Positions 1 to 64,000 of a stretch of 64,000 bases of DNA are shown here, piece after piece. Below the pieces are notes generated by a model, which saw nothing but the letters and a program-made list of their open reading frames with translations, did no database searches and had not been told where the DNA came from. The stretch lies in NCBI GenBank assembly GCA_018401275.1, contig JAGYKW010000001.1, positions 62,001-126,000 on the forward strand. The letters are read 5' to 3'. Numbering within the stretch: the first letter of the stretch is position 1; the number at the start of each line of letters is the position of its first letter. This DNA comes from Nitriliruptoraceae bacterium (GTDB lineage: Bacteria; Actinomycetota; Nitriliruptoria; Nitriliruptorales; Nitriliruptoraceae). The translations under genes were made by a program, and so were the position numbers.

Positions 1-654
1 GGCGAGCAGCCGGTGCAACGAGACGAGGTCCGCAGCGGCGTCCACGTCGTGGTGCGCGCCGGGCAGCTCGAGCAGCGTCACCGTGCGTCCGGCGCGGCGC
101 GCGAGCGCGACATGCGCGTCCGCCGAACCCGGCCCGTACCGCGTCCCCTGCTGCGGGCCGAGGTCGACACCTGGCGCGAGCCGCAGCAGCGCCGTCCCGC
201 CGCCCGAGGTCGGCACGACCACGACGTCGGTGGCGACGTCCAGCACCATCGTCACCTCAGCGGCACTCAGGAGTGGCAGGTCGCCGGCGACCACCAGTCG
301 GTCCCGGTCGCTCGGTACGGCCGCGAGTCCCGCATCGACGGCACGGCGCAGCAGCACTTCGCCCGCCGCACCGTCGTCAGCCGATGGCGGGTCGGGGACC
401 GCGGGCAGACCGCGTGCGTGTGCTGCGGCGCGCGCCTCGTCGCCGCCGGCGAGCATCCGGACGTCGACCACGCCCGCCGCGTGGAGCGCGGCGAGCACGT
501 CATCGAGCATCGCGAGCACGAGTCCAGCACGCGACGGGGCATCGAGCGCATCGCCCAGGCGTGACTTCCCCCCCGTGCGCAGCGGGACCAGCGCGGTGAC
601 GGTGGTGACGCGTGCATCGGGGGGCGCATCAGGGCGCACAGTGGGAGAGGGCAT
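1..654 (-). CDS. cofC: 2-phospho-L-lactate guanylyltransferase CofC/FbiD (C-terminus cut by window edge)
   Basis: Predicted to activate 2-phospholactate or phosphoenolpyruvate with GTP, the guanylyl-transfer step of coenzyme F420 synthesis, in the cytoplasm. The frame starts at ATG 654 and stays open for 218 codons to the window edge, so probably only a few C-terminal residues are missing. Visible family marks are an N-terminal nucleotide-binding segment (VTALVPLRTGGKSRLGDAL, where Lys is expected), GDLPLLSAAEV in the middle, a glycine-rich GGGTALLRL loop, YGPGSADAH, and a terminal HHDVDAAADL like the GLDVDTPADL of homologues. It is divergent from gpsA across 125 bp, a neighbourhood seen in other actinobacteria. 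Function rests on motif recognition; confidence is good. Confidence 0.85.
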   Translation of the reverse strand, partial: MPSPTVRPDAPPDARVTTVTALVPLRTGGKSRLGDALDAPSRAGLVLAMLDDVLAALHAAGVVDVRMLAGGDEARAAAHARGLPAVPDPPSADDGAAGEVLLRRAVDAGLAAVPSDRDRLVVAGDLPLLSAAEVTMVLDVATDVVVVPTSGGGTALLRLAPGVDLGPQQGTRYGPGSADAHVALARRAGRTVTLLELPGAHHDVDAAADLVSLHRLLA

Positions 655-713
655 GAAGTGAGGCTAGGAGACGCTCGCGACGGATCAGCACGGTGTTCGC
701 CTGGAGGAGGCGG

Positions 714-719
714 TTAGGG
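714..719 (+). promoter_or_regulatory. Candidate -10 element (TAGGGT) for gpsA
   Basis: TAGGGT lies in the 125-bp divergent spacer between cofC and gpsA, 60 bp before the gpsA start. It fits the recurrent TA-starting hexamers found ahead of many genes in this window. No convincing -35 box is visible, so this is weak. Confidence 0.25.
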
Positions 720-779
720 TGACGCTCGGCCCGGATGGGACGCCCGGAGTGAGGACGCCCGAAGGGGACGCTCGAGGAG

Positions 780-1814
780 ATGCCTGTGGGCACCGTCGCA
801 GTCATGGGTGCTGGTTCGTGGGGCACCGCGTTCTCCGTCCTGTGCCACGCGACGGGCGAGCAGGTCGCCCTGTGGGCGCGCGACGCCGGGCTCGCCGAAC
901 GCATGGCCACCAGCCGGCGCAACGACGCGTACCTCCCCGAGGCGGTGCTGCCTGACGGGCTGCGTGTCTCCGCCGACCCCGCGGAGGTCCTCGAGGGGGC
1001 CGACCTGGTGGTGCTCGCCGTGCCGTCGGTCGGACTCGCTGCGCAGCTGGGGGTCTGGGGCGATCTGATCCCCCACGGTGCGACGCTCGCGAGCCTCACG
1101 AAGGGACTCGATGCCGAAGGTGGCCGTTTCGCCAGCCGCGTCGTCATCGACGCGCTCGACTGCGATCCGGACCGGGTCGTCGCCGTCAGCGGTCCGAACC
1201 TCGCCGGCGAGATCGCGCAGGGCCGGCCGTCCGCGACGGTCGCCGCATGTCCCGACCTCGGCCGGGCGCAGCGCGTGCAGGCCGCCGTCATGTCGCCCGT
1301 GTTCCGCGTCTACACCAACCCCGACCGCGTCGGCGTCGAGGTCGGTGGCGTCGTGAAGAACGTCCTCGCCATCGTCGCCGGTGCCGCGCACGGCCTCGGC
1401 CACGGGGACAACACCGCCGCGTTCCTGATCACGCGGGGGTTGGCCGAGATGACGCGTCTCGGGTCGGCGCTCGGCGCGGACCGGCTCACCTTCCAAGGGC
1501 TCGCAGGGGTGGGCGACCTCGTCGCGACCTGCATGTCCCGTTCCTCGCGCAACCGCACCGTCGGCGAGCGCCTCGGCCGCGGTGAGCCGCTCGCGGAGAT
1601 CGTCGCGTCGATGGACATGGTCGCCGAGGGTGTGCGTGCCGCACCGCTGCTCGCCGACATCGCGCAGGAGCACGACGTCGACATGCCGATGGTGCGCGCG
1701 GTCGTCGCCGTCACGCGCGACGGTGCGGACGTCGGCACCGTCAGCAGCGAGCTGCTCGCTCGTCCGCCGCGGTCGGAACGCTGGGGCATGCCGAGCGAGG
1801 GGAGCGGACGGTGA
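780..1814 (+). CDS. gpsA: NAD(P)H-dependent glycerol-3-phosphate dehydrogenase
   Basis: Reduces dihydroxyacetone phosphate to sn-glycerol-3-phosphate, the backbone for phospholipid synthesis, in the cytosol. The 344-residue protein has the family's usual length. The Rossmann dinucleotide loop GAGSWG is at residues 10-15, and the catalytic lysine is in GGVVKNVLA at Lys193. The later GLGHGDNTAAFLITRG and GLAGVGDLVATC segments are typical of GpsA. ATG 780 is preceded by GAGGAG at a normal distance. The downstream kinase-like gene begins inside the stop codon (GTGA overlap), so the two are likely co-translated. A long open frame on the opposite strand here is only a GC-rich shadow. Confidence 0.97.
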   Translation: MPVGTVAVMGAGSWGTAFSVLCHATGEQVALWARDAGLAERMATSRRNDAYLPEAVLPDGLRVSADPAEVLEGADLVVLAVPSVGLAAQLGVWGDLIPHGATLASLTKGLDAEGGRFASRVVIDALDCDPDRVVAVSGPNLAGEIAQGRPSATVAACPDLGRAQRVQAAVMSPVFRVYTNPDRVGVEVGGVVKNVLAIVAGAAHGLGHGDNTAAFLITRGLAEMTRLGSALGADRLTFQGLAGVGDLVATCMSRSSRNRTVGERLGRGEPLAEIVASMDMVAEGVRAAPLLADIAQEHDVDMPMVRAVVAVTRDGADVGTVSSELLARPPRSERWGMPSEGSGR

Positions 1815-2419
1815 GCATCGGGCTCGTGCTCGTGCTCGACGGTCCGTCATCGGTGGGGAAGTCGACCACGCTCGCCGCGCTGCAGCGCCGCTGGCCGCTG
1901 GAGCAGTCCGGACCGCTCATCGACGCTGGACTCGACGCTGCACGGGCCTCGCTCGGCCCGGCGTCGAGCGGACAGGCGTCGCTCGGCCGGGCCGGCGGCG
2001 GAGGGTGGGCGGACCTGCTCGAGCGTGTCGAGCCGTCGGTCGCCGGACGGCCGCCACGCTTCCGCTACGGGCCGCTCGGCCGCGAGCTCGTGTCCGGCAT
2101 GCACCGCTCGGCGGCCGCGTGGGCCCGGTCCGGACTCGACGTCGGGATGGACCACTGCATCGTCGACACCGCGATGCTCGCCGACCTGCGCCGCGCCTGC
2201 GACGGCGTCCCGCTGCTCGTGATCGGGATGACGTGCGACCCGGTCGTGCTCGAGGACCGGGAGGCCGACCGGAACGATGTCGTACCGGGCAGGTCAGCGG
2301 CCCAGCGGGCCGCGGTGCTCGAGGTCCACCACGAGGCGGTCATCGACACCACCGAGGCCACGACCGACGAGGTCGTCGCCGACGTGCTGGCGCACGTCAC
2401 GCGCTTCCGCCGCGGCTGA
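1811..2419 (+). CDS. Chloramphenicol phosphotransferase-like P-loop protein
   Basis: A 202-residue protein with an N-terminal Walker A loop (GPSSVGKS, residues 11-18). Later segments match the CPT-like family: GMDHCIVDTAML in the middle, a MTCDPVVLEDREADR stretch resembling the nucleotide-binding lid, and a C-terminal VIDTTEAT. The family includes chloramphenicol 3-O-phosphotransferase, but most members have unknown substrates, so an antibiotic role should not be assumed. It starts at GTG 1811 overlapping the gpsA stop by four bases. It ends 29 bp from a convergent SDR gene. Alternative reading: a generic small-molecule or nucleotide kinase. Confidence 0.7.
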   Translation: MSIGLVLVLDGPSSVGKSTTLAALQRRWPLEQSGPLIDAGLDAARASLGPASSGQASLGRAGGGGWADLLERVEPSVAGRPPRFRYGPLGRELVSGMHRSAAAWARSGLDVGMDHCIVDTAMLADLRRACDGVPLLVIGMTCDPVVLEDREADRNDVVPGRSAAQRAAVLEVHHEAVIDTTEATTDEVVADVLAHVTRFRRG

Positions 2420-2448
2420 ACTCGCGCCGTCCGCCGACGCGTGTCGGC

Positions 2449-3369
2449 TCACTCGAACGTGATGCCCAGCGCCGTGATGATCCGGCCGGTCTGCTCGAAC
2501 AGGTTCGCGAACTCGCCCGTGCCCTCACCCAGCGGCATCCGGTTGATGTCGTCCCAGCGGTCGGAGATGTCATCGGCCGACGGCACGCCGTCGAACGTGG
2601 TGCCCGGGCCCTCGACGGTCGCGACGCGCGCGAGGTAGCCGCCGCCCACCGAGTAGACGTGGCCGGAGTCCTTGCACGCCTCGGAGGCGAGGAACACGAC
2701 GAGCGGCGACACGTGCTCGGGCTGCAGCCGCTCGAGCATCTGCGGCGGCATGATGTCCTCGGTCATGCGCGACTGCGCGACCGGCGCGATCGCGTTGGCC
2801 GTGATGCCGTACTTCGCACCCTCGATCGCGAGCGTGCGCGTCAGCCCCACGATGCCGAGCTTCGCCGCGGCGTAGTTCGACTGCCCGAAGTTGCCGTACA
2901 GCCCCGAGCCCGACGCGGTCGAGACGATGCGGCCGTACTCCTGCCCGCGCAGGTGCGGCCATGCGGCCTGCGTGACGTGGAACGCGCCGTAGAGGTGGAC
3001 CTTGAGGACCAGGTCGAGCGCGTCGGCGTCGAGCTTCTGGAACGACACGTCGCGCAGGATGCCGGCGTTGTTGATGATGATGTCGACGCGGCCGAACGCG
3101 TCGAGCGCGCTCTGCACGATGGCCTGGCCGCCCTCCGGCGTCGCGACGGAGTCGTAGTTCGCGACGGCCTCGCCGCCGCCGGCGACGATCTCCGCGACGA
3201 CCGCATCGGCCATCTCCGAGCCGGCACCCGACCCGTCGCGCGAGCCGCCGAGGTCGTTGACGACGACCTTCGCCCCGCGGGCCGCCAGCGCCAGCGCGTG
3301 GCTGCGGCCGAGGCCGCCCCCCGCTCCGGTCACGATCGCGACACGCCCATCGAGCTCGACCTGCGCCAT
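2449..3369 (-). CDS. SDR-family 3-hydroxyacyl-CoA dehydrogenase-like protein
   Basis: Short-chain dehydrogenase of 306 residues, transcribed against its neighbours. It shows the NAD-binding GAGGGLGRS near residue 16, NNAG in the middle, and the catalytic Ser plus YAAAK pair in SNYAAAKLG. The extended C-terminus and VVVNDLGG segment resemble the dehydrogenase half of peroxisomal multifunctional enzyme 2 / 17-beta-HSD4-type proteins. Oxidation of 3-hydroxyacyl-CoA is therefore likely, but the exact substrate cannot be read from sequence. ATG 3369 was chosen because the protein then begins MAQVELDGRVAIVTG. The frame stays open upstream only as a shadow of ddl. Confidence 0.85.
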   Translation of the reverse strand: MAQVELDGRVAIVTGAGGGLGRSHALALAARGAKVVVNDLGGSRDGSGAGSEMADAVVAEIVAGGGEAVANYDSVATPEGGQAIVQSALDAFGRVDIIINNAGILRDVSFQKLDADALDLVLKVHLYGAFHVTQAAWPHLRGQEYGRIVSTASGSGLYGNFGQSNYAAAKLGIVGLTRTLAIEGAKYGITANAIAPVAQSRMTEDIMPPQMLERLQPEHVSPLVVFLASEACKDSGHVYSVGGGYLARVATVEGPGTTFDGVPSADDISDRWDDINRMPLGEGTGEFANLFEQTGRIITALGITFE

Positions 3370-3456
3370 GTCCGTCCTCCATCCCTGAGGTGCACTGCTC
3401 GTCGTACGCAACCTACCCCGACGGGTCCGCTCGGAGACCGTCCAGGACCCCATCGC

Positions 3457-3462
3457 TAGGCT
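3457..3462 (+). promoter_or_regulatory. Candidate -10 element (TAGGCT) for ddl
   Basis: TAGGCT sits 24 bp before the ddl GTG start in a short spacer that also carries an AGGAGG ribosome-binding site. It belongs to the TAG(C/G)(C/G)T set seen before several genes here. No clear -35 partner is visible. Confidence 0.35.
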
Positions 3463-3486
3463 TGTGCGACGCCAGGAGGCAGGCCC

Positions 3487-4548
3487 GTGGCACGAGTGCT
3501 CGTCCTGTACGGCGGTCGCTCCGCCGAGCACCAGGTGTCCTGCCTGTCCGCACGATCCGTCCTTGCGGCCCTTTCTGCGACGACCCACGAGGTCGTGCCG
3601 GTCGGCATCACCCGCGACGGACGGTGGACGCTCACCGACGGTGCGATCGCGCCCGTGACCGACGGGCGGCTGCCTGAGGTCGATGGCACCGGACCGACCA
3701 TCGGCCTCGTGACCGGAGTGCACGGCCCCGAGCTGGTCGTGTTCGCCGCAGACGGCACGGTCAGCGGGCGGATGGACGTCGACGTCGCGTTCCCTGTCCT
3801 GCACGGTCCGGGCGGTGAGGACGGGAGCGTGCAGGGCATGCTCGCGACCGTCGGGCTGCCCTACGTCGGCGCCGACGTCGCCGCGTCCGCACTCGGCGTC
3901 GACAAGGCCGCGATGAAGGGACGCTTCCGGCTCAACGGGCTGCCACAGGTCGCCCACCTCGCGTTCGAGCACGAGCGCTGGGAGCGCGAGGCGGACCTCG
4001 TGCGCCAGGAGCTCGCGCGCATCCCGCTCCCGTGGTTCGTCAAGCCCGCGCGGCAGGGCTCATCGATCGGCATCACGCGCGTCGATGACCTCGCCAGCCT
4101 CGACGCGGCCATCGCGGAGGCCGCCCGGCACGATGACCGCATCGTCATCGAGGAGGGCCTGACCTCGCTGCGCGAGCTCGAGGTCGGCATCCTCGAGGAG
4201 GACGGCCGCGTCGAGGTCTCCTGCGTCGGTGAGATCGTGCCGGTCAACCGCTTCTACGACTTCGACGCGAAGTACGTGACGCCCTCACGCCTCGAGGTCC
4301 CCGCCGACATCGACCCGGCCACCGCCGAGGCCATCGAGGAGGTCGCGCGGCGCGCGTTCACCGCGATCGGCGGACGCGGCATGGCCCGCATCGACCTGTT
4401 CCTCGCTGCCGACGGACGCCTGCTGCTCAACGAGATCAACACGATCCCCGGCTTCACCGAGGCATCGATGTTCCCGCGCGTGTGGGCCGCGTCCGGCGTG
4501 GACTTCACCGCGCTGGTCGAGCGGCTGCTCGTGGCCGCCCGCGCCTGA
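3487..4548 (+). CDS. ddl: D-alanine--D-alanine ligase
   Basis: ATP-grasp ligase that joins two D-alanines for peptidoglycan precursor synthesis. At 353 residues it is normal length. Family marks are the N-terminal LYGGRSAEHQVS, the VFPVLHGPGGEDG-type substrate loop, WFVKPARQGSSIG of the ATP-grasp domain, and the C-terminal LLNEINTIPGFTEASMFPRVW that binds metal and substrate. GTG 3487 follows AGGAGG by a normal distance. The gene ends at an unusual tandem repeat that links it to recG (see 4542-4598). Confidence 0.97.
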   Translation: MARVLVLYGGRSAEHQVSCLSARSVLAALSATTHEVVPVGITRDGRWTLTDGAIAPVTDGRLPEVDGTGPTIGLVTGVHGPELVVFAADGTVSGRMDVDVAFPVLHGPGGEDGSVQGMLATVGLPYVGADVAASALGVDKAAMKGRFRLNGLPQVAHLAFEHERWEREADLVRQELARIPLPWFVKPARQGSSIGITRVDDLASLDAAIAEAARHDDRIVIEEGLTSLRELEVGILEEDGRVEVSCVGEIVPVNRFYDFDAKYVTPSRLEVPADIDPATAEAIEEVARRAFTAIGGRGMARIDLFLAADGRLLLNEINTIPGFTEASMFPRVWAASGVDFTALVERLLVAARA

Positions 4549-4598
4549 TGCCCCGCCGCGTGCTCGCCTGATGCCCCGCCGCGTGCTCGCCTGATGCT
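4542..4598 (+). repeat. 23-bp tandem duplication of the ddl-recG stop/start junction (two full copies plus partial third)
   Basis: The unit CGCCTGATGCCCCGCCGCGTGCT occupies 4542-4564 and 4565-4587; a third partial copy (4588-4598) supplies the recG start. Each copy contains TGATG, a one-base stop/start overlap. Read in frame, ATG 4548 and ATG 4571 each open a seven-residue minigene (MPRRVLA then stop). The next ATG overlaps each stop, so the chain is ddl stop, minigene, minigene, recG start at 4594. Confidence 0.9.
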
Positions 4599-6789
4599 CG
4601 ACGAGCCCGTGACCCGGCTGTCCGGCGTCGGTCCGGCCGCTGCGAAGCAGCTCGCCGCGCTCGGCGTGCGCAGCGTGCGTGACCTCCTCGAGCACTATCC
4701 GCGTCGCTACGCCGACGCCGGGGAGGTCGTCGACCTCGCTGCGGTCGAGGTCGGCCAGCCCGCCACGCTCGTCGGCGAAGTGATCGACGCACACGTCCGA
4801 CCGATCGCCCCGAAGGGCAGGGGCCGTCGTGACATCGCCGAGCTGACCGTGCGCCAGGCCGGCGGCGGCGTGTTCCGCGTGTCGTTCTTCAACCAGCGCT
4901 GGATGGCCGACCGCCTCGCTCCTGGCACGGTGGCCGCGTTCAGCGGCAAGGTGGGGGAGTTCCGCGGTCAGCTCCAGCTCGCCTCACCCAAGGTCGAGGT
5001 GCTCGGTCACGTGCGGGCCGGCCGCAGCGCCGAGGAGGCCGCCGAGGAGCTGAAGCACCAGCGGCTGCTGCCGATCTACCCCGCGACAGGAGCGTTGCCG
5101 AGCGACCGCATCCGCGCGTTCGTCGCTACCGCGCTCGAGGCGGTGGGTGCGCTCGGGGACTGGCTCGACCCGGCGCTGCGCGAACGTGAGGGACTCGTCG
5201 AGCTCGACACGGCCCTGCGACTCATCCACCTGCCCGAGCACTGGGATGACGTGACGCGTGCGCGCGCCCGGCTCGTGTTCGACGAGCTGCTCGTGCTCCA
5301 GCTCGGCCTGCAGTGGCGTCGTCGCCGGCTCGAGGACGGCATGCTCGGGCTCGACAACGCGCCGACCGATGCAGGACTGGGCGCACGGCTCATCGACGCG
5401 CTGCCGTTCACGCCGACGGGCGCACAGCGGCGCGCGTTCGACGGCATCGCGGCCGACCTCGCGCTCGAACGCCCGATGCACCGCCTGCTGCAGGGTGACG
5501 TCGGGTCCGGCAAGACGCTCGTCGCGCTGTGGACGATGCTCGCCGCGGTCGATCGCGGTCGTCAGGCCGCGCTGATGGCGCCGACCGAGCTGCTCGCCGA
5601 GCAGCACCTGCGCACGCTCACGACGCTGCTCGCGCCGCTCGGGGTGAACGCTCCGGGTGGCGTCCGCATCGAGCTGCTGACCTCATCGACGACCGCGGCG
5701 CAGCGCCGCCGCATCCTCGATGACCTCGCGGGCGGCGACGTCGACCTGGTCGTCGGCACGCACGCGCTGATCGAGGACGGCGTGCGATTCCGCGGGCTCG
5801 GTGTCGTCGTCATCGACGAGCAGCACCGCTTCGGCGTGTCGCAGCGCGTGGCGCTCAAGGACAAGACGAACGCCGAGGGTGATGCTGGCACCGCCGCAGC
5901 CGATGCGCGTGACGTCCTCCCCGACGTGCTGGTCATGACCGCGACGCCGATCCCACGCTCGCTGGCGCTCACCGTCTACGGCGACCTCGACGTGACCGTG
6001 CTCGACGAGCTGCCGCCCGGACGCACGCCGGTGCGCACGACGCTGCTCGACCCCGCGAGCTCGGACCGTCGCGAACGGCTCTACGACCACATCCGCCGGC
6101 AGGCCGGCATCGGGCTGCGCGCCTACGTCGTCTGCCCGCTCGTCGAGGCGGGGGAGAGCGGTGCGACGAGCGCCGTCGAGCACCACCGCCATCTCGCCGA
6201 GGACGTCTTCCCCGACCTCACCGTCGAGCTCGTGCACGGCCGGCTGCGCGCCGACGACAAGGAGTCGGCGATGCGGCGCTTCCGCGAGGGCGAGGCGCAG
6301 GTGCTCGTCGCGACGACCGTCATCGAGGTCGGCGTCGACGTGCCCGAGGCGACCACGATGGTCATCGAGGACGCCGAGCGCTTCGGGCTCAGCCAGCTCC
6401 ACCAGCTGCGTGGCCGGGTGGGTCGCGGTGCGGACGTCAGCGACTGCGCGCTCATGGCCTCGCAGCCGCTCGACGAGCTCACCGAGGACGCGCGCGCCCG
6501 CCTCGAGGCGATGGTGGCGACGACCGACGGGTTCGCGCTCGCCGCGACCGACCTCGACCTGCGCGGCGCCGGGCAGCTGTTCGGCCGTCGCCAGTCCGGG
6601 CTGCCCGACCTCAAGCTCGCCCGCATCGACCGGGACCTCGACGTCATCGGCCGCACCCGCGACCTCGCCCGCGACGTCGTCGCCGCTGACCCGCGTCACG
6701 AGGACCCGGCGCATGCGACGATGCACGGCGAGGTCGTGCGACGCTTCGCTGACGACCTCGAAGGGCTTGAAGCACTGGAGACAGGATGA
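4594..6789 (+). CDS. recG: ATP-dependent DNA helicase RecG
   Basis: Branched-DNA helicase that remodels stalled replication forks and Holliday junctions. The 731-residue protein begins with the wedge/OB region (LSGVGPAAAKQLAALGV, then the OB fold to about residue 160). Walker A GDVGSGKT is at residues 301-308 and the DEQH box at 408-411 is followed by RFGVSQR. Helicase motifs continue to the C-terminal RGRVGRG near residue 607 and the RecG-typical LDLRGAGQLFGRRQSG. ATG 4594 is the last ATG of a repeated TGATG ladder downstream of ddl, and translational coupling to ddl is likely. The following SDR gene starts within its stop codon. Confidence 0.97.
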   Translation: MLDEPVTRLSGVGPAAAKQLAALGVRSVRDLLEHYPRRYADAGEVVDLAAVEVGQPATLVGEVIDAHVRPIAPKGRGRRDIAELTVRQAGGGVFRVSFFNQRWMADRLAPGTVAAFSGKVGEFRGQLQLASPKVEVLGHVRAGRSAEEAAEELKHQRLLPIYPATGALPSDRIRAFVATALEAVGALGDWLDPALREREGLVELDTALRLIHLPEHWDDVTRARARLVFDELLVLQLGLQWRRRRLEDGMLGLDNAPTDAGLGARLIDALPFTPTGAQRRAFDGIAADLALERPMHRLLQGDVGSGKTLVALWTMLAAVDRGRQAALMAPTELLAEQHLRTLTTLLAPLGVNAPGGVRIELLTSSTTAAQRRRILDDLAGGDVDLVVGTHALIEDGVRFRGLGVVVIDEQHRFGVSQRVALKDKTNAEGDAGTAAADARDVLPDVLVMTATPIPRSLALTVYGDLDVTVLDELPPGRTPVRTTLLDPASSDRRERLYDHIRRQAGIGLRAYVVCPLVEAGESGATSAVEHHRHLAEDVFPDLTVELVHGRLRADDKESAMRRFREGEAQVLVATTVIEVGVDVPEATTMVIEDAERFGLSQLHQLRGRVGRGADVSDCALMASQPLDELTEDARARLEAMVATTDGFALAATDLDLRGAGQLFGRRQSGLPDLKLARIDRDLDVIGRTRDLARDVVAADPRHEDPAHATMHGEVVRRFADDLEGLEALETG

Positions 6790-7586
6790 GCGGGAGCACC
6801 GGTCAGGTCGCGGTCGTCACGGGCGCGTCGAGCGGCATCGGGGCGGCGAGCGCTCGGCTGCTCGGCGCGAGCGGCTGGACGGTCGTGCTCATCGCCCGTC
6901 GTGCGGACAGGCTCGCGCACGTCGCCCGTGACGTCGAGGGCGCCGGTGGACGTGCGCTCGTCGAGCCGCTCGACGCAGCCGAGGCCGACGCGGTCGACGC
7001 GATGGCCGCGCGGGTGCTCGATGCGGTCGGCGTGCCGGATGTCATCGTGAACTCCGCGGGCGCGGGGGTGTGGCGCTGGATGGAGGACACGTCGCACGGC
7101 GAGCTCGCGAGCATGCTCGGGGCACCGTTCCTCGCCGCATGGAACGTGACGCACGCGTTCATGCCGGCGCTGCTCGCGCGTGGTCGCGGTGTCATCGTGC
7201 ACGTCGGTTCGCCCGCATCGCTCGCGCCCTGGCCGGGAGCGACGGGCTACACGACGTCGCGCTGGGCGCTGCGTGGCCTGCACGAGGCGTTGCGTCAGGA
7301 CCTCGCCGGCACGGGCGTGCGCACCTGCCACGTGCTCTTCGGCGAGGTGTCGAGCGAGTACTTCGACGCGAATCCCGACACGCACGAGCACATCCCGCGC
7401 GTCGGCCGGATCATCCCGACGATCACGCCGGAGCGGGCCGCGCGGGTCGTCGTGCGCACGATCGGCCGGCCGCGCACGCAGGTGTTCGATCCGCCGATGC
7501 TCGCAGTGGTGCAGCTCGCGAACCGGCTCTCGCCGGGACTGGTCGCGCTGCTCGCACGCCGAACGGGGCGCCAGCGGGGCAGGTGA
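6786..7586 (+). CDS. SDR-family oxidoreductase with YxxxR in place of YxxxK
   Basis: A 266-residue classical short-chain dehydrogenase by fold: GASSGIGAAS near residue 14, NSAGAG in the middle, VGSPASL with the catalytic Ser. The active-site tyrosine is in GYTTSRWAL, so the normally invariant catalytic lysine is an arginine. The C-terminus carries a basic, hydrophobic tail (LANRLSPGLVALLARRTGRQ) that may associate with the membrane. ATG 6786 overlaps the recG stop (ATGA). Substrate unknown; reduced or altered catalysis is possible. Confidence 0.8.
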   Translation: MSGSTGQVAVVTGASSGIGAASARLLGASGWTVVLIARRADRLAHVARDVEGAGGRALVEPLDAAEADAVDAMAARVLDAVGVPDVIVNSAGAGVWRWMEDTSHGELASMLGAPFLAAWNVTHAFMPALLARGRGVIVHVGSPASLAPWPGATGYTTSRWALRGLHEALRQDLAGTGVRTCHVLFGEVSSEYFDANPDTHEHIPRVGRIIPTITPERAARVVVRTIGRPRTQVFDPPMLAVVQLANRLSPGLVALLARRTGRQRGR

Positions 7587-7615
7587 CCCGAACAGGCATG
7601 CTGCAAGGCTCCCCA

Positions 7616-7621
7616 TAGCCT
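7616..7621 (+). promoter_or_regulatory. Candidate -10 element (TAGCCT) for oligopeptidase B gene
   Basis: TAGCCT lies 31 bp before the oligopeptidase start in a 66-bp spacer. It matches the recurrent hexamer of this window; no -35 is assigned. Confidence 0.35.
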
Positions 7622-7652
7622 TGCCGGATCCACCCACCCTTCCGGAGCCCCG

Positions 7653-9824
7653 ATGCCCCTGCAGCCGCCCGACGTCGCCGCCCCCGTCCCGCCGCGTCGA
7701 GCGCACGCGCTCACGCGCAGCGACGGGACGGTCGTCGACGACCCGTGGTACTGGCTGCGCGAGCGCGAGGACCCGGCCGTGCGCACCCACCTCGAGGCGG
7801 AGAACGCCCACACGGAGCGCCTGTTCGCCCCACTCGAGTCGCTCGTCGACACCCTCTTCACGGGCATCAAGGGCCGCATCATCGAGACCGACGCGTCGGT
7901 CCCGGTGCTCGACGACGGCTGGCTGTACTACCGGCGCACCGTCGAGGGCCAGCAGTACGCGATCCAGTGCCGCAGGCCCGCACCGGCCGGCGTGACCGAC
8001 CCCGGTGACCTGCCCGACTCGCACCGGCTGCCCGTCGACCCGAACGACCCGCCCGCCGACGAGGTCGTGCTGCTCGACAGCAACGTCGAGGCCGAGGGGC
8101 ATCCGTACTTCTCGCTCGGCGTGTTCGCCATCAGCCGCGACCACCGACTCGCCGTCGTCGGCGTCGACACGGACGGTGGCGAGGTCCTGCGCCTGAGCGT
8201 GCGCGACCTCACCACGGGCGAGACGATCGAGGAGGTCTCCGACCGCGCGACGTACGGCTGCGTGTGGTTCGACGACAACGAGACGTTCCTCTACCTCGTG
8301 CCCGACGAGGCGTGGCGTCCGTTCCAGGTGTGGCGTCACCGCATCGGTTCGCCCGCGGGATCCGACGAGCTCGTGATGGAGGAGCCCGACGAGCGCTTCT
8401 GGATGGGGCTCGGTCGTACACGCTCCGAGACGTACGTCGAGATCGCGCTCGGCACGAAGGTCGTCGACGAGGTCCACCTCATCCCTGCCGGCGAGCCGAC
8501 CGCGCTCCCGCGCTGCGTCGTCCCGCGCAGCCTCGGCGTCGAGGCGTCGGTCGAGCACCGCGGTGAGCTGCTCTACGTCGTCACCAACCGTGACGGGGCG
8601 ACCGACTTCAAGCTGTGCACGATGCCCGTCGACGACCCCGACCCGGCGCGCTGGACCGACCTCGTGCCGCACCGCCCCGGTGTCCGGCTCGAGGGTGCGG
8701 ACGTGTTCCGCGACCACCTCGTGCTGTCCGAGCGCACCGGTGGCCGCACGCAGGTTCGGCTGTGCGATCCCGACACGGGGGAGGGTGCGCTGCTCACCTT
8801 CGACGAGGACGTCTACACCGCCGGACTCGGAACCGTCACGTCGTTCGACGCCCGCACGCTGCGCCTCGGGTACGGCTCGCTCACCACGCCGTCGCAGGTC
8901 CTCGACCTCGACACGGCGAGCGGCGAGCGGCGCCTGCTCAAGCAGCAGGAGGTGCGCGGCGGCTACGACCGGGATCGCTTCGCGACGTTCCGCACCTGGG
9001 CGCGTTCGCACGACGGTGCAGAGGTCCCTGTCAGCGTCGTGCACCGCGCGGACGTGGCGCTCGACGGCACCGCGCCGTGCCTCGTCTACGCCTACGGCGC
9101 CTACGAGGCGTCGATGGACCCGGTGTTCTCCTCCGCGCGACTCGAGCTGCTCGAGCGCGGCGTCGTGTTCGCCATCGCGCACGTGCGCGGTGGCGGCGAG
9201 ATGGGCCGCACCTGGTACGAGCAGGGCCGCATGCAGCACAAGGCGAACACGTTCCACGACCTCGTCGCCTGCGTCGAGCATCTCGTCGCCACGGGTGCTG
9301 CCGACCCGGCGCGCGTCGCGGTGCGCGGTGGCTCGGCCGGGGGACTCACCGTCGGTGCGTCGCTCAACCTGCGGCCCGAGCTGTTCGCTGCGGCCGTCGC
9401 CGAGGTCCCCTTCGTCGACGTCATCACGACGATGTCCGACCCGACGATCCCGCTGACCATCACCGAGTACGACGAGTGGGGCGACCCGGGCGACCCCGAC
9501 GTGCAGCGCGTCATGGCGACCTACTCGCCCTACGACAACGTGCGCCCCGGGCCCTACCCGGCGCTGTACGTCACCGCAGGACTCAACGACCCGCGCGTGC
9601 AGTACTGGGAGCCAGCGAAGTGGGTCGCCCGGCTGCGCGAGGCGACCACGTCGGGCCGACCGATCGTGCTCGAGACCGAGCTCGAGGCCGGGCACGGTGG
9701 CCGCTCCGGCCGCTACGACGCGATGCGTGATGAGGCGAAGGTGCTCGCGTTCGTGCTCGCCGCGCTCGACGTCGTGCCGCTGGATGTCGTGCCGCTCGAC
9801 GTGACCGACGTGACCGCCGGCTGA
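7653..9824 (+). CDS. ptrB: Oligopeptidase B (S9A prolyl oligopeptidase family)
   Basis: Cytoplasmic serine peptidase that cleaves small peptides, classically after Lys or Arg. The 723-residue length fits the family: N-terminal DDPWYWLRERED, a seven-bladed propeller in the first two thirds, then an alpha/beta hydrolase domain. The catalytic serine is in RGGSAGGLT at about Ser561. The aspartate lies in YVTAGLNDPRVQYWEP and the histidine in ELEAGHGGRSGRYD. No signal peptide is seen. The extreme C-terminus contains a small coding duplication (VVPLDVVPLDV from a 15-bp direct repeat). The gene ends in a TGATG overlap with rsmD. Confidence 0.93.
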   Translation: MPLQPPDVAAPVPPRRAHALTRSDGTVVDDPWYWLREREDPAVRTHLEAENAHTERLFAPLESLVDTLFTGIKGRIIETDASVPVLDDGWLYYRRTVEGQQYAIQCRRPAPAGVTDPGDLPDSHRLPVDPNDPPADEVVLLDSNVEAEGHPYFSLGVFAISRDHRLAVVGVDTDGGEVLRLSVRDLTTGETIEEVSDRATYGCVWFDDNETFLYLVPDEAWRPFQVWRHRIGSPAGSDELVMEEPDERFWMGLGRTRSETYVEIALGTKVVDEVHLIPAGEPTALPRCVVPRSLGVEASVEHRGELLYVVTNRDGATDFKLCTMPVDDPDPARWTDLVPHRPGVRLEGADVFRDHLVLSERTGGRTQVRLCDPDTGEGALLTFDEDVYTAGLGTVTSFDARTLRLGYGSLTTPSQVLDLDTASGERRLLKQQEVRGGYDRDRFATFRTWARSHDGAEVPVSVVHRADVALDGTAPCLVYAYGAYEASMDPVFSSARLELLERGVVFAIAHVRGGGEMGRTWYEQGRMQHKANTFHDLVACVEHLVATGAADPARVAVRGGSAGGLTVGASLNLRPELFAAAVAEVPFVDVITTMSDPTIPLTITEYDEWGDPGDPDVQRVMATYSPYDNVRPGPYPALYVTAGLNDPRVQYWEPAKWVARLREATTSGRPIVLETELEAGHGGRSGRYDAMRDEAKVLAFVLAALDVVPLDVVPLDVTDVTAG

Positions 9825-10393
9825 TGCGCATCGTCGCCGGAGCTGCGCGCGGGCGACGGCTCGTCGTCCCGCCCGGCGACGGTGTGCGCCCCACCGCCGA
9901 CCGGGTCCGTGAGGCGCTGTTCTCGAGCCTCGCGCCGCTGCTGCCCGGCGCCGCGGTGCTCGACGCGTTCGCCGGCTCCGGCGCGCTCGGGCTCGAGGCG
10001 CGCTCGCGCGGTGCGCAGCGCGTGACGCTCATCGAGCGCGACCGGCGCGCGCTCACAGCGCTGCAGCGCAACGTCGACGCCGTCGGACTCGATGCCACGC
10101 AGGTCGTCGCCGGGGACGCGCTGCGCCTGGCCGCACAGGGAGCGATCGCCGGCGCACCCTTCGACGTGGTGCTGCTCGACCCGCCCTACGCGCTCGAGGA
10201 GCGCGCGGTCACGGCGCTGCTCGCCGACCTCGTCACGTCGCTCGCCGACGGCGCGACGGTCGTCATCGAGCGTGCCACGACGGCTCCGCAGCCGACGTGG
10301 CCGCCCACCCTCCTGCCGGGACCGTCCCGCCGCTACGGTTCGACGACGCTGCACCGGGCGGTGCAGGGGGGCTCGGAGGAGTTCGGACCGTGA
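9824..10393 (+). CDS. rsmD: 16S rRNA (guanine966-N2)-methyltransferase
   Basis: SAM-dependent enzyme that methylates G966 of 16S rRNA during 30S assembly. The 189-residue protein carries the RsmD start MRIVAGAARGRRL, RPTADRVREALFSSL, the SAM-binding DAFAGSGALGLEA near residue 46, and the catalytic DPPY at about residue 120. It overlaps the preceding oligopeptidase gene by one base (TGATG) and the following coaD by four bases. The rsmD-coaD pairing is widely conserved. Confidence 0.95.
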   Translation: MRIVAGAARGRRLVVPPGDGVRPTADRVREALFSSLAPLLPGAAVLDAFAGSGALGLEARSRGAQRVTLIERDRRALTALQRNVDAVGLDATQVVAGDALRLAAQGAIAGAPFDVVLLDPPYALEERAVTALLADLVTSLADGATVVIERATTAPQPTWPPTLLPGPSRRYGSTTLHRAVQGGSEEFGP

Positions 10394-10890
10394 CCGTGAG
10401 TGGAGCGGCGATCTACCCGGGCAGCTTCGACCCGGTCACCTACGGGCATCTCGACATCATCGGCCGAGCTGCAGGACTGTTCCCCAGGCTCGTCGTCGCT
10501 GTCGTCGGCAACCCGTCGAAGCGTCCGATGTTCAGCGCGGACGAGCGGGTCGCGCTCCTGCGCGCCGAGGTCGCGGAGCTGCCCGGCGGACCGGGCGGTG
10601 GCATCGAGGTGGTCGCGTTCGACGGGCTGCTCGTCGACCTGTGCGCCTCGCGGGGGATCACGACGATCGTGAAGGGGCTGCGCGGTGCGGGCGACCTCGA
10701 GCTCGAGCTGCTCATGGCGCAGAACAACCGCGACATCGGAGCCGTCGAGACGGTGTTCCTCGCGACCGCTCCGGAGCGCTCCCACCTCGCCAGCTCGTTC
10801 GTGCGCGAGATCGCCCGGTTCGGTGGCCGGCTCGACCATGCCGTGCCTCCTGCCGTCGAACGGGCCCTTCGGGAGCGTGCCGGGGCCTGA
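10390..10890 (+). CDS. coaD: Phosphopantetheine adenylyltransferase
   Basis: Transfers AMP from ATP to 4'-phosphopantetheine, the penultimate step of coenzyme A synthesis. The nucleotidyltransferase signature YPGSFDPVTYGH is at residues 9-20, and the family-specific FLATAPERSHLASSFVREIA follows later. Length is 166 residues with GTG 10390, which overlaps the rsmD stop (GTGA). A second GTG two codons downstream (10396) is a possible alternative start. Confidence 0.95.
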   Translation: MTVSGAAIYPGSFDPVTYGHLDIIGRAAGLFPRLVVAVVGNPSKRPMFSADERVALLRAEVAELPGGPGGGIEVVAFDGLLVDLCASRGITTIVKGLRGAGDLELELLMAQNNRDIGAVETVFLATAPERSHLASSFVREIARFGGRLDHAVPPAVERALRERAGA

Positions 10891-10897
10891 CGGACGG

Positions 10898-10922
10898 GTC
10901 CGGGCCTGGAGACGGGCCGGAC
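10898..10922 (+). terminator. Imperfect GC hairpin after coaD
   Basis: GTCCGG at 10898-10903 pairs with CCGGAC at 10917-10922, with a short inner CC/GG extension after a G-G mismatch. It starts 8 bp after the coaD stop and has no U-tract, so it is a weak terminator candidate. Confidence 0.3.
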
Positions 10923-10930
10923 GGCGGGGG

Positions 10931-10936
10931 TAGGCT
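10931..10936 (+). promoter_or_regulatory. Candidate -10 element (TAGGCT)
   Basis: TAGGCT follows the coaD hairpin and precedes the DivIVA-like gene by 53 or 83 bp, depending on the start used. It is part of the recurrent hexamer set. Confidence 0.35.
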
Positions 10937-11019
10937 CTCTCCCACCAGAGCGCGCCCCAGAGCAGCGCACCTGAGCAGCGCCCCAGCGCATGGTCACGAG
11001 TCACGGTCGCGAGGTCATC

Positions 11020-11571
11020 ATGTCCGAACCGCAGCACACCGGCGAGGACGGACCCGCCGAGGTGCCCGTCGACGTCGCCGGACTGGTGGACACCCTCGAG
11101 CGGATCGCCGGCGAGGCCCGTGCCATGCCGCTGTCGTCGTCGGTCATGGTCAACCGCGGCGAGCTGCTCGCCCTGCTGCGCCAGCTGCGCGACGTGCTGC
11201 CCGAGGAGCTCGCGCACGCCCGCTGGCTGGTGCGCGAGCAGGACGGACTGCTCGAGCACGCCCGCGTCGACGCGGAGCAGATCATCGCCGAGGCCCGGGC
11301 CGAGCACGATCGGCTCGTGTCCGAGCAGCAGGTCGTCCGGTCCGCGCAGGACGAGGCGGAGCGCATCGTCGACGCCGCCCACGGCACGGCCCGTCAGATG
11401 CGCCTCGAGGCCGAGGACTACGTCGACGCGAAGCTCGCGAACTTCGAGGTCGTGCTCAACAAGACGCTGACCGCTGTCGAACGCGGACGCGAGCGGCTGC
11501 GCGGGCGGCTCGATGTCGACGACCTCGCCGAGCCCGACGGTGACTCGCTCGACGACCTCGACCAGGTCTGA
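11020..11571 (+). CDS. DivIVA/ATP-synthase-B-like coiled-coil protein
   Basis: A 183-residue, highly charged protein with a long predicted coiled coil (about residues 50-165: HARWLVREQDGLLEHARVDA, then EQIIAEARAEHDRL and repeated DEAERI heptads). Actinobacterial homologues at this place, between coaD and yceD, are annotated as DivIVA-related or cell-division-initiation proteins, so a role in polar growth or envelope organisation is inferred. ATG 11020 was preferred because GAGGTC precedes it; ATG 10990 (ten codons longer) has no visible ribosome-binding site. No membrane segment is seen. Confidence 0.75.
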   Translation: MSEPQHTGEDGPAEVPVDVAGLVDTLERIAGEARAMPLSSSVMVNRGELLALLRQLRDVLPEELAHARWLVREQDGLLEHARVDAEQIIAEARAEHDRLVSEQQVVRSAQDEAERIVDAAHGTARQMRLEAEDYVDAKLANFEVVLNKTLTAVERGRERLRGRLDVDDLAEPDGDSLDDLDQV

Positions 11572-11575
11572 TCGC

Positions 11576-12151
11576 ATGCGTGTCCCGGTCCTCGGACTGC
11601 TCGGCCGTCCGGGCCAGCGCAAGGACCTCATCGCCTCGGTGCCGCCCGAGGAGTTCGGCGACGAGCCGTGGGGCCCGGCCGTCGACACGATGCAGGGCGA
11701 GATCGAGCTCGACCTGATCCTCGAGGCGATCTCCGGCGGGATCCTCGTGCGCGGACCGATCCGTGCGACCGCGACGGGCACCTGCGCCCGCTGCCTCGCC
11801 GCCACGTCCGACACGTGGGAGGTCGAGGTCCTCGAGCTGCACCGGGCCGTCGCCGAGGCCGGCGACGAGGACGACGGTGGCGACGAGGACGACCTCGACT
11901 ACCGGCTCGTCGACGGGGACCGTCAGCTCGAGCTCGACCAGATGGTGCGTGACGCGCTGGTCGTCGGCCAGCCCGTCCGGGTCCTGTGCCGCCCCGACTG
12001 TCTGGGGCTGTGCCCGACGTGCGGCGCGGACCGCAACACCGAACCGTGCGCGCACGGCGCGGAACGCCCCGTGGACCCGCGTTGGGAGGCGCTGCGGGGC
12101 CTCAGCCTGCCCTCGACGGATCCGGACGACGGCACCGATCACGGCGCGTGA
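11576..12151 (+). CDS. yceD: YceD/DUF177 family metal-binding protein
   Basis: A 191-residue member of the DUF177 family that almost always precedes rpmF. In other bacteria YceD has been linked to 23S rRNA metabolism; the precise role here is inferred. A first cysteine pair is in CARCLA, then an acidic linker (DEDDGGDEDDLDY), then the CxxxCxxxCxxC cluster CRPDCLGLCPTCG starting near residue 138, a likely zinc site. ATG 11576 lies 4 bp after the previous stop. The neighbourhood yceD-rpmF-rnc supports the call. Confidence 0.88.
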   Translation: MRVPVLGLLGRPGQRKDLIASVPPEEFGDEPWGPAVDTMQGEIELDLILEAISGGILVRGPIRATATGTCARCLAATSDTWEVEVLELHRAVAEAGDEDDGGDEDDLDYRLVDGDRQLELDQMVRDALVVGQPVRVLCRPDCLGLCPTCGADRNTEPCAHGAERPVDPRWEALRGLSLPSTDPDDGTDHGA

Positions 12152-12171
12152 CGGCCACCCCACGGCTGCGG

Positions 12172-12177
12172 TAGCCT
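12172..12177 (+). promoter_or_regulatory. Candidate promoter for rpmF (GTGACG - 18 bp - TAGCCT)
   Basis: TAGCCT at 12172-12177 is preceded by GTGACG at 12148-12153 with an 18-bp spacer, a reasonable sigma-70-type pair overlapping the end of yceD. It lies 76 bp before the rpmF ATG. This is the best -35/-10 pair among the recurrent hexamers. Confidence 0.4.
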
Positions 12178-12253
12178 TCGCTCCGACAGCGCGGTGCCCG
12201 GGCAGTGCTCGGACCGATCCCGCCGTCCCCAGCCCGCCCCGAGGAGTTCGACC

Positions 12254-12430
12254 ATGGCCGTCCCGAAGCGAAAGATGTCCCGCTCGCGGACCCGTCACCG
12301 CCGCGCCCAGTGGCTGCGCATCCGTCCCACCACGACGGTCGAGTGCCCGCGCTGCAAGGAGCCGGCCCGGCCCCACACGGTCTGCGGGACCTGCGGCACC
12401 TACGACGGCCGGGTCGTCGTCGAGTCCTGA
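12254..12430 (+). CDS. rpmF: 50S ribosomal protein L32
   Basis: A 58-residue zinc-ribbon ribosomal protein of the large subunit. It begins MAVPKRKMSRSRTRHRRAQW, the classic L32 N-terminus, followed by two cysteine pairs (CPRC and CGTC) that hold zinc. A GAGGAG ribosome-binding site precedes ATG 12254. Its stop overlaps the rnc start by one base (TGATG). The C+ form with all four cysteines suggests no zinc-sparing paralogue at this locus. Confidence 0.97.
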   Translation: MAVPKRKMSRSRTRHRRAQWLRIRPTTTVECPRCKEPARPHTVCGTCGTYDGRVVVES

Positions 12431-13137
12431 TGGACACCCCAGGGCGCTCCGCCGCGGAGCGCCTCGGCGTGGACGGGGCCGACCCCGCCCTGCTCGCTCG
12501 GGCGCTCGTGCACCGCTCCTGGTCGACGGAGCACGACGGCGCACCCCACAACGAGCGGCTCGAGCTGCTCGGTGACGCGGTGCTCGACCTCGTCGTCACC
12601 GCGCAGCTCCATGCGCTCGATCCTGACGCCAGCGAGGGCGTCCTGTCGCGCCGCCGGGCACAGCTCGTGCGCGAGTCCAGCCTCGCCGGCGTGGCGCGTG
12701 ACATCGGCCTCGGTGCGCAGCTGCGGCTCGGCCGCGGCGAGGCCGCCTCAGGCGGTGCCGACAAGGACTCCCTGCTGGCGGACGCGCTGGAGGCCGTGAT
12801 CGGCGCCGTGTTCCTCTCGGGTGGCTACGACGCGGCAGCCGCGCTCGTCGGTCGGCTCCTGGGCGACGCGATCCGGACCACGGGCACGGCCGACCCGACC
12901 GATGATGTCGATCTCGGACCCGTCGACCCCAAGACGGCGCTGCAGGAGCGGGTCGCGGCGCTCCGCCTGCCGTCCCCGGAGTACCGCACGGAGAGGGAGG
13001 GGCCCGACCACGCGCCGACGTTCCGCGTCGAGGTGCTCGTCGCCGACGAGGTGCTCGGGAGCGGCTCCGGAGGGTCCAAGAAGGCGGCCTCGCAGGCCGC
13101 AGCGGAGCAGGCCCTGCGGCACCGGACCCTCGGGTAG
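12430..13137 (+). CDS. rnc: Ribonuclease III
   Basis: Double-strand-specific endoribonuclease that processes rRNA precursors and structured mRNAs. The 235-residue protein has the catalytic signature ERLELLGDAVLDLVV starting near residue 43 and the second acidic patch in DALEAVIGAVFLSGG. A C-terminal dsRNA-binding domain (about residues 165-235) ends SGGSKKAASQAAAEQALR. It is translationally coupled to rpmF. It may process the hairpin leaders of rpsO and pnp in this window; that is inference. Confidence 0.96.
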   Translation: MDTPGRSAAERLGVDGADPALLARALVHRSWSTEHDGAPHNERLELLGDAVLDLVVTAQLHALDPDASEGVLSRRRAQLVRESSLAGVARDIGLGAQLRLGRGEAASGGADKDSLLADALEAVIGAVFLSGGYDAAAALVGRLLGDAIRTTGTADPTDDVDLGPVDPKTALQERVAALRLPSPEYRTEREGPDHAPTFRVEVLVADEVLGSGSGGSKKAASQAAAEQALRHRTLG

Positions 13138-13188
13138 CGTCCTGCCGATCCGTCTTCCACGCTGGACCGGCTGCGCCAGGAGTGTCCC

Positions 13189-14034
13189 GTGCTCGAACTG
13201 CCCGAGGCTGAGGTCCTCCGCCGGGACCTCGAGCGCGAGGTGGTGGGCAAGCGTGTGAAGGACGTCGTGGTCGAGACCCCGTCCGTCCTCAAGCCGTGGC
13301 ATCGGACCCGTCCGGAGTTCGCCTCGCTGCTGGAGGGGCGTCGCATCGCGTCGGTGCGCCGACGCGGCAACGTCATGCTGCTCGAGCTCGACGAGGGTCT
13401 GACGTGGCTCGTCGACCCGGGCGTGCAGGGGTCGCTGCACCTCGAGACGGCCAGCGCGACGCTCGGGACGGATGCGCACGTCGCCGCCTCGTTCGCGACC
13501 GGGGGGGCGCTGCACATCAGCGAGACGGGCCGTGAGCCGACGCTTCGCACCGGTGTCGTCCCCAGCGTCGATGCGGACGACGCGTCGGGCGTGTCGCGCG
13601 ACGCGCTCGACCTGCTCGCCGACACCCCGACCTGGATCGAGTTCGGTCGCTACCTGATGGCCAACGACGAGCAGCTCAAGCTCCTGCTGTGCGACCCGAA
13701 GCGCTTCCTCGGCCTCGGACCCGTCTACAGCGACGAGATCCTGTGGGAGGCCGGACTGCGTCACGACCGCATGTCGGCCACGCTGACGCCTCAGGAGATC
13801 CGCCGCTTCTACCGCGCCGCGCACGAGGTGCTCGTCGCTGCGATGAAGGCCTCCGGTTCCGCGCTCGAGGATGCGGAACCGGACACCTTCACCGACGAGG
13901 ACGGCGCCGCCGCCGGGCACCTCAGCGTCTACGGGCGTGAAGGACTCGCGTGCTCCCGCTGCCGGACGCCGATCCAGCGCACGCGGATCAAGCGCACCAT
14001 GGTCACGTTCCACTGCCCACGCTGCATGGGCTGA
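13189..14034 (+). CDS. Fpg/Nei-fold protein lacking the glycosylase catalytic residues
   Basis: A 281-residue protein with the overall Fpg/Nei architecture, sitting between rnc and smc exactly where actinobacteria carry fpg (mutM). The N-terminus reads MLELPEAE instead of MPELPEVE, so the catalytic Pro1 is leucine. The beta-clamp lysine (Lys57 of E. coli) aligns with Asn in RRRGNVMLLEL. GVGNIY is GLGPVY, losing the DNA-contact Asn. The zinc-finger Arg before TFxC aligns with Met, although all four zinc cysteines (CSRC, CPRC) remain. Glycosylase/lyase activity therefore looks lost while DNA or damage binding may persist. GTG 13189 is the natural start. Confidence 0.8.
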   Translation: MLELPEAEVLRRDLEREVVGKRVKDVVVETPSVLKPWHRTRPEFASLLEGRRIASVRRRGNVMLLELDEGLTWLVDPGVQGSLHLETASATLGTDAHVAASFATGGALHISETGREPTLRTGVVPSVDADDASGVSRDALDLLADTPTWIEFGRYLMANDEQLKLLLCDPKRFLGLGPVYSDEILWEAGLRHDRMSATLTPQEIRRFYRAAHEVLVAAMKASGSALEDAEPDTFTDEDGAAAGHLSVYGREGLACSRCRTPIQRTRIKRTMVTFHCPRCMG

Positions 14035-14036
14035 CC

Positions 14037-17000
14037 ATGTTCCTCACCTCCCTCACGATGCGCGGGTTCAAGTCGTTCGCGGATGCGACGACGCTCGAGG
14101 TCGAACCCGGTATCACGGTCGTCGTCGGACCGAACGGTTCGGGCAAGTCCAACATCGTCGACGCGCTGTCCTGGGTGCTCGGCACGCACTCGGTGAAGAA
14201 GGTGCGCGGGTCGGCGATGACCGACGTGATCTTCGCCGGCTCGCCCGGACGCTCGCGCGGTCGCCGTGCACGCGTCGAGATCGTCATCGACAACGCCGAC
14301 GGTCGCCTCGAGTTCTCCGGGGTCGGCACCGCAGGCTCCGCCGGACGCTTCCGCGAGATCCGCATCGCTCGCACCATCGAGGAGGACGGGCTCGGCGGGT
14401 ACGAGATCAACGGCGAGGAGGTCCGTGCGCTCGACGTGCAGGAGCTGCTCAGCGACACGGGTCTGGGCCGTGAGCTCCACACCATCGTCGGTCAGGGCCA
14501 GCTCGACGACATCCTCAACGCCCGTCCCGAGGACCGGCGCAAGTACATCGAGGAGGCCGCCGGGATCCTCAAGCACCGCCGACGCCGTGAGCGCGCCGTC
14601 AAGAAGCTCGAGACCGTCGACGAGCACGTCGACAAGCTGCGCACCGTGCTGCGCGAGCTGCGCCGTCAGCTGCGGCCGCTCGAGCAGCAGGCCAAGGCCG
14701 CCGACCGGCACGCCGCGCTCCAGGCGGAGCTGCGAGAGGTCCGCGTCCAGCGCGCTGGTCGCGAGCTCGCCCTGCTCGACCTCGAGGCGCTCGACGCCAG
14801 CCGTGACGAGGACGAGGCGCGCGGACTCGAGTCGCAGCTCGAACGCGGCGTCGAGGAGTCACGCACGTCCGAGCGCGAGCTGTCCCAGCAGCTCGAGGTC
14901 GCGGCCCGCGAGGGCGGCGAGGGCGACGAGCGTTTCCACGCGCTCTCACGGCTGGGGGAGCGGCTGCGCGGCACGCACGAGCTGGTCGCCGCGACACGGC
15001 GTCGCCTCGCCGAGGCCGCGGAGGAGCCGCTGCTCGAGCGCACCGGGGAGGTGCTGCGCGCCGAGGCCGACACGCTCGAGGCCGACCGCCCACGGCTGCA
15101 GTCCGCGGTCGACGACGCGACCACCGGACACGACACGGCCCGCGAGACGCTGCGCGCGGCCGAGCGCGAGCGCAACGACCACGCCGACGCCCGCGCGGAC
15201 CGTGCGCGCTCCCGCGCCGTCGCGCTCGAGCGCCGGACCCGACGCCGCGCCGACCTGATCTCGCTCGCACGCCGCATCGAGGAGCGGGTGCGCGAGCGTG
15301 ACCGCATCGTCACGCGCCTGGGTGAGCTGCAGGAACGCGACGATCGCCTCTCGTCCGACATGGATCGTCTGCGCGATGACATCCACCGCCTGGATGCGGG
15401 GGAGGCGACGCTCGCCGAGGTGCTCGACGTCGCCGAGGCGAAGCTGAGCAGTGCCAACGGCCGGCTGGAGGCGGTCCGTGAGGAGACGCGCCGGCTCGGG
15501 TCGCAGCGGGCCGCGCAGCTCGCACGCGCTGAAGCGCTGCACGCCGCCGCCACGGATGCGACCCGCAGTGCGGAGGCGCTGGTCGCCGCAGGGCTCGCGG
15601 GCGTGCACGGCAGCGTCATGGACCTGCTCGAGGTCGACGCGGCCGACCGCATCGCGGTCGCGACCGCGCTCGGACCGCTGGGTGCGGCGGTCGCCGTCGA
15701 TGCCGACGACGCGCTGACCCGTGCCGTCGACTGGCTGCGCGCCGCCGAGGGTGGGGCCTCGCTCATCGTCACGCGCGACCGCGACACGGACTCCGCGGCC
15801 GTCGCGCATCCCGAGGCGCTGCTCGCGCTGCTGCGCGAGGCCGGTGCCCGCGCCATCCCCGACGTCGTGCGCGGCCGTGGGACGTCGCCGGCGTCGCGGC
15901 GCGTCGTCGCGACCATCGGCCACGCGCTGCGCAGCACGTTCCTCGTCGACGACTGGGACACCGCGGTCCGGCTGCACGCCCACGAGCCGATGCTCACGCT
16001 CGTCACGCGCGAGGGCGACGTCGCCGGCCCGCTGGGCTACCGCGTCGGGACGGTCGGTGCCGCTGGTCCGGCCCTGGCTCGCGCGGCGGCGGCGGTCGCG
16101 GAGGCTGCGATCGTCACGCTCGACGACGAGCTCGCCGCGCTCACGACCCGCGAGACGGACCTGCTCGCCGAGATCGCCCAGCGCACCGGCGAGCGCGACG
16201 CCGCGCACGAGGCGCTGCTCGACTCCGACGCCCGTCTGACCGGCGCGGCCGAGCGGCTCGAGCGCATCGACGAGGAGCGCCGGCTGCTCGCCGAGCAGCT
16301 CGCCGTCCTCACCGTCCAGCGCGACGAGACCGACGTGACGCTCGCGGAGGACACCGCGACGCGCACGACGTTCGAGACGGAGGAGGCCGCCGACCCCGGT
16401 GACCTCGGGGACGACACGGCCGAGACCGACGCGCGTGGCGCGCAGCTCGATGCGGCGCTCGACATCGCCCGCGAGGCGTCCTTCGAGGCGCGCGTCGCCC
16501 TGCAGCGCGCGGAGGACGAGCGTGACCGCGCGACCGCGGAGGTCGCACGCCTGCGCCGTGAGGCCGACGACGTCGACGCGGCGCACGCGCGCGCCGTCGA
16601 GCGGCGCGAGGCCCGGCGCGCAGGCGTCGTCCGGTGCGACGGACTCGACCGCGTCGCGACGCTCGCCCGTCATGTGCTCGAACGTGCGCTCGTCGAGGCC
16701 GACGCGGCACGCGCGGCGCGCATCGCTGAGCGCGACCGGGTCCGCACGCTGCTCGACGAGTCACGCGATGCGACCATGGACGCGGCGCAGCGGCTGGAGC
16801 GTCACCGCGAGACGCGGCACCGCACCGAGATGCGGCGCGCCGAGGTGCAGGCACGGCTCGGCGCGCTCGAGGCACGGGTCCGCACCGAGCTCGCGCTCGG
16901 ACTCGACGACGTGCGCGGCGAGCAGCCCGACGCCGCCGAGCTCGACGACGCCCGGCTCGTCGAGCGTGAGGACGTGCTCGTGCGGCGGATCGGGCTGCTC

Positions 17001-17693
17001 GGTCGCGTCAACCCGCTCGCGCTCGAGGAGTTCCAGGCGCTCGAGGAACGGCACCGCTTCCTGTCCGACCAGCTCAACGACCTGCGTCGCTCGCGCCGTG
17101 ACCTCGAGGAGGTCATCGAGGCCGTCGACGACCGCATCCGCGTCGTGTTCAAGGAGGCGTTCGACGACGTCGCCCGCGAGTTCGCACTCACGTTCGAGAC
17201 CGTGTTCCCCGGCGGGAAGGGCCGCCTCGTCCTGACCGGCGAGGAGGACCTGCTCACCGCGGGCGTCGAGGTCGAGGCCCGACCGCCCGGCAAGCGGGTC
17301 CAGCGCCTGTCGCTGCTGAGCGGCGGCGAGCGTTCGCTGACCGTCCTCGCGTTCGTGTTCGCCATCTTCCGTGCGCGACCCTCGCCGTTCTACGTGCTCG
17401 ATGAGGTCGACGCCGCGCTCGACGATGTCAACCTGCAGCGCCTGCTCAAGGTCATCCGCTCGTTCCGCGGCCATGCTCAGATCATCATGGTCACCCACCA
17501 GAAGCGTTCGATGGAGATCGCCGACCTCCTCTACGGCATCACGATGGGGCCGGACGCGATCACCAAGGTCGTGTCCGAGCGGCTGCGTGACCGTCGGGCG
17601 GTCGCTGGACTCGATGAGCGGGCCTCCGACGCGCCCACCGAGGCGCTCGTCGAGGAACGTGCACCCGTGGTGATGCCGATCCGGACGGCCTGA
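14037..17693 (+). CDS. smc: Chromosome segregation protein SMC
   Basis: Condensin-type ATPase that loops and segregates the chromosome with ScpA and ScpB. The 1218-residue protein has Walker A GPNGSGKS at residues 31-38, two long coiled-coil arms, and a hinge around residues 515-690. The C-terminal head carries LLSGGERS around residue 1095 and Walker B ending at Asp1122 (VLDEVDAALDD). ATG 14037 lies 2 bp after the fpg-like stop and begins MFLTSLTMRGFKSFA as expected. An in-frame ATG at 13950 would add 29 proline/histidine-rich residues foreign to the family. ftsY follows after 2 bp. Confidence 0.97.
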   Translation: MFLTSLTMRGFKSFADATTLEVEPGITVVVGPNGSGKSNIVDALSWVLGTHSVKKVRGSAMTDVIFAGSPGRSRGRRARVEIVIDNADGRLEFSGVGTAGSAGRFREIRIARTIEEDGLGGYEINGEEVRALDVQELLSDTGLGRELHTIVGQGQLDDILNARPEDRRKYIEEAAGILKHRRRRERAVKKLETVDEHVDKLRTVLRELRRQLRPLEQQAKAADRHAALQAELREVRVQRAGRELALLDLEALDASRDEDEARGLESQLERGVEESRTSERELSQQLEVAAREGGEGDERFHALSRLGERLRGTHELVAATRRRLAEAAEEPLLERTGEVLRAEADTLEADRPRLQSAVDDATTGHDTARETLRAAERERNDHADARADRARSRAVALERRTRRRADLISLARRIEERVRERDRIVTRLGELQERDDRLSSDMDRLRDDIHRLDAGEATLAEVLDVAEAKLSSANGRLEAVREETRRLGSQRAAQLARAEALHAAATDATRSAEALVAAGLAGVHGSVMDLLEVDAADRIAVATALGPLGAAVAVDADDALTRAVDWLRAAEGGASLIVTRDRDTDSAAVAHPEALLALLREAGARAIPDVVRGRGTSPASRRVVATIGHALRSTFLVDDWDTAVRLHAHEPMLTLVTREGDVAGPLGYRVGTVGAAGPALARAAAAVAEAAIVTLDDELAALTTRETDLLAEIAQRTGERDAAHEALLDSDARLTGAAERLERIDEERRLLAEQLAVLTVQRDETDVTLAEDTATRTTFETEEAADPGDLGDDTAETDARGAQLDAALDIAREASFEARVALQRAEDERDRATAEVARLRREADDVDAAHARAVERREARRAGVVRCDGLDRVATLARHVLERALVEADAARAARIAERDRVRTLLDESRDATMDAAQRLERHRETRHRTEMRRAEVQARLGALEARVRTELALGLDDVRGEQPDAAELDDARLVEREDVLVRRIGLLGRVNPLALEEFQALEERHRFLSDQLNDLRRSRRDLEEVIEAVDDRIRVVFKEAFDDVAREFALTFETVFPGGKGRLVLTGEEDLLTAGVEVEARPPGKRVQRLSLLSGGERSLTVLAFVFAIFRARPSPFYVLDEVDAALDDVNLQRLLKVIRSFRGHAQIIMVTHQKRSMEIADLLYGITMGPDAITKVVSERLRDRRAVAGLDERASDAPTEALVEERAPVVMPIRTA

Positions 17694-17695
17694 GC

Positions 17696-18793
17696 ATGGA
17701 GGGCCTGTTCGAGGGCGTCTCGCTCGTCGCGGTCGTCGTGGGGCTGCTCGGGTCGGTCGGCCTGATCGTCGGCGTGCTCGGCGTGCGTCGTGGACGCCGT
17801 CGCGATGCATCGCACGTGGTGGGCCCGGCGGCGGTGGTGGATCCGACCCCGCACGCGCCGAGCCCCGTATCACAGCCGGAGCCGGAGCCGGAGCCCGCGG
17901 CCGTCACCGGGCGCCTCGCCCGCACGCGCAACGTGCTCGCCTCCGCGCTCGCGGAGCTCGTCGGCGCAGGACTCGACGATGCGGCCTGGGAACGCCTCGA
18001 GGAGGTGCTGATCACCGCCGACGTCGGGGTCCAGGCCGCCGGCGCGCTGATCGCCGAGGTCCGCCGCGCCGCGCGCGAGCAGGGCGTTCGTGACGTCGGC
18101 GGTGTCCGTGCGCTGCTGCGTGACGCGCTGATCGCCGAGCTCGCCGCCGGGGAGCGCGAGCTCGGACGGCGCGACGGCGACGGACCGACCGTGTGGTTCG
18201 TGACGGGCGTGAACGGGGCCGGCAAGACGACGACGATCGGGAAGCTCGCCGCACGGGAGCGCGCCGCAGGTCGGCGCGTGGTGCTCGCCGCTGCCGACAC
18301 GTTCCGTGCCGCCGCCGCCGAGCAGCTCGGGATCTGGGCCGAGCGCACCGGTGCGCAGCTCGTGCGCGGCGACGAGGGTGCGGACCCCGCCTCCGTCGCG
18401 TACGCCGGCGTCGAGGCGGCGCTCGCATCCGATGCGGACCTGCTGATCGTCGACACGGCCGGACGGCTGCAGAACCGGCGCGAGCTGATGGACGAGCTCG
18501 GCAAGGTCTCACGCGTGCTCGCGAAGCGGGCCGGTGGGATCGACGAGACGCTGCTCGTGCTCGACGGCACCGTCGGGCAGAACGGGATCGCCCAGGCGAC
18601 CGCGTTCCACGAGGCGGTCACGATCACTGGTGTCGCGATCACGAAGCTCGACGGTTCGTCGCGCGGCGGCATCGTCGTCGCGGTCCAGCGCCAGCTCGAC
18701 ATCCCGGTGAAGCTCGTCGGGCTCGGTGAGGGCATCGACGACCTGCGCACGTTCGATCCCGTCGCGTACGTCGACGACCTGCTGGCCGACTGA
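17696..18793 (+). CDS. ftsY: Signal recognition particle receptor FtsY
   Basis: GTPase that docks the SRP-ribosome complex at the membrane. The 365-residue protein starts with a hydrophobic segment (about residues 8-28, LVAVVVGLLGSVGLIVGVLG), a likely membrane anchor as in other actinobacterial FtsY. A Pro/Glu linker (EPEPEP) and the NG domain follow. Motifs are GVNGAGKTTTIGKLA near residue 172, DTAGR near 252 and TKLDGSSRGG near 315. It pairs functionally with ffh just downstream. Confidence 0.96.
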   Translation: MEGLFEGVSLVAVVVGLLGSVGLIVGVLGVRRGRRRDASHVVGPAAVVDPTPHAPSPVSQPEPEPEPAAVTGRLARTRNVLASALAELVGAGLDDAAWERLEEVLITADVGVQAAGALIAEVRRAAREQGVRDVGGVRALLRDALIAELAAGERELGRRDGDGPTVWFVTGVNGAGKTTTIGKLAARERAAGRRVVLAAADTFRAAAAEQLGIWAERTGAQLVRGDEGADPASVAYAGVEAALASDADLLIVDTAGRLQNRRELMDELGKVSRVLAKRAGGIDETLLVLDGTVGQNGIAQATAFHEAVTITGVAITKLDGSSRGGIVVAVQRQLDIPVKLVGLGEGIDDLRTFDPVAYVDDLLAD

Positions 18794-18812
18794 GCCCGAG
18801 CAGGGCCAGCGC

Positions 18813-18818
18813 TAGCCT
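18813..18818 (+). promoter_or_regulatory. Candidate -10 element (TAGCCT) for ffh
   Basis: TAGCCT lies in the 76-bp ftsY-ffh spacer, 51 bp before the ffh GTG. It belongs to the recurrent hexamer set; no -35 is assigned. Confidence 0.35.
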
Positions 18819-18869
18819 CGGGAAGCACCTCGCCGACCGTGGCGACCGCTGCCCGATCCGGAGTCCGCC

Positions 18870-20414
18870 GTGTTCGATGCCCTGCAGGAGCGCCTGAGCG
18901 GTGCGCTCGACGGGCTGCGCGGCCGGGGGCGACTCGACGCCGGTGCGGTCGACGCGGTCCTGAGCGACATCCGGCTCGCGCTGCTCGAGGCGGACGTCAA
19001 CCTCGCGGTGGTGCGCGGCGTCGTCGAGCGGCTGCGCGAACGACTCGTCGGAGCGGACGTCGCGCCCGGGCTCGATCCGCGTCAGCACGTCGTGCGTGCG
19101 GTCGATGCGGAGCTGCGTGCGGCGCTCGGTGGCGAGCACGTCGCGCTCGACCTCGCGGGACGCGCGCCCGCCGTCATCGTCCTCGCAGGCCTGCAGGGTG
19201 CGGGCAAGACGACCGTCGCCGGAAAGCTCGCGAAGCATCTGGCGTCGAAGGGTCGCAGGCCGGTGCTCGTCGCCTGCGACCTGCAGCGGCCGGCTGCCGT
19301 GGAGCAGCTGCGCATCGTCGCCGCGGGCGCCGGTGTCCCCGTGCATGCGCCGGTCACCGAGGGCGACCCCGTCCCCGTCGCGCGCGAGGCGATCCGAGGG
19401 GCGACGCTCGCCGGGCACGACACGGTCATCATCGACACCGCCGGGCGCCTGCACGTCGACGAGGAGCTGCTGCGCCAGGCGCGGGCCATCGTCGACGTCG
19501 CGCACGAGCTCGGCGGCACAGCGCGGACGCTGTTCGTCATCGACGCGATGGTCGGGCAGGAGGCCGCTGCGGTCGCCCGCTCGTTCGCCGACGTCGTCGG
19601 GCTCGACGGCGTCATCCTCTCGAAGCTCGACGGCGACGCACGCGGTGGGGCGGCGCTCTCGGTCCGCGAGGTCACCGGCGCGCCGATCCTGTTCGCCTCC
19701 ATCGGCGAACGCGTCGAGGACCTCGAGGCGTTCCATCCCGACCGCATGGCATCACGCATCCTGGGGATGGGCGACATGCTCACGCTCATCGAGCGGGCCG
19801 AGCAGGCGCAGGACCTCGAGACCGCTCGCGACGCGGAGCAGGCACTGCTCGACGGCACGTTCGGACTCGACGACCTCCTCGAGCAGCTCCAGGCCGTCAA
19901 GCGCATGGGTCCGCTCTCCGGCGTCATCGGGATGCTGCCCGGGATGGCCAAGGGTGGCGCGCCGGACGTCGACGATCGCCAGCTGGTCCGCACCGAGGCC
20001 ATCATCCGATCGATGACGCCTGCCGAGCGGCGCGACCCGAAGGTGCTCAACGGGCGGCGTCGACGGCGCATCGCGGCCGGGTCGGGAACGTCCGTGCCGG
20101 AGATCAACCGGCTCGTCAAGCAGTTCGAGCAGATGCAGCAACTGATGCGGCAGGCCGCCGGCGCAGCGGGTCGTGGCAAGGGCGGCAAGGGGAAGGGTGG
20201 GAAGGGCGGCAAGGGTCGCAAGGGCGCCCAGCGCGCCGCGATGCAGGCCCAGGCGGCCGCGTTCGGCGGTCTCGCCGGTCCGGGTGCCGGTCCGGGTGCC
20301 GCTCCCGCGGTCAGGCCCGGACTCGGGGGCTTCGCCGGACTGTCCGCACCGGCACCCGCACCGACACCAGCACCGTCCCGGCGGACGGACCCTCCGGCCG
20401 GCGCGGGTCGCTAG
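18870..20414 (+). CDS. ffh: Signal recognition particle protein Ffh (SRP54)
   Basis: GTPase subunit of SRP that binds signal sequences and 4.5S RNA. The NG domain has GLQGAGKTTVAGKLAKHL near residue 105, DTAGRLHVDEELL near 188 and SKLDGDARGGAALS near 250. The methionine-rich M domain includes MGPLSGVIGMLPGM and the RNA-binding GSGTSVPEINRLVKQF. The 514-residue protein ends with an unusual lysine/glycine repeat tail (GKGGKGKGG) followed by a Pro/Ala-rich stretch. This tail is longer than in most homologues and could add RNA or membrane affinity. GTG 18870 is the start. Confidence 0.96.
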   Translation: MFDALQERLSGALDGLRGRGRLDAGAVDAVLSDIRLALLEADVNLAVVRGVVERLRERLVGADVAPGLDPRQHVVRAVDAELRAALGGEHVALDLAGRAPAVIVLAGLQGAGKTTVAGKLAKHLASKGRRPVLVACDLQRPAAVEQLRIVAAGAGVPVHAPVTEGDPVPVAREAIRGATLAGHDTVIIDTAGRLHVDEELLRQARAIVDVAHELGGTARTLFVIDAMVGQEAAAVARSFADVVGLDGVILSKLDGDARGGAALSVREVTGAPILFASIGERVEDLEAFHPDRMASRILGMGDMLTLIERAEQAQDLETARDAEQALLDGTFGLDDLLEQLQAVKRMGPLSGVIGMLPGMAKGGAPDVDDRQLVRTEAIIRSMTPAERRDPKVLNGRRRRRIAAGSGTSVPEINRLVKQFEQMQQLMRQAAGAAGRGKGGKGKGGKGGKGRKGAQRAAMQAQAAAFGGLAGPGAGPGAAPAVRPGLGGFAGLSAPAPAPTPAPSRRTDPPAGAGR

Positions 20415-20417
20415 GCT
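20412..20417 (+). promoter_or_regulatory. Candidate -10 element (TAGGCT) overlapping the ffh stop
   Basis: The ffh stop TAG is itself the start of a TAGGCT hexamer, 139 bp before rpsP. If used, it gives the rpsP-khpA-rimM-trmD group a long leader. Position and sequence are seen; function is inferred. Confidence 0.3.
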
Positions 20418-20556
20418 CCGCGACGCGCACGCGCTCGGGGTCAGCCCCCTGCCGTGCGCCTGACCACGGTCGTCTCCGCCGTCCCCGATCCATCGCTCGG
20501 GGCTCGGTACGGGCGACCTCCCGCGGCGCACAGCGCCCGACCGAACAGGACCCCTG

Positions 20557-21060
20557 ATGGCCGTCAAGCTCCGCCTCCGTCGTGAGGGCACCGTCAAGCG
20601 CCCCCACTACCGCATCGTCGCCGCCGACTCGCGCTCGCCGCGTGACGGACGGTTCATCGAGACGATCGGGAACTACCACCCGCTCGACCAGCCCTCGACG
20701 ATCAACGTCGACAACGAGCGCGCGCTGCACTGGCTGCGCAACGGTGCCCTGCCGACCTCGGCCGTCGAGAAGCTCCTCCGCATCAGCGGCGCCTGGGAGG
20801 AGTTCAAGCCAGGTGACGCGCCGGCACGCGTGCGCACCGACAGGACCAAGGGTCTGTCGAAGAAGGCCCGTGCCCGCGCGGAGGCTGCTGCTGAAGCTGC
20901 TGCCGCACCGCCGGCGCCGGTCGAGGCGCCTGCTGCTGAGGAGCCGGCTCCGGTCGAGGAGCCCGTCGCTGAGGCTCCGGTCGAGGATGAGGCGCCTGCT
21001 GCTGAGGCGCCCGCCGACGAGGCCCCTGCTGCTGAGGCCCCGGTCGAGGACGAGGCGTGA
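20557..21060 (+). CDS. rpsP: 30S ribosomal protein S16 with long acidic repeat tail
   Basis: Small-subunit assembly protein. The conserved S16 core is the first 80 or so residues (MAVKLRLRREG, HYRIVAADSRSPRDGRFIE). The rest, to residue 167, is an Ala/Glu/Pro-rich tail of near-repeats such as EAPVEDEAPAAEAP. Actinobacterial S16 proteins often carry extensions, but this one is strongly repetitive and uses GCTGCTGAGG-type codons that are poor in GC at third positions relative to neighbours, suggesting repeat expansion. Its stop overlaps the khpA start (GTGA). Confidence 0.96.
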   Translation: MAVKLRLRREGTVKRPHYRIVAADSRSPRDGRFIETIGNYHPLDQPSTINVDNERALHWLRNGALPTSAVEKLLRISGAWEEFKPGDAPARVRTDRTKGLSKKARARAEAAAEAAAAPPAPVEAPAAEEPAPVEEPVAEAPVEDEAPAAEAPADEAPAAEAPVEDEA

Positions 21061-21293
21061 AGGCGCACGACGTCCTCGCGTACATCGTCGCCGAACTCGT
21101 CGACCATCCCGATGACATCGAGATCGAGGAGGTCGAGGACGACCAGGGTGTCGTGCTCGAGCTCCGCGTCAACCCCGAGGACGTCGGCAAGGTCATCGGC
21201 AAGCGCGGCCGCACCGCGAAGGCGCTGCGTGCGCTCGTCCGGGCCGCAGGCGCGCTCGAGGACGAGGACGTGACCGTCGAGATCCTCGACTGA
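21057..21293 (+). CDS. khpA: KH-domain RNA-binding protein KhpA
   Basis: A 78-residue single KH domain protein with the GxxG loop in GKVIGKRGRTAKALR. In Gram-positive bacteria KhpA partners KhpB and influences cell division and RNA stability. Here it lies in the conserved rpsP-khpA-rimM-trmD order. GTG 21057 overlaps the rpsP stop by four bases, ensuring coupled translation. Confidence 0.93.
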   Translation: MKAHDVLAYIVAELVDHPDDIEIEEVEDDQGVVLELRVNPEDVGKVIGKRGRTAKALRALVRAAGALEDEDVTVEILD

Positions 21294-21303
21294 CGGTGCC
21301 CCG

Positions 21304-21864
21304 ATGACCAGCGCCGATCGGGACCGGGCCGATCGCGTCGAGGTCGGACGCGTCATCAAGCCGCACGGCCTGCGCGGCGAGGTCGTGATCCTCGTCGCCT
21401 CCGACGTCGACGACCGCTTCGCCGTGGGCGTCGAGGTCTGGGTCGACGGTGTCGCCTCGACCATCGCGACCTCACGCCCCCATCAGGGACGGCCGCTCGT
21501 GCGCTTCGCCCACGTCCCTGACCGCACCGCCGCCGAGCTGCTGCGCGGTGCGCTCATCGAGGCCGCTCCGGTCGATGCCGTCGAGCTCGACACCTACCTC
21601 GCGAGCGAGCTTGTCGGTGTGCGGGTGCTCGATGTCGACGGTGTGCTGCTCGGTGCGGTCACGGGACTCGTGGAGATGCCGGCGGTCGCCGGCTACGACC
21701 TGCTCGAGGTCGCTTCACCCGACGGGCGCAGCTGGCTGCTGCCCGCCGCCGACGAGCTCGTCGAGGCGGTCGAGGACGCGGACGGACTCCATCTCGTCGT
21801 GACCGAGCTGCCCGACGGGCTGCTCGACATCTCCAGCGCACCTGCGGTCGAGCATGAGCGATGA
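21304..21864 (+). CDS. rimM: Ribosome maturation factor RimM
   Basis: Assembly factor for the 30S head that interacts with S19. The 186-residue protein has the N-terminal RimM barrel (VEVGRVIKPHGLRGEVVILVASD) and the C-terminal PRC-barrel (LVGVRVLDVDGVLLGAVTGL, then LLPAADELV). It starts 10 bp after khpA. The stop codon lies in a 14-bp triplicated junction leading to trmD. Confidence 0.95.
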   Translation: MTSADRDRADRVEVGRVIKPHGLRGEVVILVASDVDDRFAVGVEVWVDGVASTIATSRPHQGRPLVRFAHVPDRTAAELLRGALIEAAPVDAVELDTYLASELVGVRVLDVDGVLLGAVTGLVEMPAVAGYDLLEVASPDGRSWLLPAADELVEAVEDADGLHLVVTELPDGLLDISSAPAVEHER

Positions 21865-21897
21865 GGCGCGAGCGATGAGGTGTGAGCGATGAGGATC
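21856..21897 (+). repeat. 14-bp tandem triplication of the rimM-trmD stop/start junction
   Basis: Three copies of GAGCGATGAGG plus three variable bases occupy 21856-21869, 21870-21883 and 21884-21897. Each contains ATGA. ATG 21861 overlaps the rimM stop and opens MRRER-stop; ATG 21875 overlaps that stop and opens MRCER-stop; ATG 21889 overlaps the second stop and is the trmD start. This is the same ladder architecture as at ddl-recG, with unrelated sequence. Confidence 0.9.
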
Positions 21898-22626
21898 GAC
21901 CTGCTCACCATCTTCCCCGGCTTCTTCGACGGGCCGCTCGACACGTCGCTCGTCGCGACCGCGCGTGAGCAGGGCCACCTCGACGTCCGGGTCCACGACC
22001 TGCGCGACTGGTCGACGGATCGGCACCGCAGCGTCGATGACGCGCCCTACGGGGGCGGTGCAGGGATGGTCATGCGTCCCGACGTGCTGGTCGCGGCCGC
22101 CGAGTCGATCTGGAACGACCTCGCTCCGGGCGAGCCCGTCCAGCCGCCGCTGCACGTCGCAGGCGGTGAGCGTCCGCGCACCGTGCTGCTCACCCCGCGC
22201 GGTCGACCGCTCACGCAGGCGCTGGTGCGCGAGCTCGCGGGGGAGGATCGGCTCGTGCTGCTCTGCGGTCGCTACGAGGGCATCGACGAGCGCGTCCACG
22301 AGCTGGTCGCGACCGACGAGGTCTCGCTCGGGGACTACGTGCTGATGGGTGGCGAGGTCGCAGCCGCAGCGATCGTCGAGGCGGTGGTGCGCCTGCTGCC
22401 CGGCGTGCTCGGCAACGCCGAGTCGGCCGTCCAGGAGTCGTTCGAGCACGGTCTGCTGGAGCACCCTCACTACACCCGGCCGGCCGAGTTCCGCGGGCAC
22501 GAGGTCCCGGAGGTCCTGAGGTCGGGCGATCATGGTGCGATCGCCGCCTGGCGCCACGAGCGGGCGCTCGAGCGCACGCGCGCGGTCCGTCCGGACCTGC
22601 TGGAGCCGACTGACGGGCCGGGTTGA
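21889..22626 (+). CDS. trmD: tRNA (guanine37-N1)-methyltransferase TrmD
   Basis: Makes m1G37 next to the anticodon, preventing +1 frameshifting. The 245-residue SPOUT enzyme shows [13 protein letters not shown], the [13 protein letters not shown] loop, [12 protein letters not shown], and the knot segment [19 protein letters not shown] that binds SAM. The C-terminal [19 protein letters not shown] is also diagnostic. The start is the third ATG of a repeated ladder. The likely rplS promoter overlaps its stop. Confidence 0.97.
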
Positions 22627-22652
22627 CCAGCTCGCCGTCGACGCCGTACTCT
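22623..22652 (+). promoter_or_regulatory. Candidate rplS promoter (TTGACC - 18 bp - TACTCT)
   Basis: TTGACC at 22623-22628 contains the trmD stop codon. It is followed, after 18 bp, by TACTCT at 22647-22652. This is a reasonable -35/-10 pair and would give rplS a leader of roughly 90 nt. Confidence 0.4.
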
Positions 22653-22747
22653 CCTGCCACCGCATCCCGGGCCCGCCTCCAGCTCGCCCGCGACCGGACC
22701 ACCTCGCGACACCCGTCGCGTGCTGCGCTGCCCGAGGGAGCTCCACG

Positions 22748-23101
22748 ATGAACCGTCTTGACGTCATCGATCGTCGCCAGCTGCGCGACGACGTGCCGAA
22801 CTTCCGTCCGGGTGACCGCCTGAAGGTGCACGTCAAGGTCATCGAAGGCACGCGCAGCCGCATCCAGGTCTTCGAGGGCGACGTCATCGGTCGCCAGGGC
22901 GGCGGCATCCGCGAGACGTTCACCGTCCGCAAGGACAGCTTCGGTGTCGGCGTCGAGCGCACCTTCCCGGTGCACTCGCCGGTCATCGACCACATCGAGG
23001 TCATGCGTCGCGGCCGTGTGCGTCGTGCGAAGCTGTTCTACCAGCGTGAGCGCGCCGGGAAGAAGGCACGCATCCGCGAGAAGCGTGAGGCGATCGCCTG
23101 A
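22748..23101 (+). CDS. rplS: 50S ribosomal protein L19
   Basis: Large-subunit protein at the 30S-50S interface. The 117-residue sequence has [34 protein letters not shown] and the basic C-terminus [18 protein letters not shown], all standard for L19. ATG 22748 follows GGGAG. Its stop codon overlaps the only plausible start of lepB (CTGA). Confidence 0.97.
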
Positions 23102-23766
23102 CCGCCGACGGACCTCCGTCGCAGGCTCCCCGCCGCCGCGGGTACCTCGCTGAACTCCCGCTCCTCGTCGCCTTCGCGCTCGTCGTCGCGTTCCTCCTGC
23201 GCACGTTCGTCGTGCAGGTGTTCTACATCCCGTCGTCGTCGATGGTCCCGACGCTCGCCGTGGACGACCGCATCGTCGTCGAGAAGGTGTCGTACCGCTT
23301 CGGTGGACCGGTCCGCGGTGACGTCGTCGTGTTCGCAGGCGCCGATCGCGTCGCGGACGTCGACGACGACCGGACCCTGACCGAGCGGGCGCTCCAGGCC
23401 GTCGGTCGCTTCGTCGGAGTCGTCCCGCCCGATCCCAGCGACCTCGTGAAGCGCGTCATCGGTCTGCCCGGTGAAGAGGTGTCCATCGTCGGCGGACTGC
23501 TGCACATCGACGGCGTCGGCCTCGCCGAGGCCTACGTCGCCGACGCGGTCGCTGCGGACTTCGGTCCCGTCGTCGTCCCTGACGGGTCGCTGTTCTTCCT
23601 CGGGGACAACCGGCGCAACTCGGCGGACTCACGCGGCGGGCTCGGTTTCGTCGACGAGGAGCGCGTCATCGGTCGCGCCGTCGCCGTCGTGTGGCCGTTC
23701 GGGAACGCCGCATCACTGGTGGGGGAGCGGCCCCGCCCGGTCCCTCAGACGTCGAGCGTCGGCTGA
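23098..23766 (+). CDS. lepB: Signal peptidase I, apparently initiated at CTG
   Basis: Membrane serine/lysine protease that removes signal peptides of exported proteins. Catalytic Ser is in IPSSSM (Ser48 with the start used here) and catalytic Lys in [11 protein letters not shown] (Lys118); the [11 protein letters not shown] box is complete. The frame is open from 23089, but no ATG, GTG or TTG occurs before GTG 23212, which would delete the transmembrane anchor ([19 protein letters not shown]). CTG 23098 overlaps the rplS stop by four bases and yields a normal 222-residue protein with a short basic cytoplasmic tail. The 3' end overlaps convergent rnhB by 22 bp. Confidence 0.85.
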
Positions 23767-24410
23767 AGCAGGCGGACGATCGGCGCCCAGCTGTGCCGGT
23801 GCAGCACGCACGGCCCGTGCCGCTCGAGCGCGGCGACGTGCTCCGCGGACGCGTAGCCGCGGTTGCGACCGAACCCGTAGACCGGATGGTCGTCGTGGGC
23901 GGCGAGCATCAGCCCGTCACGCTCGACCTTCGCGACCACCGACGCGGCCGCGATCGAGATCGACCCGGCGTCGCCGTGGACCATCGTCGTGACCTCGACG
24001 CCGGCCTCGCGCACGAGGTCGTAGGGCCCGTCCACGAGCACGAGTGGGTCGCTGGGTGCGCCGTCGAGGGCGAGCACCGTGGCGAGCGCACGTCGTGCGG
24101 CCGTGGTGAGTGCAGCGGCGAGCCCGACGTCATCGACCTCGGTGCTCGATGCATGCCCGATGCCCACGAGTGCAGCGTCCCGTACGCCGCGCGCCACGAC
24201 CTCGCGGCGCGCCGGCGACAGCCGCTTCGAGTCGCGAGCACCGGGAGGCAACCGGTCGGGATCGAGGATCACGGCCGCGACGCTCACCGGCCCCGCCCAC
24301 GCCCCACGGCCGACCTCGTCGATGCCGACGACGGCGCGGCCGGTGGCCCACACCCGACGCTCGGTGTCGCTGACCGGAGCGTCGTCGGCGCTGCGCTGCC
24401 GGTCCGCCAT
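23745..24410 (-). CDS. rnhB: Ribonuclease HII
   Basis: Cleaves the RNA strand of RNA-DNA hybrids and single ribonucleotides in DNA. The active-site GIDEVGRGAWAGP has the acidic pair at Asp31-Glu32 with the start used. LVDGPYD and AAASVVAKVERD carry further active-site residues. ATG 24410 was chosen because GGAGG lies at an ideal distance upstream; an ATG 21 codons earlier lacks one. It is convergent with and overlaps the end of lepB, and is divergent from the DUF2469 gene. Confidence 0.94.
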   Translation of the reverse strand: MADRQRSADDAPVSDTERRVWATGRAVVGIDEVGRGAWAGPVSVAAVILDPDRLPPGARDSKRLSPARREVVARGVRDAALVGIGHASSTEVDDVGLAAALTTAARRALATVLALDGAPSDPLVLVDGPYDLVREAGVEVTTMVHGDAGSISIAAASVVAKVERDGLMLAAHDDHPVYGFGRNRGYASAEHVAALERHGPCVLHRHSWAPIVRLLQPTLDV

Positions 24411-24519
24411 GGCGACCTCCGGCACGTCAGCAGGCCCGCCGGATCCGGCGAGCGTCCGGACCGTAACCGTCATCCCCAGCCCGATGGGCCAGGCCTGTCG
24501 GACGCGCGGGAGGCAGGGC

Positions 24520-24525
24520 TACGCT
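24520..24525 (+). promoter_or_regulatory. Candidate -10 element (TACGCT) for DUF2469 gene
   Basis: TACGCT lies 46 bp before ATG 24572 in the 161-bp divergent spacer with rnhB. It matches the TA-hexamer set; no -35 is assigned. Confidence 0.3.
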
Positions 24526-24571
24526 CGGGGCACGGAGCGCGACCGCACGCGTCCCGGCGCACGGAGGCTGG

Positions 24572-24889
24572 ATGAACCCCGAGGAGCTCGACGCCTACGA
24601 GACGGACCTGGAGCTCGCGCTGTACCGCGAGTACCGGGACGTCGTGCAGACGTTCCGGTACGTCGTCGAGACCGAGCGTCGCTTCTACCTGTGCAACCAG
24701 GTCGACATCGTGACGCGCGAGGGTCGGGACCTGTTCTTCGAGGTCAAGATGAGCGACGCCTGGGTGTGGGACATGTACCGCCCGGCGCGCTTCCTCAAGG
24801 AGGTCAAGGTGCTGACCTTCCGCGACGTGAACATCGAGGAGCTCGTCCACGACGACGCGGCCCTCGACGAGTTCCTCAAGAAGTCCTGA
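24572..24889 (+). CDS. DUF2469 family protein
   Basis: A 105-residue conserved actinobacterial protein of unknown function. The sequence MNPEELDAYETDLELALYRE, VVETERRFYLCNQV and the VKVLTFRDVNIEELV segment are characteristic of the family, which usually lies near rnhB, lepB and yraN. GGAGG precedes ATG 24572. It is rich in Glu, Asp and aromatic residues and has no membrane segment or signal peptide. Confidence 0.9.
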   Translation: MNPEELDAYETDLELALYREYRDVVQTFRYVVETERRFYLCNQVDIVTREGRDLFFEVKMSDAWVWDMYRPARFLKEVKVLTFRDVNIEELVHDDAALDEFLKKS

Positions 24890-24899
24890 GGCGGCCGTC

Positions 24900-25016
24900 G
24901 TGGGGTTCAACGCGACGCGGCGTTACCGCGACAGCAAGTGGAACGACATCCTGCTGCTCGTCGCCGCGCTCGTCGTGATCGCGGTCGCGGTCGCCTGGGC
25001 CTCCGGACTGTTCTGA
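24900..25016 (+). CDS. 38-residue single-pass membrane protein
   Basis: A small gene starting at GTG 24900, 10 bp after the DUF2469 stop, with GAGGCGG about 8 bp upstream. It encodes a basic N-terminus (MGFNATRRYRDSKWND) followed by one strongly hydrophobic helix (ILLLVAALVVIAVAVAWASG) and ends LF-stop. Charge distribution predicts an N-in topology. It is below normal gene-calling length limits and I do not recognise a family. The clean ribosome-binding site, tight spacing and membrane-helix composition make a real gene likely; co-expression with DUF2469 is inferred. Confidence 0.65.
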   Translation: MGFNATRRYRDSKWNDILLLVAALVVIAVAVAWASGLF

Positions 25017-25028
25017 CCCGGCCGGCAC

Positions 25029-25056
25029 GGCCACTCGTCCACGGCCACTCGTCCAC
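25029..25056 (+). repeat. 14-bp direct tandem duplication (GGCCACTCGTCCAC x2)
   Basis: Two perfect copies at 25029-25042 and 25043-25056 in the spacer before yraN. It is one of several short junction duplications in the window. Confidence 0.85.
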
Positions 25057-25108
25057 AGGTCGGCGACGCGGCCTTGTGCGCACGGTGCGGGCGTGCGAGC
25101 GTCGAGCC

Positions 25109-25588
25109 ATGCGACCGCCCGCCACCGCCCCCTCCCTCCCGGCCTCCCGCTGCGCACGCACCGTGCGGCTCGACGCCGACGACAGCACCCCGGCGCGGGC
25201 CGCACTCGGACGGGCCGCACTCGGACGAGCAGGGGAGCGGCTCGCGCTCACGCATCTCGTGCAGGTCCACGGGTTGGTCCTGGTCGCGACCACCCTGCGC
25301 GTCGCCGTGGAGGACCTGCGCGGCGAGCTCGACGTCGTGGTGCGCGACCCACGGTCGGGGACCCTCGTCGTGTGCGAGGTGAAGACGCGGACCGGGAGCG
25401 TCGCCGGCGGCGCCCTGGCAGCGTTCGGCCCTCGGCAGCAGGCGCGGATCCGGCGCATGACGGCGGTCCTGCTCGCGAGCGGTCAGCTGCAGGGGCGCCG
25501 TGTCCGCTTCGACCTCATCACGGTCGACGTCGCGTCGCCACAGCCCGGAGCGGACGTCCGTCTCGATCACCTGCCGGACGCCTGGTAG
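25109..25588 (+). CDS. yraN: UPF0102/YraN family endonuclease-like protein
   Basis: A 159-residue protein of the YraN family, which has a restriction-endonuclease-like fold and unknown cellular role. The core is GRAGERLALTHLVQVHG, then RGELDVVVRD (Glu and Asp of the nuclease motif) and VVCEVKTRTG (E-x-K). A GAAF(G/D)-P-Q segment and LITVDV at the end complete it. ATG 25109 gives the expected length; the frame is open further upstream without a good start. An in-frame duplication encodes AALGRAALGRAG near the N-terminus. The gene precedes comM and dprA as in many bacteria. Confidence 0.85.
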   Translation: MRPPATAPSLPASRCARTVRLDADDSTPARAALGRAALGRAGERLALTHLVQVHGLVLVATTLRVAVEDLRGELDVVVRDPRSGTLVVCEVKTRTGSVAGGALAAFGPRQQARIRRMTAVLLASGQLQGRRVRFDLITVDVASPQPGADVRLDHLPDAW

Positions 25589-25669
25589 CCGCCGAGCTCG
25601 CACCGGGCGTCGTCCACAGGGCGGACTTCGCCCATCGACCCGTGGCGGGAGGCTGCTTAGGGTCGCCGC

Positions 25670-27211
25670 ATGGAGCGACACGGACGGACCACCGCGCGGC
25701 TGACGGTCGTGCACACGCTCGCGCTCGTCGGCGTGGAGGCGCGACCGGTCCGGCTCGAGTGCGCCGTGTCCGGGGGGCTGCCGGGCCTCCGGCTCGTCGG
25801 CCTGCCCGACGCGGCCGTGCGTGAGGCGGGCGAGCGGGTCCGCGCCGCCCTGCAGCGCTCCGGTTTCCACTGGCCACCGCTGCGCATCGTCGTCAACCTC
25901 GCTCCCGCCGACCTGCCCAAGGTCGGCACCGGTTTCGACCTGCCGCTCGCGCTCGGGGTGCTCGCTGCCAGCGGCCAGGTCGATGCACGCGGGCTGCGCG
26001 ACCTCCACGTCCACGGGGAGGTCGGGCTCGACGGGACGCTGCGGGGTGTCCCCGGGGTGCTCGCCGTCGCCCTCGGTGCCGCGCGGCTGGGCGCGACCCG
26101 TGTGCTCGTGCCCGAGGACGGCTCGGCCGTCCTCTCCGCCGTCACCGCGGCCGTCGATGGCCTCGAGGTCTGGCCGGCCCGCGACCTCGCCGAGGCCGTG
26201 GCACTCGTCGGTCGGACTGCGACACCGCGCCCGCTCGCGGCCCTCGCGACGCGGCCCGATCCGTCCGTCGCGGCCGGCGATCTCGCGGACGTCCGTGGCC
26301 AGCCCGTCGCGCGGCGAGCGATCGAGGTCGCTGCGGCCGGCGGGCATCACGTGCTGCTCGTCGGGCCACCCGGCTGCGGGAAGTCCATGCTCGCCCATCG
26401 GCTCGCCACCGTGCTGCCCGACCTCGACCGGGACGAGCAGCTCGAGGTCGCGACCGTGCACGGCATCGCGGGCGGGCCGCACGCGATCCCCGCGCCCCGT
26501 CCACCGGTACGCGCACCACAGGCCGGCATCACGGCCGCAGCGCTCGTGGGTGGTGGTGCGGGCGCCGGACGTCCCGGTGAGCTCAGCCTCGCGCATCGCG
26601 GCGTGCTCGTCCTCGACGAGCTGCTCGAGACCCCTCGGCCGGTCCTCGATGCGTTGCGCCAACCGCTCGAGGAGGGTCGCGTCGTGATCGACCGCGCACG
26701 CGTGCGTGTCGCGCTGCCTGCACGCGTGCAGCTCGTCGCCACCACGAACCCGTGCCCGTGCGGGATGCTCGGCCATCCCCGTCGGCCCTGCACCTGCCGT
26801 CCCGACCGTGTCCAGCGCTACCGGAGCCGGCTGTCCGGGCCGCTGTTCGACCGCATCGACGTGCACGTCGCGATGCGGCCCGTCCCGCGCGAGCGGCTCA
26901 CCGGGCCGAGCGACGGCGAGGACAGCGCGACGGTCGCGACCCGCGTCGTGCGCGCACGTCGCCATGCGCACGCGCGCCAGGGTGCGACGCTCAACCGTGA
27001 CGTCGCGTGGGAGGTCGTGCACGCGACCGCGGACAGGGCCGCCCGCCACCTGCTCGCCGACGGGCTCGATGCGTTGGGCGCATCGGCCCGGGCGCACGAC
27101 CGCTGCCTGCGGGTCGCACGGACCATCGCCGACCTCGCGCAGGCGCAGACGGTCAGCGAGGAGCACGTCGCTGAGGCGATGGCCCTCCGGCTCGTCGAGC
27201 TGCCCTCATGA
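25670..27211 (+). CDS. comM: YifB/ComM-family Mg-chelatase-like AAA+ ATPase
   Basis: A 513-residue AAA+ protein related to ComM, a helicase that promotes branch migration during natural transformation. The N-terminal ChlI-type domain (SGGLPGLRLVGLPDAAVREA) is followed by Walker A VGPPGCGKS near residue 232 and the GELSLAHRGVLVLDEL Walker B/sensor region. A cysteine cluster (NPCPCG, then CTC) is typical of the family. It overlaps dprA by four bases (ATGA), so DNA uptake or recombination is the likely common theme. Confidence 0.93.
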   Translation: MERHGRTTARLTVVHTLALVGVEARPVRLECAVSGGLPGLRLVGLPDAAVREAGERVRAALQRSGFHWPPLRIVVNLAPADLPKVGTGFDLPLALGVLAASGQVDARGLRDLHVHGEVGLDGTLRGVPGVLAVALGAARLGATRVLVPEDGSAVLSAVTAAVDGLEVWPARDLAEAVALVGRTATPRPLAALATRPDPSVAAGDLADVRGQPVARRAIEVAAAGGHHVLLVGPPGCGKSMLAHRLATVLPDLDRDEQLEVATVHGIAGGPHAIPAPRPPVRAPQAGITAAALVGGGAGAGRPGELSLAHRGVLVLDELLETPRPVLDALRQPLEEGRVVIDRARVRVALPARVQLVATTNPCPCGMLGHPRRPCTCRPDRVQRYRSRLSGPLFDRIDVHVAMRPVPRERLTGPSDGEDSATVATRVVRARRHAHARQGATLNRDVAWEVVHATADRAARHLLADGLDALGASARAHDRCLRVARTIADLAQAQTVSEEHVAEAMALRLVELPS

Positions 27212-28441
27212 CGCGGCTCGCTGAGGTGGTGCGCGCCGCGGGCGCGATCAGTGCGCCCGGGACCGACCCGGTCGCGCTCGCCAGCGTCCTCACCTGGTCG
27301 TGCGGACCGCGGCGCAGCCTCGACGTGCTGCGCCGGCGCGTGCGTGACGACGTGCACCGCGAGCATCGACCGGAGTCCGCCGGAGCGGTGGCGCGCGCGC
27401 TCGCTGACGCGGTCCGCTCCGACGGTCGGCTCGACGGCATGTACGTGGAGGTCGCGCTGCGCATCGTCGGCATCTGGGCCTCTCTGGGAGTGCGCGTCAC
27501 GCTCGTCGGCGACGCCGCCTACCCGCCGGTGCTGATGCAGGGCTGGCCCGAGCTCGACGCGCCGGTGCTGCTCGCATGGCGCGGTGAGCCGCCGGCCGCG
27601 GTCGGTCCGGGCGTGGCGATCGTGGGAGCACGCAACGCCACTGCCTACGGGACGTCCGTCGCGGAGCTGCTCGCCTCGGCCGTCGCTCGAGCGGGCGGGC
27701 GCGTCGTCTCGGGCGGTGCGGTCGGCATCGATGCGGCCGCGCACGCCGCGACGTTCGGGCTGCCGGGCGGCACGACGGTCGTGCTCGGCTGCGGGCACGC
27801 CGTGCGCTACCCGGTGCCGCATGCGCGCGCCGGAGGCCTGTTCGACCGCGTGCTCGACGACGGTGGGACGCTCGTCAGCGAGCTGCTCCCCGAGGTCACC
27901 GCGCATCCCGGCGTGATCCGCGCGCGCAACCGCATCGTCGCGGGTCTCGCGACCGTCACCGTCGTCGTCGAGGGCGGCAGCCGATCTGGAGCGCTGCTGA
28001 CCGCGAGTGCCGCGGCCGAGCGTGGCCGTGAGGTGCTCGCGGTCCCCGGCGACATCCTCGCGCCCGGGTCCGCTGCACCGCTGCGGCTGCTCGGGGAGGG
28101 AGCGCGCGCCTGCACCGGCCCGGACGACGTGCTCGACCTGCTGCCCGGCGTCGTCCGACGACCGCGCGGCGCGGGTGACCGTTCCCCGGTCGGCTCGCTC
28201 GGCCGGCTCCGCCGGTGGGGGCGGGGAGGGTGTGCTGCCCGCCCCGGTCCGACGGGCGCTCGAACGCGCCGGCCCGCGGGGGCTCGCGGTCGAGGAGCTC
28301 GCAGCAGTGCATCCCGGCGGCGCGGGCGCGCTGCTCGCCGCGCTGACACGGGCCCGGGTCGCACGCGAGGTCGAGGACGTGATCGGTGGGGTCCGGCTGC
28401 GCTCGACCCGTCCATCGGTCCCCCGTCCATCGGTCCGTTGA
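27208..28441 (+). CDS. dprA: DNA-processing protein DprA, interrupted by an apparent frameshift near 28160-28235
   Basis: DprA loads RecA onto incoming single-stranded DNA in transformation. The Rossmann core is intact in the first frame: VAIVGARNATAYG, SGGAVGIDAAAH, RARNRIVAGLA and VEGGSRSGALLTA. After DDVLDLLPGVV the first frame becomes arginine-rich non-family sequence. The C-terminal winged helix (VRRALERAGPRGLAVEELA, LLAALTRARVAREVED) continues in the +1 frame to a stop at 28441, 31 bp before xerC. Reading the first frame on to 28539 would overlap xerC by 67 bp. The shift zone includes G-runs at 28217-28226, so a sequencing indel, mutation or programmed shift are all possible. Confidence 0.8.
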
Positions 28442-28472
28442 CCCGGAGCGGTCAGCACGCGACGCTGCACGC

Positions 28473-29465
28473 ATGGCCACACTCCGCACCGCCGCACCTG
28501 ACGCCGAGACCGGTGACGCCGTCGCCACCGACGGGCTGAGCGCGACGTGGCGGAGCGCGATCGCCGAGCTGGTGCGCCACACCCGCTCGGAGCGCGGTCG
28601 TCGCCCCCACACCGTCGACGCGTACCGCCGTGATGCGACCGACGTCGCGCGAGCGCTCAGCGCCGTCGGCCTCGACGACCCGCGCGCCGTCGGACGCGAC
28701 GAGCTGCGCGGCTACCTCGCCGACCTCGCCGACGCGGGCGCGGCACGCGCGACCATCGCTCGACGGACCTCGACGCTGCGGACCTGGTTCGCACTGCTCG
28801 AGCGCCGCGGTCACGTCGCCACGGACCCGGCCGCACTGCTCGTCAGTCCGAAGCAGGGCCGTCACCTGCCGCGCGTGCTCCGCGTCGACCAGGTCGAGGC
28901 GATGATCGATGCCGCGGACGTGAGCACGCCGACGGGCGAGCGCGACCGGGCCCTCATCGAGCTGCTGTACGCGTCGGGAGCCCGTGTCGAGGAGGCCTGC
29001 ACGCTCACGCTCGATCGGCTCGACCTGGCCCAGTCGCAGGTCCGCCTCGAGGGCAAAGGTGGCAAGGACCGCATCGTCCCGATCGGTGGCGCGGCCGTGC
29101 GTGTGCTGCGCAGCTACCTCGACGTCGCGCGTCCGACGCTGCTCGCAGGAGCACGCGCGACGTCGGTGGCGCCGACCGACGGCATCGTGCTGCGCGGGGA
29201 TCGCGGCGGGCCGCTGGGGACACGCGACGCGCGCACCATCATCGGGCGGCTCGCGGACACCGCTGGTGTGGGTCACGTGACTCCTCACACGTTGCGCCAC
29301 TCGTTCGCGACCCACCTGCTCGAGGGCGGGGCGGACCTGCGCGTCGTGCAGGAGCTGCTCGGTCACGCCTCGCTCGCGACGACCCAGCGCTACACGCATC
29401 TCTCCCGCGGACGTCTCCGTGAGGTGCACGCGCTCGCACATCCACGCGCCCGCAACGCCCGCTGA
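28473..29465 (+). CDS. xerC: Tyrosine recombinase XerC-like
   Basis: Site-specific recombinase of 330 residues, probably acting with a partner at dif to resolve chromosome dimers. The N-terminal SAM-like DNA-binding domain covers about residues 25-110. In the catalytic domain the first Arg is in ASGARVEE near residue 171, then HTLRHSFATHLLE (His and Arg) near 271, LLGHASLATTQ, and the nucleophile Tyr in RYTHLS near 306. ATG 28473 avoids overlap with the real dprA end. XerC versus XerD cannot be settled from this window; the position between dprA and rpsB is the usual actinobacterial xerC site. Confidence 0.9.
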   Translation: MATLRTAAPDAETGDAVATDGLSATWRSAIAELVRHTRSERGRRPHTVDAYRRDATDVARALSAVGLDDPRAVGRDELRGYLADLADAGAARATIARRTSTLRTWFALLERRGHVATDPAALLVSPKQGRHLPRVLRVDQVEAMIDAADVSTPTGERDRALIELLYASGARVEEACTLTLDRLDLAQSQVRLEGKGGKDRIVPIGGAAVRVLRSYLDVARPTLLAGARATSVAPTDGIVLRGDRGGPLGTRDARTIIGRLADTAGVGHVTPHTLRHSFATHLLEGGADLRVVQELLGHASLATTQRYTHLSRGRLREVHALAHPRARNAR

Positions 29466-29569
29466 CGGCGACGCGGGACGCTGGGCGCGGGATGCTCGGC
29501 GCTCACCGCGCCGCCGTGCGGTTCTCCACAGGCCGCGGATCGGGACTTCCGACGGCATCGCAGGGCTCG

Positions 29570-29575
29570 TAGCGT
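29570..29575 (+). promoter_or_regulatory. Candidate -10 element (TAGCGT) for the M23-lipase gene
   Basis: TAGCGT lies 63 bp before ATG 29639 in a 173-bp spacer. It is part of the recurrent hexamer set. Confidence 0.3.
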
Positions 29576-29638
29576 CGACCGCATCGGAGCCCGGACACCC
29601 ACCGCGGGCTCCCCGTCCGGGGCGCGGAGGGAGAGCGC

Positions 29639-31396
29639 ATGCCCCGGATCGACAGGACCGCTCACGCCCGAGGTCGCGCCCTAGCTCGCGCCCGGTCACG
29701 CGCCCGAGGTCGCGCCCGAGTTCGTGCGGGCGGTCGCGCGGGCCGGGTGGACGGGCGGCTCGTCGGACTCGTGGCGTCCGTCACGCTGCTCACCGCCGCT
29801 GCTCCCGTCGCCTCCGCCGCGGCCTCGGCCCCCGCACCCGCCGCTCACGCTCCAGCGCCCGCCGCTCCGGTCTTCGCTGGGGCGACGGTCACGGCGGTGC
29901 GCAGTGCGGTGCAGCTCGCCATCACGCTGCGCGAGCTCGCGGAGGAGCTGCGTCCCATCAGCTACCGGCTCCCTGTCGACGCGCCGGTCGTGCGCCCCTT
30001 CGAGCCGCATGACCCGTACGGGCCGGGCCACCGCGGCGTCGATCTGGATGCGCGCGCGGGCATGCCGGTGCGCGCCGCCGAGCGGGGGCGCGTCGGGCAT
30101 GCCGGTCAGGTCGCCGGCGTCGTGTGGGTCTCGGTCGACCACGAGGACGGCATCCGGACCAGCTACGGCCCGCTGACCGCGTTGCACGTCGCAGCCGGTG
30201 ACGACGTCGCGCGCGGTGATGTCCTGGGGCTCGTCGCGCCGAGCCACCACGGGGACCCCGACATCGACCGCGGGCTGCATCTCGGTGCACGACGCGACGG
30301 CGGCTACCTCGACCCGATGCGGCTGCCCGGGATCGTGACACCTCGGCCGACGCTCGTGGGCGACGGCGGCTGGTGGGGGGCAGGCCACGCGGTCACCCCC
30401 TACGACCCGTGGGCCGGCGGTCGGGCCGGGGGAGTGCTCACGACCCCGAGCCCGACCGCGGTATCCGCGGGCTACGCGGTGCCTCCCAACCCGAACCACC
30501 TGATGCTCGTCGCAGGCCTGTCGAGCACCAGCGGTGTCGAGCTGATCGACCCCGCGCATCTCGGGATCGACGTCGAGGGCGTGACCCGCTTCTCCTACGC
30601 CGGGGTGGGTCTTCCCTACGGCGTCGAGGACACCTGGCAGGGAGTCGAGGCTGCAGCGCTCCGGCTGCAGCAGCAGTTGCGCGAGCAGGCGCGGCACCAG
30701 CCGGGGCGGGCGGTCGACCTCGTCGGTCATTCGCTCGGCGGCGTCATCATCGCGCACTACCTCCTGCACCTGCACGACCCGTGGGACATCACGCTGCCGC
30801 CGATCGGGAACATCGTCACGATCGCTTCACCGCTCGACGGCTCCGACCTCGCCCGGGCCGGTGTCGCCCTCGTCGACGCACCGGGCGCCGGTCCTGTCCT
30901 GCGCGGCGCATGGGAGGCTGCGGGATCCGTCCCGGGCATCGTCGGTGACAGTGCGCGCTCGCTCACGCCGGACGCGCCGTCGCTGCGTGACGTCGCGACC
31001 GCATCGCAGATGTTGCGCGAGCTCTCGCGTGCATGGGACGATGCGAACCTGCAGGCCGGCGTCGGACCGCTCGCAGCGGGTACCCGGGTGCTCAACATCG
31101 TGGCCTCGCTCGACGCGCTCGTCGGTGCGGACCGTGCGGCGCTCGACGACGCCGAGCGCAGGGTGCTGCCCGGGACGCACGAGAGCGTGCTCGCGACCGA
31201 GGCGGTCCGCGAGATCGTCTGGCGCTTCCTCGCCGGCCGCGAGGTCGTCCAGAGCCCGGGTCTGCTCGCGACCCATGCGGGCGGCTGGTACGGGACGGGA
31301 CTGACGCTCGTCAGCGCGTTCGCGGGCGACCTCGATGCGGTCCATGATCTTCCGCTGCCGCTCGTCCCATGGATCGGGTCCACACGGGGCTGGTGA
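29639..31396 (+). CDS. Secreted fusion of a degenerate M23 (LytM-like) domain and an alpha/beta hydrolase
   Basis: A 585-residue exported protein. After a long arginine-rich n-region, a hydrophobic signal (LVGLVASVTLLTAAAPVASA, residues 41-60) and a Pro/Ala linker, residues 112-230 form an M23/LytM domain: GHRGVDLDA keeps zinc ligands His131 and Asp135. The HxH motif is RGLHLGARR, keeping only the second His (214); the catalytic first His is Gly. Homologues beside rpsB in actinobacteria often show such degeneration. Residues 285-570 are a lipase-like alpha/beta hydrolase with nucleophile elbow GHSLGG (Ser365). That second domain is unusual at this locus. GTG at about 29750 is an alternative start nearer the signal. 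Confidence 0.8.
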   Translation: MPRIDRTAHARGRALARARSRARGRARVRAGGRAGRVDGRLVGLVASVTLLTAAAPVASAAASAPAPAAHAPAPAAPVFAGATVTAVRSAVQLAITLRELAEELRPISYRLPVDAPVVRPFEPHDPYGPGHRGVDLDARAGMPVRAAERGRVGHAGQVAGVVWVSVDHEDGIRTSYGPLTALHVAAGDDVARGDVLGLVAPSHHGDPDIDRGLHLGARRDGGYLDPMRLPGIVTPRPTLVGDGGWWGAGHAVTPYDPWAGGRAGGVLTTPSPTAVSAGYAVPPNPNHLMLVAGLSSTSGVELIDPAHLGIDVEGVTRFSYAGVGLPYGVEDTWQGVEAAALRLQQQLREQARHQPGRAVDLVGHSLGGVIIAHYLLHLHDPWDITLPPIGNIVTIASPLDGSDLARAGVALVDAPGAGPVLRGAWEAAGSVPGIVGDSARSLTPDAPSLRDVATASQMLRELSRAWDDANLQAGVGPLAAGTRVLNIVASLDALVGADRAALDDAERRVLPGTHESVLATEAVREIVWRFLAGREVVQSPGLLATHAGGWYGTGLTLVSAFAGDLDAVHDLPLPLVPWIGSTRGW

Positions 31397-31413
31397 TGCG
31401 CCACCGCCAGCAG

Positions 31414-31419
31414 TAGCGT
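31414..31419 (+). promoter_or_regulatory. Candidate -10 element (TAGCGT)
   Basis: TAGCGT lies 28 bp before ATG 31448 in a 51-bp spacer. It is part of the recurrent hexamer set. Confidence 0.3.
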
Positions 31420-31447
31420 CGGGGTCGTTCCCAACGGAGGCCCATCC

Positions 31448-32056
31448 ATGGTCGGACGCTCGTTCGCCGGCACGCTCCTCGTCGTCATCGGCATCGTGCT
31501 GCTGCTGATCGAACTGACCGGCGTCGGTGGGGTGGCGGTGGTGCTGCTCGGAGGCCTCGCGTTCCTCGCGACCTTCATCGCGACGCGCAGCTACGGCTTC
31601 CTCGTGCCCGGTGGCATCCTCACCGGGTTCGGTGCTGCCCTCGTCGCGCAGGACCTCGGTCTGGTCGACGACATCGGACTGTTCGGTCTCGGCGGTGGCT
31701 TCCTCCTGATCCCGGCACTGCAGCTGGCGACCCGGACGCCGCGCGACGGCGGCTGGTGGTGGCCGCTGATCCCGGGCGGGATCCTCGTGCTGCTGGGCGT
31801 GATCGAGCACCTGCAGGGGGAGACGGCAGGCCTCATCCTCCCGGCCGTCCTGATCATCGTGGGACTCGCGTTCCTGCTCAGTGCGAGCCGGCGGGAGCAG
31901 ACCCCGCCGGACGGGTCCGATGACGCTTCCGGCGACCTTCCGAGCGGCTCGGCAGCAACGCCCGCGCCGTCGCCGGCGCCACCGTCCGGACCCTGGCCCG
32001 CACCGTCGAGTGCGGAGGACCCATCCGGCGATCCGGGGAGCGGCGCGGCGCGCTAG
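31448..32056 (+). CDS. Multi-pass membrane protein of unknown function
   Basis: A 202-residue protein. Residues 1-145 consist of about six short hydrophobic segments separated by tight turns (GTLLVVIGIVLLLIEL, VAVVLLGGLAFLATF, LVPGGILTGFGAALV, LIPGGILVLLGVIEH, LILPAVLIIVGLAFLL). This resembles the LiaF/LiaI-like transmembrane domains of stress-sensing proteins. The remaining 55 residues are a Ser/Pro/Ala-rich cytoplasmic or external tail. GGAGG precedes ATG 31448. I do not recognise a specific function. The stop TAG is itself the start of a TAGCAT hexamer. Confidence 0.75.
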   Translation: MVGRSFAGTLLVVIGIVLLLIELTGVGGVAVVLLGGLAFLATFIATRSYGFLVPGGILTGFGAALVAQDLGLVDDIGLFGLGGGFLLIPALQLATRTPRDGGWWWPLIPGGILVLLGVIEHLQGETAGLILPAVLIIVGLAFLLSASRREQTPPDGSDDASGDLPSGSAATPAPSPAPPSGPWPAPSSAEDPSGDPGSGAAR

Positions 32057-32059
32057 CAT
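32054..32059 (+). promoter_or_regulatory. Candidate -10 element (TAGCAT) for the rpsB operon
   Basis: TAGCAT overlaps the stop of the preceding gene. Together with the structured leader downstream it would give a leader of about 205 nt before rpsB. No -35 is assigned. Confidence 0.3.
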
Positions 32060-32159
32060 CCCCCTGTCCGGCTCCGACCGGTCACCGCTCCACGGAACGT
32101 CACCACTGAACGTCCCCCCTGAACATCCCCGAGGAATCCATCACGCACGCCCGCTGACG

Positions 32160-32220
32160 GGCGACCCCGGTGCCCCGCGAGAGCGGGGTGGGTCGCCAGG
32201 CACGGACCGCAGCGCGGTCC
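32160..32220 (+). promoter_or_regulatory. Two-hairpin structured leader upstream of rpsB
   Basis: First element: outer stem GGCGACCC (32160-32167) with GGGTCGCC (32190-32197). It encloses an asymmetric internal loop and an inner stem CCCCGC (32173-32178) with GCGGGG (32183-32188) capped by GAGA. Second element: a perfect hairpin GGACCGC (32204-32210) / GCGGTCC (32214-32220) with loop AGC. They lie 50-110 bp before the rpsB ATG. This fits an S2 autoregulatory leader; the role is inferred from position. Confidence 0.5.
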
Positions 32221-32270
32221 CGCCGAACGGATGACGCGGGCGGAGGCCCAACCGAACCGGAGGAACACCC

Positions 32271-33215
32271 ATGGCCGTCGTCACCATGCGCCAGCTGCTC
32301 GAGGCAGGCGTCCACTTCGGACACCAGACCCGCCGCTGGAACCCCAAGATGCGCCGCTTCATCTACGGCGAGCGCAACGGGATCTACGTCATCGATCTGC
32401 GCCAGACCGTCGGGCTGATCGAGCAGGCGTACACGTTCACCCGCGACCTCGTCGCGCGTGGCGGGACCGTCCTGTTCGTCGGCACGAAGAAGCAGGCCGC
32501 CGAGACCATCCGGTACCAGGCCGAGCGCGTCGGCATGCCGTACGTCACCGAGCGCTGGATGGGCGGGATGCTCACCAACTTCGAGACCATGCGTTCGCGC
32601 ATCAACCGCCTCCGCGAGCTCGAGGCCATGCAGTCCTCCGGCACCTACGAGCTCCTCCCGAAGAAGGAGGTCCTGCAGCTCGAGCGCGAGCGCGAGAAGC
32701 TGCAGATCAACCTCGGCGGCATCCGTGACATGGCCAAGGTCCCCAACGCCGTGTGGATCGTGGACACCGTCATCGAGGAGATCGCCGTCAAGGAGGCCAA
32801 CCGCCTCAACATCCCGGTGGTCGGCATCCTCGACACCAACTGCGACCCTGACGTCGTGCAGTACCCGATCCCGGGCAACGACGACGCGATCCGCTCATCG
32901 ACGCTGCTGACTCGCATCATCGCGGACGCCTGCGCCGACGGCCTGATGCTGCGTGCCTCGCGCACCGCGGACGACGAGCTGCGTGTCCAGGCCGAGGCCG
33001 CCTCGGCGACCGGTGCGGATGCTGACGCGAGCGAGCCGAAGGCCGCATGGGAGCTCGAGCTCGAGCGCCAGAAGGCTGCCGAGCAGGCCTCGCGCGCTGC
33101 CGCGGCCGATCTCGCCGCGCACGCGGTGCCGGAGCTCGCTGCTGACCTCGTCGACGACGAGCCGGTCGCCGCACCCGAGCCCGACGCTGCTGACGACGAC
33201 ACCACAGAGGCCTGA
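32271..33215 (+). CDS. rpsB: 30S ribosomal protein S2
   Basis: Small-subunit protein required for S1 and initiation function. The conserved core ([51 protein letters not shown]) is complete. The 314-residue length reflects a C-terminal Ala/Glu/Asp-rich extension from about residue 235. GGAGG precedes ATG 32271. It heads the rpsB-tsf-pyrH-frr-cdsA-rlmN-rseP run. Confidence 0.97.
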
Positions 33216-33256
33216 GCCGAGCGCTCGCCTCACGTACACCGAAGGGGAACACGACG

Positions 33257-33868
33257 ATGGGCATCTCCGCCGAGGACGTCAAGCAGCTCCGGGAGCTGAC
33301 CAACGCACCGATGATGGCGTGCAAGACCGCGCTGGTCGATGCTGACGGGGACATGGAGAAGGCCGCGGAGCTGGTGCGCGAGCGCACCGGCGCCAAGATG
33401 GACGCGCGCGTCGCGGACCGCACCGCCTCCGAGGGGATGGTCACGTCCTACCTCCACCAGCCGAGCCCCGGTTCGCCGGCCCGTGTCGGTGTGCTGCTCC
33501 AGCTGTCGAGCGAGACGGACTTCGTCGCGAAGAGCGAGCCGTTCCTCGCGCTCGCCAAGCAGCTCTGCATGCACATCGCGGCCTCGAAGCCGTTGTTCGT
33601 GCACGTGGACGACGTCGACGGCGCGATGCTCGACAAGGAGCGCGAGTTCGTCCGCAAGGAGGCCGTCGAGCAGGGCAAGCCGGCCGAGATGATCGAACGC
33701 ATCGTCGAGGGCAAGGTCAAGAAGGTGCTCTCCGACTGGGTGCTGCTCGACCAGCCGTTCGTCATCGACCCCGACCGCACCGTCGCGCAGGCGATCAGTG
33801 ACGTGCAGGCCGTCCTCGGCGAGAAGATCGGCGTCGCCCGGTTCGCCCGCTACGAGGTCGGCAACTGA
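33257..33868 (+). CDS. tsf: Elongation factor Ts (short form)
   Basis: Nucleotide-exchange factor for EF-Tu. The N-terminal UBA-like domain is typical ([20 protein letters not shown]), and the conserved [13 protein letters not shown] follows. At 203 residues it is the short type known from Thermus; common actinobacterial EF-Ts proteins are about 270 residues. The C-terminal subdomain is therefore reduced, but the gene looks intact. AAGGGGAA precedes ATG 33257. Confidence 0.96.
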
Positions 33869-33882
33869 CCGAGGCGCACGAG

Positions 33883-33906
33883 CGACCCCACGAGCGATCC
33901 CACGAG
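33883..33906 (+). repeat. 12-bp tandem duplication (CGACCCCACGAG / CGATCCCACGAG)
   Basis: Two copies differing by one base lie in the tsf-pyrH spacer, just after the tsf stop. The pyrH ribosome-binding site follows immediately. Confidence 0.8.
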
Positions 33907-33920
33907 TAAGGAGCCCTGCG

Positions 33921-34670
33921 GTGACGAAGCGGACCCCCTACCGGCGTGTGCTGCTCAAGCTCTCCGGGGAGGCGTTCTCCGACCCGGCCGTGCAGGGTGG
34001 CATCGACCCGACGATCGTGCGTCGCGTCGCCGAGGAGGTCGCGGAGCTCAAGGAGAGCGACGGGACCGAACTGGGGATCGTCGTCGGCGGCGGCAACATC
34101 TTCCGTGGGAACTCGCCCGCAGCGGCCGGCATGGACCGCTCCAGCGCGGACCAGATGGGGATGCTCGCCACCACCATCAACGCGCTCGCGCTGCAGGACG
34201 CGCTCGAGAAGGCCGGTGTGCAGACGCGCGTGCAGACCGCCATCTCGATGCAGCAGTTCGCTGAGCCCTACATCCGCCGGCGTGCGATGCGTCATCTCGA
34301 GAAGGGTCGCGTCGTCGTGTTCGCCGCCGGCCTCGGTGCGCCCTACTTCACGACCGATACGACGGCTGCCCAGCGGGCGCTCGAGATCGGTGCGGAGGCG
34401 ATCCTCAAGGGCACGCAGGTCGACGGGGTCTACGACCGTGACCCGAACCAGCACAGCGATGCCGTGCGCTTCGAGCACATCGACTTCCTCGCGGTGCTCA
34501 ACAAGGGCCTGAAGGTCATGGACGCGACCGCGATCTCGCTGTGCATGGACCACGGCCTGCCCATCATCGTCTTCGAGCTGCTGCGCGCCGGCAACATCCG
34601 TCGCGTGGTGCGTGGCGAGGACGTGGGCACCATCGTCCATGCAGCGCCCACGGGGTCCGGAGCGGCCTGA
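33921..34670 (+). CDS. pyrH: Uridylate kinase
   Basis: UMP kinase of the amino-acid-kinase fold in pyrimidine nucleotide synthesis. The 249-residue protein starts [19 protein letters not shown] and shows [28 protein letters not shown] and [16 protein letters not shown] 33921 follows AAGGAG at a good distance; a longer upstream frame is arginine-rich shadow from the end of tsf. Its place between tsf and frr is universal. Confidence 0.97.
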
Positions 34671-34771
34671 TCCGCAGCCGGGTCGCGGCCCGGGGCGGAC
34701 CTCGGGGCGCGCCCTACCATGAGCCGTTCCGCGCGCGGCTCCGACCGTCGCGCCCCTCATAGGAGTGCACG

Positions 34772-35332
34772 ATGAGCATCGAATCGATCATGGCCGATGC
34801 GCAGCACCGCATGAGCCAGGCGGTCGCGAAGGTCGGCGAGGACTTCGGGACGATCCGCACCGGACGGGCGAACCCGCAGCTGCTCAACCGCATCGTCGTC
34901 GAGTACTACGGCACACCGACGCCGATCCAGCAGCTCGCGAACTTCTCCGTCCCCGAGCCGCGCATCCTCGTCGTCAACCCGTTCGACAAGGCCGCGATCG
35001 ATGACATCTCGCGCGCCATCGGCGAGGCGGACCTCGGACTCAACCCGTCGTCGGACGGGGTCGTGCTGCGCTGCGTGTTCCCCGAGCTGAGCGAGGACCG
35101 CCGCAAGGACTACATCCGGCTGGCGAAGAGCACGGCGGAGGACGGCCGGGTCGCTCTGCGCAACGTCCGTCGCAGCACGCGTGACGCGCTGCAGCGCCTC
35201 GAGGACGACGGCGAGGTCGGCAAGGACGAGCACGAGCGCGCCACCAAGCAGCTCGAGGAGCTGACGGCGGTGCACGTGGCCCAGGTCGACAAGGCCCTCG
35301 AGGTCAAGGAGAAGGAGCTGCTCGACGTCTAG
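34772..35332 (+). CDS. frr: Ribosome recycling factor
   Basis: Splits post-termination ribosomes with EF-G. The 186-residue protein shows the family sequence (FGTIRTGRANPQLL, VVNPFDKAAIDDI, LSEDRRKDYIRLAK) across both the three-helix bundle and the beta domain. ATG 34772 is used; ATG 34790 (MADAQ) is a minor alternative. A TACCAT hexamer at 34715-34720 may be a promoter element. Confidence 0.97.
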   Translation: MSIESIMADAQHRMSQAVAKVGEDFGTIRTGRANPQLLNRIVVEYYGTPTPIQQLANFSVPEPRILVVNPFDKAAIDDISRAIGEADLGLNPSSDGVVLRCVFPELSEDRRKDYIRLAKSTAEDGRVALRNVRRSTRDALQRLEDDGEVGKDEHERATKQLEELTAVHVAQVDKALEVKEKELLDV

Positions 35333-35360
35333 GGCGCGACGCCCGGACCAGAGCGACCCT

Positions 35361-36200
35361 ATGGAGGCTGAGCCGACCGTCACCCCCGCAGTCCCGTCCC
35401 GTTCCGGGCGTGACCTGTTCGCGGCGACCCTCGTCGGCCTCCTGCTCGCCGGGCTGCTCGCGGCGGTGCTCGTGCTCCCGGCCGTCGCGCTCACCATCCT
35501 CATCGGTGCGCTGCTCCTGGCCGCGCACGTCGAGCTCGGTCGCCTGCTCGCGGGCCTCGACCGGCCCGTGCACGTCGACGTGCTGATCGTGTCGACGCTC
35601 GTGCTGCTCGCCGTGACGCACATGCTCGGAGCCCGCGGTCAGGCCATCGGGCTCGCTGTGCTCACGGTCGCAGCGCTACTGCGTTCCCTCGCCGAGCGTG
35701 AGCGTCACGATGTGCTCGGCACGGTGTCGCGCACGGTGCTGCTCGGCGGGTGGCTGACGGGACTCGCGTCCTTCGCGCTGCTGCTGCGCGCGCTCGACGC
35801 GCCGATCGTGATGCTCGTCACCGTCGTCGGTGCCGTCGCCGCCGGAGACATCGCTGCCTACGGCGTCGGGTCGCGTCTCGGACGCCGACCGATCGCACCG
35901 AGCGTGAGCCCCAACAAGACGTGGGAGGGCTTCCTCGGCGGGATCATCGGCGCCGCACTGTTCGCCGCCGCCGTTCTCCCCCTCGACGGTTCCAGCAGCG
36001 TCGTGCGCGGGCTGGTCGTCGGTGCGACGGTCGGCGTCGCCGGGTTCCTCGGCGACCTCGTCGCCTCGATGATCAAGCGCGACCTCGGCGTGAAGGACCT
36101 CGGCCGTCTGCTGCCCGGGCACGGTGGCGTGCTGGACCGCGTCGACGGGCTGCTGCTCGGCCTGCCCGTCGGGTACGCGCTGCTCGTGCTGCTGCCATGA
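35361..36200 (+). CDS. cdsA: Phosphatidate cytidylyltransferase
   Basis: Integral membrane enzyme that makes CDP-diacylglycerol for phospholipid synthesis. The 279-residue protein has several transmembrane helices and the C-terminal CDS signature: SVSPNKTWEGFLGG, then GDLVASMIKRDLGVKDLG, GHGGVLDRVDGL. ATG 35361 follows a short spacer after frr. rlmN begins within its stop (ATGA). Confidence 0.95.
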   Translation: MEAEPTVTPAVPSRSGRDLFAATLVGLLLAGLLAAVLVLPAVALTILIGALLLAAHVELGRLLAGLDRPVHVDVLIVSTLVLLAVTHMLGARGQAIGLAVLTVAALLRSLAERERHDVLGTVSRTVLLGGWLTGLASFALLLRALDAPIVMLVTVVGAVAAGDIAAYGVGSRLGRRPIAPSVSPNKTWEGFLGGIIGAALFAAAVLPLDGSSSVVRGLVVGATVGVAGFLGDLVASMIKRDLGVKDLGRLLPGHGGVLDRVDGLLLGLPVGYALLVLLP

Positions 36201-37384
36201 GCGTGATCTCGGTCGTCGACCTGTACTCGCTGGACCGGGAGGGACTCGTGTCCCTCATGGCGGAGCTCGGTGAGCCGCGTTTCCGTGCTGCGCAGGTCGC
36301 GTCCTGGCTCGTGCGCGGCGTCGACGACCCGCACCGGATGACCGACCTGCCCGGTGCGCTGCGTGAGCGCCTCGCTGAGATGACGGCCGGTTCGACCCCC
36401 GAACTCGTCGCCCATCGTGTCGCCGACGACGGCAGGACGCACAAGTTCCTGCTGCGCTTCGCCGACGGCGAGGCGATCGAGACCGTGCTGATGCGCTATC
36501 CGCGTCGCGCCACGGTGTGCATCTCCACCCAGGCCGGCTGCGCGATGGGCTGCCCGTTCTGCGCCACCGGCCAGGCCGGACTGCGACGGCAGCTCAGCGC
36601 CGGCGAGATCGTCCGCCAGGTCGTCGTCGCGCAGCAGGCGCTCGCGACCGGTCGCGTCGGCGACGTCGAGCTCGGCCCTGCGGGGCTCGAGGGTGGCGGG
36701 CCCGACCACGTCACCAACGTCGTCTACATGGGGATGGGCGAGCCGCTCGCGAACCTCGATGCGACCGTGGCGAGCGTGCGCTGGCTCCACGACCCGGAAG
36801 GCTTCGGGCTGTCCGCTCGCAGCATCACCGTGTCGACCGTCGGCCTCGTGCCGGCCATCGGACGCCTCGCCGACCTCGGACTCCCGCTGACGCTCGCCGT
36901 CAGCCTGCATGCGGCGACCGACACGCTGCGCGATGAACTCGTCCCGATCAACCGTACGCACCCGCTCGTCGAGCTCGAGGACGCGGTGCAGGCCTACCGT
37001 GCGCGCACGCGCCGTCGCGTGACCATCGAGTGGTGCCTCATCGGTGACGTCAACGATGACCTGGTGCAGGCGGACGCGCTCGCACGCATCGCGCGTCGCG
37101 TCCGCGCGCACGTGAACGTGATCCCGATGAACCCGACACCGGGCGTCCGCTGGAAGGAACCGACCGTGGCACGCACGCAGGCGTTCATCGCACGGCTCGA
37201 GCAGGCGGGCGCGACGGTGACGCTGCGCGACACGCGCGGTCGCGATGCGGAGGCCGCGTGCGGCCAGCTGCTCGCCGCCCGCACACTCGGTGACGGCAGC
37301 ATCCTGCCGGCCGCCCGCGGTGCGGCGGGACGTGTCGATGCGCTGCTCAGCGTCGCCGAAGGCCCCTCTGGAGGTGGACGATGA
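36197..37384 (+). CDS. rlmN: Dual-specificity 23S rRNA/tRNA adenine C2-methyltransferase
   Basis: Radical SAM enzyme that methylates A2503 of 23S rRNA and A37 of tRNAs. The 395-residue protein carries the iron-sulfur triad CAMGCPFC, the YMGMGEPLANLD motif, and the C-terminal resolving cysteine in RDAEAACGQL. ATG 36197 overlaps cdsA by four bases. It is followed directly by rseP with another ATGA overlap; the dxr gene often found here is absent. Confidence 0.95.
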   Translation: MSVISVVDLYSLDREGLVSLMAELGEPRFRAAQVASWLVRGVDDPHRMTDLPGALRERLAEMTAGSTPELVAHRVADDGRTHKFLLRFADGEAIETVLMRYPRRATVCISTQAGCAMGCPFCATGQAGLRRQLSAGEIVRQVVVAQQALATGRVGDVELGPAGLEGGGPDHVTNVVYMGMGEPLANLDATVASVRWLHDPEGFGLSARSITVSTVGLVPAIGRLADLGLPLTLAVSLHAATDTLRDELVPINRTHPLVELEDAVQAYRARTRRRVTIEWCLIGDVNDDLVQADALARIARRVRAHVNVIPMNPTPGVRWKEPTVARTQAFIARLEQAGATVTLRDTRGRDAEAACGQLLAARTLGDGSILPAARGAAGRVDALLSVAEGPSGGGR

Positions 37385-38799
37385 GCAGCACGCTCGGGAT
37401 CGTCGCGTTCGTCGCGAGCATCGTGCTCGCCATCGTGATCCATGAGGCCGGCCATCTCGTCAGCGCGAAGCTGTCGGGGATGCGCGCCGACCGCTTCTTC
37501 GTCGGCTTCGGTCCGACCCTGTGGTCCACCCGTCGCGGGGAGACGGAGTACGGGCTCAAGGCCGTGCTGCTCGGCGGGTACGTGCGCATCGTCGGGATGG
37601 GTGGCGACGACGAGGACATGCAGCTGCCGCTCGTCGACGCGCTGCCCACGGTCACCGACGCTGAGGATGCACGCCGGTGGTGGCCCGCGCTCGAGGCCGA
37701 GCTGATCCACCGCGGGACACCGATCGAGCTCGCACACCGCATCCGTGACACGACCCGCGGACTCTCACCGCAGCTCGAGGACGCTGCGCTGCGCGACGCG
37801 CTCGCACGGGCGCTCGACCTCGAGCTCCCCGCGAGCACGCGCGTGGGGGATCTGACGCATCGGCTCGTGCGTGGTGACGCGGGGCGCCGCTACAGCGACC
37901 GTCCTGCATGGCAGCGCGTGGCCGTGGTCGGGCTCGGACCTGCCACCCACCTCGTGATCGCGTTCCTGCTGCTGTTCGCCGTCCAGAGCGTGTGGCCGCA
38001 GCCGACCGGCGAGCTCACGAGCCGGGTCGGGTTCGTGCAGCAGGGTTCGCCCGCGGACCTCGCAGGGGTCGCCGTGGGTGACGTGCTGCTCGCCGTCGAC
38101 GGCGTCGCGAGCGCGGACTTCCTCGTGCTGCGCGACGCGCTGCGTGCACGGCCGGAGATCCCCACGCTGCTGCGCATCGACCGTGACGGTGCGCAGCTGA
38201 GGCTCGACATCGTCCCTGACGCGTTCGAGACCGCCGACGGACCGATCATCGGACTCATCGGCATCTCGACGGAGCCCCAGCTGCGCGATGTCGGCGTCGC
38301 GGAGGCGCTGGTCGCCGCGGCGGTCGGCGAGGCCGGCCCGGGGACACCCGGTGGCGTGGTCCCCATGATCGGCGAGTCGGTCCGCGGTCTCGTGCGCATC
38401 CTCTCGCCGTCGGGGCTCAGCGGCCTCGTGTCGCAGGCGTTCGGTGGCGAGGAGCGAGCGCCGGACGGAGCGGTGTCGCTGGTCGGCGCCGCGTCGATCG
38501 CCGGGCAGGTGGGCGCGCGCGAGGGCGGACTCCCGATCGTGCTGACGCTGCTCGCCGCGATCAACGTGTTCTTCTTCCTGTTCAACCTGGTGCCGCTGCC
38601 ACCGTTCGACGGGGGACACCTCGCCGTCATCGGCATCGAGTCGACCGTCAACGGCGTGCGCCGTCTCGCCGGACGGGCGGCGGACTTCCGCGTGCGGCCC
38701 GAGGCGATCTCCGGTGTGGCGATCCCCGTGATCGCGATCCTCATGCTCCTGCTCGTGACGACGCTCTGGCTGGACGTCACCGACCCGATCCGGCTCTGA
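37381..38799 (+). CDS. rseP: Site-2 intramembrane protease RseP (M50), with an insertion
   Basis: Intramembrane zinc metalloprotease that cleaves anti-sigma factors and signal-peptide remnants. The zinc motif HEAGH is near residue 20 in the first membrane helix, and the distal NLVPLPPFDGGH near residue 402 supplies the Asp ligand. A single PDZ domain covers about residues 225-300. Between the first helix region and PAWQRVAVVGLGP there are about 90 charged residues (roughly 80-170, from MQLPLVDAL to RRYSDR). Typical homologues have a far shorter loop. Length is 472. Confidence 0.92.
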   Translation: MSSTLGIVAFVASIVLAIVIHEAGHLVSAKLSGMRADRFFVGFGPTLWSTRRGETEYGLKAVLLGGYVRIVGMGGDDEDMQLPLVDALPTVTDAEDARRWWPALEAELIHRGTPIELAHRIRDTTRGLSPQLEDAALRDALARALDLELPASTRVGDLTHRLVRGDAGRRYSDRPAWQRVAVVGLGPATHLVIAFLLLFAVQSVWPQPTGELTSRVGFVQQGSPADLAGVAVGDVLLAVDGVASADFLVLRDALRARPEIPTLLRIDRDGAQLRLDIVPDAFETADGPIIGLIGISTEPQLRDVGVAEALVAAAVGEAGPGTPGGVVPMIGESVRGLVRILSPSGLSGLVSQAFGGEERAPDGAVSLVGAASIAGQVGAREGGLPIVLTLLAAINVFFFLFNLVPLPPFDGGHLAVIGIESTVNGVRRLAGRAADFRVRPEAISGVAIPVIAILMLLLVTTLWLDVTDPIRL

Positions 38800-38847
38800 A
38801 GGTCTGCCCGAAGGCATGAAGGTCGGAAGGACCGCAGGGGCGGCAGA

Positions 38848-38853
38848 TACGCT
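38848..38853 (+). promoter_or_regulatory. Candidate -10 element (TACGCT) for ispG
   Basis: TACGCT lies in the 159-bp spacer between rseP and ispG, 105 bp before the GTG start. It is part of the recurrent hexamer set. Confidence 0.3.
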
Positions 38854-38958
38854 CCGAGCGCGACTCCGAACCATCGCTGACCGGCGGTGCACCTCCGTCG
38901 GGAACCGCTGCCGCGCCCACCCGACGGGCCGCGGCCCCACGACCTCGAGGTCACTGCC

Positions 38959-40134
38959 GTGAGCGCCACGCTCCCACTCGCACCGGGGACGGCGCCGGCC
39001 GATCCCGTCGCGACACCGGACGCTGCACCGGACGGTCCGACGCGCCGCACGACGCGCCGCATCATGCTCGGGCCGCTCGCCATCGGCGGTGACGCGCCCA
39101 TCAGCGTCCAGACGATGACGGTCACGCCGACCCATGAGGCCGACCTGACGCTGCAGGCGATCGCGTCCGCGCAGGCCGCCGGTGCCGACATCGTGCGCGT
39201 CGCCGTCCCGCGCCGTGAGGACGCGGAGGCGCTCGCCCGCATCGCCGAGCACTCGCGCATCCCTGTCATCGCTGACATCCACTTCCAGTGGAAGTACGCG
39301 GTCATGGCGATCGAGGCCGGCTGCGCGGGCGTCCGCATCAACCCCGGCAACATCAAGCAGCACGACAAGGTCGCGCTGCTCGGTCGGCTCGCGTCCGAGG
39401 CGGGCGTCGCCATCCGCATCGGCGTCAACGGCGGCAGCCTCGAGGACGCGATCCTCGAGGAGTTCGGCGGTCCGACGCCCGAGGCCATGGTCGAGTCGGC
39501 GCTGCGCGAGGTGCGACTGCTCGAGGACGTCGACTTCTTCAACACGAAGATCTCGGTGAAGCACTCCGACCCGTGGACGATGATCCGCACCTACCGGCTG
39601 CTCGCCCAGGCCTGCGACTATCCGCTGCACCTCGGCGTCACCGAGGCGGGGCCGCTGCACTCCGGGTCGATCAAGTCCGCCGTCGGTATCGGGGTGCTGC
39701 TCGCCGAAGGCATCGGCGACACGATCCGCGTCTCGCTCTCGGCCGACCCGGTCGAGGAGGTCAAGGCAGGCATCATGATCCTCGAGGCGCTGCACCTGCG
39801 CGAGCGTGGTCTCGACGTCGTCTCGTGCCCGTCATGCGGACGTGCACAGGTCGACGTGTGGACGCTGGCCGAGCAGGTGCAGAAGGGACTCGAGGGTCTC
39901 GACGCCCCGCTGCGCGTCGCCGTCATGGGCTGCGTCGTCAACGGACCCGGCGAGGCCCGCGAGGCCGACCTGGGGGTCGCCGCCGGGAACGGCAAGGGCG
40001 ACATCATCCGGCGCGGCGAGAAGATCGCCACGGTCCGCGAGGAGGACATCGTCGAGGCGATGGTCCACTACGCGACCGAGATGGCCGAGGAGATCCGCCG
40101 CGAGCGTGGCGAGGGTGCTCCCGTCGTCGTCTGA
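38959..40134 (+). CDS. ispG: 4-hydroxy-3-methylbut-2-en-1-yl diphosphate synthase (IspG/GcpE)
   Basis: Iron-sulfur enzyme of the non-mevalonate isoprenoid pathway. The 391-residue protein shows [34 protein letters not shown] and the 4Fe-4S cysteines in [11 protein letters not shown] and [14 protein letters not shown] 38959 is preferred over an upstream ATG 24 codons earlier, whose extra residues are proline-rich and unlike the family. It stands apart from rseP by 159 bp. Confidence 0.95.
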
Positions 40135-40201
40135 AGGCGTTCCCGGCCATCCTCGCGCCGAGGCTGTCCTCGCGGCCCCGACCGGGGGGCCTCCGGCGTG
40201 G

Positions 40202-40207
40202 TAGCGT
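40202..40207 (+). promoter_or_regulatory. Candidate -10 element (TAGCGT) for the rimP-nusA operon
   Basis: TAGCGT lies 210 bp before rimP in the spacer after ispG. It belongs to the recurrent hexamer set and would place the 40301-40324 hairpin in the transcribed leader. Confidence 0.3.
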
Positions 40208-40300
40208 CGCGTCACCACGTCCCTGAGGGGCCGTGGAGTCCCGCCGGGGTGCCAGCACCCCGACCTGAGCCCGGGACGAACCGACGGCTCTGCACCTCGT

Positions 40301-40324
40301 CGGCCGGCCCCCGCGGGCCGGCCG
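40301..40324 (+). terminator. Perfect 10-bp GC hairpin in the rimP-nusA leader
   Basis: CGGCCGGCCC (40301-40310) pairs perfectly with GGGCCGGCCG (40315-40324) around a CCGC loop. No U-tract follows. Being 90 bp before rimP it could be an attenuator of the nusA operon or a terminator from ispG. Confidence 0.5.
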
Positions 40325-40417
40325 TTGCCGTGCTGGGCCGTTGCGGCGGTGCAGGAGCAGGATGGTGCAGGAGCGGGACGCGGCAGCAGGCCGCACCGGA
40401 TGACAGCAGGAGCACGC

Positions 40418-40921
40418 GTGCAGGGAGTGGTCGGGACCGCGAACGGCACCGTCGAAGGACGGGTCGCCGAGCTCGCGCGGGCGGAGGCGTCGGCGCGTGG
40501 CCTCGCCGTGCTCGATGTGACCGTCGACGGCGCTCGGCCGCCGGTCGTGACGGTGACCGTCGACGTCGACGTGCCCGATCATGGCCGAGTGCCTGCTGGC
40601 GAGGGCCCGGCCGAGCCGGTCGACATCGACGTGATCGCGGACCTCGCACGCGCGCTCGACGCCGTCCTGGTGGCCGGTGGCGTGGTGGCCGAGGACGCGA
40701 CGCTCGAGGTCAGCTCGCCCGGGATCGAACGACCCCTGACGAGCGCTGAGGACCTGGTGCGCAACCTCGGTCGTGACGTCGAGATCGATGCGGGCGATGA
40801 GATGTTCCGCGGCCGACTGGTCGCGGTGGAGAACGGTGAGGTCGCGGTCGTCGCGGCCGGGGCCGAACAGCGCGTAGCGCTCGAACGGGTCGCAGCGGCG
40901 CGGCTCGTGCTGCCCTGGTGA
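40418..40921 (+). CDS. rimP: Ribosome maturation factor RimP
   Basis: Assembly factor for the 30S subunit. The 167-residue protein has the N-terminal alpha/beta domain (GRVAELARAEASARGLAVLD) and the conserved LEVSSPGIERPLTS, followed by the SH3-like C-terminus. GTG 40418 was selected because AGGAG lies at ideal spacing; ATG 40400 is the nearest alternative. It heads the conserved rimP-nusA-ylxR-infB-rbfA-truB-ribF operon. Confidence 0.92.
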   Translation: MQGVVGTANGTVEGRVAELARAEASARGLAVLDVTVDGARPPVVTVTVDVDVPDHGRVPAGEGPAEPVDIDVIADLARALDAVLVAGGVVAEDATLEVSSPGIERPLTSAEDLVRNLGRDVEIDAGDEMFRGRLVAVENGEVAVVAAGAEQRVALERVAAARLVLPW

Positions 40922-40946
40922 GGGTGGACGTGGAGGAGGGTGACCG

Positions 40947-42110
40947 ATGAAGATCGACATCGAGGCGCTGCGCGAGATCGAGCGCGAGAAGAGCATCGAC
41001 TTCCTGACGGTCGTCGACGCCCTCGAGGGCGCGCTCGCCGCCGCGTACAAGCGCTCATCGACCGCGAAGGCGGACGAGGCGCGTGTCACCATCGACCGGG
41101 TCTCGGGCGAGGTCACGCTGTACGCACAGGAGCTCGACGACGAGGGCAACATCGTCAACGAGTACGTCGACGAGCCGCGCGACTTCGGCCGCATCGTCGC
41201 CCAGACCGCGAAGCAGGTGCTCATCCAGCGTCTGCGCGAGGCGGAGCGCGAGGTCACCTACGGTCAGTTCGTGGGCCACGAGGGTGACATCGTGTCCGGG
41301 CAGGTCTCCCAGCAGGGCAACGTCACACTGCTCGAGCTCGGACGCACCGAGGCCCTGCTCCCGTACTCCGAGCAGGTCCCCAACGAGCGACTCGCGCACG
41401 GCGCCTACTCCCGCGCGGTCGTCATCGAGGTCCGCAAGCAGCTGCGCGGGGCGCAGATCGTCTGCTCGCGCACGCACCCGGCGCTCGTCGTCGGACTGTT
41501 CGCCCTCGAGGTGCCCGAGATCGAGGAGGGCATCGTCGAGATCAAGGGCATCGCGCGTGAGGCCGGCCACCGGACGAAGGTCTCGGTCATGAGCCACGAC
41601 GCGGACGTCGACGCCGTGGGTGCCTGCGTCGGTCCGGCCGGTGCGCGCGCCCAGGCAGTCCAGCGCGAGCTCCACAACGAGGGCACGGAGCGCATCGACA
41701 TCGTGCGCTGGGCCGACGACCCCGCAGAGCTCGTCGCGAACTCGCTGTCGCCGGCCAAGATCAGCGACGTGCACCTGTATGCCGATGACGGGACCGCCGT
41801 CGTCATCGTCCCGGACTACCAGCTGTCGCTCGCGATCGGCCGCGAGGGGCAGAACGCTCGGCTGGCTGCGAAGCTGACCGGCTGGCGCATCGACATCAAG
41901 TCCGAGTCGCAGTTCGCGGAGGAGCAGCGGGCCTTCCAGGCCGCGCTCGACGCCGGGCTGATCGACGAGTTCGGCAACCCGCTGTCCGACGAGGGCGCGA
42001 AGGCCATCGAGGAGGCGTACCAGTCCGCCGAGGCGCTCCGGCTGGGGGCGCTCGAGGAGGGCGAGGCGGAGGACGCGCCGGCCGTCGTTGATGGGGGAGA
42101 GGACCACTGA
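40947..42110 (+). CDS. nusA: Transcription termination/antitermination factor NusA
   Basis: Binds RNA polymerase and RNA to modulate pausing, termination and antitermination. The 387-residue protein contains the N-terminal polymerase-binding domain, an S1 domain (about residues 110-180), and two KH domains (DPVGACVGPAGARAQAV-like in VGACVGPAGARA, then LAIGREGQNARLAAKLTGW). It lacks the acidic repeats of enteric NusA, as is normal here. GGAGG precedes ATG 40947. Confidence 0.96.
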   Translation: MKIDIEALREIEREKSIDFLTVVDALEGALAAAYKRSSTAKADEARVTIDRVSGEVTLYAQELDDEGNIVNEYVDEPRDFGRIVAQTAKQVLIQRLREAEREVTYGQFVGHEGDIVSGQVSQQGNVTLLELGRTEALLPYSEQVPNERLAHGAYSRAVVIEVRKQLRGAQIVCSRTHPALVVGLFALEVPEIEEGIVEIKGIAREAGHRTKVSVMSHDADVDAVGACVGPAGARAQAVQRELHNEGTERIDIVRWADDPAELVANSLSPAKISDVHLYADDGTAVVIVPDYQLSLAIGREGQNARLAAKLTGWRIDIKSESQFAEEQRAFQAALDAGLIDEFGNPLSDEGAKAIEEAYQSAEALRLGALEEGEAEDAPAVVDGGEDH

Positions 42111-42116
42111 CCGACC

Positions 42117-42473
42117 ATGTCTCGGGGACCGCGCACCGCGCGACGTACCGTGGCGGCCGCTCAGCGGCGGCCGGTGCGGACGTGCGCCGTGTGTCGTGCG
42201 CGTCGCGACCAGGACGCGTTCGTCCGGGTGACGATCGTCGACGCGATGATCACCCCCGATGGCGTGCCCGGTGCGTCCCGACGCCCTGGTCGGGGCGCGT
42301 ACCTTTGCGCGGACGCGACCTGCGTGGAGCGGGCACTGGCCCGCGAGGGACTGCTGCTGCGGCGCGCCCTGCGCATCGGAGGGACCTGCACGGTCTCGGA
42401 CGACCTGGATCGCGTCATCACGTCGACGTCGCTCCGGGTGGCCGGGACATCGGACGACGCGATGACGTCGTGA
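42117..42473 (+). CDS. ylxR: YlxR (DUF448) RNA-binding protein
   Basis: A 118-residue small basic protein of the YlxR family, conserved between nusA and infB and implicated in nucleoid or RNA regulation in other bacteria. The signature is RTCAVCRARRDQDAFVRV and GRGAYLCADATCVERAL. The C-terminal tail beyond residue 90 is not conserved. ATG 42117 is 6 bp after nusA. Confidence 0.92.
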   Translation: MSRGPRTARRTVAAAQRRPVRTCAVCRARRDQDAFVRVTIVDAMITPDGVPGASRRPGRGAYLCADATCVERALAREGLLLRRALRIGGTCTVSDDLDRVITSTSLRVAGTSDDAMTS

Positions 42474-42486
42474 GGAGCATGAACCC

Positions 42487-45273
<2,787 letters not shown>

Positions 45274-45293
45274 CCTCGTGCGGGAGGAGCGTC

Positions 45294-45608
45294 GTGCGGC
45301 AGGAGCGGGTGCATCATGCGATCGCACTGCTCGAGCTGCATCTCCCGGGCGCGGCCAGCCGCAAGGATCGACGGGCGCACGTCCAGCGGCTGCGGCGGGG
45401 GCTCGTCGACGACCTCGGATGCAGCGTCGCGGAGGTCGGCGGGTCCGAGACGTGGCAGCGGGTCGTGCTCGGTATCGCTGTCGCCGAGGCGACCGCGACC
45501 GGCATCGACCGGGTCGTGGAGCGCATCGTCCCGATGGCCGAACGTGACCCGGGGGTGGTCGTGACCCGGCTCGAGGTGCGGCGTGACACGCTCGACACCG
45601 ACGGCTGA
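45294..45608 (+). CDS. DUF503/YlxP family protein
   Basis: A 104-residue protein of the DUF503 family found between infB and rbfA in many bacteria. It matches through ALLELHLPGAASRKDRR, SVAEVGGSETWQRVVLG and VTRLEVRRD. Function unknown; the position implies ribosome biogenesis or translation. GTG 45294 has GGAGG at 6-bp spacing. A 16-bp imperfect duplication (GTGCGGGAGGAG / GTGCGGCAGGAG) spans the ribosome-binding site and start, creating a decoy GTG at 45278. Confidence 0.88.
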   Translation: MRQERVHHAIALLELHLPGAASRKDRRAHVQRLRRGLVDDLGCSVAEVGGSETWQRVVLGIAVAEATATGIDRVVERIVPMAERDPGVVVTRLEVRRDTLDTDG

Positions 45609-45630
45609 GACGACACGACAGCGAGGAGCG

Positions 45631-46074
45631 ATGATGGCACGCAGAGGCAGCCCGAGGGTCGCACGTGACGTGCGCGCGGCGATCGCCGATGCGCTCGGGA
45701 CGATCGTGTCGGACCCGCGACTCACGCTCGTGACGATCACCGAGGTCGAGCTGACCCCCGACCACGAGCACGCGACCGTCTACTGGTCCACACCCGATCC
45801 GGCCCTGCTGTCCGACGATCGCCGGGCGCGCGGACCACGCCCGTCGCGCGTCGACGAGGTCGCGGCCGGGCTCGCGGCTGCGACGCCGATGCTGCGCGGC
45901 GCGGTGGGACGCCGGGTCCGGCTGCGTGTCACCCCTGAGCTGCGCTTCCGGCCCGACCCGGTCGCCGGGCAGGTCGAGATGGTCGAGCGGCTGCTGCGCG
46001 ACGTGCTGCCCGAGGGCGCGACGACGGACGTGTCGCAGGAGCGACCGGAGGGCGGGACGGGGCAGGACGCATGA
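45631..46074 (+). CDS. rbfA: Ribosome-binding factor A
   Basis: Cold-shock and 30S maturation factor. The 147-residue protein has the RbfA KH-like fold: SPRVARDVRAAIADALGTIV, VTITEVELTPDHEHATVYW, PELRFRPDP. Two adjacent ATGs (45631, 45634) follow GCGAGGAG; the first is used. Its end overlaps truB by four bases. Confidence 0.93.
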   Translation: MMARRGSPRVARDVRAAIADALGTIVSDPRLTLVTITEVELTPDHEHATVYWSTPDPALLSDDRRARGPRPSRVDEVAAGLAAATPMLRGAVGRRVRLRVTPELRFRPDPVAGQVEMVERLLRDVLPEGATTDVSQERPEGGTGQDA

Positions 46075-46985
46075 GCGAGGGCGGACCGGAGGGCGTCCTC
46101 ATCGTCGACAAGCCGGCCGGGATGACCTCGCATGATGTGGTCGACCGGGTGCGTCGGATCGCGGGCACGCGCCGCGTCGGTCACACCGGGACGCTCGACC
46201 CGTCGGCGACCGGGGTACTGGTGCTGTGCCTCGGCCGGGCGACCCGGCTCGTCACCGCGCTGCAGGCAGGGACCAAGACGTACGCGGCGGTGGCGCAGCT
46301 CGGTGTGACGACGACCAGCGAGGACCTCGACGGCGAGGTCCTGACCCGGACCTCCGCGGCGCACCTGGACGAGGACACCGTGTGCGGTGCGCTCGGGGCG
46401 TTCCAGGGCGAGATCGATCAGGTCCCGCCGATGGTCTCCGCGATCCGCGTCGACGGCGAACGGCTCCACGAGCGTGCCCGCCGCGGCGAGGTCGTCGACC
46501 GTCCGGCGCGCCGCGTCGTGATCGAGAGCATCCTGCTCGACCGCTTCACCCCGGGGGAGACGGCCGAGGTCGGCTTCCTCATCGCCTGCTCGGCCGGGAC
46601 GTACGTGCGCAGCATCGCGCGCGACCTGGGGGAACGGCTGGGCGTCGGTGGAGCGCTCGCCTCACTGCGCCGCGTCGCCAACGGGCCGTTCGTCGCGACC
46701 GAGGCGGTCACGCTCGCACAGCTCGAGGAGGACCCGTCGGCGCTCGCACGTCACCTGCTCGCCCCGCTCGACGCGCTCGCCCGCGCCGTCGACCTGCACG
46801 ACGTGCCCGATCCGGCCACGCAGCGTTCGCTCGTGACCGGCGTGCGGCCGGCACGGCTGGGCATCGCACTCGATGCGCAGCGGACCACGGCGCTGACCGG
46901 CGACGGGCGCCTGCTCGTCGTCGTCGGTCCCGGCCAGGACGGGCCGCAGCATCTCGTGTGGTCGCAGCCCGAGGACCTCGCGTGA
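46071..46985 (+). CDS. truB: tRNA pseudouridine(55) synthase
   Basis: Makes the universal pseudouridine 55 in the T loop of tRNAs. The 304-residue protein has GVLIVDKPAGMTSHDVV at the start, the catalytic Asp43 in GHTGTLDPSATGVL, and the downstream CSAGTYVRSIARDLGE. ATG 46071 overlaps the rbfA stop, and its own stop overlaps ribF (GTGA), keeping the operon tightly coupled. Confidence 0.97.
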   Translation: MSEGGPEGVLIVDKPAGMTSHDVVDRVRRIAGTRRVGHTGTLDPSATGVLVLCLGRATRLVTALQAGTKTYAAVAQLGVTTTSEDLDGEVLTRTSAAHLDEDTVCGALGAFQGEIDQVPPMVSAIRVDGERLHERARRGEVVDRPARRVVIESILLDRFTPGETAEVGFLIACSAGTYVRSIARDLGERLGVGGALASLRRVANGPFVATEAVTLAQLEEDPSALARHLLAPLDALARAVDLHDVPDPATQRSLVTGVRPARLGIALDAQRTTALTGDGRLLVVVGPGQDGPQHLVWSQPEDLA

Positions 46986-47875
46986 CGTCCGTCGTCACCA
47001 TCGGCAACTTCGACGGTGTGCACCGCGGGCATCTCACGCTCATCGCACGCACCACCGCCGAGGCCACGCAGCGTGGTGCGCGCGCGGTCGCGCTCACCTT
47101 CGACCCGCACCCGGCTGCCGTGCTGCGTCCGGACGCGGTGCCCGCCGCCCTGCAGTCGCTCGAGGAGCGCACGGCGCTGCTGCGCGAGAGCGGCTGCGAC
47201 GAGGTCGTCGTCGTGCCCTTCGATGCCGCCTTCGCCGCGCAGGGCCCGGAGGAGTTCGTCGATCGGCTGCTCGTCGACCGGTTGGCGGCCGAGCTCGTGG
47301 TCGTCGGGACCAACTTCCGGTTCGGTCGGGCCGCCGCCGGCGACGTCGCGCTGCTGATCGCGCTCGGCGAGCAGCGGGGCTTCGGCGTCGAGGCCATCGG
47401 ACTCGTGGACCTCGGGGATGGTCCGGTGTCGTCGAGCGCGTTGCGGTCGCAGCTCGCCGCTGGCGACGTGGAGGTCGTCGCGCGCGGGCTCGGACGTCCG
47501 TTCAGCCTGACCGGCGAGGTCGTCCACGGTGAGGGCCGCGGTCGCACGATCGGGATCCCGACCGCGAACGTCGCCGTCGCAGAGGGCCGCGCGCTCCCCG
47601 CGGACGGCGTCTACGCCTGCTGGGCCGGTGCCGAAGGTGGGGGACGCACGCCGGCGGTGGTCAACATCGGCTGGCGGCCGACCTTCGCAGGCACCTCACG
47701 CAGCGTGGAGGCCCACCTGCTCGTCGACGACGGACCGGACCTGTACGGGCAGCGGCTGACCCTCGAGTTCGTCGCACGGGTCCGCGGCGAGCAGCGCTTC
47801 GAGGGTCCGGAGGCGCTCGTGGCGCGCATCCACGAGGACATCAGGATGGCCCGGGAGCTGCTGCTCGCGCCGTGA
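46982..47875 (+). CDS. ribF: Bifunctional riboflavin kinase/FAD synthetase
   Basis: Converts riboflavin to FMN and FAD. Residues 1-180 form the FAD synthetase domain (TIGNFDGVHRGHLTL, LTFDPHPAAVLRPD, GTNFRFGRAAAGD, SSSALRSQLAAGDV). The rest is the riboflavin kinase domain (GEGRGRTIGIPTANV, PAVVNIGWRPTF). Length 297 is standard. GTG 46982 overlaps the truB stop by four bases. Confidence 0.96.
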   Translation: MTSVVTIGNFDGVHRGHLTLIARTTAEATQRGARAVALTFDPHPAAVLRPDAVPAALQSLEERTALLRESGCDEVVVVPFDAAFAAQGPEEFVDRLLVDRLAAELVVVGTNFRFGRAAAGDVALLIALGEQRGFGVEAIGLVDLGDGPVSSSALRSQLAAGDVEVVARGLGRPFSLTGEVVHGEGRGRTIGIPTANVAVAEGRALPADGVYACWAGAEGGGRTPAVVNIGWRPTFAGTSRSVEAHLLVDDGPDLYGQRLTLEFVARVRGEQRFEGPEALVARIHEDIRMARELLLAP

Positions 47876-47963
47876 TCGAGGCCCAGAACGGCCCTAGGGG
47901 GGTCCACGGACGGTCCAGACGGCCGTTTGCCCTCTGAGGGTCCCTGTGCGACACTGTGGGGGT

Positions 47964-48003
47964 CCGAGCCGACGTGGCTCGGCCTCGCCGTGCCCGTTCG
48001 GGC
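47964..48003 (+). promoter_or_regulatory. Structured rpsO leader hairpins
   Basis: CCGAGCC (47964-47970) pairs with GGCTCGG (47976-47982) around a GACGT loop. A second hairpin GCCC / GGGC with GTTC loop lies at 47992-48003. Further dyads (around AGGTGGACCACCT near 48074) sit closer to the start codon. The 262-bp spacer has no gene. An S15 autoregulatory leader is the likely role by position. Confidence 0.45.
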
Positions 48004-48137
48004 GTCAGGCACCCACCGTCCCAGGGCGGTCCCGTCGCACCGTCGTGGTGCTCGGGAGCAGGTTCCTCACGGTAGGTGGACCACCTGGTCCGCCGCCGGC
48101 CCGACTGCGCAGGGAACTGACACGACAAGGAACGACG

Positions 48138-48410
48138 TTGGCGACCGAACTTCCCGCGGACAAGCAGGCCATCATCGACCGCTTCGCCCGCACGCCCGGT
48201 GACACGGGCTCGCCCGAGGTGCAGATCGCACTGCTCACGCAGCGCATCTCGCACCTGACGGCACACCTGCAGGAGCATCGCCTCGACCACCACACGCGTC
48301 GCGGCCTGCTGCTCATGGTCGGTCAGCGCCGCCGGCTGCTCAACTACCTGCGCAAGCAGGACATCGAGCGGTACCGGTCGCTGATCGAGGAGCTGGGTCT
48401 CCGCCGCTGA
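48138..48410 (+). CDS. rpsO: 30S ribosomal protein S15
   Basis: Primary 16S rRNA-binding protein. The 90-residue protein begins at TTG 48138 ([10 protein letters not shown]) with AAGGA upstream. It contains the diagnostic [19 protein letters not shown] and [19 protein letters not shown] longer frame upstream lacks family similarity. It precedes pnp as in most bacteria. Confidence 0.96.
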
Positions 48411-48417
48411 ACCATCC

Positions 48418-48440
48418 GGGCCGGGACGACGTCCCGGCCC
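48418..48440 (+). terminator. Perfect 10-bp hairpin after rpsO
   Basis: GGGCCGGGAC (48418-48427) pairs with GTCCCGGCCC (48431-48440) around GAC, 8 bp after the rpsO stop. No U-tract follows, common for GC-rich actinobacterial terminators. Confidence 0.6.
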
Positions 48441-48614
48441 CGCCGTTGCTGGCCCCGATCGTCATCAGGGCCGGAGCGGCGATCGACAACCGCACACATC
48501 CGCAGGAGCACCGCCCCGATCGCCTCGGTGGTCAGTGGCGACGCCTCGGGCCGCAGCCTTGAGCCGGTCCGAGACGTCCCCACTGATGCACCGGTGCCAG
48601 GGGTGGGCTCCTAT

Positions 48615-48631
48615 CCCGCGCACCGCGCGGG
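48615..48631 (+). promoter_or_regulatory. Hairpin just upstream of the pnp ribosome-binding site
   Basis: CCCGCGC (48615-48621) and GCGCGGG (48625-48631) form a perfect stem around ACC, 7 bp before AAGGAGG of pnp. A leader hairpin processed by RNase III controls pnp in E. coli; a similar role here is inference. Confidence 0.4.
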
Positions 48632-48652
48632 CGAGAACAAGGAGGCCCCCAC

Positions 48653-51085
48653 GTGGGAGCACTCGGTAAGCACGAGATGACCGTCGACATCGACGGCAAG
48701 CAGTTCACCTTCGAGGCCGGCAAGATCGCGGCCCAGGCCGGCGGGGCAGTCATCATCTCCCTCGGTGACACCAAGGTCCTCTCCACGACCACCGCGTCGC
48801 GCAGCCCGAAGGAGTCACTCGGCTTCTTCCCGCTCACGATCGAGGTCGAGGAGCGCATGTACGCGAACGGCCGCATCCCCGGCTCGTTCTTCAAGCGTGA
48901 GGGCCGCCCGTCCGAGAACGCCATCCTCACCTGCCGCCTCACCGACCGTCCGCTCCGGCCGACGTTCGCCGAGGGTCTGCGCAACGAGGTCCAGGTCGTC
49001 AACACCGTCCTGCAGACCGCGCAGTTCGACCCCTACGACGTCGTCGCCATGAACGGCGCGTCGCTCTCGACCATGATGGCCGGCATCCCGTTCGACGGGC
49101 CGGTCGCTGCGATCCGCTACGCCATGCTGCGTGACGGTTCCTGGGTCGCGTTCCCGTCCTTCGAGGAGCTCGCCGAGGAGGCCGTGTTCAACATGGTCAT
49201 CGCCGGCCGCGTCGAGGACTCCGGCGAGGTCGCCATCCTCATGATCGAGGCCGAGGCGACCCCGGACGCCATGCTGCACATCGAGATGGGTGCGACCGCT
49301 CCGACCGAGCAGGTCGTCGGCGACGCGATCGAGAAGGCCAAGCCGCTCATCCGCGAGCTGTGCGAGGCGCAGCAGCGCTTCGTCGACCTCGCTGGCGTGC
49401 GTGACGCCGGTGAGTTCAAGCTGTTCGTCGACTACGCACCGGCGGTCTTCGACGCGGTCTCCGCGGCCGGAGCCAAGGACGTCGAGGCCGTCTACCGCGA
49501 CGCCTCGCTCGGCAAGGAGCTGCGCGACGAGAAGCTGTCCGAGGTCCGCAGCGCGGTCGTCGACCGTGTGCTCGCCGACGGCGTCGACGGTGTCGACGAG
49601 GGTGTGCTCTCCGGCCAGGCCCGTGAGGCGTTCCGTTCGCTCGAGAAGAAGGTCGTGCGTCGCCTGATCGTGACCGAGGACTTCCGTGTCGACGGTCGTG
49701 GCCCCAAGGACCTGCGTCCGGTCGCCGCCGAGGTGGGACTCCTCCCGCTGACGCACGGCTCTGCGCTGTTCACGCGTGGCGACACGCAGGTGCTGTCCGT
49801 CCTCGCGCTCGGCACGACGCGCGAGGGCCAGCGGCTCGACACCCTCGACCCTGAGGACGAGAAGCTGTTCATGCACCACTACAACATGCCGCCGTACTCG
49901 ACCGGTGAGACCGGCCGCGTCGGCTCGCCGAAGCGTCGCGAGATCGGTCACGGTCTGCTCGCCGAGCGTGCGATCGTCCCTGTGCTCCCGAGCACCGAGG
50001 ACTGGCCGTACGCGATGCGCGTGGTGTCCGACATCATGAGCTCGAACGGCTCGACGTCGATGGGCTCGGTCTGCGCCACTTCCCTCGCGCTCATGGACGG
50101 CGGCGTGCCGACGCACGCGCCGGTCGCGGGCATCGCGATGGGCCTGGTGTTCGAGGAGGGCAAGTACACGACCCTCACCGACATCCAGGGCGTCGAGGAC
50201 TTCTACGGCGACATGGACTTCAAGGTCGCGGGTCCCGAGGGCTTCATCACGGCCCTGCAGCTCGACACGAAGCTCTCCGGTATCCCGACGCAGGTCCTGG
50301 CCGACGCGCTGCTCCAGGCGCGTGACGCACGGCTCGAGATCCTCCGGGTCATGAACGAGGCGCTCGCTGAGCCGCGTGCCGAGGTCGCCGGGAACGCTCC
50401 GCGTGTCGAGGTCATCTACATCCCGCAGGACAAGATCGGTGAGGTCATCGGTCCGCGCGGCAAGATCATCAAGGAGCTCGTCGAGCAGACGGGCGCCCAG
50501 ATCGATGTCGACGAGGAGGGCGGTCGCGGGGTCGTCAAGATCTACGCGACGAGCGCCGAGCAGGCGTCGTCCGCACGTGACCGCATCAACGCGATCGCGA
50601 ACCCGACGCTGCCCGAGGTCGGCGAGCGCTACCAGGCGACCGTCGTCAAGACGGTCGACTTCGGTGCGTTCGTCAGCCTCACGCCGGGCACCGACGGCCT
50701 GCTCCACATCTCGGAGCTCGGCAAGATGGTCGGCAAGCGGCTGGACCACTCCGAGGACGCCGTGAGCGTCGGCCAGCAGGTGCTGGTCGAGGTCAAGGAG
50801 GTCCTCGAGGGCGGACGTCGCTTCAAGCTCGAGTACGTGGGCGAGAAGGCCGAGCCGGCCGAGGGCTCCGACCGTCCCCGCGGCGGCGACCGCGGTGGCG
50901 ACCGTGGCGGCGACCGTGGCGGACGCGGTGGTGACCGCGGTGGACGTGGCGGTGACCGGGGTGGTGACCGGGGCAGCAATGCTCCTGCCGCCGCTCCCGC
51001 CGCCGCTCCTGCCGACGCTGATGGTGAGTCGGGCAGCGGCGAGGGCCGTACCCGCAGCCGCAGCCGGAGCCGCTCGCGCGACTGA
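48653..51085 (+). CDS. pnp: Polyribonucleotide nucleotidyltransferase with RGG/RS-rich tail
   Basis: Phosphorolytic 3'-5' exoribonuclease of the degradosome and mRNA turnover. Two RNase PH domains (about 10-230 and 330-570) flank an alpha-helical linker. KH domain IGEVIGPRGKIIKELVEQTG is near 590, and the S1 domain (GAFVSLTPGTDGLLHISELG) near 660-725. From about 735 to 810 there is an unusual tail of RGGDRGG repeats, an Ala/Pro stretch, then SRSRSRSRD. GTG 48653 has a strong AAGGAGG. The hairpin at 51103-51134 probably ends the transcript. Confidence 0.96.
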   Translation: MGALGKHEMTVDIDGKQFTFEAGKIAAQAGGAVIISLGDTKVLSTTTASRSPKESLGFFPLTIEVEERMYANGRIPGSFFKREGRPSENAILTCRLTDRPLRPTFAEGLRNEVQVVNTVLQTAQFDPYDVVAMNGASLSTMMAGIPFDGPVAAIRYAMLRDGSWVAFPSFEELAEEAVFNMVIAGRVEDSGEVAILMIEAEATPDAMLHIEMGATAPTEQVVGDAIEKAKPLIRELCEAQQRFVDLAGVRDAGEFKLFVDYAPAVFDAVSAAGAKDVEAVYRDASLGKELRDEKLSEVRSAVVDRVLADGVDGVDEGVLSGQAREAFRSLEKKVVRRLIVTEDFRVDGRGPKDLRPVAAEVGLLPLTHGSALFTRGDTQVLSVLALGTTREGQRLDTLDPEDEKLFMHHYNMPPYSTGETGRVGSPKRREIGHGLLAERAIVPVLPSTEDWPYAMRVVSDIMSSNGSTSMGSVCATSLALMDGGVPTHAPVAGIAMGLVFEEGKYTTLTDIQGVEDFYGDMDFKVAGPEGFITALQLDTKLSGIPTQVLADALLQARDARLEILRVMNEALAEPRAEVAGNAPRVEVIYIPQDKIGEVIGPRGKIIKELVEQTGAQIDVDEEGGRGVVKIYATSAEQASSARDRINAIANPTLPEVGERYQATVVKTVDFGAFVSLTPGTDGLLHISELGKMVGKRLDHSEDAVSVGQQVLVEVKEVLEGGRRFKLEYVGEKAEPAEGSDRPRGGDRGGDRGGDRGGRGGDRGGRGGDRGGDRGSNAPAAAPAAAPADADGESGSGEGRTRSRSRSRSRD

Positions 51086-51102
51086 ACGGACCTGCAGCAT
51101 CT

Positions 51103-51134
51103 CGGAGGGCCGCGACCTGCGTCGCGGCCCTCCG
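51103..51134 (+). terminator. Perfect 14-bp hairpin after pnp
   Basis: CGGAGGGCCGCGAC (51103-51116) pairs perfectly with GTCGCGGCCCTCCG (51121-51134) around CTGC. It lies 17 bp after the pnp stop and is the strongest terminator-like stem in the window, though without a U-tract. Confidence 0.7.
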
Positions 51135-51179
51135 GCGTCGGACAGGTCATCGGTACGGGAGTGTGCTCGGAGCACGACC

Positions 51180-51185
51180 TACGCT
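51180..51185 (+). promoter_or_regulatory. Candidate -10 element (TACGCT) for dapB
   Basis: TACGCT lies 26 bp before the GTG 51212 start and follows the pnp terminator. It is part of the recurrent hexamer set. Confidence 0.35.
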
Positions 51186-51211
51186 CATGACCGATGGCCG
51201 GGAGGGCAGCA

Positions 51212-52027
51212 GTGACGAAGCAGCGCATCGGACTCATCGGGGCCGTGGGCCGGCTCGGGTCCGTCCTCGCCGTGGCGATCGCGGCTGCGGAGGACCTCGA
51301 ACTGGTCGCGGCGGTCTCGCCCGCGCATGCCGGCAGCCGACTGGGTGAGGTGGTGCGGACCCTTCCCGAGGGCTCCCCGGCAGCCGACCTGATCGTCGCG
51401 GGCTCGCTCGAGGCGCTCAGCGCTGCGCGGGTCGACGTCGCCGTCGAGGTCACCGGACCGGCGAGTGTCGGCCCGAACCTGCGGTGGCTGCTCGAGCAGG
51501 GCATCCATGCGGTCGTGGGAGCGACCGGGCTGGCCGCTGACGACCTCGAGGCCGCCCGAGCGCTCGCCGATGCAGGACCGGCGCGGGCACTGATCGTGCC
51601 GAACTTCTCGATCGGCGCGGTGCTCGTCGAGCGCTTCGCGGCCGAGGCCGCACGCCATCTCCCGCACGTGGAGATCATCGAGCTCCATCACGACCGCAAG
51701 CTCGACGCGCCGTCGGGGACCGCGATCGCGACGGCTGCGGCCATCGCCCGCGCGCGTGGTTCGGCTGCGCCTGCACCGGCCGGTGTGGATGGTCCTGCGG
51801 TCGCTCCCGGAGCGCGCGGCTCGCTCCAGCACGGAGTCCCCGTGCACGCCGTCCGCCTCCCGGGCCTGCTCGCACACGAGGAGGTGCTGCTCGGCGGTGA
51901 GGGACAGCTGCTGACCCTGCGGCATGACACCACCGACCGCACGGCGTTCGTCGCCGGCGCGCTGCTCGCCTGCCGGAGCGTGCCCCATCTCGATGGTCTC
52001 GTCGTCGGGCTCGGGGAGCTGCTCTGA
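51212..52027 (+). CDS. dapB: 4-hydroxy-tetrahydrodipicolinate reductase
   Basis: NAD(P)H-dependent reductase of the lysine/diaminopimelate pathway. The 271-residue protein has the N-terminal LIGAVGRLGSVLA, NFSIGAVL, and the active-site ELHHDRKLDAPSGTA. GTG 51212 is preferred because GGAGG precedes it by 6 bp; ATG 51194 would add six residues. dapA lies 5.5 kb downstream with a PPR-like gene, an ABC exporter and a ThyX-like gene between. Confidence 0.94.
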   Translation: MTKQRIGLIGAVGRLGSVLAVAIAAAEDLELVAAVSPAHAGSRLGEVVRTLPEGSPAADLIVAGSLEALSAARVDVAVEVTGPASVGPNLRWLLEQGIHAVVGATGLAADDLEAARALADAGPARALIVPNFSIGAVLVERFAAEAARHLPHVEIIELHHDRKLDAPSGTAIATAAAIARARGSAAPAPAGVDGPAVAPGARGSLQHGVPVHAVRLPGLLAHEEVLLGGEGQLLTLRHDTTDRTAFVAGALLACRSVPHLDGLVVGLGELL

Positions 52028-52052
52028 ACCGGCGGTCATCGAGGTGAACCGC

Positions 52053-52058
52053 TAGCGT
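52053..52058 (+). promoter_or_regulatory. Candidate -10 element (TAGCGT) for the PPR-like gene
   Basis: TAGCGT lies 41 bp before GTG 52100 in a 72-bp spacer. It is part of the recurrent hexamer set. Confidence 0.35.
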
Positions 52059-52099
52059 CCTCTGCTCTGCGCGAGCGGACCGGACGGACGAGGGACCGA

Positions 52100-53854
52100 G
52101 TGTCGATGGAGCAGTCCACCGAGCAGGCCATGGACCGGTCCGCAGCGGAGACGTCGGATCACTACGTCGAGGCGCTGCAGCGCTTCCGTGGCGACGTGCG
52201 GATGATGGAGCAGGTCCTCGCGACGATGATCGAGCGCGGTGCGCCGCGCACCGAGGCTCACCTCGGACTGATGCTCGACGAGTACCTCGCCGGTCGCTCG
52301 CTGCGCAAGGCCCGTGCGATCATCGGTCAGCTCGACGAGCTGGGCGTGAGCATCGACCCGGCCCGCCAGTACGACGTCGCCATCGCGACGGCCACGTCGG
52401 GCAGCGCTGGCGAGGCCGTCGAGATCATCGACCGCCTGATGGCGCAGCAGCGCGATCCGTCACCCGGGCAGGTCCCGGCCGTGCTCGACCTGATGCTCGG
52501 GGCCCGACGCACGCCGCAGGCATGGTCGCTGTTCCGTCGCATGCGCTCACGCAGCCAGCGTCCGAGTCCCGATGCGCACCTCGCGCTGCTCATCGACGCG
52601 ATCCAGCGCCGCGCGGCGAAGGACTCGGTGGCGGTCATCACCAGCATGCAGGAGGCCGGGCATCGCATCCCGGACGCGCGCATCGCGCCGCTCGTCCGCA
52701 TGCTGGTCGGTCTCGGTCAGCTCGAGCGTGCCCTCGAGGTGCTCGCTGTCGCCGAGCGTGCCGCGGCGGCCGGGCAGTGCGCGCTCCCGAGTGATGACGC
52801 CTACGGCGCGGTGCTCCATGCGCTGGCTGCGAAGGGCCGTGTCGACGACGTCGTCGCCGTCGCACAGCGCCTCACCGCGTCCGGGGGGACGCTGTCGAGC
52901 CATCACCGCAACGCCGTGCTCGCGGCCTCGATCGCCTCGGCGGACTTCGAGGCGGCCTGGACGGAGACGGAGCGCATGTGGGCCGACGCCTGCCTGCCGA
53001 CCGGTGCGAACCTCGAAGGACTGCTCGACCTCAGCCTCGCCGCCGGAAACGTCGCGCGCGCCGCCGGGGTCCTCGACCTGCTGCTCGTCATCGGTGTCCC
53101 GGTGACCCCGCAGCGCAGCGGGGCCGTCCTGCGCGCGGAGATGGCCGCGGACGGGCTCGACCGCGCCCTGCCCGTCGCCGCGACCCTGCTCGACCAGGGA
53201 CTGGTCTTCGACCGGGCGACCGCACGCGACCTCGTCGAGCGGCTCGTGCGGTCGCGACGCCTCGACGAGGCCCGCAGCTGGTTGACCCGGTTCCGCTCCG
53301 CCGGGACGCTCACGCAGGGCCGCAGCTACGGCTCGCTGCTCACGGCGCTCGTCGCGGCGAAGCGTGTCGATGACGCCGTCGCACTGCTCGAGGAGATGGT
53401 CGCCGGCCGCATCCGTCCCGAGCAGGCCGATCTCGCGCGGCTCGTGAGCGGCCGCATCAAGGCCGCAGACATCGACGCGGCCGAGCGGATCCTCGCCGCC
53501 GCATCGAGCGTCGGCGTGCATGCCGACGAGGCCACGTTGCGTGAGCTCATGTGGACCCACGCGCGCAGGAGCGACGTGGCCGCGGTCGACCGCATCGGCG
53601 TCCTGCTCGTCGCGTCAGGGGTCACCCCTGACGAGCGACACGAGAAGGCGCGCGCCTGGGCGTCGGGGGAGACAGCGCGCCGGCTCGAGGACTCGGAAGC
53701 GGGCGCGAGCGAGGTCAGCGCGAGCGAGGTCAGCGCGAGCGGAGCCGACATGCCTGCTGACGCTGCGGTCGATGCTTCGCCGGCCGCCGTGCCGCCGGCC
53801 GAGGCTGCGCCGGTCGACGCGCCGCCGGTCGCCGCCTCAGACGAGCGGGGCTGA
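52100..53854 (+). CDS. Pentatricopeptide-repeat-like alpha-solenoid protein
   Basis: A 584-residue protein built almost entirely of helical hairpin repeats. About fourteen can be laid out from residue 19 to 511. Those at 267, 302, 337, 372, 407, 442 and 477 are exactly 35 residues apart, as are 87, 122, 157 and 192. A good example is residues 407-441: YGSLLTALVAAKRVDDAVAL, then LEEMVAGRIRPE, closely following the PPR consensus with Pro-acidic at the end. No signal peptide or membrane helix is present. Residues 530-584 are a low-complexity Ser/Ala/Pro tail with a short duplication (SEVSASEVSAS). PPR proteins are usually organellar RNA binders and rare in bacteria, so RNA binding is plausible but unproven; TPR-like protein binding is the alternative. 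The 3' end overlaps a convergent ABC gene by 18 bp. Confidence 0.75.
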   Translation: MSMEQSTEQAMDRSAAETSDHYVEALQRFRGDVRMMEQVLATMIERGAPRTEAHLGLMLDEYLAGRSLRKARAIIGQLDELGVSIDPARQYDVAIATATSGSAGEAVEIIDRLMAQQRDPSPGQVPAVLDLMLGARRTPQAWSLFRRMRSRSQRPSPDAHLALLIDAIQRRAAKDSVAVITSMQEAGHRIPDARIAPLVRMLVGLGQLERALEVLAVAERAAAAGQCALPSDDAYGAVLHALAAKGRVDDVVAVAQRLTASGGTLSSHHRNAVLAASIASADFEAAWTETERMWADACLPTGANLEGLLDLSLAAGNVARAAGVLDLLLVIGVPVTPQRSGAVLRAEMAADGLDRALPVAATLLDQGLVFDRATARDLVERLVRSRRLDEARSWLTRFRSAGTLTQGRSYGSLLTALVAAKRVDDAVALLEEMVAGRIRPEQADLARLVSGRIKAADIDAAERILAAASSVGVHADEATLRELMWTHARRSDVAAVDRIGVLLVASGVTPDERHEKARAWASGETARRLEDSEAGASEVSASEVSASGADMPADAAVDASPAAVPPAEAAPVDAPPVAASDERG

Positions 53855-55720
53855 CGCCGGGAGGAGCTGGGTACGCACCAGCTCCGCGTAGCGACCGTCG
53901 GCTGCGAGCAGCTCCGTGTGCGTGCCCCGCTCCACGATCCGTCCGCCGTCGAGCACCACGATCTCGTCGGCCTCGACGACCGTCGAGAGCCGGTGCGCGA
54001 TGACGAGCGCGCTGCGACCCTCGAGGGCGTCGGTCAGCGCCTGCTGCACGAGCCGTTCGCTGCTGGCGTCGAGGTGCGCGGTCGCCTCGTCGAGCACGAC
54101 GATCGCCGGGTCGCGCAGCAGCATCCGAGCGATCGACAGGCGCTGCTTCTCCCCGCCGGAGAAGCGGTAGCCACGCTCTCCAACGACCGTGTCGTAGCCG
54201 TCGGGGAGCCGGTCGATGACGTCGTGGATGCGTGCCGAACGGGCCGCAGCGACCAGCTGCTCGTCGGTCGCACCGGGCTGGGCGTAGCGCAGGTTGGACG
54301 CGACCGAGTCGTGGAACAGGTGCGGGTCCTGGCTGACCACGCCGATCACGGCGCGCAACGACTCGAGGGTGAGGTCGCGGACGTCATGGCCGTCGACGGT
54401 CACGCGTCCCTCGGTGACGTCGTAGAGGCGTGGGAGCAGCGAGGCGAGCGTCGACTTCCCTGCGCCCGACGGCCCGACGAGCGCCACCGTGCGTCCAGGG
54501 GCGATCTCGAGGTCGACACCGTCGAGCACGATCGCACCGGGCTCCCCGTCGTGGGCGGAGCGCGGTCCCTCGAGCGATGCGAGCCCCACCCCGTCACCGG
54601 TCGGGTAGCGGAAGGTGACGCGCTCGAGCCGGACGTGACCACGCGGTTCGGGCAGCGCGACGGCGCCGTCACGTTCGGTGATGCTCGCTGGCAGGTCGAG
54701 GACCTCGAAGACGCGCTCGAAGCTGACGAGCGCCGTCATCAGGTCGACGCGTGCGTTCGACAGCTGAGCGAGCGGCCCGTACAGCTGCGTCACGTACAGC
54801 CCGAGCGCGACGACCGTGCCGATCTGCACCTCGGGATCGGTGATGACGGTGCGTCCACCGACGAGGTAGACGAGTGCGGTCGCGAGCGCACCGACGAGTC
54901 CGAGCGCAGCGAACAGCGCCCGTCCATGGATCGCCGTGCGCACGCCGATGCGCGCGACCTGCTCGGCCCGGTCCGCGAAGGCATCGACCTCGTCATCGAC
55001 GCGTCCGAACAGCTTGACCAGCAGTGCGCCGGAGACGTTGAAGCGCTCCGTCATCGTCGAGTTCATGTCCGCGTTGAGGGCCATCGACCGGCGTGCGAGC
55101 GCCTGCAGGCGGCGCCCGACCACGCGCGCGGGGATGATGAACAGCGGCAGGAGGGAGATCGCGAGCAGCGTCACGCGCCAGTCCAGCGTCGCCATCACCG
55201 TCACGGTGACGATGACCCCGATGAGGTTGTCGACGATGCCGCCGAGCGTGCCCGTGAGCGCGCGCTGCGCGCCGATGACGTCGTTGTTCAGGCGCGTCAC
55301 GAGCGCACCGGTCTGTGTGCGCGTGAAGAACGCGATCGGCAGGCCCTGGACGTGCCGGAAGAGCCGGGTCCGCAGCTCCAGGATGAAGCCTTCACCGATG
55401 CTCGAGGACAGCAGCCGCTCGACCATCGACAGCCCGGCCACGAGCACCGCGACGAGCAGCAGTCCACCGGCGAGCCGCCACAGGAGTCCGAGGTCACCCT
55501 GCGGGATCGCGCGGTCGATGATGAGCCGGATGAGCTGCGGTGGCACGGCAGAGATGATCGACACGGTGACGATGAGCACGATGTAGCCGGCGATGCGGCG
55601 CGCGTAGGGACGGGCCAGCCCGATCGCGCGGCGGGCGACGGCGCGGTCGAAGCGCCGGTTCTGCGCTTCCTCGCGCGCGAACATCGCCGACATCATCATG
55701 CCCATCATCGGGTTCTGCAC
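53837..55720 (-). CDS. ABC transporter, fused permease/ATPase (exporter type)
   Basis: A 627-residue half-exporter with an N-terminal six-helix transmembrane domain (about residues 40-330) and a C-terminal ATPase. Walker A VGPSGAGKS is around residue 412. The signature is FSGGEKQRLS instead of LSGGQ near 520, followed by Walker B IVVLDEATAHLD near 540 and the H-loop IAHRLSTV. A short extra segment (VGLASLEGPRSAHDGEPGA) interrupts the start of the ATPase domain. Substrate is unknown; lipids or drugs are typical. It runs opposite to its neighbours and likely homodimerises. Confidence 0.92.
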   Translation of the reverse strand: MQNPMMGMMMSAMFAREEAQNRRFDRAVARRAIGLARPYARRIAGYIVLIVTVSIISAVPPQLIRLIIDRAIPQGDLGLLWRLAGGLLLVAVLVAGLSMVERLLSSSIGEGFILELRTRLFRHVQGLPIAFFTRTQTGALVTRLNNDVIGAQRALTGTLGGIVDNLIGVIVTVTVMATLDWRVTLLAISLLPLFIIPARVVGRRLQALARRSMALNADMNSTMTERFNVSGALLVKLFGRVDDEVDAFADRAEQVARIGVRTAIHGRALFAALGLVGALATALVYLVGGRTVITDPEVQIGTVVALGLYVTQLYGPLAQLSNARVDLMTALVSFERVFEVLDLPASITERDGAVALPEPRGHVRLERVTFRYPTGDGVGLASLEGPRSAHDGEPGAIVLDGVDLEIAPGRTVALVGPSGAGKSTLASLLPRLYDVTEGRVTVDGHDVRDLTLESLRAVIGVVSQDPHLFHDSVASNLRYAQPGATDEQLVAAARSARIHDVIDRLPDGYDTVVGERGYRFSGGEKQRLSIARMLLRDPAIVVLDEATAHLDASSERLVQQALTDALEGRSALVIAHRLSTVVEADEIVVLDGGRIVERGTHTELLAADGRYAELVRTQLLPASAPLV

Positions 55721-55766
55721 CGTCGCCTCCGGGTCCGGCTCCCGCGGTCGGGTACCGGCACAGGGC

Positions 55767-55772
55767 TAGTCT
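55767..55772 (+). promoter_or_regulatory. Candidate -10 element (TAGTCT) for the ThyX-like gene
   Basis: TAGTCT lies 20 bp before GTG 55793 in the 72-bp divergent spacer. It is part of the recurrent hexamer set. Confidence 0.3.
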
Positions 55773-55792
55773 GCCCCACCGGTGAGGCAAGG

Positions 55793-57391
55793 GTGGACGC
55801 GTTGGACGAGCAGCTCGAGGATCCGACCCGTCGTGCCCTCCTCGCCCGGTTCCTGACCGATCCCGACGGGGACGTCTTCGCCATCACCGGGCTCCCTGAG
55901 GTCGTCAAGGGCGCGGTGTTCGCGCGCTACTCGCGCTCCCCGTCGAGCGTGAAGGACCTGCTCGTCGACGAGTTCGCCTCCGACCTCGATGATGGCGGGG
56001 TCGCCGAGCGCGCTGACGCGCTCTACGCACGGGTGTTCGGTGACTACGGGGACGACTCGGTCGCGCAGCTGGGCGGTGCGCACGTCGCGCTCGAGGGCAT
56101 CTCGAACGTGGCCACCAAGCGCATCGAGTGGGGGAGGCTGGCCGCCTACCTCGAGCAGTCGACGCGCTACATCGCCTACGACCAGCAGGTCGATGGCCGC
56201 TACCGCTACCACCGCGAGGCGGCGATCATGGCCGGCCCGCATGCCGAGCGCTACGAGGCGGTGCTCGACCACCTCTTCGACACCTACGCCGCGCTGCTCC
56301 CCGTCGTGATCGGCTGGGTGCGTGAACGCTTCCCGCGTGACGAGGAGACGAGCGAGCGCGCCTGGCAGGCCGCGACCCGCGCGAAGGGACTCGACCTTCT
56401 GCGTGGCCTGCTCCCCGCCGCGACGACCGCGAACGTCGGCATGTTCGCATCGGGTCAGGCGTACGAGATGCTGCTGCTGCGGCTCGCGTCCGATCCGTTG
56501 GCCGAGTCGCGCGACCTCGGCGGTCGGCTGCTGCACGAGTTGCGCAAGGTCATCCCGTCGTTCGTCACGCGGGTCGATCGTCCGGACCGTGGTGGCGTGT
56601 GGAGCGACTACCTCGCGACCACCCGCGAGGACACCCGCGCGCTCGCAGCACGTCACGTCATCGGTCCCGTCGACGCGCCCGACGCGCCCGTCACGCTCGT
56701 CGACTGGTGGCCGCGCGACCCGGTCGACGCGGAGGTCGCGCTGGTCGTCGCCGCGCTGCTGCCGCACGTCACCCACTCCGAGCAGCAGCTCGAGGCGCAG
56801 GTGCGCACGTGGCCGGCGGAGCAGCGCGCCGAGGTCCTGCGTGCCTACGTCGGGGAGCGCGTCAACCGCCGGCACCGACCGGGCCGCGCCTTCGAGCGGG
56901 TCGTCTACCGCTTCGACGTGCTCGGGGACTACGGCGGCTTCCGCGACCTGCAGCGGCACCGCATGTGCACCATCGAGTGGCAGCGGCTCACCACCGAGCA
57001 CGGCTACGACACCCCGTCGGAGCTCGCCGAGGCCGGGGTCGCCGACCGCTGGCACGAGGCCATCGGGCGGGCCGAGGCGCTGCACCGTGACCTCGTGCGT
57101 GACCATCCGGAGGAGGCGCAGTACGTCGTGCCGTTCGCGTTCCGAATCCGGTACTCGGTGCAGATCAACGCGCGCGCGGCGATGCAGATGCTCGAGCTGC
57201 GCTCCACGCCCCAGGGGCATCCGCAGTACCGCAGCATCGTGCAGGCGATGCACCGGGCGATCGCGGACGTCGCTGGCCACACGGCCGTCGCGGACGCGAT
57301 GGTGCACGTCGACCATGGCGCGGGCGACCTCGAGCGTCTCGCCTCGGAGCGCGCGCTCGATCGCCGGCGTGCCGACCGGGCAGCGGGCTGA
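55793..57391 (+). CDS. Double-length ThyX-like (FAD-dependent thymidylate synthase family) protein
   Basis: A 532-residue protein at the position where actinobacteria carry thyX, between dapB and dapA. The N-terminal half contains NVATKRIEWGRLAAYLEQSTRYIAYD-type sequence near residue 100, with the EQSTRY part of the ThyX motif. The C-terminal half contains RDLQRHRMCTIEWQRLTTEHG, with the RHR part. Ordinary ThyX (about 220-250 residues) has both in one domain as RHRxxSxNxxSxRY. This looks like an internal duplication with divided active-site elements, so canonical dTMP synthesis is uncertain. GTG 55793 is used; TTG 55802 is an alternative. An apparent longer open frame upstream is a shadow of the ABC gene. 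Confidence 0.75.
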   Translation: MDALDEQLEDPTRRALLARFLTDPDGDVFAITGLPEVVKGAVFARYSRSPSSVKDLLVDEFASDLDDGGVAERADALYARVFGDYGDDSVAQLGGAHVALEGISNVATKRIEWGRLAAYLEQSTRYIAYDQQVDGRYRYHREAAIMAGPHAERYEAVLDHLFDTYAALLPVVIGWVRERFPRDEETSERAWQAATRAKGLDLLRGLLPAATTANVGMFASGQAYEMLLLRLASDPLAESRDLGGRLLHELRKVIPSFVTRVDRPDRGGVWSDYLATTREDTRALAARHVIGPVDAPDAPVTLVDWWPRDPVDAEVALVVAALLPHVTHSEQQLEAQVRTWPAEQRAEVLRAYVGERVNRRHRPGRAFERVVYRFDVLGDYGGFRDLQRHRMCTIEWQRLTTEHGYDTPSELAEAGVADRWHEAIGRAEALHRDLVRDHPEEAQYVVPFAFRIRYSVQINARAAMQMLELRSTPQGHPQYRSIVQAMHRAIADVAGHTAVADAMVHVDHGAGDLERLASERALDRRRADRAAG

Positions 57392-57463
57392 GGGTCCGCG
57401 GACGGAGGGCCCGCGGGGCTCGTCGCCGGTGCGACCAGCGGGTCCGGGGCAGCGGTCGAGGAC

Positions 57464-57469
57464 TAGGCT
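57464..57469 (+). promoter_or_regulatory. Candidate -10 element (TAGGCT) for dapA
   Basis: TAGGCT lies 65 bp before the dapA GTG in a 143-bp spacer. A 10-bp direct repeat (TCGCCGAGGA at 57498 and 57513) follows between it and the start. Confidence 0.35.
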
Positions 57470-57534
57470 GGAGGCGACAGGGCTCGCTGGGGCAGGCTCG
57501 CCGAGGACGTCATCGCCGAGGAGGCTGGAGCGCC

Positions 57535-58449
57535 GTGACCGTGACGACCGGACCGGACGCGATCGGGCGTGTCATCACCGCGCTCGCGACGCCGTTCCTG
57601 CCGGACGGCTCACTCGACCTGCCGGGCGCGGCGGTCCTCGCACGTCACGTCATCGCCTCAGGATCGGACGGGCTCGTCCTCGGCGGCACGACGGGGGAGT
57701 CGCCGACCCTGCGCGACACCGAGCTGTGGGACCTCGTCGGCGCCGTGCGTGAGGCGGTGCCCGACGGTGCGCGCATCACGGTCGGGACCGGCACGAACGA
57801 CACGAGCCGCTCCGCCGAGCGGACGGTCCGGGCGACCGAGGCAGGCGCCGACGGTGTGCTCGTCGTGACCCCCTACTACAACCGGCCGTCGCAGGCCGGG
57901 CTCGTCGCGCACTTCACGGCGGTCGCCTCAGCGACCGATCTGCCCGTGCTGCTCTACGACATCCCGTCACGCACAGGCCGCGAGATCGACGTGGACACGC
58001 TCGTCACCCTCTCGCGCGTGCCCAACATCATCGGCGTCAAGGACGCGACGGGTCGCGCGGACAAGACCGCGGACGTGGTGCTCGCGACGCGTGGCGCGCC
58101 GGGTGGCTTCGACGTGTGGTCCGGATCCGACGAGGTGAACCTGCCGCTGCTCAGTGTCGGAGCGGTCGGTGTCGTCTCGGTCGCCGCGCACCTCGCAGGC
58201 CCGGAGATCGCCGAGATGGTCGCGGTGCACACGACCGATCCGATCCGCGCGCGCGAACTGCACCTCGCCTGCATGCCGCTGCACCGGGCGCTCTTCCTCG
58301 AACCCAACCCCGGACCGTTGAAGGCGGCCCTGCGTGCGCGCGGACTGCCTGCCGGACCCGTCCGCCTGCCCCTCGCCGACACCGGTGCGGACGTCAGCGC
58401 CCGCGTGCTCGACGCGCTGTCCGCACTCGAGGCGCGCCGCAACCCCTGA
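57535..58449 (+). CDS. dapA: 4-hydroxy-tetrahydrodipicolinate synthase
   Basis: Condenses pyruvate with aspartate semialdehyde, the committed step of lysine/DAP synthesis. The 304-residue protein has GTTGESPTL, VVTPYYNRPSQ, Tyr141 in LLYDIPSRTG and the Schiff-base Lys169 in IIGVKDATG. GTG 57535 follows GAGGAGG. rnj follows downstream as in other actinobacteria. Confidence 0.96.
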   Translation: MTVTTGPDAIGRVITALATPFLPDGSLDLPGAAVLARHVIASGSDGLVLGGTTGESPTLRDTELWDLVGAVREAVPDGARITVGTGTNDTSRSAERTVRATEAGADGVLVVTPYYNRPSQAGLVAHFTAVASATDLPVLLYDIPSRTGREIDVDTLVTLSRVPNIIGVKDATGRADKTADVVLATRGAPGGFDVWSGSDEVNLPLLSVGAVGVVSVAAHLAGPEIAEMVAVHTTDPIRARELHLACMPLHRALFLEPNPGPLKAALRARGLPAGPVRLPLADTGADVSARVLDALSALEARRNP

Positions 58450-58536
58450 CCAGCAGCGCCATCACCGTCGGGGAGACCGGCTCGCGCGCGACGTGAGCCG
58501 GCCGCTCCGCTGGCGCCAGCCCTCACGTCCCTACCA

Positions 58537-58569
58537 CGACCACGACACGACCACGACGCGACCACGACA
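58537..58569 (+). repeat. Three copies of an 11-bp unit (CGACCACGACR)
   Basis: Units at 58537-58547, 58548-58558 and 58559-58569 lie in the rnj leader, 27 bp before the start. The period is about one helical turn. It may be a binding site or slippage product. Confidence 0.75.
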
Positions 58570-58595
58570 CGCCAACGAGTACACGAGGAGCACAC

Positions 58596-60308
58596 ATGCC
58601 GAAGACCTCCACCACGAAGGGCCGCAGCCGTAGCGACCGGGCCGACGGGAACCCGCCGGTCGAGGTCACCTTCCTCGGTGGGCTGGGCAGCATCGGCCGC
58701 AACATGGCCACCATCGAGGTCGACGGGCGGGTCGCGGTCGTCGACTGCGGCGTGCTGTTCCCCGACGCCGAGCATCTCGGGGTCGACCTGATCCTTCCCG
58801 ACTGGCGCTGGCTCGTCGCGCGCGGTGACGACATCGAGGCGGTCTTCCTCACCCACGGCCACCTCGACCACATCGGCGCGCTGCCCTACCTGCTGCGCGA
58901 CCTCGGCCGGTCACTGCCCGTCTACGGCACGAAGCTCACGCTCGCGTTCGTCGCATCGATCCTGCGGGAGTGGCCCGACCTCGTCCCGCCCGACCTGCGC
59001 GAGATCGTTCCCGGCACGACCATCGAGCACGCGCCGTTCACCGTCGACGTCGTCCAGGTCTCGCACTCCATCCCGGACGGGTGCGCGTTCGCCTTCATGA
59101 CCCCGCACGGGACGATCGTCCACACCGGGGACATCAAGCTCGATCAGACGCCGATCGATGGACTGCCCACCGACCTGGCCCACTTCGCGCGCATCGGCGA
59201 CCGTGGTGTCGACCTGCTGCTGGCCGACTCGACGAACGCCGACGTCCCCGGGCACATCCCCAGCGAGCGCACGGTCGGAGCGGCGATCCGTGAAGCGCTC
59301 TCGCACGCCGAGGGGCTCGTCGTCGTCGCGTCGTTCGCCTCGCACGTGCACCGCATCCAGCAGATCCTCAACGAGGCGGCGGCGTTCGGACGTCGTCCGG
59401 TGTTCGTGGGCCGCTCGATGATCAACAACATGGCGATCGCCCAGGAGCTCGGATACCTCCAGTTCGACCCGAAGCTCGAGGTCGCGATGGAGGACGTCGA
59501 GCGGCACGACCGGAGCGGGCTCATCGTCGTCTCCACCGGTTCGCAGGGCGAGCCGTTCAGCGCGCTCAGCCTGATGTCCAGCGGCGATCACCGCCATCTC
59601 GCGCTCGGACCGGGCGACCTCGTGATCCTCGCGTCGAGCCTGATCCCGGGCAACGAGCAGGCCGTCTACCGCTCGATCAACAACCTCGCCCGACGTGGGG
59701 TCGACGTCGTGCACGGGGGGATCGCTGCGGTCCACGTGTCGGGTCACGCGGCCGCCGACGACCTCGCGATCCTGCACAACGTGCTCGAGCCGGAGTACTT
59801 CATCCCCGTCCACGGCGAGCACCGGCACATGATGGCGCACCGTCGTGTCGCCGTCGCCACGGGCTGCCCGCCCGAGCAGGTGCTCGTGTGCGAGGACGGC
59901 GACCGCGTCATGCTCGAGGACGGTGTCGTGCGCCGAGGTGATCCGGTTCCGACGAGTCACGTCTACATCGACGGACTCCTGCCCGACGTCGGTCCGGCGA
60001 TGCTGCGCGACCGACGTCGCCTCGGTGAGGACGGCATCTGCATCGCCGTCGTCACCATCGACACGCGCAAGGGCGAGCGGGCGTCCGACAGCGTCATCAC
60101 GCAGCGCGGGGTCGTGCTCGGGGACCATGTCGAGGACCTGCTCTCCACGGCACGCAGCACCGTCGATGCGTCGATCGACCGGCTGACACGCGCCCGTCGG
60201 GAGGACACCGCAGCGGTCCAGCGCGAGGTCGTCCAGACGTTGGGTCGCTTCTGGAAGCAGGAGACGGGCCGCCGTCCGGTCATCCTGCCCGTCATCCAGG
60301 AACTCTGA
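58596..60308 (+). CDS. rnj: Ribonuclease J
   Basis: Metallo-beta-lactamase-fold endo- and 5'-exoribonuclease for mRNA decay and rRNA maturation. The 570-residue protein shows LGGLGSIGRNM, the metal motif HGHLDH (87-92) in THGHLDHIGALPYL, HTGDIKLD, and the beta-CASP residues around HVSGHAAADDLAILHN and PVHGEHRHM. GAGGAG precedes ATG 58596. Its stop is in a 14-bp triplication (60303-60344). Confidence 0.96.
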   Translation: MPKTSTTKGRSRSDRADGNPPVEVTFLGGLGSIGRNMATIEVDGRVAVVDCGVLFPDAEHLGVDLILPDWRWLVARGDDIEAVFLTHGHLDHIGALPYLLRDLGRSLPVYGTKLTLAFVASILREWPDLVPPDLREIVPGTTIEHAPFTVDVVQVSHSIPDGCAFAFMTPHGTIVHTGDIKLDQTPIDGLPTDLAHFARIGDRGVDLLLADSTNADVPGHIPSERTVGAAIREALSHAEGLVVVASFASHVHRIQQILNEAAAFGRRPVFVGRSMINNMAIAQELGYLQFDPKLEVAMEDVERHDRSGLIVVSTGSQGEPFSALSLMSSGDHRHLALGPGDLVILASSLIPGNEQAVYRSINNLARRGVDVVHGGIAAVHVSGHAAADDLAILHNVLEPEYFIPVHGEHRHMMAHRRVAVATGCPPEQVLVCEDGDRVMLEDGVVRRGDPVPTSHVYIDGLLPDVGPAMLRDRRRLGEDGICIAVVTIDTRKGERASDSVITQRGVVLGDHVEDLLSTARSTVDASIDRLTRARREDTAAVQREVVQTLGRFWKQETGRRPVILPVIQEL

Positions 60309-60344
60309 GGACGGAGCTCTGAGGACGGAGCTCTGAGGACGGAG
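60303..60344 (+). repeat. 14-bp tandem triplication containing the rnj stop codon
   Basis: CTCTGAGGACGGAG occurs at 60303-60316, 60317-60330 and 60331-60344. Each copy has TGA, and because 14 is not a multiple of three the stops (60306, 60320, 60334) cover all three frames. The first is the rnj stop. Confidence 0.9.
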
Positions 60345-60418
60345 CGGTGAGGGCGGTGTCCGTCCGGCCGGGCGTCGGACGGACGACATGGCTGGGGTTC
60401 CATGGATGTCGTTCCGGC

Positions 60419-60424
60419 TAGCCT
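60419..60424 (+). promoter_or_regulatory. Candidate -10 element (TAGCCT) for ftsK
   Basis: TAGCCT lies 102 bp before the ftsK GTG in a 218-bp spacer. It is part of the recurrent hexamer set. Confidence 0.35.
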
Positions 60425-60526
60425 CGCAACGCGTCCAGAGATCCACGACGGCGCCTGGGCCCGATCTGCAGGTGCCTGGGACGGTCGGAGTGCGCGGGCG
60501 CCATCCGGACCCTGACGGGAGCTTGC

Positions 60527-62992
60527 GTGGCAGCGACGAGGAAGCGGACGGCGCGCAGTGCCGGGCGTGCGAAGCGGCCCGCGGAGAAGCGCGGCTCCGG
60601 GAAGAGCGCGTCCGAGGACCGTGCGCCGGGCATGCTGCGTCGTGGGTCCACCGCCATCTTCGGGACCATCGGCGCCGTCCTCTCGGAGCGGCGCCGTGAC
60701 GTCTGGGGCCTCGTGCTCCTGCTCCTCGCGGTCCTCAGCGGACTCGCCATCTACCTCGATGCTGCGGGGCCCGTCGGCGGTTGGATCGTCACGGGCGCGC
60801 GCGGTGGCTTCGGGCTCGTCGGCATCCTGCTCCCGGTGATGCTGATCGCCTTCGGTGCGCTGCTCGTCATGGACCGGCCGGGTCCGGAGGTGGGACGGCT
60901 CGGCGTCGGTGCCAGCCTCGTCCTGCTCGCCGTGCTCGGTGGCGCGCATCTCGTCGTCGACCTGCCCGCGCCGAGCTCCGGTCTCGAGTCGCTCGCTCGT
61001 GGCGGCGGCCTCGCGGGTTGGGTGATCGCCGCACCGCTCGATGCGGCGCTGTCGCGCGCTGGTGCATGGTCCGTGATCGTCGCGATGGGCATCCTCGGTG
61101 TCCTCGTCTCCGCCCACCTGGAGCTGCGCGCGGTCCTGAGCGCGCTGTGGCGTGCGCTGGCCGGTGCAGGCACGTCGCTGCGCGGGCTGCTCGCCCGCAC
61201 CGATCGTGAGGACGGCGCTCCGGTGGCCCCCGCGGCTCCTGCGGCCGACGCGGTGTTCGTCGACGTGCCGCTGGACGATGAGCCCGGCGGGGTTCACGAG
61301 ACTGACGATGCTCCGGAGACGCCCTACGCCGTCGAGGACCGCGCGGTCGTGGACGTGTGGCTCGACGACGACCCTGAGGACGCGACGACCGAGCTCGCCG
61401 TCGTCGATGTCCACGAGGCGTCGACCGAGCGCCTCGACGCCGTCGAAGCGGCCCCGCCGGTCCAGCCGCTCAAGGCGCGCAAGGTCCTGCCGCCGGGGGA
61501 GGAGCGGCCGTACGAGCTCCCTCCGCTCGAGCTCCTGAGCACCGGCAGTGCCCTCGGTGGTGACCCGTCGCGCACGATCGCAGCGCAGTCGAAGGCGCTG
61601 CAGGAGACGTTCGACCAGTTCGGGATCGACGCGAAGGTCGCGAGGTCGTCGCGCGGGCCGACCGTGACCCGCTTCGAGGTCGAGATCGGCCCGGGCGTCA
61701 AGGTCAACAAGGTCGCGAACCTCGGCGACGACATCGCGTACGCGCTCGCTGCGCCCGACGTGCGCATCGTCGCGCCGATCCCCGGGAAGTCCGCGATCGG
61801 CATCGAGGTCCCCAACCTCGAACGCGACCTCATCTCGCTGGGTGACGTGCTGCGCTCCGACGTCGCCCTGCGCGACGAGCATCCGCTGTCGGTCGCGCTC
61901 GGCGTCGACATCGCAGGTGCACCGACGATGGTCGACCTGTCGAAGATGCCGCACCTGCTCGTGTCGGGCTCGACCGGATCCGGGAAGTCGGTCACGCTCA
62001 ACGGCATGATCGCGTCGGTGCTGATGCGTGCCCGACCCGACCAGGTGCGCATGCTGCTCATCGACCCGAAGCGCGTCGAGCTCGGCGTGTACGAGGGCGC
62101 ACCGCATCTGCTCGCTCCGGTCGTCACCGACCCGCGACGTGCTGCGGACGCGGTCGCATGGTGCGTCAAGGAGATGGAGCAGCGCTACGAGCTCCTCGCG
62201 CTCCTCGGGTACCGCAACATCGACGGCTACAACGACGCGTACGACCGAGGTGACCTCGCGGACCGTCCGGGACCGGACGGGACCACGATCCCACCGAAGC
62301 GTCTGCCCTACATCCTGCTCGTCATCGACGAGCTCGCCGACCTGATGCTCGTCGCACCACGTGACGTGGAGGACGCGATCTGTCGCATCGCACAGATGGC
62401 GCGTGCCGTCGGGATCCACATGGTGATCGCGACGCAGCGACCATCGGTCGACGTCATCACCGGCCTCATCAAGGCGAACATCCCGTCACGACTCGCGCTC
62501 GCCGTCGCGAGCCAGGTCGACTCGCGCACCATCCTCGATACCGGCGGGGCGGAGAAGCTCGTCGGACGCGGAGACATGCTGTTCCTGCCCGCGAGCCAGG
62601 GCAAGCCGTCGCGCATGCAGGGCTGCTGGGTCACGGAGGAGGAGATCGCCGCCGTCGTGACGTTCTGCCGCACGCAGCGCGAGCCGGTGTTCGAGGAGGC
62701 CGTCGCGGCGGTCGTCACCGCAGGGCCAGGTACGCGCTCGAACGACGGCCATCGCGAGGACGAGGGTGATGCCGGACTGGTCCGTCGGGCTGCTGAGCAG
62801 GTCGTGAGCAGCGGGCTCGGCTCGACGTCGATGCTGCAGCGCAAGCTCCGCGTCGGATTCGCGCGCGCCGGACGCCTCATGGATGAGCTCGAGGAGGTCG
62901 GCTGCGTCGGCCCGAGCGAGGGCTCGAAGGCCCGCGAGGTGATGTGGGACGAGGAGCGCCTGCGTGCTGCGCTGGAGTCCGGACTGATCTGA
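60527..62992 (+). CDS. ftsK: DNA translocase FtsK
   Basis: Septal DNA pump that clears the chromosome and stimulates Xer recombination. The 821-residue protein has a basic N-terminus, about four membrane helices (roughly residues 62-195), and a Pro/Asp/Glu linker. The motor has Walker A GSTGSGKS at 481-488 and LLVIDELADLM as Walker B. The C-terminal gamma domain (VRRAAEQVVSSGLGSTSMLQ, then VGFARAGRLMDELEE) reads orienting sequences. GTG 60527 is the start. The stop lies in a bidirectional hairpin shared with the convergent downstream gene. Confidence 0.96.
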   Translation: MAATRKRTARSAGRAKRPAEKRGSGKSASEDRAPGMLRRGSTAIFGTIGAVLSERRRDVWGLVLLLLAVLSGLAIYLDAAGPVGGWIVTGARGGFGLVGILLPVMLIAFGALLVMDRPGPEVGRLGVGASLVLLAVLGGAHLVVDLPAPSSGLESLARGGGLAGWVIAAPLDAALSRAGAWSVIVAMGILGVLVSAHLELRAVLSALWRALAGAGTSLRGLLARTDREDGAPVAPAAPAADAVFVDVPLDDEPGGVHETDDAPETPYAVEDRAVVDVWLDDDPEDATTELAVVDVHEASTERLDAVEAAPPVQPLKARKVLPPGEERPYELPPLELLSTGSALGGDPSRTIAAQSKALQETFDQFGIDAKVARSSRGPTVTRFEVEIGPGVKVNKVANLGDDIAYALAAPDVRIVAPIPGKSAIGIEVPNLERDLISLGDVLRSDVALRDEHPLSVALGVDIAGAPTMVDLSKMPHLLVSGSTGSGKSVTLNGMIASVLMRARPDQVRMLLIDPKRVELGVYEGAPHLLAPVVTDPRRAADAVAWCVKEMEQRYELLALLGYRNIDGYNDAYDRGDLADRPGPDGTTIPPKRLPYILLVIDELADLMLVAPRDVEDAICRIAQMARAVGIHMVIATQRPSVDVITGLIKANIPSRLALAVASQVDSRTILDTGGAEKLVGRGDMLFLPASQGKPSRMQGCWVTEEEIAAVVTFCRTQREPVFEEAVAAVVTAGPGTRSNDGHREDEGDAGLVRRAAEQVVSSGLGSTSMLQRKLRVGFARAGRLMDELEEVGCVGPSEGSKAREVMWDEERLRAALESGLI

Positions 62993-63012
62993 GGCCTGGG
63001 CCTCGTCAGATC
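62986..63012. terminator. Bidirectional hairpin between ftsK and the convergent small gene
   Basis: GATCT (62986-62990) + GAGGC (62991-62995) pairs with GCCTC (63000-63004) + AGATC (63008-63012), with loop CTGG and a 3-nt bulge GTC. It spans the ftsK stop and the 27-bp gap to the opposite gene, a position typical of shared terminators. Confidence 0.55.
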
Positions 63013-63019
63013 GGCGTCC

Positions 63020-63322
63020 TCAGCGCCAGCGGAACTCGCCGTCGGTCTGCGGACGGTCGCCCTTGAGCTGGCGGCGCAGCGTCGCGACACCGGCGAGGAC
63101 CCCGAGCGCCATGAACCCGTAGAGCACCAGCCCGAACTGGTCGCGCTGGGTGGGGGCGATCGGGATGCGCTCGCGCTCCTCCGCGGCGAGCGTGACCGTG
63201 CTGCCATCGTCGGTGGAGGCGAGGGCCGGGCCGGCGAGGGCGAGAACAGCCATGAGCACGAGGACAGCGGCACCGATCGCGATGCCGAGTCGGCGGGCAG
63301 GGAGCAGGGTCTGGATGTCCAT
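63020..63322 (-). CDS. Small membrane protein, probably leaderless
   Basis: A 100-residue protein with an N-terminal hydrophobic segment (RLGIAIGAAVLVLMAVLALAG) ending in a signal-peptidase-like ALAST. A polar loop and a second helix (FGLVLYGFMALGVLAGVATL) precede a basic C-terminus. Family not recognised. ATG 63322 was chosen: a TACGCT hexamer on the minus strand (63331-63336) lies only 8 bp upstream and no ribosome-binding site is visible, so the mRNA may begin at or near the A of ATG. The frame is open further upstream but that part is not membrane-protein-like. Confidence 0.65.
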   Translation of the reverse strand: MDIQTLLPARRLGIAIGAAVLVLMAVLALAGPALASTDDGSTVTLAAEERERIPIAPTQRDQFGLVLYGFMALGVLAGVATLRRQLKGDRPQTDGEFRWR

Positions 63323-63631
63323 GAGGACGGAGCGTAGCCGCACGTGGTCGGCCGTTCGAGACACCGGCCTGCGGTGCTCGCGGCAGAGAGTGGAGCGCGC
63401 GGCACTCGTGATCGTGCCGTTCGCGCGCCCGCATGCCTCGCAGCCCGAAACCGTTTCAGGGCGCATGCGCCGTCAGAGAACGGATTTCTAGACACGTCGG
63501 TACTGTCGGGAACGCCGCACAGCACCTACTGTGGGCGAAGAGGTCCTCGATCCCGCACTGGCGACACCGCCGCCCGACGATCGTCCCGGTCGAGCGGGAC
63601 GAGCGGGAGGGGCCCCGAGCGCAAGGCGATC
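63323..63631. other. 309-bp divergent intergenic region with dyad elements
   Basis: No gene is seen. It contains the 11-bp palindrome GAAACCGTTTC around 63447, the 10-bp palindrome GCGCATGCGC near 63461, an AT-richer patch (GGATTTCTAGA), two TACTGT hexamers at 63501 and 63527, and a CACAG/CTGTG dyad around the second. These suggest promoters and an operator for the divergent genes, but no regulator is assigned. Confidence 0.5.
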
Positions 63632-64000
63632 ATGGACGGCGGTGAGCGCGACGGGACGGACGGTGGTGGGACCGATGGTCCTGCCGCGGCCGGTGCTGCG
63701 CTGCGCGATGCGCGCGAGCGGGCCGGGCTGAGCGTCGACGAGTGTGCCGTCGCGTTGCGCTCCCGGAAGGCGCAGATCGTCGCGATGGAGCACGGTGATC
63801 TGAGCATCTTCGGTGGGGACATCTACGCGCGCGGCTTCCTGCGCTCCTACGCGCAGCTCGTCGGCGTCGATCCCCATGAGGTCCTCACGCTGCACGGGCG
63901 CGACCCGGGCTTCTCCGGTCCGATCCTGCCGCAGCACTCGACGCTTCGTCTGCGCAGGCAGCCTCCGGGCTGGCTGCTCGGCCTGGTCGGGGTGGTCGTA
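63632..64000 (+). CDS. RodZ-like helix-turn-helix membrane protein (C-terminus cut by window edge)
   Basis: The frame is open from ATG 63632 to the window edge (123 codons). It has the HTH_25 domain typical of RodZ: ALRDARERAGLSVDECAVAL, SRKAQIVAMEHGDLSIF, YARGFLRSYAQLVGVDPHEV. A basic juxtamembrane stretch (LRLRRQPPG) and the start of a hydrophobic helix (WLLGLVGVVV) end the visible part. RodZ links MreB to the envelope in rods; in actinobacteria the family lies after ftsK and its role is less clear. AAGG precedes the ATG at short spacing. Confidence 0.85.
   Translation, partial: MDGGERDGTDGGGTDGPAAAGAALRDARERAGLSVDECAVALRSRKAQIVAMEHGDLSIFGGDIYARGFLRSYAQLVGVDPHEVLTLHGRDPGFSGPILPQHSTLRLRRQPPGWLLGLVGVVV

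Follow-up and report, generated by a model that had tools for sequence, protein, structure and literature searches.

In the Nitriliruptoraceae genome examined here, the junction between rimM and trmD carries a ladder of three tandem 14-bp units, each with an ATGA stop/start overlap, that leads from the end of rimM through two five-codon open reading frames to the start of trmD. The array is of recent origin, a ladder recurs at the same junction in another genus, and arrays that bridge two genes show a frame bias across the class Nitriliruptoria. The array may best be seen as a duplication that passed a coupling filter; it is probably the product of a generic short tandem duplication, retained at a coupled junction where the frame lets termination-reinitiation survive. 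The window referred to below is the whole stretch of DNA analysed (64,000 nucleotides); its genome is denoted G000, its three congeners G001, G002 and G003, and a member of another genus of the same family G007. The features of this and related junctions are collected in Table 1.

Read from the sequence, the stretch at 21856-21897 comprises three 14-bp units, GAGCGATGAGGCGC, GAGCGATGAGGTGT and GAGCGATGAGGATC, made up of GAGCGATGAGG followed by CGC, TGT and ATC in units 1-3, respectively, and TRF also reported the repeat (2.8 copies, period 14, 92%). The three ATGA overlaps, at 21861, 21875 and 21889, are of four bases each, as in coupled gene pairs, and the order along the junction is rimM, MRRER-stop, MRCER-stop and trmD, with one such overlap at every step. 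Both the sequence and TRF thus confirm the architecture proposed by an earlier sequence-only reading, namely three ATGA-bearing 14-bp units making MRRER-stop, MRCER-stop and the trmD ATG with four-base overlaps. Two points had been missed: the ATG at 21854 opens a 12-codon ORF which alone bridges the end of rimM to trmD in one step, and units 1 and 2 each supply a GAGG 8 nt upstream of the next ATG. Gene callers would report a 24-nt intergenic gap at this junction, where translation may be continuous. A structured RNA regulator or attenuator between rimM and trmD was rejected, Rfam giving no match and the folding energy being ordinary (z = -0.82). A TrmD-linked codon signal was also rejected, as Pro and Leu codons are absent from MRRER and MRCER; there is no obvious tie between the mini-ORF codons and the main tRNA substrates of TrmD.

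Table 1. Positions of the rimM-trmD array, its putative signals and the other ladders; coordinates are those of the window unless a contig is given.
Feature	Position	Strand	Description and basis
rimM	21304..21864	+	upstream gene; Pfam RimM + PRC_RimM, translation
rimM stop TGA	21862-21864	+	overlaps ATG 21861
14-bp unit 1 (GAGCGATGAGGCGC)	21856..21869	+	sequence, TRF
14-bp unit 2 (GAGCGATGAGGTGT)	21870..21883	+	sequence, TRF
14-bp unit 3 (GAGCGATGAGGATC)	21884..21897	+	holds native trmD start; sequence, TRF, congeners
mini-ORF 1, MRRER-stop	21861..21878	+	sequence; chain of two mini-ORFs by ORF-chain scan
mini-ORF 2, MRCER-stop	21875..21892	+	sequence; chain of two mini-ORFs by ORF-chain scan
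alternative single mini-ORF	21854..21892	+	frame shared with mini-ORF 2; sequence
GAGG, putative Shine-Dalgarno for ATG 21875	21863..21866	+	8 nt spacing; inspection, function inferred
GAGG, putative Shine-Dalgarno for trmD ATG 21889	21877..21880	+	8 nt spacing; inspection, function inferred
trmD	21889..22626	+	downstream gene; Pfam tRNA_m1G_MT, translation
Ddl-RecG ladder	4542..4597	+	23-bp unit, TGATG x3, two mini-ORFs MPRRVLA-stop
PurB-GltX ladder	G000		14 bp, one mini-ORF
ladder of Thioredox_DsbH-domain gene / alpha/beta hydrolase	G000		14 bp
ladder between two small genes	G000 C34:115737		11 bp
diverged ladder of gene pair	G000 C1:440139		14 bp
G007 ladder	C149:5050-5128 (L246 3' end) + C210 (L017 1-60)		29-bp units at rimM-trmD

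In all three congeners (3/3), rimM and trmD meet in a plain four-base overlap without any array, and the direct overlap is also common across the remaining family. The congeneric trmD genes begin with ATGAGGATCGAC or GTGAGGATCGA; the start held by unit 3, ATGAGGATCGACCTG, matches that of G002, and G001 and G003 have GTGAGGATCGAC. Because the congeners keep the plain overlap and unit 3 carries the native trmD start, the array is most simply read as a recent, local, twofold tandem duplication of that start. When 66 genomes of the class were searched for a repeated TGAGG just ahead of the trmD start, only G000 and G007 matched, and in a 396-genome sample of the phylum the DNA at the five further matches to the pattern held no repeat. 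The ladder of G007 is independent and consists of at least three units of 29 bp, 29 again being 2 mod 3; it runs from rimM (...DGATS-stop) through GTGA, KVWTDGRSS-stop, GTGA, RVWTDGRSS-stop and GTGA to a last GTGA and trmD. Contig C149 ends in rimM and contig C210 starts with trmD, the 29-bp unit being common to both contig ends, and the copy number is a lower bound as both contigs break within the array. Such breaks indicate that short-read assemblies may conceal longer ladders of this type.

It is proposed that the ancestral rimM/trmD pair had a plain RTGA four-base overlap, at which ribosomes ending rimM would restart on trmD, and that the 14-bp trmD start region may have been duplicated twice in tandem by replication slippage or another generic process of that kind. 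Since a 14-bp unit has a period of 2 mod 3, the ATG of each copy would open a five-codon ORF ending exactly at the next ATGA, and a terminating ribosome would find a new start every 14 nt, so that trmD would be reached after three successive termination-reinitiation events if the mini-ORFs are translated. A period of 1 mod 3 would leave an untranslated gap of at least 20 nt, a distance at which coupling fails in the species tested, and selection would remove it; a period of 0 mod 3 would pass the coupling filter otherwise, with extra residues in the downstream protein as the only result. In E. coli and Haloferax, whose coupling distances may not be those of the present host, coupling is down by 40-80% at +14 nt and almost gone at 22-38 nt, and it needs no more of the upstream gene than the last 15 nt (PMC10666635). 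Shine-Dalgarno motifs aid coupling and are not always required (PMC6728339). Should these distances transfer, a bare 28-nt insertion would uncouple rimM and trmD, and the two mini-ORFs would hold each step at -4. The frame arithmetic of the sequence-only reading, by which the period of a ladder must be 3n-1, is borne out, and frame preservation takes two forms, the second having a period of 0 mod 3 (about four cases) and lengthening the downstream protein.

The relation between period and frame was analysed in 66 Nitriliruptoria genomes, searched for three RTGA motifs at a fixed spacing of 14, 13, 11 or 10, and the flanking frames of the retrieved loci were classed. An array was taken as bridging when an early RTGA closes one coding ORF and a later RTGA opens another, and the main test was restricted to arrays with spacers at least 60% identical. 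Bridging arrays accounted for 7/29 loci at period 14, 4/9 at period 11, 1/16 at period 13 (locus L300, the one counter-example) and 0/15 at period 10. Pooled, this gives 11/38 for periods of 2 mod 3 against 1/31 for 1 mod 3 (Fisher p = 0.008), in a small sample of 12 high-identity bridging arrays and with a period-14 set enlarged by 20 loci picked for identity. The bias persisted without the index case (p = 0.009) and without both G000 loci (p = 0.016). Stop-only arrays were without frame bias (12/38 for 2 mod 3 and 8/31 for 1 mod 3, p = 0.79), and a bias at bridging but not at stop-only arrays is the signature expected if frame counts only between two bridged genes. When all identities were admitted in a one-per-genome sample without G000, bridging arrays numbered 8/58 and 3/59, respectively (p = 0.13). 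Among the G000 arrays that cover both a stop and a start, five have periods of 2 mod 3, about four of 0 mod 3 and none of 1 mod 3; taken alone, the lack of 1 mod 3 among these nine is not significant.

In raw counts, period 14 outnumbered period 13 by 148 to 64 in Nitriliruptoria, and a second actinobacterial genus, with genomes of 5.5-11.3 Mb, gave 340 and 158. With a reversed control pattern the ratio was similar (20 to 10 and 83 to 51, respectively), and 7-bp repeats also fall into period 14, so the raw excess was rejected as proof of ladders. The question of frame raised by the earlier reading thus has a qualified positive answer, through the excess of 2 mod 3 at bridging arrays. Selection for coupling, one of the two explanations which that reading had put forward, receives moderate support from the frame bias, which is seen at bridging arrays only, comes from a small sample and weakens under looser criteria. 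Together with the -4 overlap in 3/3 congeners, and still on a modest sample, the bias points to evolutionary constraint on the overlap and frame of the junction. It also suggests that serial reinitiation may be good enough for selection to accept and that loss of coupling would be costly.

The process that generates the arrays was assessed in a scan of ~1.5 Mb of G000, from which N runs were left out (contigs C15-C22 and C24-C33, and C1:487501-490000). Noncoding tandem arrays of period 11-30 numbered 140, compared with 0-2 in a first-order Markov simulation of an equal amount of noncoding DNA. The noncoding DNA is rich in 11-16 bp tandem duplications, many of which touch stop codons. Because arrays are common in noncoding DNA, and are found even at the ends of convergent genes, which cannot be coupled, duplication seems to be a general process not bound to coupled junctions. 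The general rate predicts ~3-6 arrays covering a stop/start junction, depending on the assumed footprint, and the ~9 counted do not clearly exceed this; junctions are thus not established as a duplication hot-spot, and the other explanation of the sequence-only reading, a duplication process favouring junctions, found no support in these counts or in the 140 arrays spread over the noncoding DNA.

The same abundance of arrays, in noncoding DNA generally as well as at convergent stops, would be expected if the rimM-trmD array were neutral, with trmD initiating from its own ribosome-binding site, the array without effect and its period a one-in-three accident. The ATG in unit 3 has a GAGG 8 nt upstream, sufficient for independent initiation, and frame counts from G000 alone fall short of significance. 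This account is nevertheless rather unlikely, since it leaves unexplained why, within the class, the frame bias appears at bridging and not at stop-only arrays, why the independent G007 ladder is again 2 mod 3, and why chains of at least two mini-ORFs span five same-strand gaps of 5-80 nt in G000, when shuffling gives a mean of 0.6 (maximum 3 in 500). These observations also bear out the earlier contention that coincidence is not enough to account for two such junctions in one window, the second being the 23-bp Ddl-RecG ladder with its threefold TGATG.

Positive selection for the added steps themselves, tuning the TrmD:RimM ratio through ribosome loss at each step or through extra GAGG motifs recruiting ribosomes de novo, appears improbable. 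The 11-bp core with the stop/start and GAGG is the same in 3/3 units, variation being confined to the last three bases; as the chance of three contiguous variable columns in 14-bp units is ~0.03, this pattern hints, weakly, at constraint, and ladders have been gained twice at rimM-trmD. Against such tuning, ladders occur at many unrelated junctions with no common function visible, each is restricted to one species or genus, and an obvious Shine-Dalgarno motif in each unit is missing from about half of the bridging arrays. An assembly artefact or strain mixture in a metagenome bin is extremely improbable: the genome is a 39-contig assembly (1.73 Mb) and the G007 contigs break inside their array, but the 42 bp of the present array are shorter than a read, its units differ in sequence and it sits within a 714-kb contig.

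Mycobacterial MIRUs are the closest precedent for the generic duplication retained at a coupled junction. They also occur as tandem arrays between operon genes. Like the ladders, they are short actinobacterial repeat units with a small ORF whose coupling to the following gene is at -4 nt, and here too the mini-ORFs are bounded by ATGA on both sides. In MIRUs, expression suffers little from the insert owing to this coupling (PMC12548453). MIRUs differ in forming a dispersed, apparently mobile family with longer units, whereas the ladders are built from 11-29 bp of the local start region and are specific to their junction. Insertion of a dispersed MIRU-like mobile repeat at rimM-trmD is scarcely credible, as the units come from the trmD start at this locus, which is conserved in the congeners, the unit differs from ladder to ladder, and the junction DNA, searched against its own genome, matched only itself and, weakly, two places inside trmD, with no other copy. 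The ladders may thus work like MIRUs while failing two of their defining features, a dispersed family and a foreign insert.

Single overlaps and their coupling are already well known. Termination-reinitiation takes place at overlapping ATGA and TGATG gene pairs (PMC6728339, PMC10666635), and each ladder step is such an overlap; the known cases involve two genes and one overlap, whereas the ladders stack several overlaps with ORFs of four to nine codons. Bicistronic designs and short upstream ORFs resemble the ladders in coupling a short ORF to the next start, where the short translated ORF delivers ribosomes (PMC12548453; PMC5995908), but there the short ORF is a leader cistron ahead of a gene, whereas the cistrons of a ladder are serial, lie between two operon genes and are born of duplication. 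Serial mini-cistron ladders arising by local duplication were not found in a literature search of mostly open-access journals. Whether termination and restart can be repeated within tens of nucleotides, and the minimum ORF length for it, are not settled, and ladder junctions offer natural experiments on the question, as close relatives differ at one operon joint in having no, two or three extra steps. A broader and speculative reading, which we consider doubtful, is that local tandem duplication turns operon junctions of high-GC actinobacteria into strings of minimal cistrons, some as short as four or five codons, read by serial reinitiation, in which copy number would set the expression ratio; such slippage-prone rheostats would be evolvable and need no dispersed family.

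Besides rimM-trmD, five more ladder junctions were identified in G000 (Table 1); the Ddl-RecG ladder was not found at the corresponding junction of G003. A -4 overlap is present in 248/968 same-strand neighbour pairs of G000. Twelve gene pairs of this genome are spaced by exactly +10 nt, that is 14 minus 4, where the neighbouring sizes count 3 and 9, and four of these twelve gaps are crossed by one five-codon mini-ORF with RTGA at both ends. Two candidates were rejected as ladders. At 60299-60356, ~4 copies of GGAGCTCTGAGGAC form a 14-bp array which begins at the stop codon that closes the gene at 58596-60308 and extends into the intergenic region; its CTCTGA units each hold a TGA but no start codon, and the next called gene lies ~220 bp downstream. 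At G002_L137 12604, the first GTGA of a possible 11-bp ladder is in frame with the upstream gene. Drifted 14-bp ladders at L280 (G002), L282 (G027) and G000 C1:440139-440170 have spacers of 65-73% identity with RTGA at exact spacing, and their steps could be conserved, but RTGA was demanded by the search pattern. Long 14-bp arrays of six to nine units with an RTGA in each unit occur in other Nitriliruptoraceae, at C11:6698-6799 and C79:3754-3841 of G030, C127:8912-9013 of G026 and C289:8483-8556 of G009.
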